The position numbers and the translations under genes are program-made. The notes beneath the pieces were generated by a model, which was not told the DNA's origin, made no database searches, and saw only the letters and a list, made by a program, of their open reading frames with translations. Positions 1 to 38,075 of a stretch of 38,075 nt of DNA are shown one piece after another. Source of the DNA: Polaromonas sp. Its GTDB lineage: Bacteria; Pseudomonadota; Gammaproteobacteria; Burkholderiales; Burkholderiaceae_C. Positions within the stretch are counted from its first letter, which is position 1, and each line of letters begins with the position of its first letter. The DNA is taken from contig PNNC01000082.1 in the NCBI GenBank assembly GCA_013824015.1, positions 1 through 38,075 of the forward strand. The letters are read 5' to 3'.

Positions 1-1758
1 GGTCAGCGGTTTCATCTGCACCGGCTTGTAGCCCAGGCGGTTGCCTTCGCTGTACCACAGCGTGTGTTTGTGCCAGTCGGTGTCGTTGCGGCCGTTCGGG
101 TGCTCGGGCGTGTCGCCGTAGTCGTCCACCGAGTGCGCGCCGCGGCTTTCCTTGCGGGCGGCGGCCGACACGATGGTGGCCTGCGCGGCCTCGATCAGGT
201 TCTCGACTTCCAGCGCCTCGATGCGGGCGGTGTTGAAGATTTTGGACTTGTCCTTCAGGCCGATGTTGGCCACGCGCTCGCGCATCGCGGCAATTTTTGT
301 CACGCCTTCATCGAGGATGGCCTGGGTGCGGAACACGCCGGCATGCTGCTGCATGGCAGCGCGCAAATCATTGGCCACGTCCTGCGCGTATTCGCCGCCG
401 GTGGCGTTGTCCAGGCGCGCGATGCGGGCCAGGGTCTTGTCGGCCGCATCGGCGGGCAGCGGCTTGTGGCTGGTGCTCTTGGCGTACTGAACAATGTGGT
501 TGCCGGCAGCCTTGCCGAAGACCAGCAGGTCCAGCAGCGAGTTGGTGCCCAGGCGATTCGCGCCGTGCACGCTGACGCAGGAACATTCGCCCACCGCGTA
601 CAGGCCGTTGACCACCTGGCTCTGGTTGTTGGCATCCTGCGTGACCACCTGGCCGTGGATATTGGTCGGGATGCCGCCCATCTGGTAATGGATGGTCGGC
701 ACCACCGGGATCGGTTCCTTGGTGATGTCGACGTTGGCGAAGTTGTGGCCGATCTCGAACACCGAAGGCAGGCGCTTCATGATGGCGTCCACGCCCAGGT
801 GCGTCATGTCCAGCAGGATGTAGTCCTTGTTCGGGCCGCAGCCGCGGCCTTCCTTGATCTCCTGGTCCATCGAGCGCGAGACGAAGTCGCGCGGCGCCAG
901 GTCCTTCAGCGTGGGCGCATAACGCTCCATGAAACGCTCGCCGTCGCTGTTGCGCAGGATCGCGCCTTCACCGCGGCAGCCTTCGGTCAGCAGCACGCCG
1001 GCGCCGGCCACGCCGGTCGGGTGGAACTGCCAGAACTCCATGTCTTCCAGCGGGATGCCGGCACGCGCCGCCATGCCCAGGCCGTCGCCGGTGTTGATGA
1101 AGGCATTGGTCGATGCGGCAAAAATGCGGCCGGCGCCACCGGTGGCCAGCATGGTGGTCTTGGCTTCGAAGATGTGGACGTCGCCGGTTTCCATTTCAAT
1201 CGCGGAGACACCGACGACGTCGCCGTCGGCGTCGCGGATCAGGTCCAGCGCCATCCATTCGACGAAAAAGCTGGTTTTTTCCTTGACGTTCTGCTGGTAC
1301 AGCGTGTGCAGCATCGCGTGGCCGGTGCGGTCGGCGGCGGCGCAGGCGCGCTGCACCGGCTTTTCACCGTAGTTGGCGGTATGGCCGCCGAAGGGACGCT
1401 GGTAAATCGTGCCGTCCGGGTTGCGGTCGAAAGGCATGCCCATGTGCTCGAGGTCGTACACGACCTTGGGTGCTTCGCGGCACATGAACTCGATCGCATC
1501 CTGGTCGCCGAGCCAGTCGGAACCCTTGACGGTGTCGTAGAAGTGGTAGTGCCAGTTGTCCTCGGACATGTTGCCGAGCGAGGCGCCGATGCCGCCCTGG
1601 GCCGCGACGGTGTGCGAGCGGGTCGGGAACACCTTGGACAGCACGGCGACGTTGAGGCCGGCACGCGCCAGTTGCAGCGAGGCGCGCATGCCGGAGCCGC
1701 CGGCCCCGACGATCACCACGTCAAATTTTCGTTTGGGAAGCTGGGAGGTAGCAGTCAT
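1..1758 (-). CDS. sdhA: Succinate dehydrogenase flavoprotein subunit (3' end cut by window)
   Basis: Catalytic flavoprotein of respiratory complex II: it oxidises succinate to fumarate and passes electrons to FAD, at the inner face of the cytoplasmic membrane. The 586 visible codons start at MTATSQLPKRKFD. An N-terminal dinucleotide fold (VVIVGAGGSGMRASL) is followed by RSHTVAAQGG, which contains the His that binds FAD covalently in this family. Then come the substrate-site motif FHPTGVAGAG and the C-terminal FAD motif GANRLGTNSLLDLLVFG. The reading frame is still open at base 1, with only the last few residues missing. sdhD lies 56 bases upstream and sdhB should follow beyond the window. The long open frame on the opposite strand here is a shadow. 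Confidence 0.97.
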   Translation of the reverse strand, partial: MTATSQLPKRKFDVVIVGAGGSGMRASLQLARAGLNVAVLSKVFPTRSHTVAAQGGIGASLGNMSEDNWHYHFYDTVKGSDWLGDQDAIEFMCREAPKVVYDLEHMGMPFDRNPDGTIYQRPFGGHTANYGEKPVQRACAAADRTGHAMLHTLYQQNVKEKTSFFVEWMALDLIRDADGDVVGVSAIEMETGDVHIFEAKTTMLATGGAGRIFAASTNAFINTGDGLGMAARAGIPLEDMEFWQFHPTGVAGAGVLLTEGCRGEGAILRNSDGERFMERYAPTLKDLAPRDFVSRSMDQEIKEGRGCGPNKDYILLDMTHLGVDAIMKRLPSVFEIGHNFANVDITKEPIPVVPTIHYQMGGIPTNIHGQVVTQDANNQSQVVNGLYAVGECSCVSVHGANRLGTNSLLDLLVFGKAAGNHIVQYAKSTSHKPLPADAADKTLARIARLDNATGGEYAQDVANDLRAAMQQHAGVFRTQAILDEGVTKIAAMRERVANIGLKDKSKIFNTARIEALEVENLIEAAQATIVSAAARKESRGAHSVDDYGDTPEHPNGRNDTDWHKHTLWYSEGNRLGYKPVQMKPLT

Positions 1759-1814
1759 GATGTATTGAAGTCTCGTGGTCGGGTGCAGCCGGGATGGGCT
1801 TGAAGGCTCTCGGG

Positions 1815-2180
1815 TTACAGGCGCCACAACACCTGGATGCCCCAGCCGGCGCAGGCCAGCAGCCAGACGATGGTGGCCACTTCCAGCGACAGGCGCAGCC
1901 ACACGGGCTTGACATAGTCCATCCAGATGTCGCGCATGCCGACCCAGACGTGATAAAGCATGGCGAGGATGACGGTGAAGGTCAGCACCTTCATCCATTG
2001 CGCCGAGAAGATGCCGGCCCACTGGTCGTAGCCGATGGCGCCCTTGCTGAACAGGACCTGGGCCAGCAGCAGGACGGTAAAAAGGGCCATCAGGACGGCG
2101 GTGACGCGCTGCGCCAGCCAGTCACGTGTGCCGTAGTGGGCGCCGACAACGAGGCGCTTGGAGCCGTAGTTCACAGACAT
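1815..2180 (-). CDS. sdhD: Succinate dehydrogenase membrane anchor subunit
   Basis: This 121-residue integral membrane protein is the SdhD anchor of complex II and helps form the quinone and heme b site. Three hydrophobic segments are visible, at about residues 25-45, 62-82 and 98-118. The His in AMLYHVWVGMRDIWMDYV matches the heme-ligand position of the family, and a second motif, YGTRDWLAQRVTA, precedes helix 1. It sits 16 bases downstream of sdhC, with AAGGAG as ribosome site just before its ATG, and ahead of sdhA, as in a normal sdhCDAB operon. Anchor subunits diverge strongly, so the call rests on position as well as sequence. Confidence 0.93.
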   Translation of the reverse strand: MSVNYGSKRLVVGAHYGTRDWLAQRVTAVLMALFTVLLLAQVLFSKGAIGYDQWAGIFSAQWMKVLTFTVILAMLYHVWVGMRDIWMDYVKPVWLRLSLEVATIVWLLACAGWGIQVLWRL

Positions 2181-2196
2181 GTCTTGCTCCTTCTTG

Positions 2197-2640
2197 TCAG
2201 TAGAGACCGAACAGCTTGGCGCCCAGCACCAGCGTCAGCAGGATGCTCAGGGCCAGCGTGATCAGCGCGGTGCTTTTGCCGAACTCATTGCTCAGGCTGT
2301 GGGTGACGTCCATATACAGATGGCGCAGGCCGGCAATGAAGTGGTGCAGGTAGGCCCAGATCAGCGCCAGCGCGACCAGCTTCCAGACAAAGCCCGGCAG
2401 GCCCAGCATGCCGATGTTGAAGGCGGCCTTGAAGCGCTCGAAGGACAACTCCGAGGAGATCGAGGTGTCGAACATCCAGATGATGAAAGGCATCAGCACA
2501 AACATGATGGCGCCGCTGGCACGATGCAGGATGGAGACCCAGGCCGCCGGCGTCATCCGGTAGGTGGTCAGGTCCTTGAAGGCGTTGATGTTGCGGAACT
2601 CGGGCCGCTTGGGACGCTGTTTGGATGCCAGCTCTGTCAT
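2197..2640 (-). CDS. sdhC: Succinate dehydrogenase cytochrome b556 subunit
   Basis: First gene of the sdh operon: a 147-residue cytochrome b subunit of complex II. The start MTELASKQRPKRPEFRNI is chosen because the sequence from there is family-like (typical RP..L/I N-terminus, then SILHRASGAIMF). The frame is open further upstream to base 2730, but that extension translates a repetitive leader and is not protein-like. The family signature SILHRASG and the heme-ligand region LHHFIAGLRHLYMD are present, with three membrane helices. The gene is preceded by a 199-base intergenic stretch that should carry the operon promoter. In related genomes I expect the GntR gene directly upstream; here two genes lie between. 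Confidence 0.95.
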   Translation of the reverse strand: MTELASKQRPKRPEFRNINAFKDLTTYRMTPAAWVSILHRASGAIMFVLMPFIIWMFDTSISSELSFERFKAAFNIGMLGLPGFVWKLVALALIWAYLHHFIAGLRHLYMDVTHSLSNEFGKSTALITLALSILLTLVLGAKLFGLY

Positions 2641-2661
2641 TTTTTGGCTTTCGTGGGAGGT

Positions 2662-2727
2662 CTGGTAACTGCCTGGTAACTGCCTTGCACTTGCAAGTAA
2701 AAACATGTGAATTCTATTGCAATGCAA
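2662..2727 (-). promoter_or_regulatory. sdhC leader: 11-base tandem repeat and two small palindromes
   Basis: Immediately upstream of sdhC the 11-base unit CTGGTAACTGC is repeated twice in tandem (2662-2683) followed by CT. Next upstream is the perfect palindrome ACTTGCAAGT (2689-2698), and then TTGCAATGCAA (2717-2727), itself palindromic around one base. Both palindromes share TTGCAA. I could not pick a convincing -35/-10 pair, so the promoter is not assigned. The arrangement suggests an operator or leader-RNA element of the sdh operon, but this is inference from symmetry and position only. Confidence 0.4.
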
Positions 2728-2839
2728 CATCGATCCGGTTCCGCAGGCTGCATGCCCGGACTATTTTCTCGGAAAAACCGTGCCGGGCTGTCCGGTGAAG
2801 GCACTTGGCGTGAAATGAAGTGCGAAGCTGACACGATGT

Positions 2840-4390
2840 TTACAACTCGTCGAGTTTGGCCAGCATCTGCGCAGCCTGCGCCTTCACCGCCCGCCTGTCC
2901 TCGGCGCTCATGCGTTGCAGGTTCTTCACCATCAGCGCGGTGCGGGGGTTGCTGGCGAAGGCCGACTCGTGCCGGTCCAGGAAATTCCAGTACAGCGTGG
3001 TCATCGGACAGGCGCTGGGTCCGACCCGCGTTTCCGGCTCGTAACTGCAGCCGCTGCAATAGTTGCTCATGCGTTTGACGTAAGCGCCGCTGGCCACATA
3101 GGGCTTGGAGGTGAAACGCCCGCCGTTGGCAAACAGCGCCATGCCGGCGGTGTTGGGCAGTTCCACCCATTCAACCGCATCGACGTACACCGCCAGGTAC
3201 CAGTCGCACAAGGCTTGTGGCTGGATCTGGGCGGTGATGCCGAACATGCCGGTGACCATCAGGCGCTGGATGTGGTGCGAGTAGCCGTTGGCCAGCGTCT
3301 GGCCCAGGCACTGGCGCATGCAGTTCATGCGGGTCTCGCCGGTCCAGTACCAGGCCGGCAAGGGCCGGTGGTGGTCGAAGTGGTTGTCCGTCTTGAGGCC
3401 CGGCATGTCCAGGAAGTACACGCCGCGCATGAACTCGCGCCAGCCCAGCACCTGGCGGATAAAACCCTCGACGCTGGCCAGGTCCAGGCCGCGCTCGCGC
3501 CAGGCCTGCTCGGCCGCGTGGATCACCTCCAGCGGGTTCAGCAGCTTGAGGTTCAGCGAACTCGACAGCAGCGCATGCCAGCCGAAGTCCAGGTGCGTCC
3601 ACATCGCGTCCTGGTGGGCGCCGAAGTGGGGCAGGCGGTGTTCCACAAAGTCGGCCAATGCCTCCAGCGCCTGCGTCCGCGTGACCGGCCAGTTGAAGCG
3701 CTGCAGGTCGCCGGGATGGCCGGCAAACAGCCGGCCCACCAGTGCGATGACCTCGCGTGTGATGTCGTCCTGCGCGAACACCAGGGGCCGGGGCACGTTC
3801 TGCGGGCCGGCCCGGCCGAAACCCTTGCGGTTGTCGGCGTCGTAGTTCCATTGCCCGCCCTCGGGCTTGCCGTCTTTCATCAGCACCTGGTAGTGCTGGC
3901 GCATGGTCCGGTAGAAAAATTCCATGCGCAGGCTGGCCGATTGCCCGGCCCACTGGCGAAAACGCGCCGGGCTGCAAAGAAAATGACGGTCTTCGCGCCA
4001 TTCGATGCCGCCACCCGGTCCGGTGTTGAGCGCCTGGTCCAGGCTCTGGCGTACCCGCAGGTCACCCGGCTCCACGGCGATCACGCGTTGTGGCCGGTAA
4101 TGCGCGATGGCGGCCAGCAGGCCGTCGGCCAGGGTGGCGTCGGCCTGCTGATCCAGCGCCCGGTAGCATAGCGCCCAGCCGCGCTGCATCAGGGTTTGCG
4201 CAAAGTGGCGCATCGCGGAAAGAAACAGCACCGTGCGGGCCTGGTGCGACCAGACGTGGGTGGACTCCTCGCTGGCCTCGATCATCAGCACCACGTCCTG
4301 TGCGGCATCGAAGCCGTCAAAGGCGGCAGAAGACTCGTCGAGCTGGTCGCCCAGGACCAGCACGAGGTGACGACACGGTTTCAATTCCAT
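2840..4390 (-). CDS. FeS-type cryptochrome/photolyase (PhrB-like, DPRP family)
   Basis: About 516 residues, matching the 'deoxyribodipyrimidine photolyase-related protein' family, which carries FAD, a lumazine-type antenna and a [4Fe-4S] cluster and repairs (6-4) photoproducts or signals light. The N-terminus has the Rossmann-like HLVLVLGDQLD. Four Cys at about 357, 445, 448 and 461 are spaced 88, 91 and 104 from the first, the same spacing I recall for the cluster Cys of Agrobacterium PhrB. YSHHIQRLMVTGM carries the active-site His pair region, and GGRFTSKPYVASGAYVKRMS is highly family-like. The start could be ATG at 4399 or 4390; neither has a good ribosome site. It follows a DUF2256 gene and gntR on the same strand, probably as one transcript. 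Confidence 0.9.
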   Translation of the reverse strand: MELKPCRHLVLVLGDQLDESSAAFDGFDAAQDVVLMIEASEESTHVWSHQARTVLFLSAMRHFAQTLMQRGWALCYRALDQQADATLADGLLAAIAHYRPQRVIAVEPGDLRVRQSLDQALNTGPGGGIEWREDRHFLCSPARFRQWAGQSASLRMEFFYRTMRQHYQVLMKDGKPEGGQWNYDADNRKGFGRAGPQNVPRPLVFAQDDITREVIALVGRLFAGHPGDLQRFNWPVTRTQALEALADFVEHRLPHFGAHQDAMWTHLDFGWHALLSSSLNLKLLNPLEVIHAAEQAWRERGLDLASVEGFIRQVLGWREFMRGVYFLDMPGLKTDNHFDHHRPLPAWYWTGETRMNCMRQCLGQTLANGYSHHIQRLMVTGMFGITAQIQPQALCDWYLAVYVDAVEWVELPNTAGMALFANGGRFTSKPYVASGAYVKRMSNYCSGCSYEPETRVGPSACPMTTLYWNFLDRHESAFASNPRTALMVKNLQRMSAEDRRAVKAQAAQMLAKLDEL

Positions 4391-4430
4391 ACCAATCATT
4401 CTAAATTGTGACTGCTTGGTATTTATGGTG

Positions 4431-4610
4431 TCAGTGCTTAACCCGGTCCTGCCTGAGGTTTTGCGCGCCGGATTTGCCGGCACGACAGGCATCGGAACAG
4501 TATTTCACCGCGTCCCAGGTGCTGGCCCAGCGTTTGCGCCAGCTCATCTCGCGGCCGCAGGCCACGCAGGGCTTGCTGGGCAGGAAGGCCTTGTTGCCCT
4601 TGAATGCCAT
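4431..4610 (-). CDS. DUF2256 small four-cysteine protein
   Basis: A 59-residue frame beginning MAFKGNKAFLPSKPC, found by translating the minus strand between gntR and the photolyase gene. It has two Cys pairs: C15-x2-C18 in KPCVACGRE and C38-x3-C42 in YCSDACR. They are separated by the aromatic and basic stretch MSWRKRWASTWDAVK. This is the pattern of the DUF2256 family, which I recall being commonly encoded beside or fused near photolyase/cryptochrome genes; its function is unknown. The Cys arrangement suggests a zinc ribbon or a metal/FeS handling role. It starts 4 bases after the gntR stop and ends 40 bases before the photolyase start, so the three genes are probably co-transcribed. Confidence 0.88.
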   Translation of the reverse strand: MAFKGNKAFLPSKPCVACGREMSWRKRWASTWDAVKYCSDACRAGKSGAQNLRQDRVKH

Positions 4611-4614
4611 GGCC

Positions 4615-5385
4615 CTAGCTCAGGGTGTTGTGGTAGTGGTGCGTGTCGGTGCGGTAGTAGCCGCGGCGCAGCTCCATCGGCACGTCGTTGTAGGTGTAGG
4701 CGATGCGCTCCACACTGAGCAGCGGTGTGCCCGGCGCCACTTTCAGCAGCAACTCACGCCCGTCCGACGCGGGCTCGGCGCGTATTTTTTCGTCAGCGCG
4801 GACCATGCGCACGTTGAACTCGGTTTCGAACAGCGCATACATCGGGCCGTGGTAATCGGCCAGCCGTTCGGCGGTCAGCCCCTTGAACGGCGCGGCCGGC
4901 AGCCAGATGTCTTCCAGGATGGTCGGGATGCCCGCAAAGCTCAGCACGCGGCGTGCATGCAACACCGCGTCGCCGGTGCGCAGCGCCAGGATGCGCGCGA
5001 TCTCGGCGCTGGCGCGCGCGCGTTTGCAGTCGATGATGTCGCGCTGGGCCGGGCCTTCGCTGCCCGGCGTGCCGCTGTCGGGCACCAGCTTGAGGAAGCG
5101 GAACTGCACATGCTGCTCGGCGTGGGTGGCCACAAAGGTGCCCTTGCCCTGTCGCCGCACCACGAGGTTGTCGGCCGCGAGTTCGTCGATGGCTTTGCGC
5201 ACCGTGCCCTGACTGACGCGGTAACGCGCGGCCAGGTCCATCTCGGAGGGGATGGCTTCGCCCGGCTTCCATTCGCCCGATTGCAGGCTTTGCAGGATCA
5301 GACCCTTGATCTGCTGGTACAGCGGGCTGAAGGCCGGCGTGGCACCGGCAAAATCATCAGCGGGCAAAGGGGGAAGGGCGGCCAT
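4615..5385 (-). CDS. GntR/HutC-family transcriptional regulator
   Basis: A 256-residue DNA-binding regulator. An N-terminal winged helix (about residues 18-85: PLYQQIKGLILQSL, IPSEMDLAARYRVSQGTVRKAIDELA, RRQGKGTFVA) is followed by a UTRA ligand-binding domain ending RRGYYRTDTHHYHN, which places it in the HutC/FarR subgroup. A start at 5415 is also open, but that codon would lie inside the likely -10 of its own promoter (5411-5416), so the ATG at 5385 is preferred. It is divergent from mdh and upstream of the sdh genes, a position that suggests control of TCA-cycle genes. The ligand cannot be read from sequence. Confidence 0.93.
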   Translation of the reverse strand: MAALPPLPADDFAGATPAFSPLYQQIKGLILQSLQSGEWKPGEAIPSEMDLAARYRVSQGTVRKAIDELAADNLVVRRQGKGTFVATHAEQHVQFRFLKLVPDSGTPGSEGPAQRDIIDCKRARASAEIARILALRTGDAVLHARRVLSFAGIPTILEDIWLPAAPFKGLTAERLADYHGPMYALFETEFNVRMVRADEKIRAEPASDGRELLLKVAPGTPLLSVERIAYTYNDVPMELRRGYYRTDTHHYHNTLS

Positions 5386-5410
5386 GGGCGGGGTGGGGTG
5401 GTGAGGCCCA

Positions 5411-5441
5411 ATCATATCTTATATAAGACATAAGACAAATT
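5411..5441 (-). promoter_or_regulatory. gntR promoter with TCTTATATAAGA operator
   Basis: On the minus strand TTGTCT (5436-5441 region), a spacer of about 16 bases and TATGAT (5411-5416) read as a sigma-70 promoter for gntR. The spacer holds the perfect 12-base palindrome TCTTATATAAGA (5417-5428), preceded by another half-site TCTTAT, giving the direct repeat TCTTATGTCTTAT. A repressor bound here would block gntR transcription and would sit just upstream of the mdh -35. The same 12-base palindrome recurs at 30299-30310. Autoregulation by the adjacent GntR protein is inference. Confidence 0.6.
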
Positions 5442-5469
5442 GACGCCCCCGGGTTTTCGAGCGTAAAAT
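5440..5469 (+). promoter_or_regulatory. Likely mdh sigma-70 promoter
   Basis: TTGACG (5440-5445), an 18-base spacer and TAAAAT (5464-5469) form a good sigma-70 promoter pointing at mdh, leaving a leader of about 105 bases. The TCTTATATAAGA palindrome ends 11 bases before the -35, so a bound regulator could activate or interfere here. Confidence 0.6.
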
Positions 5470-5581
5470 GCCCGGCTGAACCCACGCAAAGCCGGCCCCG
5501 CAGTGACGCAGTTCACACGCTTTTCCGGGAGCTTCCAGCGGCGCATTCCATCGATTCACAACTTTCCTGGAGTTTTCCATC

Positions 5582-6568
5582 ATGAGCAAAAAACCCGTCC
5601 GTGTCGCCGTTACAGGGGCCGCCGGCCAGATCGGCTACGCGCTGCTGTTCCGTATTGCCTCCGGCGAAATGCTGGGCAAGGACCAGCCGGTGATCCTGCA
5701 ATTGCTGGAAGTCCCGGTCGAAGGCCCGCAAAAGGCGCTCAAGGGCGTGATGATGGAGCTCGACGACTGCGCCTTCCCGTTGCTGGTGGGCATGCAGGCC
5801 TACGATGATCCGATGAAGGCCTTCAAGGACGCCGACTACGCGCTGCTGGTTGGCTCGCGCCCGCGCGGCCCCGGCATGGAACGTGCCGAACTGCTGGCCG
5901 TCAACGGCGCCATCTTCACCGCCCAGGGCAAGGCGCTCAATGCGGTTGCCAGCCGCAATGTCAAGGTACTGGTGGTCGGCAACCCGGCCAACACTAATGC
6001 CTACATCGCAATGAAAAGCGCACCGGACCTGCCACGCAAGAACTTCACCGCGATGCTGCGCCTGGACCACAACCGCGCAGCCAGCCAGCTCGCCGCCAAA
6101 ACCGGCAAGGCCGTGGCCGACATCGAAAAACTCACGGTCTGGGGCAACCACTCGCCCACCATGTATGCCGACTACCGTTTCGCCACCATCAATGGTGAAA
6201 GCGTCGCCAAGATGATCAACGACCAGGAGTGGAACGCCAACACCTTCCTGCCCACCGTCGGCAAACGCGGCGCCGCCATCATCGAGGCCCGCGGTTCCTC
6301 GTCGGCCGCCTCGGCCGCCAACGCCGCCATCGACCACATGCGCGACTGGGCGCTGGGCACGAACGGCAAGTGGGTCACCATGGGCATCCCGTCGGACGGC
6401 CAGTACGGCATTCCCAAGGACGTCATGTTCGGTTTCCCCGTCACCTGCGAAGGCGGCGAGTACAAGCTGGTCGAGGGCCTGGAGATCGACGCCTTCAGCC
6501 AGGAACGCATCAACAAGACGCTGGACGAACTCAAGGGCGAGCAGGACGGCGTCAAGCACCTGCTCTGA
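5582..6568 (+). CDS. mdh: Malate dehydrogenase
   Basis: NAD-dependent malate dehydrogenase, 328 residues, the usual length of the LDH-like type-2 MDH of betaproteobacteria. It interconverts malate and oxaloacetate in the TCA cycle (cytoplasmic). The nucleotide fold is at the N-terminus ([15 protein letters not shown]). The substrate-binding arginines lie in [10 protein letters not shown] and LRLDHNRA, and the catalytic His in [10 protein letters not shown]. The start [10 protein letters not shown] follows a modest TGGAG site. It is divergent from gntR and 32 bases ahead of a citE-like gene, with sdh and both aconitase genes nearby. Confidence 0.97.
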
Positions 6569-6569
6569 C

Positions 6570-6594
6570 CCTTCGACAGGCTCAGGGCGTACGG
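6570..6594 (+). repeat. Dispersed 'CTTCGACAGGCTCAGG' repeat
   Basis: The 32-base gap between mdh and the citE-like gene consists mostly of CTTCGACAGGCTCAGGGCG and the following TACGG, a copy of a short dispersed repeat. Further copies in this window lie at about 20250-20275 (reverse orientation) and as a tandem pair inside kynU (24575-24624). I recall this motif as common in many beta- and gammaproteobacterial genomes. It separates two genes that are otherwise arranged as an operon. Confidence 0.75.
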
Positions 6595-6600
6595 AAATAC

Positions 6601-7596
6601 ATGCAGGTGACCCACCCACGCGACATCCTCCTTGGCGCCCAGGCTGCAGCAGGTTTTTTGCCTGTCTGTGACCATTACAGCGGTGTCGAGGCCCGGATGC
6701 GCAAAAGCCTGCAACTGCAGGCCGAGATGAGCGAGGAGTTCGGCACCTGTGTGTTCGACGTGACGCTGGACTGCGAGGACGGCGCGCCGGTCGGCGGCGA
6801 AGCCGACCATGCGGCGCTGGTGGTCTCGCTGGTGGCCGGGGCTGGCGCGTCCGCCCGTGTGGCGGTGCGTGTCCATGCCCTCGACCATCCTGCCTTTGAG
6901 GCCGACATCGGCGCAATTGCGGGCCAGGTCGGGCAACGCCTGACCCACCTGATGGTGCCCAAGGTCGAGTCTGTCGCGGACGTGGACCGTGTGGTGGCCG
7001 CGCTGGCGGCAGTGTCCTGTGGTGACCTGCCCATCCACGTGTTGCTGGAATCGCCTGCCGCCGTGCACCACGCCTTCGAGATTGCCGCGCATCCGCGTGT
7101 GCAGTCCCTGAGTTTCGGCCTGATGGATTTTGTTTCCAGCCACGGCGGCGCGATTCCGGCCGGCGGCATGAGCAGCCAGGGCCAGTTCAGCCATCCGCTG
7201 GTGTTGCGCGCCAAGCTGGAAATCGCCTCGGCCTGTCATGCGAATGGCAAGGTCCCCTCGCACTGTGTGGTCACCGAGTTCAGCGACACTGCAGCGATGA
7301 AGACGGCGGCCCTGAAGGCCGCGCGCGAGCTGGGCTATACCCGCATGTGGAGCATTCACCCGGCCCAGATCCGGCCCATCCTGGAGGCCTTCGCGCCGGA
7401 TCAGCGCGACATCGAGATTGCTACAAAAATAATCGCTGCTGCCGCCCGTGCCGACTGGGCGCCCATCCCTTTTGAGGGCCAGTTGCACGACCGGGCGAGT
7501 TACCGCTACTTCTGGCAGGTTCTGGAGCGCGCGCACCAGACCGGCCGTGTGTTGCCACCCGAGATGCAGGGCTATTTTGCCGCTGCGCCTCATTGA
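6601..7596 (+). CDS. HpcH/HpaI aldolase family CoA-ester lyase (CitE/malyl-CoA lyase-like)
   Basis: A 331-residue TIM-barrel protein of the HpcH/HpaI aldolase/citrate lyase beta-subunit family, which cleaves or forms C-C bonds in CoA thioesters such as malyl-, methylmalyl- or citramalyl-CoA. Landmarks are [14 protein letters not shown], the metal- and substrate-site motifs VPKVESV and [31 protein letters not shown], and the C-terminal [15 protein letters not shown]. The start [14 protein letters not shown] is the first ATG that gives family-like sequence. Being alone after mdh, without citD or citF, it is unlikely to be part of citrate lyase. An AT-rich 17-base mini-repeat lies in its coding sequence at 7420-7436 and encodes ATKIIA. 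Confidence 0.88.
7420..7436 (+). repeat. AT-rich 17-base mini-repeat inside citE-like gene
   Basis: GCTAC-AAAAATA-ATCGC, a degenerate member of the 5+7+5 base pattern seen best at 12096 and 20758. It is read in frame near the 3' end of the gene and stands out as an AT-rich patch in a GC-rich sequence. Confidence 0.4.
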
Positions 7597-7636
7597 CGTT
7601 GTTGACCCTGACGGCCCCTAAATTCCAAGGACACCC

Positions 7637-8260
7637 ATGAAAATTCTTCTTGCCACCGCCCTGCTGATTGCTGCACCCTCCCTGGTGCTGGCCCAGACGG
7701 CCCCGGCCGCGAAACCCCCCGCCAAGGCAGCCAGTGCGAAACCGGCCGCCAAGCCTTCCGACAAGCCGCGGGGACCCGCCAGGCGCGCGGCGGCGGTCAA
7801 ATCGGTCGAAGAGACCACACCGATCGATGATGACCCCAACGTCACCCTGAGCGCGGAAGACCTGGAACTGGCCAAGCGTGTCCACATCGGCACCTTTCCC
7901 TGCGAACTGGGCGCTTCGGTGACCGTCACCCCCAGCGACAAGCGTCCCGGCTTTTTCACTGTGCGCAGCGGCCTGATGCGTTTCCGCATGCACCCGGTCG
8001 GCAGCCGCACCGGCGCGATCCGCCTGGAAGACGGCCGTGCCGGCGCGATGTGGCTGCAACTGGGCAACAAATCCATGCTGATGAGCCAGAAGATCGGCCA
8101 GCGCATCGCCGACGAGTGCATGAGCCCGGACCAGGCCACCTTTGCCGAAGAGCTCAAGCGCAACCCGCGCCCCAGCATCCTCGACGCCGCGCCGCCGGCG
8201 CCCGCGACCCCTGGCACGGGTCCTGCTCCGGCCGCACTGCCGCCCGCCAAAGCCGAATGA
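7637..8260 (+). CDS. Secreted protein of unknown function
   Basis: A 207-residue protein that I do not recognise. A clear Sec signal peptide (MKILLATALLIAAPSLVLA, likely cut before QT) is followed by a low-complexity Ala/Lys/Pro linker to about residue 55. A compact central region follows (about 68-165: RVHIGTFPCELGASVTVTP, GFFTVRSGLMRFRMHPV, GAIRLEDGRAGAMWLQLGNKSMLMSQKIGQRIADEC), then an Ala/Pro-rich tail. Two Cys, in FPCEL and DECMS, could form a disulfide in the periplasm. It lies 40 bases after the citE-like gene and 50 before acnB, so it may be co-transcribed. A surface or periplasmic role is the most that can be said. Confidence 0.8.
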   Translation: MKILLATALLIAAPSLVLAQTAPAAKPPAKAASAKPAAKPSDKPRGPARRAAAVKSVEETTPIDDDPNVTLSAEDLELAKRVHIGTFPCELGASVTVTPSDKRPGFFTVRSGLMRFRMHPVGSRTGAIRLEDGRAGAMWLQLGNKSMLMSQKIGQRIADECMSPDQATFAEELKRNPRPSILDAAPPAPATPGTGPAPAALPPAKAE

Positions 8261-8310
8261 CACCGGGCGCGCTGCGCCCTTGACTATTTTTGAGTACAGG
8301 AGAAAAAACC

Positions 8311-10926
8311 ATGATGTCCGAGTTCATCACCACCTACCGCACCCATGTCGCTGAACGCGCCGCACTGGGCATTCCGCCGCTGCCGCTGTCGGCCCAGCAG
8401 ACTGGCGAAGTGATCGAGCTGCTGAAAAACCCGCCCAAGGGCGAAGAAAACTTTCTGGTCGAGCTGATCACCCACCGCGTGCCGGCCGGCGTCGATGCCG
8501 CCGCCAAGGTCAAGGCCAGCTACCTCGCCGCTGTTGCCCACGGCACCGAAAAATGCGCGCTGATCTCGCGTGAAAAAGCCACGCAGTTGCTGGGCACCAT
8601 GCTGGGCGGCTACAACATCAGCCCGATGATTGAGCTGCTCGACGATCCCGAGGACAGCGTTGCCACGCAGGCCGCCAGTGGTCTGAAGAACACGCTGCTG
8701 ATGTTCGACCAGTTCCACGATGTCAACGAGAAGGCCGGCAAGGGCAACAAATACGCGAAAGCCGTGCTGCAGAGCTGGGCCGAGGCCGAGTGGTTCACCA
8801 GCCGCCCGGAAGTGCCCGAGTCCATCAAGCTGACTGTGTTCAAGGTGGCCGGCGAGATCAACACCGACGACCTGTCGCCCGCACCGGACGCCTGGAGCCG
8901 CCCTGACATCCCGCTGCACGCGCTGGCCATGCACAAAAATGCCCGCCCCGGCGTCACGCCCGAGGAAGACGGCAAGCGCGGCCCGGTCAAGTTCATTGAA
9001 GAGTTGAAAGCCCGGGGCAACCTGGTGGCCTATGTCGGCGACGTGGTCGGCACCGGTTCTTCCCGCAAGTCGGCCACCAATTCGGTGTTGTGGTTTACCG
9101 GCCAGGACATTCCCTATGTGCCGAACAAGCGTTTCGGCGGCGTCTGCCTGGGCTCGAAGATCGCGCCGATTTTCTACAACACCATGGAAGACTCGGGCGC
9201 GCTGCCGATCGAGCTCGACGTGAGCCAGATGGCCATGGGCGACGAGATCGAGCTGCGCCCCTATGAAGGCAAGGCGCTCAAGGACGGCAAGGTGATCGCC
9301 GAGTTCAAGCTCAAGAGCGATGTGTTGTTCGACGAAGTGCGCGCCGGCGGCCGTATTCCGCTGATCGTCGGTCGCGGCCTGACCGCCAAGGCGCGTTTTG
9401 CGCTCGGCCTGCCGCTGTCCACCCAGTTCCGCCTGCCGGTCAGCCCCGAGGACAACGGCCGTGGTTTCACGCTGGCCCAGAAGATGGTCGGCCGCGCAGT
9501 TGGTTTGCCGGAAGGCCAGGGCGTGCGCCCCGGCACCTACTGCGAGCCGAAGATGACCTCGGTGGGTTCCCAGGACACCACCGGCCCGATGACACGTGAC
9601 GAGCTGAAAGACCTGGCCTGCCTGGGCTTCTCGGCCGACCTGGTGATGCAGTCCTTCTGCCACACCGCGGCTTACCCCAAGCCGGTGGACGTCAAGATGC
9701 ACCACGAGCTGCCCGAGTTCATGAGCGACCGCGGCGGCATCCCGCTGCGCCCGGGCGACGGCATCATCCACAGCTGGCTCAACCGCATGCTGCTGCCCGA
9801 CACCGTCGGCACCGGCGGCGACAGCCACACGCGTTTCCCGATCGGCATCAGCTTCCCGGCCGGTTCCGGCCTGGTGGCCTTCGGCGCCGCCACCGGCGTG
9901 ATGCCGCTGGACATGCCCGAGTCGGTGCTGGTGCGTTTCAAGGGCGAGATGCAGCCCGGCATCACGCTGCGCGACCTGGTCAACGCGATTCCGCTGTACG
10001 CGATCAAGGCCGGCCTGCTGACGGTGGCCAAGCAGGGCAAGAAAAACATCTTCTCCGGCCGTATCCTCGAGATCGAGGGGCTGCCCGACCTGAAGGTCGA
10101 GCAGGCGTTTGAACTCAGCGATGCCTCGGCCGAGCGTTCGGCTGGCGGCTGCACGGTACACCTGAACAAGGAACCCATCATCGAGTACATCACCAGCAAC
10201 ATCACGATGCTGAAGTGGATGATTGCCACGGGTTATTCGGACGTGCGCACCATCAAGCGCCGCATCCAGGCGATGGAAGCCTGGCTGGCCGACCCGAAGC
10301 TGCTCAAGGCCGATGCCGATGCCGAATATGCGGCGGTGATCGAGATCGATCTGGCCGATATCCACGAGCCCATCGTGGCCTGTCCCAACGATCCGGACGA
10401 CGTCAAGACGCTCAGCGAAGTCGCCGGCAGCAAGATTGATGAAGTCTTCATCGGCAGCTGCATGACCAACATCGGCCATTTCCGCGCCGCCTCCAAGCTG
10501 CTCGAGAACAAGCGTGACATCCCGGTCAAGCTGTGGATGGCGCCGCCGACCAAGATGGACGCCAAGCAGCTGACCGAGGAAGGCCACTACGGCGTGCTCG
10601 GTTCGGCTGGCGCCCGCATGGAAATGCCGGGCTGCAGCCTGTGCATGGGCAACCAGGCGCAGGTCAAGGAAGGCGCGACGGTGTTTTCGACCTCGACCCG
10701 CAACTTCCCGAACCGCCTCGGCAAAAACTCCAATGTCTACCTCGGTTCCGCCGAACTCGCCGCGATCTGCTCCAAGCTGGGCCGGATTCCGACCAGGCAG
10801 GAATACATGGCCGACATGGGTGTGCTGACGGCGGCCAGCGACCAGGTGTACCAGTACCTGAATTTCGACCAGGTCAAGGATTACACCGACATGGCCGATA
10901 CCGTCAAAGACGGCGTGCCGGCCTGA
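8311..10926 (+). CDS. acnB: Aconitate hydratase B
   Basis: Bifunctional aconitase B / 2-methylisocitrate dehydratase, 871 residues, close to the usual ~865. It isomerises citrate to isocitrate with a [4Fe-4S] cluster. The N-terminal HEAT-like domain ([20 protein letters not shown]) is followed by the swivel domain ([13 protein letters not shown]) and then the catalytic domains, with [12 protein letters not shown] and the cluster cysteines in [13 protein letters not shown] and [11 protein letters not shown]. The ATG at 8311 is chosen because AGGAG ends 8 bases before it; an upstream TTG at 8290 is open but unnecessary. A strong terminator follows immediately. The window also encodes the unrelated-architecture AcnA. 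Confidence 0.97.
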
Positions 10927-10941
10927 CACGGTCCCTGAAGC

Positions 10942-10979
10942 AAAAAGCCCCGCAGCGAAAGCTGCGGGGCTTTTTTTTT
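10942..10979. terminator. Bidirectional terminator after acnB
   Basis: A perfect 10-bp stem GCCCCGCAGC/GCTGCGGGGC with loop GAAA, flanked by five A on the left and nine T on the right. It ends acnB (plus strand) and, read in reverse, the convergent minus-strand gene that stops at 10992. Confidence 0.95.
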
Positions 10980-10991
10980 GCCGGAGCCGGG

Positions 10992-11375
10992 TTACAAACC
11001 GTCGGGCAGCGGGTCGATGATGCGCAGCTCCGAGCCGTCGACAAACCGGATGTACCAGAAGTCCTGGGCCAGCGGCAGGTTGGGCCGCACATGGCTCACA
11101 TTCCATGGCGCGATATACACCGTGCTGGCGCCGCCATCGGGCGGCGGTGCCAGGTAATGACGTTTGGCCGCGACCAGGCTGCCGATCTCGCTGACGACGG
11201 TGCCTATGCTCTGGGTCACCGCATTGACCGTCGAACCCTCGCCCAGCATGTGGATGGTGGTTTCGCCCAGCAGGTCGGGCCGCGAGGCCTCGACATACAG
11301 CACCGCGGTGGTGTTGATGCGCAGGTCATCCGGCGCGGTGGGGTCCGTGGCCTTGTTGAAGGAGATAAAGGGCAT
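10992..11375 (-). CDS. Hypothetical protein, 127 residues
   Basis: Not recognised. The frame MPFISFNKATDPTAPDDLRINTTAVLYVEA is codon-biased like its neighbours. It lies 25 bases downstream of a PNPOx-like gene on the same strand and ends at the bidirectional terminator, so it is probably the last gene of a two-gene unit. No signal peptide, membrane segment or catalytic motif is visible. The sequence looks soluble and beta-rich (TAVLYVEASRPDL, TTIHMLGEGSTVNAV, STVYIAPWNVSHV, DFWYIRFVDGSELRIIDPL). No function is proposed. Confidence 0.75.
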   Translation of the reverse strand: MPFISFNKATDPTAPDDLRINTTAVLYVEASRPDLLGETTIHMLGEGSTVNAVTQSIGTVVSEIGSLVAAKRHYLAPPPDGGASTVYIAPWNVSHVRPNLPLAQDFWYIRFVDGSELRIIDPLPDGL

Positions 11376-11400
11376 CAGGGGCTCCGGTGGGCCTTGGGGC

Positions 11401-11916
11401 TCAGACCTTGAGTTCCTTGTGCTCGCTCATGTTCTGCGGCCGTTCGCCGGTGATGGCCGACTTGGCCATCTTGAACAGTTGCGTGAGCTTGCTGTCCTTG
11501 GCGTTCCAGTATTCGGCATGCGTGATGTGCACTTCCAGCAGCGCCAGGTCCGGGTCGGTCACGCCACCGGGAAACCAGGCCTTGGCCAGCGGGCTGAACA
11601 GTTCTTCTTTTTTCGCCTGGTCGTCCGAGAAGCTCGCGGTGCCGGCAATCGACACATAGTTGTCGGCGCCGGTATCGGCATAAGACACATTGACATTGCC
11701 GTCCTCGCGCAGGCGGCCGGCCATGTCGCTCTTGTTGGAGATGAAGAAATACAGAACCGAACCCTCGTCGATGGACTTGTTCTGCGTGGTCAGCGGGTGG
11801 CCCTGCAGCGTGCCGTCGCGGTGGCGATGGATCAGCATGCCGAACTTGATGTCCTTGATCAGGTCCCACAGCGTCTCGTGGTCGTGGGCGGGGGAGGTTG
11901 GTGTTGTGGTGTCCAT
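11401..11916 (-). CDS. Pyridoxamine 5'-phosphate oxidase-like stress protein
   Basis: A 171-residue split-barrel flavin-binding-type protein similar to the general stress protein 26 group. LWDLIKDIKFGMLIHRHRDGTLQGHPLTTQ, SVLYFFISNKSDMAGRLREDGNVNVSYAD, and the C-terminal EVHITHAEYWNAKDSKLTQLFKMAKSAITG are all typical. Members of this group usually bind FMN or related cofactors and are not the true PdxH enzyme. The ATG at 11916 has ACGGAG about 7 bases upstream and is preferred over an in-frame ATG at 11940. It precedes the 127-residue hypothetical gene by 25 bases. Confidence 0.85.
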   Translation of the reverse strand: MDTTTPTSPAHDHETLWDLIKDIKFGMLIHRHRDGTLQGHPLTTQNKSIDEGSVLYFFISNKSDMAGRLREDGNVNVSYADTGADNYVSIAGTASFSDDQAKKEELFSPLAKAWFPGGVTDPDLALLEVHITHAEYWNAKDSKLTQLFKMAKSAITGERPQNMSEHKELKV

Positions 11917-12095
11917 GGGATGCTCCGTTGTTGAATGCAATCCCTCAATCTAGATCGCCCGGTCGTCCTGTTTCATCGGAGGTGGGCCCCGCTGCCTGTC
12001 AGCCGGGACCGACAGGCTGTCCGCTGGCGTGGCTGGGCGGCGCCGCGGATTGGTGATCAAAAATGCCGCCAGCCCATGTCGTGCGGACTTGCGAA

Positions 12096-12112
12096 GCTAT
12101 TGAATTGATAGC
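12096..12112. repeat. AT-rich mini-repeat GCTAT-N7-ATAGC
   Basis: GCTATTGAATTGATAGC: perfect 5-base arms around seven bases, just after the 3' end of the XRE gene in an otherwise GC-rich intergenic region (11917-12120). The same 5+7+5 layout is at 20758-20774, with diverged forms at 7420, 25954 and 32841. I recall very similar elements scattered through Comamonadaceae genomes. Confidence 0.6.
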
Positions 12113-12120
12113 ATATGGCT

Positions 12121-12954
12121 TCAGGGCTGCGCCGCCAGGGTGCGCAGCGCCTGCGCCGTGAACTCGTCCGCGGGGAAAAAGGTTTCCATCGCGAGCTCCT
12201 GCAGCGTCACGTCCACCGGCGTGCCGAAGATGGTGGTGGTGCTGATAAAACTCAGCACACCGCCCGGCGTGCTGAAGCGAAAAGGCATGACCACACCGAG
12301 GTGTTCACCCTCGAGATGCAGCCCGCCCGCGCCTTCGCCTTCCGGATAGCCGCGCAGCTCCTCCAGCAGCGCCACCAGCACCGGATCGGCGGTGGCGGCG
12401 ATCTGCTGGCGCAGGCGCTCGAACAAATGGTTGCGCCATTGCCCGAGGTTGGCGATCCGCGGCGCCAGGCCTTGCGGGTGCAGGCTCAGGCGCAGCACAT
12501 TGACTGGCGCCTGCAGCAGGGCCGGGTCGGCGCCAGCCAGCAGGTGCGGCACCATGCGGTTGCTCGCGACGAGGTTCCAGTGCCGGTCCAGCGCCAGCGC
12601 CGGCCAGGGTTCATGGCTTTTGAGGATCAGCTCCACCGCCTGCCGGGCCGCAGCCAGCGCCGGGTCGTCCAGCGCCCGTTCGCGGTACATCGGCGCGTAA
12701 CCGGCGGCGACCAGCAGGGTATTGCGCTCGCGCAGCGGGATGTCCAGGCGTTCGGACAGGCGCAGCACCATCTCGCGGCTGGGCACCGAGCGTCCGGTCT
12801 CGACAAAACTCAGGTGGCGCGTCGAGATGTCGGCCTCACCGGCCAGGTCAAGCTGGCTCAGGCGCCGGTGCTGGCGCCAGTGACGCAGGTGTTCACCAAA
12901 GGCTTGTGGTGCCGGGTGGGGCTGGCGGGCAGGGGCGTGAAGGCTTGGATTCAT
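12121..12954 (-). CDS. XRE-family regulator with MltR-like ligand domain
   Basis: A 277-residue regulator. An N-terminal Cro/CI-type helix-turn-helix (about residues 19-75: FGEHLRHWRQHRRLSQLDLA, ISTRHLSFVETGRSVPSREMVLRLSERLDIPLRERNTLL) is joined to a C-terminal 'MltR-like' ligand-binding domain (about 95-265, WPALALDRHWNLVASNRMV and VDVTLQELAMETFFPAD). It is divergent from a small membrane-protein gene, and such pairs are usually regulator and target. The shared 154-base spacer contains the imperfect dyad ATTACC-N5-GGTTAT (12988-13004), a possible operator. The effector is unknown. Confidence 0.88.
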   Translation of the reverse strand: MNPSLHAPARQPHPAPQAFGEHLRHWRQHRRLSQLDLAGEADISTRHLSFVETGRSVPSREMVLRLSERLDIPLRERNTLLVAAGYAPMYRERALDDPALAAARQAVELILKSHEPWPALALDRHWNLVASNRMVPHLLAGADPALLQAPVNVLRLSLHPQGLAPRIANLGQWRNHLFERLRQQIAATADPVLVALLEELRGYPEGEGAGGLHLEGEHLGVVMPFRFSTPGGVLSFISTTTIFGTPVDVTLQELAMETFFPADEFTAQALRTLAAQP

Positions 12955-13108
12955 GGCGCCATCCTAAGGCCAGCCGGCCGCGGCGCCATTACCTGCGGGG
13001 TTATCGCCTGGCCGCAGCCGCACGGGAATCATTGGCCCATGAGCGCGGCGATGGACGGCTGCCGCGGTCTCCTCTTCACCTGCTGTCCCATTTTTTCAGG
13101 AGTCTTTC

Positions 13109-13525
13109 ATGAATTCACTGTCTTCCCTCGCCGCTTCTCCCCTGTTCCTGCGCCGCGTGTTGTGGCTGGACGCTGCTACCGGCGTGGCCACCGGCCTGTT
13201 GCAGGTCCTGCTGGCGGCCTGGCTCGCCCCTCTGCTGGGCCTGCCCGAAACGCTGCTGGAGGTGTCGGGCTGGGCACTGTTCGGCTATGTGGCCCTGATT
13301 GCCTTCATCGCCACGCGCCCCTTCATCCCGCAGGCCCTGGTCTGGCTGCTGATCGCCGCCAACGGCGTCTGGGTGCTGGGTTGCCTGGCGCTGCTGTTCG
13401 GCGGGCTGGTCACACCAACCCTGCTGGGCCAGGGATTTATCGCGGTCCAGGCGCTGGCGGTGGGCCTGCTGATGGAGCTGCAGTGGTTCGGCGTGCGCCG
13501 GGCGCCCGCGCAGCCTGCCTGGTAA
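13109..13525 (+). CDS. Small four-helix membrane protein
   Basis: A 138-residue inner-membrane protein with four hydrophobic segments at about residues 20-42, 52-68, 75-98 and 105-127, and almost no loops. No catalytic motif is seen and I do not recognise the family, beyond its resemblance to small unannotated membrane proteins encoded divergently from XRE/MltR-like regulators. The start MNSLSSLAASPLFLRRVL is supported by CAGGAGTC about 6 bases upstream. Its likely regulator is the adjacent XRE protein. Confidence 0.8.
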   Translation: MNSLSSLAASPLFLRRVLWLDAATGVATGLLQVLLAAWLAPLLGLPETLLEVSGWALFGYVALIAFIATRPFIPQALVWLLIAANGVWVLGCLALLFGGLVTPTLLGQGFIAVQALAVGLLMELQWFGVRRAPAQPAW

Positions 13526-13547
13526 GCACCGGCCGGGCCGGGCGCAG

Positions 13548-13618
13548 GGACTTTCTTGTATGCTGTGCGTCTGGTGGCGCGCCCGGCGTGCCGCACCGTT
13601 GCCCCCCTTAGAAAGTCC
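13548..13618 (+). promoter_or_regulatory. Inverted repeat in serC leader
   Basis: GGACTTTCT (13548-13556) is matched by AGAAAGTCC (13610-13618), separated by 53 bases. The right arm ends 6 bases before the serC ATG, exactly where a ribosome site should be, and no Shine-Dalgarno sequence is visible. If the arms pair in the mRNA they would cover the start region. A regulatory role is inference. Confidence 0.35.
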
Positions 13619-13624
13619 TTTCCC

Positions 13625-14707
13625 ATGACACGCGTTTTCAATTTCAGCGCCGGCCCGGCGACCCTTCCAGAACCGGTGTTGCGCCAGGCCGCTGCCGAGA
13701 TGCTCGACTGGAACGGTTCCGGCATGTCGGTGATGGAAATGAGCCACCGTGGCAAGGAATTCATCGCCATCCACGCCGAGGCCGAAGCCGACCTGCGCGA
13801 GCTGCTGGCGATTCCCGCCAACTACAAGGTGCTGTTCCTGCAGGGCGGCGGGCTCGGGCAAAACGCGTTCATCCCGATGAATCTGCTGCGCGGCCATGCC
13901 GGCGCCGACTTCGTCAACACCGGCGAGTGGATGAAAAAAACCATCAAGGAGGCGAAGAACTACTGCAAGGTCAATGTTGCGGCCAGCTCGGAAGCCAACG
14001 GGTTCACCAGCGTGCCGAAGTTCGAGACCTGGAAGCTGGACCCCGAGGCCGCCTATGTGCATATCTGCTCGAATGAAACCATTGGCGGTGTTGAATACCA
14101 CTGGACGCCCGACACCGGCGCGGTGCCGCTGGTGGCCGACATGTCGTCCAACATCCTGTCACGGCCCATCGATGTCAGCCGTTATGGCCTGATTTACGCC
14201 GGCGCGCAGAAAAACATCGGTCCCTCGGGTCTGACGCTGGTGATCGTGCGCGAGGACCTGATTGGCCAGGCGATCCCGCACACGCCGTCTGTTTTCGATT
14301 ACAAGCAGCAGGCCGACAATGACTCGATGTACAACACGCCGCCGACCTATGCGATCTACATCGCCGGCCTGGTGTTCAAACACATCAAGGCGCTCGGCGG
14401 CCTCCAGGCCATGGAGGTCCACAACCGCGCCAAGGCCGCGCTGCTGTACGATTACCTCGATGCGACCTCGTTTTACAGCAACCCGATTGCGCGCGAGGAC
14501 CGCTCGCTGATGAACGTGCCTTTCAAGCTCAAAGACGAGTCGCTGGACGAGGCTTTCCTCAAGGGCGCGCAGGCGCGCGGCATGTTGCAGCTCAAGGGCC
14601 ACCGCTCGGTCGGCGGCATGCGTGCCTCGATCTACAACGCGATGTCGATCGAGGGCGTGCAGGCGCTGGTGGCCTACATGAAGGAGTTCGAGGCCGGCCG
14701 TGTCTGA
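13625..14707 (+). CDS. serC: Phosphoserine aminotransferase
   Basis: PLP-dependent transaminase that makes 3-phosphoserine from 3-phosphohydroxypyruvate (serine synthesis; also 4-phosphohydroxythreonine for PLP synthesis). It has 360 residues, the normal family length. Landmarks are [30 protein letters not shown], the phosphate-binding [29 protein letters not shown], the PLP-lysine motif [12 protein letters not shown] and the C-terminal [16 protein letters not shown]. The start [12 protein letters not shown] is the family N-terminus; an upstream open extension is not protein-like. It overlaps serA by 8 bases. Confidence 0.97.
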
Positions 14708-15926
14708 GGCCGCTGGCCGCAGCTTCGGCATCCTGGTGCTCAACCAGATCTCGGAGCGCGGCCTGCAGCGCCTGCCGGCTTCGCGTTATCACACCGGCAA
14801 GGACCTGGCCGCGCCCGACGCGGTGCTGGTCCGCTCCGCCGACATGCACGCGATGGCCATTCCGGGCAGCGTGCTGGCGATTGCCCGTGCCGGCGCCGGC
14901 ACCAACAACATTCCGGTGGCGGCCCTGAGTGCGCGCGGCGTGCCGGTGTTCACCGCGCCCGGCGGCAACGCCAATGCGGTCAAGGAGCTGGTGCTGACCG
15001 GCATGCTGCTGGCGGCGCGCAACATCGCACCGGCGCTGCGTTTTATCGGCAGCCTGGACCCGGCCATGCCGGACATGGACAAGGCGGTGGAAGAGGGCAA
15101 GAAAAACTTCGCCGGCTTCGAGATCGTCGGCCACACCCTGGGCATCGTGGGCCTGGGCCGGGTCGGCTGCCTGGTCGCCGACGCGGCGATCAAGCTGGGC
15201 ATGCATGTGCTCGGTTACGACCCGGACATCACGGTGGACGCGGCCTGGAGCCTGCCGGCCCAGGTCAAAAAGGCCGCCAGTGTGACCGAGGTGCTGAAAA
15301 ATTCCGACTTTGTGACCCTGCATGTGCCGCTGGTGGCGGCCACACGCGACCTGGTCAACACCGACAACCTCAAACTGATGCGACCGGGCGCGGTGCTGCT
15401 CAATTTTTCGCGTGAAGGCGTGGTCAATGACGCCGCCGTGCTGGCCGCGCTGGCCGCGAAACAATTGCGCGCCTATGTCTGCGACTTTCCTTCGGCGGCG
15501 CTGAACCACCATGCCGGCGTGATCGCGCTGCCGCACCTGGGCGCATCGACCCGCGAGGCCGAGGACAACTGCGCCGTGATGGTGGCCGAGCAGCTGCGCG
15601 ACTATCTGGAGCACGGCAATGTGGTCAACGCGGTCAATTTTCCGGCGGTGAGCCTGGCGCGCGAATCGGCCTGGCGCGTGGCGATCGCCAATGCCAATGT
15701 GCCCAACATGCTGGGGCAGATTTCCACCGCGATGGCGCAGGCCGGTCTCAACATCCACACCATGGTCAACAAATCGCGCGGCGACATGGCCTACACGCTG
15801 GTGGATGTCGACAGCCCGGTCAGCGAGGCGGTGCTGGATCACCTGCGCGCCATCGCGGGCGTGCTGGCGGTGCGTTACCTGCCGGACGCCGCCTCCCCGG
15901 CCATCGCCTCGCCGCAAAGTTCCTGA
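14700..15926 (+). CDS. serA: D-3-phosphoglycerate dehydrogenase
   Basis: NAD-dependent enzyme that commits 3-phosphoglycerate to serine synthesis; 408 residues with a GTG start inside the end of serC, so translation is coupled. There is a split substrate domain, a nucleotide fold ([16 protein letters not shown]), the catalytic Arg in [12 protein letters not shown] and the catalytic His in [16 protein letters not shown]-terminal ACT domain follows (about 325-395, [20 protein letters not shown]), where serine feedback normally binds. In the E. coli enzyme the catalytic Glu lies in FPTEP; the aligned stretch here is DFPSAAL with no acid, as in some short-form SerA proteins. The call is supported by the operon with serC. 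Confidence 0.93.
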
Positions 15927-15967
15927 GGTGCGCACAGGGCGTTTGGCGGCCGCTGCAGTGGCGGCGG

Positions 15968-15983
15968 TCGTACGGCAGTACGA
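15968..15983 (+). promoter_or_regulatory. Perfect inverted repeat upstream of acnA
   Basis: TCGTAC-GGCA-GTACGA, 6-base arms and a 4-base loop, 38 bases before the acnA start and 41 after the serA stop. No T-run follows, so it is not a canonical terminator. It may be an operator or an mRNA hairpin in the acnA leader. The acnA ribosome site AGAGGAG lies at about 16009-16015. Confidence 0.45.
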
Positions 15984-16021
15984 TGCTGACAGTGTCAAAA
16001 CCAGCCAAAGAGGAGTTCACC

Positions 16022-18900
<2,879 letters not shown>

Positions 18901-18904
<4 letters not shown>

Positions 18905-18996
18905 GCACCACAGGCATGTCCATCGTGAATCGCCGCGCGGCCGCGCGGCGTGGTTCTGCGGCAACTGCTGGCGTGACAGCCCGCCCGACCGTTTGA
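18901..18996 (+). CDS. Possible 31-residue leader/small ORF overlapping acnA stop
   Basis: An ATG overlapping the acnA stop (ATGA at 18901-18904) opens a 31-codon frame, [20 protein letters not shown] and onward, that ends 16 bases before the next gene's TTG start. It contains the perfect 20-base GC-only palindrome at 18931-18950, encoding the RRAAARR stretch. It has no own Shine-Dalgarno, but overlap could allow translational coupling. It may be only the linker between two genes; no homology is known to me. Confidence 0.2.
18931..18950 (+). repeat. Perfect 20-base GC-only palindrome
   Basis: Ten bases CGCCGCGCGG followed by their exact reverse complement, between acnA and the FAD monooxygenase gene. 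It could form a very stable hairpin in the mRNA, but there is no T-run, so a processing or stability signal is as likely as termination. Confidence 0.6.
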
Positions 18997-19012
18997 CCTG
19001 CGGGAGGCGCAA

Positions 19013-20188
19013 TTGCAGGCCCTGATCGCCGGTGGTGGCATAGGCGGGCTGGCGGCCGCTCTGGCGGCGTCGCGCGCCGGCTGGGGCGTGCGCCTTTACG
19101 AACGTGCACCGGTGTTCAGCGAGGTCGGCGCCGGCATCCAGCTCGGTCCCAATGTGGTGAAGCTGCTGCATGGCTGGGGCCTGGCCGAGGGACTGGACCG
19201 CGTGGCGGCCTTTCCGCAACAACTCGACGTGCGCAGTGCGATGAAGGGCCACACGCTGGGCCGGCTGCGGCTGGGCCAGACCATGCGCCAGCGTTACGGC
19301 GCGCCGTATGCCACCGTGCACCGGGCCGACCTGCATGCCCTGCTGCTCGATGCGGTGCGCCAGGCCGGCGTGCGCCTCAAGCTGAACCACACGCTGGACC
19401 GCTTCACCCAGGATGCCCACACCGTCACGGTGCAAAGCGGCGACGATCCGCCGGTGGAGGCCGAGGTGCTGGTGGGTGCCGATGGCCTGTGGAGTCCGGT
19501 GCGGCAATGGCTGCTGGGCGACGGGCCGCCGCGCGCGACCTCCCATCTGGCCTACCGCGCGCTGGTGCGACAGGCTGACGTGCCGCAGGCCTTGCGCTCC
19601 CAGGACGTCACCGCCTGGCTGGGGCCGCGCCTGCATGTGGTGCAGTACCCGGTGTGTGGTGGCGAGTGGCTCAATCTGGTGGCCATCGTGCACGGAGCCG
19701 TTCCCGGAGACCTCGACAACTGGGACCGCGGCACCGAGGCGCAGGAGCTGCTGTCCGCCTTGTCGGGCACCTGCGTGGCGCTGCAAAACATTGTCCGCGC
19801 CATTCCCGCCTGGCGCCTGTGGGCGCTGTGTGATCGCTCGCCCATGCAGGGCGCGCACGAACACGCGCAGGGCCGCGTGGCCCTGCTCGGCGATGCGGCG
19901 CACCCGATGCGGCCCTACCTGGCCCAGGGCGCCGGCATGGCGATTGAAGACGCTGCCGAACTGGGACGTGCGCTGGCCCAGGCGCGGGACCCGGCGCTCG
20001 ACGTGCCGACCATGCTCAATCGTTATGCACTGAACCGCTGGCAGCGCAATGCGCGGGTGCAGCAGCGTGCCATTCGCAATGGACAGATTTTTCATGCCGA
20101 CGGGGTGCTGCGGTGGGGGCGGGATCTGTCGATGAAGCTGCTTGGTGAGCGCTTGCTCGATGTGCCCTGGTTGTACGGCGGGCCCTGA
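19013..20188 (+). CDS. FAD-dependent monooxygenase (PHBH/salicylate hydroxylase-like)
   Basis: A 391-residue class A flavoprotein monooxygenase. The FAD fold opens the protein (ALIAGGGIGGLAAALAASRAGWGVRLYERA), then EVGAGIQLGPNVVKLL, the middle DG motif VLVGADGLWSPVRQWLLG, and the GD motif RVALLGDAAHPMRPYLAQGAGMAIEDAAELGRAL. Such enzymes hydroxylate aromatic acids with NAD(P)H and O2; 3-hydroxybenzoate or salicylate hydroxylases are the nearest types I recall, but the substrate cannot be read. The start is TTG at 19013, with GGGAGG 6 bases upstream and the flavin motif immediately after; no in-frame ATG gives a complete fold. It is followed by a repeat island. Confidence 0.85.
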   Translation: MQALIAGGGIGGLAAALAASRAGWGVRLYERAPVFSEVGAGIQLGPNVVKLLHGWGLAEGLDRVAAFPQQLDVRSAMKGHTLGRLRLGQTMRQRYGAPYATVHRADLHALLLDAVRQAGVRLKLNHTLDRFTQDAHTVTVQSGDDPPVEAEVLVGADGLWSPVRQWLLGDGPPRATSHLAYRALVRQADVPQALRSQDVTAWLGPRLHVVQYPVCGGEWLNLVAIVHGAVPGDLDNWDRGTEAQELLSALSGTCVALQNIVRAIPAWRLWALCDRSPMQGAHEHAQGRVALLGDAAHPMRPYLAQGAGMAIEDAAELGRALAQARDPALDVPTMLNRYALNRWQRNARVQQRAIRNGQIFHADGVLRWGRDLSMKLLGERLLDVPWLYGGP

Positions 20189-20205
20189 CCGGATTCCGCT
20201 TTCGG

Positions 20206-20728
20206 TGTCATCCCGGACTGGATCGGGGATCCATGTCCGGTGACCGCCACCGTTCGGGCTGAGCTTGTCGAAGCCTTCTGCACCTCGGGCTGTCTGGTTT
20301 GCCAACAAGCCGGGTCTCGCCCCGGCGGGCGAGTTACTTTTCTTTGTCTCGCCAAAGAAACCTAACGAAAAGAAAGGCGACCCGATGGTCTGGGTCCCTC
20401 CGCTTCGCTACGGGCAACCTGCGGTGCTCGCCGAAAACGGGGTCGAGCTCGAACTCGCCTTCGGCTCAGACAATCGCTCGCCCTGATCCGTTTTCAGCTC
20501 CGCTCCTCGGCCCAGCCCGACGGGTGGGGGAAGAAGGGAACATCCAACTACCAATACCGAATTCAATCCGGAGTGCAGGAAGCGCAAGGCGCTTCCTGCA
20601 CGGGAATCCCAACGAACCGCCATGTTTGCACGCGAGCGCAGTGCACGCGGCCAAATGAGGCTCCCTTCTCTCGCCCAGCGGGGCGAGGGAAGGGCGGGGG
20701 GTTGGGAGTGGGGAGTAAAACTGCCATC
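20206..20728 (+). repeat. Composite non-coding repeat island, left copy
   Basis: No gene is supported in 20189-20963. The island holds, in order: (1) 20206-20234, a TCATCCCGGACTGGATC-type motif; (2) a reverse copy of the CTTCGACAGGCTCAGG repeat (20250-20275); (3) a hairpin TTTCTTTG/CAAAGAAA (20339-20360) followed by about 170 bases nearly identical to the right copy (AAGGCGACCCGATGGTCTGG onward); (4) a 13-bp hairpin with arms 20573-20585 and 20589-20601; (5) a 14-bp hairpin with one G-T pair, arms 20663-20676 and 20681-20694, then a G-rich tail. The right copy at 27319-27783 has motifs 1, 3, 4 and 5 in the same order and orientation. Short open frames here are not credible proteins. Confidence 0.85.
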
Positions 20729-20729
20729 A

Positions 20730-20745
20730 GACGGTAAACACCGTC
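20730..20745 (+). repeat. Small hairpin GACGGT-AAAC-ACCGTC
   Basis: A 6-bp perfect stem with a 4-base loop directly after the left repeat island. No T-run follows. Function unknown. Confidence 0.35.
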
Positions 20746-20757
20746 GCGCGATGTTGT

Positions 20758-20812
20758 GCTATCAAATACATAGCTGTATCCCCATGCCAATCATGGGCTG
20801 GAGGCCGATTTG
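20758..20812 (+). repeat. Two-hairpin AT-rich dispersed element
   Basis: GCTAT-CAAATAC-ATAGC (20758-20774) followed by a second stem CCCATG-N5-CATGGG (20781-20797) and then GGAGGCCGATTTG. This is the fullest example in the window of the 5+7+5 mini-repeat family. I recall versions of this whole layout in other Comamonadaceae intergenic regions. Confidence 0.55.
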
Positions 20813-20882
20813 TTGGTGAATTTTGCGGATCCGCAGGTGTTGCGGAAACAGCGGAATTCCTGAGGAACCGCATCACGACGCT

Positions 20883-20916
20883 GCCTGCGCCTCCTCTATT
20901 GGGGGGAGGCGCAGGC
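20883..20916 (+). promoter_or_regulatory. 12-bp hairpin in patatin-gene leader
   Basis: GCCTGCGCCTCC (20883-20894) pairs with GGAGGCGCAGGC (20905-20916) around a 10-base loop, 47 bases before the patatin gene. TTGACA follows at 20918-20923, but no -10 sits at the right distance, so the promoter is not assigned. The hairpin may be in the leader RNA. Confidence 0.45.
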
Positions 20917-20963
20917 GTTGACACCGGTTTCATAATGGCCGCCTCTGTACACAGGAGACGGCG

Positions 20964-23591
20964 ATGGACAAACCGGTTCCGGACAAAATCGACGTGGCGC
21001 TTTCCGGCGGCGGCATTCGCAGCGCGACCTTTGCGCTCGGTGTGCTGCAGACGCTGGCGCAGCATGAGCTGCTTCACAGAATCAGAACCCTGTCCACGGT
21101 GTCGGGCGGCGGCTACATCGGATCGTTTCTGTGCCGGCTGGCCGCACAGGTGCAGCTGCTGTCTGGCGGTGCGCCGGCCGGCGAGGCCTGGAAAAGAACC
21201 GGCCAGGTTCTGCTCACGCCGACCAGCCAGCCCGTTCAACTGGCGCCATCGGGCGCCCAGGTCTTTCATCCCCTGCAGTGGCTGCGCGAAAACAGCCGCT
21301 ACCTGACGCCCTCCGGCAGCGACGACCTGGTCAGTGGCCTGGCTTACTACCTGCGCGGTCTGCTGGGCCTGCACTTCAACCTGGCCGTCTTGTTGCTGTT
21401 GCTGGGACTGGTCAACGTGACTTTGGGCGCCGTGGGGGACGCGGGCTGGCAGCAGTGGGTGGCCCAGGGCCAGAGTGTGCGCGGCTGGCTGGCCCAGCCT
21501 GCCGCCGCGCCGGCTGGGCAATGCCTTGTGGCGCCTGCCCCGGTTGCGCCGTCCTGCCCGTGGTGGGTGCCCAGCGGCTGGTGGCTGGTGGTGGGCGTGC
21601 TGCTGGGACTGGCGGTCGCCGTGGGTGTGGCCTACTGGCTGACCGCACGCCGCACCCGCTCCAGCGACGACAGCAGCCCGGTCAGCTGGCAGGAAAAGAT
21701 CGAGGCGCGCATGGGCTGGGCCGCAGGGCTTGCCTTGTTGGCCACTTTTGGCATCTGGGCGGTCCTGTCCCGGGCAGCAGCGCCGCAGCACTTCCGGGTG
21801 GCGGCCGGCCTGGCTATGGTCTGCGTGCTGGCCGGGCTGATCAATCTGGCCGCCCTGCTGCGGACGCGGTCGAAGCCGGCGGGCACGCAAGCGCAAGCGC
21901 TGGAGCAGGCGGACAGACGTTCGGAACTCGAACGGGCCCAGTTGCGCACCGACATCCAGCGCCGGCGCCTGACCCGGTGGCTGAGCTGGACGCTGACAGG
22001 GGCGGCCGCTGTGGCGGTGATTGCGCTGATCGACACGCTGGCGATGTCGCTGGTGCAATATCGCGCCAGTTATGGCAGCTGGCTGCCCTGGAGCCTGCCC
22101 GTGGCGGTCTATGGCAGCGTGCTGGCAGCGGCGTGGAAGTGGCTGAACCAGGCTGAACCGGTGGACGGCAGGCCGCCGCGTTTCGCCGGGCTGGCCCAGG
22201 CCGCGCTGCTGCTGCTGGCGCTCGCGGTGCTCGCCGGGCTGGCACTGATGTACCAGATGCTCGCCTACGAAATTGTGCTCGGTGGCAAGCCGCTGGCCGT
22301 TGCTGCGCTGCGTGCGCCGCTGGAGATCGTGTGGCCCCAGCTGCTGGTGTTCATGCCGGGCTTGCTGCTGGTGGCGGTGTGTGTGCAGTACACCCCCGGT
22401 TTCCTCAACCTGTCCAGTTTCCACAACCTGTACACCGCGCGGCTCAAGCGTGCTTACCTGGGCGCGGCCAATCCGAAACGCCTGCTGGCCATGCAGCAGA
22501 CCGATGCCGCGGGTGATCGTGAGCGGCGCAAGGCTTTTGTCAGCGAGGTCATGGCCGGCGACGAGCCGGCCTCGATCACCGCTTATCTGCAGGCCAACCA
22601 GGCGCTGGGCATCGAACATGTTGTCAACATCACCCTGAACCAGCGCATCAGTGCCACCTCGCCCACGCTGGCGCAGGACCGCCAGGGTGTGCCGGTGAGC
22701 CTGACGGCGCAGGGCATGCTGGTTGATGCGCCGCAGGGCAGCGCTGTCCGGCCCCGCTTCGACCTGGTGCAGATGCAGGAGTCGCCGCTGTCGCTGGGAC
22801 AGTGGATGTCGATCTCCGGCGCAGCCTTTTCGGTCGGCGTCGGCAAGGAAACGCGGCCTGGTTATGCCTTGCTGGCCTTTCTGGCCAATGTACGCACGGC
22901 CTACTGGTGGCGCAGGCCGCCTGCCGGTCAGGGGCAGGACACCCCTCACCGCGAGGGGACCTGGAACTATCTGCTGGAAGAAGCCCGCTGCCGTTTCCTT
23001 GGCCAGCCGGGCCGCTACTGGTACCTGTCCGACGGCGGCCATTTCGACAACACCGGCGTTTATGAACTGGTACGCCGCAAGCTGCCGCTGGTGCTGGCCA
23101 GCGACAATGGCGCCGACCCCTGTTACCAGTTTGATGACCTGATGCACCTGGTGCGGCGTGTGCGTATCGATTTCGGCGCCGAGGCGGTGTTCCGCAGCGC
23201 GGCCGAGATCGGCGGACTGAGCGGCTTCGGCACGCCGGAGGCGTTCCGCAAGGCCCAGAAAGCCGGCGAGGCCATGCCGTATGCGGTCTGGCTGGAGCTG
23301 TACTACGACCGCGAGCATGGACGGCCGCGCGACACCGCGACCGAGCCGCCCGACACGGTGGTGATTTTCATCAAACCGGCCCTGCCCGAGGGTCTGCCGG
23401 GCGACGTCGGGCACTATGCCCGCACCCACCCGTCCTTCCCGCAGGAAACCACGGCCGACCAGTTTTTCGACGAGGCGCAGTGGGAAAGTTACCGCGCGCT
23501 GGGCCAGACGCTGAGCGCGCGCCTGCTGGCGCAGGATGTGTTCGGGGCGGTGGCTTCGCGGCTGGCACCGCGCCAGGGCAGGCTGCTTTAA
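20964..23591 (+). CDS. Patatin-like phospholipase with inserted membrane domain
   Basis: An 875-residue protein. It opens with the patatin oxyanion motif [18 protein letters not shown] (residues 12-29) and the nucleophile motif [11 protein letters not shown], with the likely catalytic Ser at 47. The partner Asp is in [17 protein letters not shown] at about 690. Between them are about eight hydrophobic segments (roughly 133-158, 199-226, 253-270, 278-300, 343-365, 372-394, 407-433, 457-476) and a charged linker near 300-340. Patatins hydrolyse acyl esters of lipids, here presumably at the inner membrane. Start [16 protein letters not shown] follows AGGAG. It stands alone, bracketed by a repeat island and the convergent kyn operon, whose last gene overlaps its stop by 4 bases. 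A regulator or partner is not seen. Confidence 0.88.
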
Positions 23592-24427
23592 AGGGCGGTG
23601 CGCAACTTCCAGATCTCCGGAAACAGCACCACATCCAGCATCTTGCGCAGATAACTGACCCCGCCGGTGCCGCCGGTTCCGCGCTTGAAGCCGATCACAC
23701 GCTCCACCGTCGTCACATGGCGGAAGCGCCAAAGCCGGAAGGCATCTTCCAGGTCGGTCAGTTCCTCGCCGAGCTGGTACAGGTCAAAGTACTGTTTGGG
23801 GTCGCGGTAGACCACCAGCCAGGCCTGCTCGACCGCATCGTTTTCCATGTAGCCCTGGGTCCAGTCGCGCTGGGTGTGGCTGACCGGCACGGCCAGGCCG
23901 CGGCGGGCCAGCAGGCGCAACGCCTCGTCATACAGCGACGGCGCTTCGTAGGCCGCCTGCACCTGCGCCAGCAGGTCGGGGCGGTGGGCATGCGGCTTGA
24001 GCATGGCGGCATTCTTGTTGCCCAGTGCAAATTCGATGCAGCGGTATTGGGCGCTCTGGAAACCGCTGGAGTTGGACAGGTAGGGGCGGATCGCGCTGTA
24101 CTCGGGTGGCGTCATGGTCGCCAGCACGTCCCAGGCATGGACCAGCTGCTCCATGATGCGGCTGACGCGCGCCAGCTTCTTGAAGGCGTCGCCGAGCTCG
24201 TCAGCCGCGACGTTGCTGATCGCCGCACGCAGCTCGTGCAGCATCAGCTTCATCCACAGTTCGCTGGTCTGGTGCTGCACGATGAACAGCAGTTCGTCAT
24301 GCGCCGGTGACAGCGGTTTTTGCGCGCCGAGAATGGCGTCGAGCTGCAGGTAGTCGCCGTAACTCATGTCGCGGCTGAAGTCGAGCTGGGCTTTTTCGTC
24401 GGCGACGATTTTTTCGGGGGTGCTCAT
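23588..24427 (-). CDS. kynA: Tryptophan 2,3-dioxygenase
   Basis: Heme dioxygenase that opens the indole ring of L-tryptophan to N-formylkynurenine, the first step of kynurenine-type degradation; 279 residues, normal for bacteria. Landmarks are [64 protein letters not shown], and [30 protein letters not shown] near the C-terminus, with the heme-ligand His in FRHV. The start [10 protein letters not shown] is preferred over an upstream in-frame ATG that reads into the kynU end. Its stop overlaps the stop of the convergent patatin gene by 4 bases with no terminator between. It is the last gene of kynBUA. Confidence 0.96.
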
Positions 24428-24429
24428 GG

Positions 24430-25749
24430 TCAGGTTACCGCGTGTTTCTGGTTGAACTCGGGCCGTTGCCACTCGGCGCTCTCCAGCACCTGCTTCAGAT
24501 GTTCCACCGCATGCCAGACATCCTCAAAGCCGATGTACAAGGGCGTGAAACCGAAACGCAGGATGTCCGGGGTTCCGGTTCGTCCTGAGCCCGTCGAAGG
24601 AGCCTGTCCTGAGCCAGTCGAAGGGTCACCGGCGCGGAAGTCGCCGATCACGCCGCGCTGGATCAGCGCCTGCACGATGGCATAGGCGCCGTCCTTCCGT
24701 GTGAGGCAGACTTGCGAGCCCCGCTGCGCGTGTTCGCGCGGCGTGGCCAGGCCCAGCCCATGGCCGGCACAACGCTGTTCCACCAGGTCGATGAACAGGT
24801 CGGTCAGCGCCAGCGACTTGGCCCGCAGCGCCGCCATGCCGCCCAGGGACTCGGCTGTGCCGAACACGTCCAGTCCGCATTCCAGCGCGGCGAGGCTCAG
24901 CATGGGCTGGGTGCCGCAGAGGTAACGCGTGATGCCGGGGGCGGGCCGGTAGTCAGGCGTGAACTCGAAGGGCGCGGCATGGCCCCACCAGCCCGACAGC
25001 GGCTGGCGGAAGCGGTCGGCATGCCTGGGCTGAACCCAGACGAAAGCCGGTGCGCCGGGACCGCCGTTGAGGTATTTGTAGCCGCAGCCGACGGCAAAGT
25101 CGGCCCTGGCCGCGTTGAGGTCCACCGGCACGGCGCCGGCGCTGTGCGCGAGGTCCCACACGGCCAGGCAACCGGTTGCGTGCGCCGCGGCCGTCAGCGC
25201 GGCCATGTCGTGTTGGGCCCCCGTGCGGTAGTTGACGTGGGTCAGCATCAGCACGGCCGCATCGCCATGGAGCGCGGGCAGAATGCCGTCCGGCTCGACC
25301 AGCAGCAGCTTGTAGCCGCGCTCGCGACACAGGCCCTCGGCGATGTAGAGGTCGGTCGGGAAGTTGCTGCGTTCGCTGATCACCGTCTTTTTGTCCGGTG
25401 CATCTTCCGCGGCGATGCCGAGCGCGGCGCTCAGCACCTTGTAGAGGTTGACCGAGGTGCTGTCGGTGGCAACCACCTCACCCGGCCCGGCGCCAATCAG
25501 CGACGCAATCTTGTCGCCCAGGCGTTGCGGCAGGTTGAACCAGCCGGCGCTGTTCCAGGAGCGGATCAGATCCTGCCCCCATTCCCGGGTGATGACCTCG
25601 GCGACGCGGGCGGCCGCTGTTTTGGGCAGCACGCCCAGCGAGTTGCCGTCGAGGTAAATCACGCCTTCAGGCAGCACAAAGTGGTCGCGCAGGGAACGCA
25701 GCGGGTCGCCGGCGTCGAGCGCGCGGCAATGGTTCAGGGTGGTGCTCAT
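24430..25749 (-). CDS. kynU: Kynureninase with repeat-derived insert
   Basis: PLP enzyme that cleaves kynurenine to anthranilate and alanine; 439 residues. Motifs: [47 protein letters not shown], the PLP-lysine motif [30 protein letters not shown], and the C-terminal [17 protein letters not shown]. Between [10 protein letters not shown] and PDILRFG lies an 8-residue tandem repeat, [16 protein letters not shown] (residues 376-391), encoded by two copies of a dispersed DNA repeat; kynureninases normally pass directly between these motifs. The frame is kept and the insert is Gly/Ser-rich, so the enzyme may still fold. It overlaps kynB by 4 bases (ATGA) and precedes kynA by 2. Confidence 0.94.
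24575..24624 (-). repeat. Tandem dispersed repeat inside kynU
   Basis: Two copies of the GTCCTGAGCC...GTCGAAGG repeat with a 24-base period (cores starting at 24582 and 24606), i.e. 8 codons, so the reading frame is unbroken. It is the same family as the elements at 6570 and 20250. Confidence 0.85.
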
Positions 25750-26378
25750 AAGTCTCTCAGAATGGCCCGGACCGGTGAGGCATCGGCCTGCATCAGTTTC
25801 AGGGGCAGGGCAATCAGTTCGTAGTCGCCGGCGGGCACCTCGTCGAGCACCAGGTTTTCCAGCACGCGCAGGCCGTGCTGGAGCAGCAACTGGTGGCTGG
25901 GCAGGTCCTGGCTGGTCGATGGGTCCACGCTGGGCGTGTCGATGCCGATCAATGCTATGTTTTTGCTAGCTAACAATTCAAGCGTGGCAGGGGCTATGGC
26001 GGTAAATGATTCCCAGCCCTGGCTGGCGGCGGCCGACGTGCGCAGCAATACGCGCGGCGGCAGGTCCTGCAGTGCATGGGCAATGTGCTGCGGCTCGACC
26101 AGCGCGCCGCAGTCCAGGCAGTGGATCACGCGGCACACGCCGAGGTAGGGCAACAGGTCCACCGCACCAATCGCTGGCGCGCCGTTGGCGTAGTGCATGG
26201 GCGCGTCGGCATGGGCGCCGGTGTGTGGCGAGAAGGTCAGGGTGTTGACGTTGACCGGGCAGTCCGGCGACAGCGCAAAGTGGAGCTTTTGCGAATAGGC
26301 CGCATCACCGGGGAACACCGCGGCGTGTTCGTCCACGGGTGGCGAAATGTCCCAGATGCGGGGCGTGGAAGTTGTCAT
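25746..26378 (-). CDS. kynB: Kynurenine formamidase
   Basis: Metal-dependent cyclase-type formamidase that hydrolyses N-formylkynurenine to kynurenine; 210 residues, the usual length. The metal-site motif [12 protein letters not shown] is at about residues 50-61, with [18 protein letters not shown] at the N-terminus and [24 protein letters not shown] toward the C-terminus. As first gene of kynBUA it overlaps kynU by 4 bases. A diverged AT-rich mini-repeat lies in the coding sequence at 25954-25970, where it encodes ASKNIA. The promoter should be in the 161-base gap shared with the divergent SDR gene; no adjacent KynR-type Lrp/AsnC gene is present. Confidence 0.95.
25954..25970. repeat. AT-rich 17-base mini-repeat inside kynB
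   Basis: GCTAT-GTTTTTG-CTAGC, the 5+7+5 layout with one arm mismatch, read in frame within kynB as an AT-rich patch in a GC-rich gene. Confidence 0.45.
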
Positions 26379-26419
26379 GTTTTTGAAGGTAGCACCATCA
26401 AAAACCCTGTGGTGTCGGT

Positions 26420-26443
26420 TATTTCCAACAGCCGCCTGAAATA
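26420..26443. promoter_or_regulatory. Operator-like inverted repeat between kynB and SDR gene
   Basis: TATTTC-N12-GAAATA: perfect 6-base arms with 12 bases between, in the 161-base divergent region between kynB and the SDR gene, about 42 bases from the kynB start. Kyn operons are typically controlled by a KynR-type Lrp/AsnC regulator. Whether this is its site is inference. Confidence 0.45.
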
Positions 26444-26539
26444 CATCACGGCGAGCGGGAAACAGGTGCGGGCTGTACAGTCTCTGGCTGGCGCGCAGAG
26501 ACAGGCGCTTTCACATTCACAACCATCAAGAGGTAGAGC

Positions 26540-27301
26540 ATGACATCAGGCGGCACAGGCAAAGTGGCATTGGTCACCGGCGCGGGCACCGGCATTGGCA
26601 AGGCGGTCGCGCTGGCGCTGCTGCGCGCGGACTACCGCGTGGTGCTGGTGGGGAGGCGTTCCGAACCGCTCAACGAGGTGGTGAAGGCCTCCGGCGCCGG
26701 CAAGCGGGCGCTGGCCGTGCCCTGTGATGTCAGCCAGCCCGACGCCGTGCGCGCCGCCTTCGACCTGGCGCAACAGACCTTTGGCCGGCTCGACCTGCTG
26801 TTCAACAACGCCGGTGTCGGCGCGCCGGCGGTGCCCATGGAAGAGCTGAGCTTCGAGCAGTGGCAGAACGTGGTCAACATCAACCTGACCGGCTCGTTTT
26901 TGTGCGCGCAGCAGGCGATCCGGCTGATGAAGGCCCAGTCGCCCCAAGGCGGCCGCATCATCAACAACGGCTCGATCTCGGCGCATGCGCCGCGCCCGAA
27001 TTCTGCGCCTTACACGGCGACCAAACACGCGATCACCGGCCTGACCAAATCGATCTCGCTGGACTGCCGCCAATACGACATCGCCTGCGGCCAGATCGAC
27101 ATCGGCAATGCCCAGACCGAACTCGCCGCGCGCATGGCCAAAGGTGTGCCGCAGGCCAACGGCCAGATCGCGATCGAACCGCTGATGGATGTGGAGCATG
27201 TGGCCGATGCGGTGGTGCACATGGCCGCGCTGCCGCTCGCGACGAATGTGCAGTTCATGACCATCATGGCGACGAAAATGCCGTTTGTGGGGCGAGGCTA
27301 G
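26540..27301 (+). CDS. Short-chain dehydrogenase/reductase
   Basis: A 253-residue classical SDR oxidoreductase. It has the cofactor motif [16 protein letters not shown] (about 12-27), LLFNNAGVG, the helix motif [20 protein letters not shown] and the catalytic Ser and Tyr-x3-Lys in [29 protein letters not shown] in VGRRSEPL after strand 2 suggests NADP preference. The substrate is not deducible. It is divergent from kynB and may share its regulation; whether it acts in tryptophan breakdown is unknown. Start [13 protein letters not shown] follows AAGAGG. Unlike most SDRs, the segment after the active site reads [16 protein letters not shown] (no PG motif), a known variant. Confidence 0.88.
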
Positions 27302-27318
27302 GCGCCTCGCGCTCTACC

Positions 27319-27783
27319 TGTCATCCCGGACTGGATCCGGGATCCATTTTTTCTGCTTCGAGCCTTTAGGCGTGCCTGCGCCGGTTGGACGGGGGTTGCC
27401 CGGCAGCAAGTAACTTTCTTTTGCGTCGCCAAAAGAAAGTCACCAAAGAAAAGGCGACCCGATGGTCTGGGTCCCTTCGCTTCGCTACGGGCAACCTGCG
27501 GTGCTCGGTAAAAGCGGGGTCGAGCTCGAACTCGCCTTCGGCTCAGACAATCGCTCGCCCTGATCCGCTTTGACCTGCGCTCCTCGGCCCAGCCCGACGG
27601 GTGGGGGAGAAAACCCATGCGGGGAAAAATCCGGAGTCCTTGAAGCGCGCAGCGCTTCAAGGACGGGAATCCCAACAGACTGTCATGTTTGCACGCGAGC
27701 GCAGCGCACGCGGCCACATGAAGCTCCCTTCTCTCGCCCAGCGGGGCGAGGGAAGGGCGGGGGGTTGGGAGTGGGGAGTTGAA
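27319..27783 (+). repeat. Composite non-coding repeat island, right copy
   Basis: Same order and orientation as the left island at 20206-20728. It has TCATCCCGGACTGGATC (27321-27337 region); an 11-bp hairpin ACTTTCTTTTG/CAAAAGAAAGT (27413-27423, 27430-27440); about 170 bases nearly identical to the left copy; a 13-bp hairpin with arms 27636-27648 and 27652-27664; and a 14-bp hairpin with arms 27726-27739 and 27744-27757, then the same G-rich tail. The spacer between the first motif and the rest is unrelated to that of the left copy, and the CTTCGACAGGCTCAGG repeat is absent. No gene is supported between 27302 and 27990 apart from the argF tail fragment. Confidence 0.85.
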
Positions 27784-27831
27784 ACTACTGCCCGAAGTGC
27801 ACCGGGGACAGAGCGTGATGCCGCTATGGAC

Positions 27832-27893
27832 TTATTCGACCTTGCCCAGCAACAAAAACTCCATGAGTGCCTTCTGCGCGTGCAATCTGTTTT
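27832..27893 (-). pseudogene. Displaced second copy of the argF 3' end
   Basis: Read on the minus strand this encodes NRLHAQKALMEFLLLGKVE and a stop, against NRLHAQKALMEFLLLGRVE in the real argF 98 bases away. The first 37 bases (27857-27893) are identical to 28016-28052. The last codons then differ at 8 bases that change only one residue (Arg to Lys). Homology stops abruptly upstream. It cannot be a gene: there is no start and no other ArgF sequence. It looks like a displaced gene end left by integration of an element into argF or by replacement of argF with a homologue. Confidence 0.85.
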
Positions 27894-27990
27894 GGCTATG
27901 ACACGCGGCTACCGCCGCTTCACGTGTGCTGCGCACACATGAGCCTGCGCCGAAACAGATGGTCGGCACTGACGTGCCGCGTGTCGAATG

Positions 27991-28926
27991 TTATTCGACC
28001 CGTCCGAGCAGAAGGAACTCCATGAGTGCCTTCTGCGCGTGCAATCTGTTTTCTGCCTCGTCCCACACCACCGACTGCGGCCCGTCGATGACCTCGGCTT
28101 CGACTTCTTCCCCGCGGTGCGCCGGCAGGCAGTGCATGAAGAGGGCGTCGGGTTTGGCGGCTTTCATCATCTCGCTGTCCACACACCAGTCGGCAAAGGC
28201 CTTTTTGCGCTCTTCGTTCTCGGCTTCGTAACCCATACTGGTCCAGACATCGGTGGTCACCAGGTCGGCGCCGGCGCAGGCCTGCATCGGGTCCCGGAAC
28301 ACCTGGTAGCTGTCGGCCGAACGGATGCCGGCCACCGACTGGTCCACCTCGTAGCCGGTGGGCGTGCTCAGGTGCACCTTGAATCCGAGGATCTCGCTGG
28401 CCTGCAGCCAGGTGTTGGCCATGTTGTTGCCGTCACCGACCCAGGCGACGGTTTTGCCCTTGATGCTGCCGCGGTGTTCGATGTAGGTGAAGATGTCGGC
28501 CAGGATCTGGCAGGGGTGGAATTCGTTGGTCAGGCCGTTGATGACCGGCACGCGCGAGTGTTCGGCAAACAGCTCGATCTTGGTCTGCTCGTAGGTGCGG
28601 ATCATCACCAGGTCGACCATCCGGCTGATCACCTTGGCGCTGTCCTCGATCGGCTCGGCGCGGCCGAGCTGGCTGTCGCCGGTGGTCAGGTGCACGACGC
28701 TGCCGCCGAGCTGGTACATGCCGGCCTCGAAACTCACACGCGTGCGGGTCGAGGCTTTTTCAAAAATCATCGCCAGCGTGCGGTCCACCAGCGGCTGGTG
28801 TTTCTCGTAGGCCTTGAATTTTTTCTTGATCAGCGCCGCGCGTTCAAAAATGTAGGCGTACTCCGCGGCAGTGAAGTCGCTGAACTGCAGGTAGTGACGG
28901 ATGTCTGTGTTGGCACCGCTGCTCAT
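27991..28926 (-). CDS. argF: Ornithine carbamoyltransferase
   Basis: Transfers the carbamoyl group to ornithine to give citrulline in arginine synthesis; 311 residues, normal for the anabolic enzyme. The carbamoyl-phosphate motif FEKASTRTRVSFE, the NGLTNEFHPCQILAD ornithine/phosphate loop, WVGDGNNMANTW and the C-terminal HCLPAHRGEEV are all intact. The start MSSGANTDIRH overlaps the argD stop by 4 bases (ATGA), so the two are translationally coupled. Its last 9 codons differ from the displaced copy downstream almost only at synonymous sites, so this terminus may be of foreign origin. Confidence 0.97.
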   Translation of the reverse strand: MSSGANTDIRHYLQFSDFTAAEYAYIFERAALIKKKFKAYEKHQPLVDRTLAMIFEKASTRTRVSFEAGMYQLGGSVVHLTTGDSQLGRAEPIEDSAKVISRMVDLVMIRTYEQTKIELFAEHSRVPVINGLTNEFHPCQILADIFTYIEHRGSIKGKTVAWVGDGNNMANTWLQASEILGFKVHLSTPTGYEVDQSVAGIRSADSYQVFRDPMQACAGADLVTTDVWTSMGYEAENEERKKAFADWCVDSEMMKAAKPDALFMHCLPAHRGEEVEAEVIDGPQSVVWDEAENRLHAQKALMEFLLLGRVE

Positions 28927-30146
28927 GGCTTTTCCGCCAACAACTGCTTGATCAGCGGGCACAGGATGGCCACAATCTCGTCGGCTTCGGCTTCACTGAG
29001 GATCAGCGGCGGCACCAGGCGGATCACGCTGTCAGCGGTGACGCTGAGCAGCAGGCCCTTGTCGGCCGCGCGTTGCAGGATTTCGCCGCAGGGCACGGCC
29101 AGGTCAATGCCCAGCATCAGGCCGAAACCGCGGATCTCCTTGACACGGCCGGACTTCAGCTCACCGGCCAGTTCGCGGCTCAACGCGGCTTTCAGATGTG
29201 CGCCGACTTTGGCGGCATGGGCCAGCAGGCCGTCTTCTTCCATGATCTTCAGCGTTTCGATGCCGGCGCGCATGGCCAGCGGGTTGCCGCCGAAGGTGGT
29301 GCCGTGGTTGCCGGGGCCAAAAATGTGGGCGGCGCGCGGGCCGGCCACGACGGCGCCAATCGGCACGCCGGAGCCCAGGCCCTTGGCCAGCGGCATCACG
29401 TCGGGCCGGATGCCGGCCCACTGGTGGGCAAACCACTTGCCGGTGCGGCCCATGCCGCATTGCACTTCATCAATCATCAGCAGCCAGTCGTTCTGGTCGC
29501 ACAGCTTGCGCACCTGCTGCATGTAGCCGGCGTCCATCGGGTTGATGCCGCCTTCGCCCTGGATCGCCTCGAAAAACACCGCGACCACATTCGGGTTGCC
29601 GGCGGTGGCGGATTCCAGCGCGGCCACATCGTTCAACGGGACGCGGATAAAACCCTCGACCAGCGGCCCGAAACCGGCCTGCACCTTCACATTGCCGGTG
29701 GCGCTCAGGGTGGCAATGCTGCGGCCGTGAAAGGCTTTTTCATACACCACGATTTCCGGGCGTTCTATGCCTTTGTCGTGACCGAACTTGCGCGCAAGTT
29801 TCAGCGCGGCTTCGTTGGCTTCGAGGCCGGTGGAGCAGAAAAACACATTGGTCATGCCCGACAGCTCCACCAGCTTGGCGGCCAGCACTTCCTGGCCGGG
29901 CACATGGTAGTAATTGGAACTGTGGATGATTTTCGACACCTGGTCCTGCAGCGCCGGCACCAGGCGCGGATGGTTGTGGCCCAGGGTGTTGACGGCGATG
30001 CCGCCCAGGCCGTCCAGGTATTGCTTGCCGTTGACATCCCAGACCCGGCAACCCTGGCCGTGAGACATCGCTATCGGCAGGCGGCCGTAGGTGTTCATCA
30101 CGTGCGGGGAGGCGGCTTCGATGTGGGCGGGCAGGGCAGTGGTCAT
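28923..30146 (-). CDS. argD: Acetylornithine aminotransferase
   Basis: PLP-dependent class III transaminase that makes N-acetylornithine (and can act on succinyldiaminopimelate); 407 residues. Motifs: YGRLPIAMSHGQGCRVWD, FFCSTGLEANEAALKLARK, YEKAFHGRSIATLSATGN, AVFFEAIQGEGGI, LLMIDEVQCGMGRTGKWFAHQ and the PLP-lysine motif MPLAKGLGSGVPIGA. It leads the argD-argF unit. Upstream, in the divergent region with the DUF3579 gene, lies a TCTTATATAAGA palindrome. The family includes close relatives acting in arginine catabolism (AstC), but the coupling to argF favours biosynthesis. Confidence 0.95.
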   Translation of the reverse strand: MTTALPAHIEAASPHVMNTYGRLPIAMSHGQGCRVWDVNGKQYLDGLGGIAVNTLGHNHPRLVPALQDQVSKIIHSSNYYHVPGQEVLAAKLVELSGMTNVFFCSTGLEANEAALKLARKFGHDKGIERPEIVVYEKAFHGRSIATLSATGNVKVQAGFGPLVEGFIRVPLNDVAALESATAGNPNVVAVFFEAIQGEGGINPMDAGYMQQVRKLCDQNDWLLMIDEVQCGMGRTGKWFAHQWAGIRPDVMPLAKGLGSGVPIGAVVAGPRAAHIFGPGNHGTTFGGNPLAMRAGIETLKIMEEDGLLAHAAKVGAHLKAALSRELAGELKSGRVKEIRGFGLMLGIDLAVPCGEILQRAADKGLLLSVTADSVIRLVPPLILSEAEADEIVAILCPLIKQLLAEKP

Positions 30147-30279
30147 GGGGAAAGCTCCGGGAACGTGGCAAAAAAAACAGGAGGCTGCAGGCGATGCGGC
30201 AGGTCTGCAGTGATTTTAGGCGCAGGCCTTGCGGTGTTTCGTGACGATGCTGCATCACAGCCATGCGCCGGCGCGGTGC

Positions 30280-30316
30280 TTGAAGGGCGCAGGCCAAGTC
30301 TTATATAAGATAGAAT
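30280..30316 (+). promoter_or_regulatory. DUF3579 promoter with TCTTATATAAGA operator
   Basis: TTGAAG (30280-30285), 18 bases, then TATAAG (30304-30309) form a plausible sigma-70 promoter; TAGAAT at 30311-30316 is an alternative -10. The perfect 12-base palindrome TCTTATATAAGA (30299-30310) covers the -10, the usual place for a repressor. It is identical to the palindrome in the gntR-mdh region (5417-5428). Confidence 0.55.
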
Positions 30317-30378
30317 CATTGTGCACTGCAGCATGAGGCCATACCCGCGCCTCTGGCAGGCGACACACCTTCAACCCG

Positions 30379-30696
30379 ATGGTTTCCAACTCCGCCAAAG
30401 AAGTCTTCATCCAGGGCGTCACCCGCGACGGCAAGACCTTTCGCCCCAGCGACTGGGCCGACCGTCTCTGCGGCGTGATGAGCCAGTTCCGTCCGGGCGG
30501 ACCGCAACCGGGCAGCCACCTGACCTACTCGCCCTGGTGTGTGCCCACGGTGATCAACGGCGTCAAATGTGTGGTGGTCAACAGCGAGTTGCGTGAGGCC
30601 GAGCCGATGGCCTGGGACTTTGCGATCAATTTTGCGAAAGACAATGATCTGCAAATGGCAGAAGCCTGTCTCCTTCCCGATCCACCCCAGCCCTGA
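30379..30696 (+). CDS. DUF3579 family protein
   Basis: A 105-residue cytoplasmic protein matching the DUF3579 family common in betaproteobacteria. It has VFIQGVTRDGKTFRPSDWADRL, LTYSPWCVPTVINGVKCVVVN and the C-terminal EPMAWDFAINFAKDNDLQMAEACLLPD. The function is unknown. It is consistently found, as I recall, beside argD and rpsT in Burkholderiales. It has no clear Shine-Dalgarno sequence and ends at a strong bidirectional terminator shared with rpsT. The palindrome in its promoter suggests it responds to a specific regulator. Confidence 0.9.
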   Translation: MVSNSAKEVFIQGVTRDGKTFRPSDWADRLCGVMSQFRPGGPQPGSHLTYSPWCVPTVINGVKCVVVNSELREAEPMAWDFAINFAKDNDLQMAEACLLPDPPQP

Positions 30697-30720
30697 GGGG
30701 CGGGCTGGTGCCGGAAACAA

Positions 30721-30746
30721 AAAAGCCGTCTTGCGACGGCTTTTTT
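30721..30746. terminator. Bidirectional terminator between DUF3579 gene and rpsT
   Basis: Stem GCCGTC/GACGGC (30725-30730 and 30735-30740) with loop TTGC, flanked by A-run and T-run, so it works on both strands for the two convergent genes. Confidence 0.93.
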
Positions 30747-30815
30747 GCTTTGCTGGCAGCGCACCCTGCGAAACGGCGGACTGACTGGGTCAGTCCGGGC
30801 GATGGACCTGAGTGA

Positions 30816-31127
30816 TCAGGCCGCTTTGGGGGCGGCGAGGGCGAGAGCCTTCACCTTGGTGGACAGGCGGCTCTTGTCGCGCGCTGCCTTGTTCTTGTGG
30901 AAGATGCCCTTGTCGGCAATCGTGTCCACAATGCTCTGCGCCTTGGCGAACAGTTCGGTGGCTTTGGTCTTGTCGCCAGCGGCGACAGCTTTTTCGACGT
31001 TTTTCACGGCGGTGCGGTACTTCGAGCGCAGCGAGGTGTTGGCGGCGTTGAGTTTGGTGTCCTGGCGGACGCGTTTGCGGCCTGAGGCCAGGCGGGGGTT
31101 CTTTTTCTTGGGTTTGGCGGTAGCCAT
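30816..31127 (-). CDS. rpsT: 30S ribosomal protein S20
   Basis: Small basic primary-binding ribosomal protein of the 30S subunit; 103 residues, slightly longer than E. coli S20 because of an Ala-rich tail. [39 protein letters not shown] and [20 protein letters not shown] are characteristic. AAAGGA precedes the ATG. It is monocistronic, between the shared terminator and its own promoter, and divergent from murJ. Confidence 0.97.
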
Positions 31128-31184
31128 AATTAATTCCTTTAATCCGGGGAGGAGTTCAGCGGATGATGCGCAGCAAAGCCCACG

Positions 31185-31193
31185 ATTATAGCA
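31185..31193 (-). promoter_or_regulatory. rpsT extended -10 promoter
   Basis: Minus strand reads TGCTATAAT: a consensus -10 (31185-31190) with the TG of an extended -10, 58 bases upstream of the rpsT start. No good -35 is seen, consistent with an extended -10 promoter. Confidence 0.65.
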
Positions 31194-31337
31194 GCCCCAG
31201 GTTCCCGACCGCGTGGGGGCGCTGTCCCTGAGCGGGACCCGGGGCCCTTCCTGAAAAGAAGGGGCGCCCCAGTGAAGGGAGCCACAGCGTGAGAGTGCGC
31301 AAGCTTCGGGGCGTAAACAGGGGGCTAAACTCCCGGG

Positions 31338-32903
31338 GTGTCACTTTTCAAAGCCGCCTCCACCGTTTCCCTGCTGACCCTGGTATCGCGGATCACCGGT
31401 TTGGTGCGCGAGCTGCTGATGGCCTCGACCTTTGGCGCCAGTGCCATGACCGACGCCTTCAACGTCGCTTTCCGCATTCCCAACCTGTTTCGCCGGCTGT
31501 TTGCCGAAGGCGCCTTCAGCCAGGCTTTTGTGCCGGTGCTGGCGGCCAGCCATGCCCAAAACGGTGACGTCGCCACCAAACTGCTGATCGACCGCGTCGC
31601 GACCCTGCTGACCTGGGCGCTGCTGCTGACCTGCGTGATCGGCGTGGCGGCGGCGCCGGTGCTGGTCTGGATGATGGCCAGCGGCCTGAAACAGGACCCG
31701 CGCGGTTTCGAGGCGGCGGTGTTCATGACGCGCTGGATGTTTCCCTATATCGGTTTCATGTCGCTGGTGGCCCTGTCGGCCGGCATCCTGAACACCTGGA
31801 AACGTTTTGCGGTCCCGGCCGCCACGCCGGTGCTGCTGAACCTGTCCATGATTGGCGCCGCCTGGCTCGGCGCGCCCTGGTTCAAGGCGCAGGGCATCGA
31901 GCCGATCTACGCCATGGGCGCCGGCGTGATGCTGGGCGGTGTGCTGCAACTGTCGGTGCAGATCCCGGCCCTGCTGAAGATCGGCGTGTTGCCCAGCATC
32001 GGGCTGGGCCTGACGACGATCCGCCTGGCCTGGGCCGATTCCGGCACCCGCAACATCGCGCGGCTGATGGTGCCGGCCTTGCTGGGCGTCAGTGTGGCGC
32101 AGGTGTCGCTGCTGATCAACACGCAGATCGCCTCGCACCTGACACCAGGCAGCGTCAGCTGGCTGACCTATGCGGACCGGCTCATGGAGTTCCCCACCGC
32201 GATGCTGGGCGTCGCGATTGGTGTGGTGCTGATGCCGCAACTGGCAGCGGCCAAGGCTGCCGACGATGCCGAAAGGTATTCGGCCATGCTGGACTGGGGC
32301 CTGCGCATCGTGGTGCTGCTGGCGGTGCCGAGCGCGGTGGCCTTGCTGACCTTTGCCCAGCCGCTGGTGGCCACGCTGTACCACTACGGGGCGTTCACCG
32401 ACCGGGACGTGTACCAGACCACCACGGCGTTGATGGGCTACGGCGCCGGCCTGGTCGGGCTGGTGGCGATCAAGGTGCTGGCCCCCGGCTTTTACGCCAG
32501 CCAGGACATCCGCACGCCGGTGAAGATCGCGGTGGTGGTGCTGGTGATCACGCAGCTGCTGAATCTGGCGCTGGTCCCGTATTTGCAACATGCCGGGCTG
32601 GCGCTGGCGATCGGCATCGGTGCGCTGATCAATGCCCTGTGGCTGCTGCTGGGCCTGCGCAAGCGCGGCAGCTACCGGCCGGCGCCCGGCTGGGGGGTGT
32701 TTGCGCTGCAGGTGCTGGCAGCCAGCGCGCTGCTGGCGGTGTTTCTGCTGTGGTCGGCGCAGGCCGTCAGCTGGACCGGGCTGCGCGCCGAATCCTTCAA
32801 GCGAATTGGGCTGCTGGCCCTTGTCCTGCTTGCATCGGCTGCTATTTATTTCGGAGCAATCTGGGCCGCTGGCCTGAAGGTTCGCCAGTTGATGCGCCGT
32901 TGA
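31338..32903 (+). CDS. murJ: Lipid II flippase
   Basis: Polytopic inner-membrane flippase (MviN/MurJ) that moves lipid II across the membrane for peptidoglycan synthesis; 521 residues with about 14 helices. Family motifs: [84 protein letters not shown] and [18 protein letters not shown]. The start is GTG at 31338. TAAACT lies only 7 bases before it, so the mRNA may be leaderless if that is the -10. The mini-repeat GCTAT-TTATTTC-GGAGC (32841-32857) lies in the last helix, encoding AIYFGA. Confidence 0.95.
32841..32857 (+). repeat. AT-rich 17-base mini-repeat inside murJ
   Basis: GCTAT-TTATTTC-GGAGC, a weak member of the 5+7+5 family read in frame in the final membrane segment; only the left arm is intact. 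Confidence 0.3.
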
Positions 32904-32969
32904 TGTGGCGGTAACGACTGGTAAACACCCGGGACTCGCCTCGCGCGCCGGTTTGTGAGAAAGTAGCGC

Positions 32970-33821
32970 ATGTCCCTCAATCTCGACGTTCCGTCGCCGC
33001 TGCAGTACTTTGCCAGCCTGGTTCAGAGTGACGAGCATTTTCCGCTGCTGGAAGCCGCCATCAGCGTGGCCCAGGACGAGTATCCCGACCTGGACGTGCA
33101 GCAGGTGCTGGGCGATGTGGACCAGCTGCTGGCCCGCCTGAAACGCCGCCTGCCGGCCGACGCCTCCGCCTTGCAGCGGCTGCGGGCGCTGAACCAGTTC
33201 TTTTTTCGCGACCTGAACTTCGGCGGCAACATCAATGACTATTACGACCCGGACAACAGCTACCTGAATGCGGTGCTGCGGACGCGCCGCGGCATCCCGA
33301 TCTCGCTGGCGGTGCTGTGGCTGGAACTGGCCGGCGGCATGGGCCTGAACGCGCGCGGCGTGGCTTTTCCCGGTCATTTCATGGTCAAGGTCAACTTGCC
33401 CAAGGGCCAGGTGGTGATCGACCCCTTCAGCGGTCACTCACTGAGCCGCGAGGAACTGGCCGAGCGGCTCGAGCCCTTCCGGCAGCGCAGCGGGCTGGTC
33501 GACGAGTTCGAGGTGCCGATCGGCCTGTACCTGCAGTCGGTGCCGGCGCGCGACATCATCGGCCGCATGCTGCGCAACCTCAAGGAAATCCACAAGACCC
33601 AGCAGGACTGGGTCCGGCTGATCGCGGTGCAGGACCGGCTGATTGTGCTGTTGCCCCAGGCCTGGTCCGAGTACCGCGACCGCGGCATGGCGCTGGCCGA
33701 ACAGGGCGAGGCCGGCAGGGCTGTGCCCGATCTGGAAACCTATATCGAACACGCCGAAGACGCGCTGGACCTCGACGTGGTGGCCGACCGCCTGGCCCGC
33801 CTGCGGCGCCAGAAAAGCTGA
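32970..33821 (+). CDS. SirB1/transglutaminase-like protein with TPR-like C-terminus
   Basis: A 283-residue protein of the SirB1 family (transglutaminase-like N-terminal region, tetratricopeptide-like C-terminus). Typical sequence: LRALNQFFFRDLNFGGNINDYYDPDNSYLNAVLRTRRGIPISLAVLWLELA, then ARGVAFPGHFMVKV with the conserved His, LPKGQVVIDPFSG, and helical repeats from about residue 190 (LKEIHKTQQDWVRLIAVQDRLIVLLP, RDRGMALAEQGEAGRAVPDLETYIE). The classical transglutaminase Cys is not apparent, so catalysis is doubtful. It follows murJ by 66 bases. Physiological role unknown. Confidence 0.88.
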   Translation: MSLNLDVPSPLQYFASLVQSDEHFPLLEAAISVAQDEYPDLDVQQVLGDVDQLLARLKRRLPADASALQRLRALNQFFFRDLNFGGNINDYYDPDNSYLNAVLRTRRGIPISLAVLWLELAGGMGLNARGVAFPGHFMVKVNLPKGQVVIDPFSGHSLSREELAERLEPFRQRSGLVDEFEVPIGLYLQSVPARDIIGRMLRNLKEIHKTQQDWVRLIAVQDRLIVLLPQAWSEYRDRGMALAEQGEAGRAVPDLETYIEHAEDALDLDVVADRLARLRRQKS

Positions 33822-33918
33822 CCCGCAGCGAGCGGACGCAGGCGGTCTTTAGTCAAGCAGTAGCCGCGGGTCCTCGGAGGGCAAGGCAGCACACGCAGTG
33901 GCGAGCGTGGGGGCCCTA

Positions 33919-34851
33919 TTAATTCGCGCTGCGCTTGAGGAATTGCGGAATTTGCGGGCCATCGGTCCGCGGGGCGCGCGCCAGTGTCGGTTTGACCACC
34001 GGCTTGGCCGGTGGAGCGGCCGTGCGGCCCGCGCTCAGTGCGGACAGGCGGCCACCCTGAATCATCGATTCCTGCGCCGGCATCAGGCTGTTGGGCAAGG
34101 CACCGCGTTGCCGGGAAACCACCTCTTCGGACAGCGTTTTGGGCAGGACGGCGGATTTCGGCGCCAGCGTGCGTGCCGGCGGCCGCAACACCGTGCTGCC
34201 GTCGTTGGCCGCCTGCGGCGGGTAAAGCTGGGGCTTGAGCCACTGCAGTATCGGCGCCCACTGCGCCAGGTCGGCGGCCGCCTGCTGCGGCTGCAGGTCA
34301 AAAATCGTCAGGCCGCGCTCCAGGCTGCGCACATACAACTGGGTTTCGCGCAGTGCCCCCAGAAACGGTACGCCCAGCGACTCGGACCACTGGTCCAGCG
34401 TCTGCGCGGCATTGGTGCGCGCATCGATGCGCATGCCGACCACCGCCAGCCGGCAACGCCCACTGGCCACCCGCGGCATGGTCATCAGTTCGGCATGGCA
34501 GGCCTGGGCCGATTCGCGGTCAAACATCGAGTTGCAGACCGGCATCACGATGGCGTCGGCAAACATCACCACACGTGCCAGTTCAAAACCGTGCATGCCG
34601 CCCGGCGTGTCGAGCACCACGTGGGTGATGCCGGTGGGCACGCGCAGCATGTTTTTCTGGTCCACCGCCCAGGGCGCGATGGCCGGCAGGCTGGCGTCGC
34701 GGCGCTTGAGCCAGGCCCGCGCCGACTGCTGGCGGTCCACGTCCCCGAGCATCACGGAACTGCCATTGCGCGCGCACCATGCCGCAATATGGGCGGCGAG
34801 CGTGCTTTTGCCACTGCCTCCCTTGCGGTTGACGACTGCGATGACCGGCAT
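33919..34851 (-). CDS. Orphan ParA/MinD-like ATPase
   Basis: A 310-residue P-loop ATPase. The deviant Walker A MPVIAVVNRKGGSGKSTLAAHIA opens the protein, GDVDRQQSARAWLKRRD and HVVLDTPGGMHGFELAR supply the A' and Walker B regions, and the ATPase domain ends near residue 205. A Pro/Ala/Arg-rich tail of about 100 residues follows (PPQAANDGSTVLRPPARTLA, then QIPQFLKRSAN). No parB lies next to it, so it is not the chromosome partition pair; such orphans position proteins, plasmids or appendages. ATG at 34851 has AAGGGG upstream; an in-frame extension to 34959 reads through the promoter. Its own upstream dyads suggest autoregulation. Confidence 0.87.
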   Translation of the reverse strand: MPVIAVVNRKGGSGKSTLAAHIAAWCARNGSSVMLGDVDRQQSARAWLKRRDASLPAIAPWAVDQKNMLRVPTGITHVVLDTPGGMHGFELARVVMFADAIVMPVCNSMFDRESAQACHAELMTMPRVASGRCRLAVVGMRIDARTNAAQTLDQWSESLGVPFLGALRETQLYVRSLERGLTIFDLQPQQAAADLAQWAPILQWLKPQLYPPQAANDGSTVLRPPARTLAPKSAVLPKTLSEEVVSRQRGALPNSLMPAQESMIQGGRLSALSAGRTAAPPAKPVVKPTLARAPRTDGPQIPQFLKRSAN

Positions 34852-34881
34852 GACTGTTCCCCTTGCGAAAGAATGGAACAG

Positions 34882-34930
34882 TTTGATACAAATATATCCA
34901 AATGTCCAGTACGCCCAATGGCTACATTGG
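34882..34930 (-). promoter_or_regulatory. Dyads upstream of the ParA-like gene
   Basis: The AT-rich imperfect palindrome TTTGATA-N6-TATCCAAA (34882-34902, one extra base) lies 31 bases upstream of the start, and the perfect inverted repeat CCAATG-GCTA-CATTGG (34915-34930) lies just beyond. The AT-rich dyad is a contrast to the surrounding GC-rich DNA and probably holds the promoter; an operator role is inference. Confidence 0.45.
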
Positions 34931-35005
34931 CCGCCCGCTAGGATTTTTGTAGCAGTCACGCCTCAGGGGCGCGGCGGCCTGGCCTGCTGCCGCAGCGCGG
35001 TCGGC

Positions 35006-36046
35006 TCAGCCGACAGTCACGGCCGCGCCGTCGCCGCGGGCGGCAATCACGCCGATTTCATGGACCTGTTCGCCGGCTGCGCGCAGGGTGGCTGCCGTGG
35101 CCTGGGCGTCGGCCGCAGCGACCACCACCACCATGCCGATGCCGTTGTTGAAGGTGCGGTTCATCTCGAAGTCGGAAATCGCCGCTGTTTTTTGCAGCCA
35201 GGCAAACAGTTCGGTCTGCGGCCAGCTGCCTTTTTTCAGGTGGGCGGCCGTGCCTTCGGGCAGGACGCGCGGGATGTTTTCCAGCAGGCCGCCGCCCGTG
35301 ATGTGGGCCAGCGCCTTGATCGGGTGGGCGGCGAGGGCGGCCAGCACGTTCTTGACATACAGGCGGGTCGGCTCCATCAGGGCTTGCCGGAACGGCTTGC
35401 CGTCCAGCGTGGCGGGCAGGCTGCTGCCGGCGCGCTCGATACATTTGCGAACCAGGCTGAAGCCGTTGGAATGCACACCGCTGCTGGCCAGGCCCAGCAC
35501 CACGTCGCCGGGTGCCACGTCGCGGCCGGTCAGGATTTTCGATTTTTCGACCGCGCCAACGGCAAAACCGGCGAGGTCGTATTCGCCCTCGGGGTACATG
35601 CCGGGCATTTCAGCGGTTTCACCACCGATCAGCGCGCAACCGCTCAGCTCGCAGCCCCTGGCGATGCCGCCGACCACGGCCGCTGCGGTGTCCACGTCGA
35701 GCTTGCCGCAGGCAAAATAGTCGAGGAAAAACAGCGGCTCCGCGCCCTGCACCAGCACGTCGTTGACACTCATGGCGACCAGGTCGATGCCCACGGTGTC
35801 GTGCATATTCCATTCAAAAGCCAGCCGCAGCTTGGTGCCGACGCCATCGGTGCCGCTGACCAGCACCGGCTCCTTGTAACGCTTGGGCACCTCGAACAGC
35901 GCGCCGAAACCGCCAATACCGGCCAGCACCCCTTCACGCATGGTTTTTTTGGCCAGCGGCTTGATGCGTTCAACCAGGGCGTCACCGGCGTCGATGTCAA
36001 CGCCGGCGTCTTTGTAGCTCAGGGGGGAGGAAGAGGAGGTGGTCAT
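35006..36046 (-). CDS. purM: Phosphoribosylformylglycinamidine cyclo-ligase (AIR synthetase)
   Basis: ATP-dependent ring closure giving 5-aminoimidazole ribonucleotide in purine synthesis; 346 residues, normal length. Motifs: [114 protein letters not shown] and [18 protein letters not shown]. It is divergent from hda across a spacer with an operator-like repeat. The sequence around its stop forms GTCGGC-TGA-GCCGAC, with the stop codon in the loop. Confidence 0.97.
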
Positions 36047-36090
36047 GGCAGCTTGGTGGGTAGGCGGCTTCGGACGGGCACCAAGCCCGA

Positions 36091-36112
36091 TAGAATCGAT
36101 GCCAAGATTCTA
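36091..36112. promoter_or_regulatory. Inverted repeat TAGAATC-N8-GATTCTA between purM and hda
   Basis: Perfect 7-base arms around eight bases, 45 bases upstream of purM and 101 upstream of hda. Each arm contains TAGAAT, a fair -10 on its own strand, so the two divergent promoters may overlap within the repeat. No strong -35 is seen on either side. A purine-type or other operator is possible, but unproven. Confidence 0.5.
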
Positions 36113-36212
36113 AGGGTTCACCCCAGACCGGCTGTATGCAATTTACTCCCCCCTCTTTACGCAGGTCTGCCCGCTGCCGGCTTCCGGCCCCGGACGGCGC
36201 ACTGCGGCGGTC

Positions 36213-36899
36213 ATGAAGCAGATCGCCCTCGACATCGGATTGGCCTCGCCGCCCTCGCTGGCCAACTTCTTTGCCGGCCCGAACGAGGCGGCGCTCAAAC
36301 ACCTGGAACTCTGGACCGGCAACAGCCTGCGCTCCCCGGTGCCGACCTACCTCTGGGGCGAGCCGGGAAGCGGCAAGACGCATTTGCTCAAGGCGGTGGT
36401 CGAGGCGCTGCGCGAGCAGGGCGCGGCGGTCGGCTGGATGGACGCGACGGTGCTGGAACCGCCGGAATTCAACGAAAGCTGGGCTGCCGTCATCCTCGAT
36501 GACTGTCACCTGTACACGGCCGTGCAGCAGCAGGCCGCCTTCAACTGGTTTGTCAACGCCCTGAACGCGCCGGACGGCCATCCGCGCTGGGTGCTGGCCG
36601 CCGGCGCCACGCCGCCGGCCGACCTGTCGCTGCGCGAGGACCTGCGCACCCGCCTGGGCTGGGGCCATGTATTTGCCCTGCAGGCCCTGACCGAAACCGA
36701 CCGCCGCTCGGTGCTGCGCCAGGAAGCCGATGCGCGTGGCGTGTTCCTGAGCGACGAGGCCATGGATTTCATCCTGAGCCGTTTCTCGCGCGACCTGGGC
36801 AACCTGATGCAGCTGCTGGACCAGCTGGACGCTTATGCGCTGCAGACCCAGCGTGCCATCACCATCCCCCTGATCAAGTCCATGCTGGAGAACTCGTGA
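36213..36899 (+). CDS. hda: DnaA regulatory inactivator Hda
   Basis: A 228-residue DnaA-related AAA+ protein that, with the beta clamp, stimulates ATP hydrolysis on DnaA and prevents re-initiation of replication. The N-terminus MKQIALDIGLASPPSLANF contains a clamp-binding QxxL/I-type motif. Walker A is GEPGSGKTHLL (about 49-59), Walker B is AVILDDCHLY, and RLGWGHVFALQAL carries the arginine-rich sensor region. It lacks the DnaA DNA-binding domain. It overlaps the HAD gene by 4 bases. Confidence 0.93.
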   Translation: MKQIALDIGLASPPSLANFFAGPNEAALKHLELWTGNSLRSPVPTYLWGEPGSGKTHLLKAVVEALREQGAAVGWMDATVLEPPEFNESWAAVILDDCHLYTAVQQQAAFNWFVNALNAPDGHPRWVLAAGATPPADLSLREDLRTRLGWGHVFALQALTETDRRSVLRQEADARGVFLSDEAMDFILSRFSRDLGNLMQLLDQLDAYALQTQRAITIPLIKSMLENS

Positions 36900-37588
36900 G
36901 CCTTTCCCCGGACGCCGCCGCCAAACCGCGGATTGCCCTGTTTGACCTCGACCACACGCTGATTCCTTTCGATTCCGACTACGAATGGGGAGAGTTCACG
37001 ATCAGGCTGGGCTGGTGCGAGGGCCAGGAGTTCAAGCGCCGCAATGCCGAATTTTTCGCGCAGTACCAGGCCGGCACCCTCGACATCCATGACTATGTGT
37101 ATTTCGCCACGCAGGCGATCCGGCAGCAGGGTGCCAGCAATTCGATCGCTGCCCACGACCGTTTCATGCGGGAGGTCGTGCAGCAAGGCGTCAAGGAACA
37201 GGCCCTGGCGCTGGTCCGCCAACACCAGGACGCGGGCGATCAGGTGCTGATCGTGACCGCCACCAACGAGTTTGTGACGCGTCCGATTGCGGCGGTGTTT
37301 GGCGTGACGGAGCTGATCGCGGTGGAACTCGAGCGCGACGCGGCCGGCCAGCTGACCGGCGCGATACGCGGCACGCCGTCCTTCCGTGAGGGCAAGGTCG
37401 TGCGGGTCCAGCAGTGGCTGGCTGAGCGGGGCTGGGACTGGAACGCGGTCGAAACCACGTTTTACACCGATTCCCTGAACGATCTGACCCTGCTGGAAAA
37501 AGTCACGCATCCCGTGGCCACCAACCCCGACGAGCGGCTGCGTGCCATCGCCGCCGGGCGCGGATGGCGCATACTTGAGCTGTTCTAA
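36896..37588 (+). CDS. HAD-IB family phosphatase (SerB-like)
   Basis: A 230-residue HAD-superfamily subfamily IB hydrolase. The catalytic motif I FDLDHTLIPFDSDYEW has the nucleophile Asp17 and Asp19. Motif II is VLIVTATNEF, motif III the Lys in REGKVVRVQQW, and motif IV YTDSLNDLTLLE. Relatives include phosphoserine phosphatase and histidinol-phosphatase types, so the substrate is open; serC and serA are in the window but 21 kb away. Start is GTG at 36896 within the end of hda, indicating coupled translation. pcnB follows after 61 bases, an order typical of Burkholderiales. Confidence 0.9.
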   Translation: MSLSPDAAAKPRIALFDLDHTLIPFDSDYEWGEFTIRLGWCEGQEFKRRNAEFFAQYQAGTLDIHDYVYFATQAIRQQGASNSIAAHDRFMREVVQQGVKEQALALVRQHQDAGDQVLIVTATNEFVTRPIAAVFGVTELIAVELERDAAGQLTGAIRGTPSFREGKVVRVQQWLAERGWDWNAVETTFYTDSLNDLTLLEKVTHPVATNPDERLRAIAAGRGWRILELF

Positions 37589-37649
37589 CGGCCGGTGACG
37601 CCGCCCTGGCCCAGCCAGCTCGGCCCTTCCGGCAAAATCTCCTGATTCA

Positions 37650-38075
37650 ATGATCAAAAAATTTATCGACAAGCTGTTTGGCAAGACCGGCAGCCCCGCC
37701 GCCGGCGCCGTCCGCAGCAAAAAATCAGTGTTCGGCGAGCGCCGCGAAGTCGGCCCCCAGGACCATGCGATTGATCCCAAGCTGGTCGATGACCGCGCGA
37801 TGGACGTGGTGCGCACCCTCAAGCGCGCGGGTTACGAGGCCTACATCGTCGGCGGTGCGGTGCGCGACCTGCTGGTCGGCCTGCGTCCCAAGGACTTCGA
37901 TGTGGCCACCGATGCCACCCCCGAGCAGGTCAAATCGCTGTTTCGCCGCGCCTTCATCATCGGTCGGCGTTTCCGCATCGTGCATGTGATCTATGGCCGC
38001 GGCCGCGAGCACGAGGTGATCGAGGTCTCGACCTTTCGCGCGCACCTGGACAGCAGCCTGGCCGAGCAGGTCGGT
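37650..38075 (+). CDS. pcnB: Poly(A) polymerase I (3' part outside window)
   Basis: 142 codons of a nucleotidyltransferase that adds poly(A) tails to RNA. After a basic N-terminal segment (MIKKFIDKLFGKTGSPA) come AYIVGGAVRDLLVGLRPKDFDVATDATPEQV, with the GG and DxD-type catalytic motifs, and FRRAFIIGRRFRIVHVIYG with VIEVSTFRA. These suit PcnB better than the CCA-adding enzyme, given the RRAF...RRFRIVHV signature and the long N-terminus. The frame is open to the last base. Confidence 0.92.
   Translation, partial: MIKKFIDKLFGKTGSPAAGAVRSKKSVFGERREVGPQDHAIDPKLVDDRAMDVVRTLKRAGYEAYIVGGAVRDLLVGLRPKDFDVATDATPEQVKSLFRRAFIIGRRFRIVHVIYGRGREHEVIEVSTFRAHLDSSLAEQVG

Follow-up and report, generated by a model that had tools for sequence, protein, structure and literature searches.

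The window analysed here, a stretch of DNA of 38,075 nucleotides, carries on its minus strand the gene argF, for ornithine carbamoyltransferase, whose 3' end is present twice. Positions 27832-27893 and 27991-28052 form a direct repeat of 62 nt, 87% identical (54/62; 8 mismatches), with an exact portion of 37 nt inside the two argF ends (27857-27893 = 28016-28052). Chance cannot plausibly account for such an exact repeat within 3.3 kb (about 1e-16, by a rough estimate), and the doubled end with its 37 identical bases, reported in a first-pass annotation of the same DNA, is real. Equally borne out, by the repeat and by the translations, is its statement that the two copies differ at 8 bases toward the stop codon and yet encode the same residues, except for an Arg/Lys exchange. 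Both ends have their own stop codon on the minus strand (27832-27834 and 27991-27993). Homology is limited by the stop codon at one side and by the A preceding a motif MAA at the other, which is where the sharp end of homology described earlier on the far side is found. The spacer separating the two ends measures 97 nt (27894-27990), not the 98 first counted. It holds no gene, but it is not the mere gap between an old and a new end that it had been taken for, as it contains the conserved, folded body of an element. The features of the locus are as follows, all on the minus strand.

27991..28926, minus strand: working argF gene, from the list of open reading frames and the best matches of relatives' argF.
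27893..28051, minus strand: inserted unit of 159 nt, from the alignment with 23 other argF units and a junction motif found in 40/65 site clusters.
28041..28051, minus strand: T1, left arm, starting with MAA (here AAA); pairs with T' in helix 1.
28008..28036, minus strand: H1, hairpin within recoded argF codons (helix 2), from folding and the tail comparison.
27983..27999, minus strand: H2, hairpin across the working stop codon (helix 3), from folding.
27965..27978, minus strand: H3, short hairpin past the stop codon (helix 4).
27953..27963, minus strand: T', right arm (helix 1), from the flank-arm comparison over site clusters.
27893..27952, minus strand: conserved core of 60 nt, a three-way junction with a GNA/GNA internal loop, ending in GCCA; covariance model match at 27890-27956.
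27920..27942, minus strand: P2, main core hairpin, from core covariation and the predicted consensus.
27905..27918, minus strand: P3, second core hairpin (missing in some relatives), from core covariation.
27832..27892, minus strand: displaced old argF 3' end with its own stop codon, from the repeat comparison; resembles empty relatives.

The unit is bounded by GA (28052-28053) on one side and MAA (27892 downwards) on the other, and the final 20 codons of the working argF fall within it. T' is the inverse complement of T1, with imperfect pairing, and also of the start of the old end.

The argF 3' ends were read at the best 30 argF loci (the window and 29 of the same genus) of 61 genomes. A second end was present in 3/30 loci (the window, L010 and L031) and absent in 27/30. 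Over the last 23 nt before the stop codon, agreement with three empty relatives is 21, 20 and 19 positions for the window's downstream end and 13, 14 and 15 positions for its working end, and the working end is identical (23/23) to those of two carriers, L010 and L163. Since the displaced end is like the empty relatives and the working end is not, the working gene received its terminal codons with the insert. This comparison, which the first-pass annotation had proposed as a check, gives an ancestral-like downstream end and a foreign working end. It upholds the suggestions that argF was an integration target and that the working gene has foreign terminal codons; the replacement of argF by a homologue, offered as an alternative, is not needed as an explanation. 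The 37 identical bases had been likened to an att core. In L010, however, the two copies already differ at the fourth base (AACA vs AACC), and in L163 both copies have two common changes relative to both window copies, so that the 37 identical bases are better read as the outcome of homogenization between the copies than as a crossover core.

The tree built from 42 argF genes (15 carriers) requires at least four state changes for presence of the unit, of which well-supported branches force three; the row sister to the window is empty. Units of argF carriers measure 133-162 nt (32 units). Distances between units correlate with distances between genes (r=0.66, 22 argF carriers), indicating an old argF unit that has been passed on mostly by vertical inheritance and has at times been lost, with little sign of recent movement at this gene. 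Divergence in its non-coding part is close to that in the gene body (0.188 vs 0.175), so this part is constrained. Empty genes having the hairpin tail, such as L014, may reflect losses that left element codons behind, and L013 looks like a recombinant of two argF ends.

The region folds better than shuffled sequence, as single-stranded DNA or as RNA (z -4.97 and -5.05). Covariation was counted on the window and 23 of the 32 units, leaving out six later array units together with L048, L147 and L323, which are without H2/H3 or the arm, and with two rows (L229 and L047) badly aligned in the core. Across these 24 argF units, 24 pairs change on both sides, against a shuffled mean of 12.7, and 109 cells have both-side changes, against 33 (0/500 shuffles as high in either case); a control with slid partners gave 3-6 pairs, the structure being drawn from the same sequences as tested and the slid control leaning towards structure. 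The whole fold is supported, in the order stem T1:T', H1 in the codons, H2 over the stop codon, H3 and core, with one pair of the T1:T' stem (8-94) unpaired in 14/24 units. T1 occurs in synonymous spellings (AAC AGG ATG, AAC AGA TTG, AAT CGA ATG and AAC AGA ATG), and T' mostly varies together with it. H1 forms with at least 11 of its 13 pairs in 24/26 element-borne tails, 14/22 displaced ends and 4/25 empty genes, one of these 'empty' rows (L089) being probably a carrier. The core was aligned separately, once duplicates, the tail of L061 and a spurious pattern match (L066, 770) had been removed; its 29 distinct sequences have 40 cells changed on both sides, against 9.9 in shuffled alignments (0/500 as high). 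The predicted consensus has GGC:GCC and GG:CC pairs surrounding the GNA/GNA internal loop, with an outer stem GTTX-CGGC...GCCA-X'AAC. Taken together, these data demonstrate that compensatory changes have maintained the argF unit as a single folded nucleic acid. Enclosed by its stem T1:T' is a copy of the argF tail that is synonymous and forms a hairpin. Because the tail inside this loop is synonymous, the gene stays whole.

With the spacer as query, matches were found in 70/399 genomes of the family, including the window's own, where the spacer matches itself alone at E <= 0.01 and the core model gives one match at E <= 1e-4. Genome searches with the core covariance model, run with stricter filters and a limited number of candidates scored per genome, gave matches in 107/299 family and 65/250 order (Burkholderiales) genomes. 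The class sample yielded 1/185, the own genome only, and the phylum sample 3/200, namely the window's genome again, another genome of the same family, and G1036, which belongs to the class; some order members within the phylum sample were without the core. This near confinement to the order indicates that the core is essentially a feature of Burkholderiales and that the background of the model is low. By eye, the G1036 copy is followed by sequence resembling that after ivd-type copies. A pattern scan of named genomes returned at least 119 stretches, and most of the 80 matches listed are labelled as Burkholderiales or other Betaproteobacteria groups, some being labelled just Proteobacteria, Pseudomonadota, Gammaproteobacteria or uncultured bacterium. 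Against Rfam 15, window positions 27300-28300 gave just a chance-level match elsewhere (E 4.5), and 15 core loci gave no match at E up to 0.1. Among plasmids, the whole repeat region gave one weak match (E 0.2) and a core three partial matches (E about 0.01), while the exact 21-nt repeat pattern had 0 matches in viral contigs. Twenty-seven phage records match the query L099 (from G474). All 20 matches listed fall outside the core, in the gene flank to its left or right, suggesting that this copy probably sits at or in a phage-like (prophage) tail gene.

With the cores masked, 210 instances fell into 65 site clusters. By names read from the sequence, cores lie at the gene ends of argF, proB, metK, ivd, ftsW/murG, glmS and gapA, and also at the 5' ends of ruvC and a thiolase gene, in RND pump genes, and at tRNA-Ser and tRNA-Leu. 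Tandem core arrays occur at many loci. In the RND genes, the reading frame is open through the core in 6/6 cases (L053, L055, L062, L064, L097 and L245), where the core reads as a recurrent peptide like AQAHVGAADVK. Arm statistics were taken with one row per cluster (65 of the 210 instances) and do not pick up arms below 10 nt. In 40/65 clusters (control 10.8%), the ten bases before the core recur as an inverse complement among the 200 preceding bases, such a 10-nt inverted arm being absent in the other 25/65, and the ten bases after the core have a direct repeat in the preceding 200 bases in 26/65 clusters (control 10.5%). The 40 arm-traced clusters, with arms of 9-20 and loops of 3-89 bases, share the left junction GA^MAA (G 88%, A 88%, then A 75%/C 20%, A 95%, A 90%; ^ marks the junction). 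At the right junction, GCCA is followed mostly by MAA. T' ends in TTK, complementary to MAA, the outer pairs being present in 48, 60 and 57 of the 65 clusters at positions 0-2. We conclude that members of the core family occur across Burkholderiales at many sites unrelated to one another, and that the junctions, where traceable, are GA^MAA and GCCA^MAA. At L118, L120 and L130, inspected by eye, cores lie beside a partial 5' half of tRNA-Ser or tRNA-Leu, with the complete tRNA gene downstream.

Core matches number 1-60 per genome in 25 genomes, with 60 in G259. Twenty-four of the 33 copies retrieved from G259 could be read, the others not fitting the pattern; of these, 15/24 begin with a stem-loop directly after GA (shuffled 0.75%), and their cores are alike. 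Many have one same short arm, two flank pairs are alike, and six units (L335, L338, L339, L343, L344 and L351) lie, by eye, in a recurring G-rich intergenic repeat (GGGGGCAGCGA...GTGAGCGTGGGGG), so the G259 copies are not all independent. This genome nevertheless gives the clearest sign that the spreading unit is the stem-loop plus core. In two other high-copy cases (L131 and L107, from G474 and G578), the core, by eye, lies inside a longer element, roughly 190 bp in length and bounded by terminal inverted repeats, as though a transposon-like MITE carried it.

No mobilizer was found. No Y1-like open frame was detected among 7,696 ORFs flanking the core loci searched, using a profile built from 27 IS200-type ORFs that may miss RAYTs, and G056 and G578, which have many copies, gave no PF01797 match at E <= 1e-5. 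Co-occurrence of Y1 with the core is weak (47/65 core-positive vs 103/185 core-negative genomes, p=0.019, ignoring kinship), and that of an integron integrase is strong (47/65 vs 54/185, p=1.6e-9, odds ratio 6.3, ignoring kinship), both counts treating three order samples as the same 250 genomes. The window's genome has an intact integron integrase above the family cut-off (L299:2793-3737, contig C43), with a few attC-like sites near it by our own pattern. The locus L061 (G398:C309), which has core copies, also has an integron-integrase-like open frame.

Two groups of known elements invite comparison. PMC6006769 describes IS200/IS605 elements whose cut sites are chosen by bases at the hairpin's 5' foot. 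For REP sequences, cutting is possible 5' or 3' of the hairpin according to PMC8266576, and GTAG is essential in E. coli (PMC8266576, PMC6006769). The argF unit resembles IS200/IS605 elements and their miniature derivatives in its folded hairpin with 5'-foot bases complementary to the flanking cut site, and also in the fixed short motif kept at the left (here GA^MAA, in 40 clusters) and in being a protein-less unit. It differs from them in that the argF family has one complex hairpin, not two ends, an arm of 5-20 nt where IS200/IS605 elements have a tetranucleotide guide, and a captured host gene tail. IS200-type elements also have a lagging-strand insertion bias, whereas the cores show no replication-strand bias (40 vs 43), as counted at 83 positions, mostly among the matches listed and with some genome sizes rounded. 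A sense-strand test based on the longest open frame proved unreliable at this G+C, calling argF antisense, and was left unused.

With REP sequences and their TnpAREP/RAYT enzymes, the family shares a bulged-base hairpin, an adjoining GNAG, and dispersed as well as tandem copies. Its foot is GNAG, mostly GCAG, against GT[AG]G in REP, it has a three-way junction, and no Y1 gene was found beside its cores in the 7,696 flanking ORFs. REP sequences are extragenic and usually present in more than 100 copies, whereas the family is often found at gene ends or inside genes, with at most 60 matches per genome (25 genomes). Rickettsia palindromic elements are small palindromes inserted in frame in protein genes. 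The family is like them, by description and not by sequence, in its in-frame insertion (6/6 RND frames open), and unlike them in its host bacteria. These elements have no known mobilizer, and they are not known to carry gene tails or target-complementary arms. No description of the hairpin family was found in the literature (open PubMed Central papers, by title and start of abstract). A small-hairpin family at many genes of one bacterial order thus apparently is undescribed, and we rate the unit as a new variant of small non-autonomous hairpin elements.

On balance, and with moderate confidence, we favour the explanation that the argF insert is a non-autonomous hairpin element whose mode of action is like that of IS200/IS605 or REP hairpins; we would liken it to these without filing it as a member of either. 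Its mobile form, past or present, would be folded single-stranded DNA. An enzyme acting in trans would cut it behind GA on the left and behind GCCA on the right. T', which lies at the core's 5' foot, would act like a guide, pairing with MAA at both ends and with an empty target. The element would resemble IS200/IS605 ends and REP hairpins, but would combine a single hairpin with a longer arm complementary to the target and with captured gene tails. A bolder form of this explanation, which we advance tentatively as a possibility, is a protein-less homing element: a folded single-stranded DNA of about 70-160 nt that finds its target by a complementary arm of 5-20 nt, inserts at GA^MAA and holds a recoded tail of the target gene in its fold. 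Such an element would enter essential genes harmlessly, with units programmed per gene (argF, ftsW/murG, proB, metK, RND pumps, ivd, tRNAs). This guided, tail-carrying reading would be new in kind, if true.

Several alternatives were weighed. That the tail and core are instead a host-functional 3' structure, which acts on the mRNA (stability, termination) or binds a protein and whose copies spread by duplication and recombination, not by transposition, is a serious proposal that we find doubtful. It would fit the strong covariation across the whole argF unit, the mostly vertical inheritance at argF and the near-equal divergence of non-coding part and gene body (0.188 vs 0.175). However, the same core lies in frame inside RND genes and by tRNA genes and, as read from the sequence, in opposite orientation at 5' gene ends; most genus mates are without the unit at argF (27/30 loci) with no obvious harm, and a host function alone leaves GA^MAA unexplained. 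Replication slippage, with snap-back synthesis and template switching producing short copies, inverted as well as direct, in a tiny tandem inversion duplication and the core caught at the junction, would give the order observed, T1, inverted T', core and T2. We consider it unlikely, as the foreign end at argF is the working one, not the displaced one, and unrelated sites share one motif and one conserved core.

That the core is a degenerate attC, or an IntI substrate at secondary sites, appears very unlikely despite the strong co-occurrence with integron integrases (odds ratio 6.3) and the intact integrase in the window's genome. Integron attC sites are likewise folded imperfect hairpins of similar size that occur in tandem arrays, but the core lacks the outer boxes RYYYAAC/GTTRRRY, no cassettes were seen, the target motif is another one, and the attC-box sites near the integrase look different by our own pattern. 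Moreover, 18 integron-integrase regions contained only one clear core match, which lay about 6 kb away from the integrase gene and belongs to a genome that has 53 core copies, and the association may reflect shared ancestry. That the 3' end of argF holds the remnant of a tyrosine-integrase island, the type of event that the first-pass annotation had in mind, is highly improbable: a recoded gene end with a displaced old end is the classic footprint of such islands, but the 97 nt between the argF ends hold no integrase or other gene, unit size is similar in argF carriers (133-162 nt, 32 units), there is no conserved att core, and the family occurs at many other genes. A simple decayed tandem duplication of the argF end would account for the direct repeats and is scarcely credible, given that the differences are synonymous but for Arg/Lys and common to other carriers, and that the spacer is a conserved family.

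The hairpin-element explanation accounts for gene-end duplications that need no integrase, and implies that protein-coding codons have been recoded to serve the fold of a mobile element. Where a unit sits at a gene end, the terminal codons would be element-derived and may persist after loss of the element. Such units might otherwise be taken for pseudogenes, att sites or odd protein insertions during annotation. The natural series of target-matched arms would provide material to test long-guide programming of single-stranded DNA elements. Two more inverted repeats, at 27410-27443 and 27636-27664 (arms of 14 and 13 nt), lie in the long gap downstream of argF.
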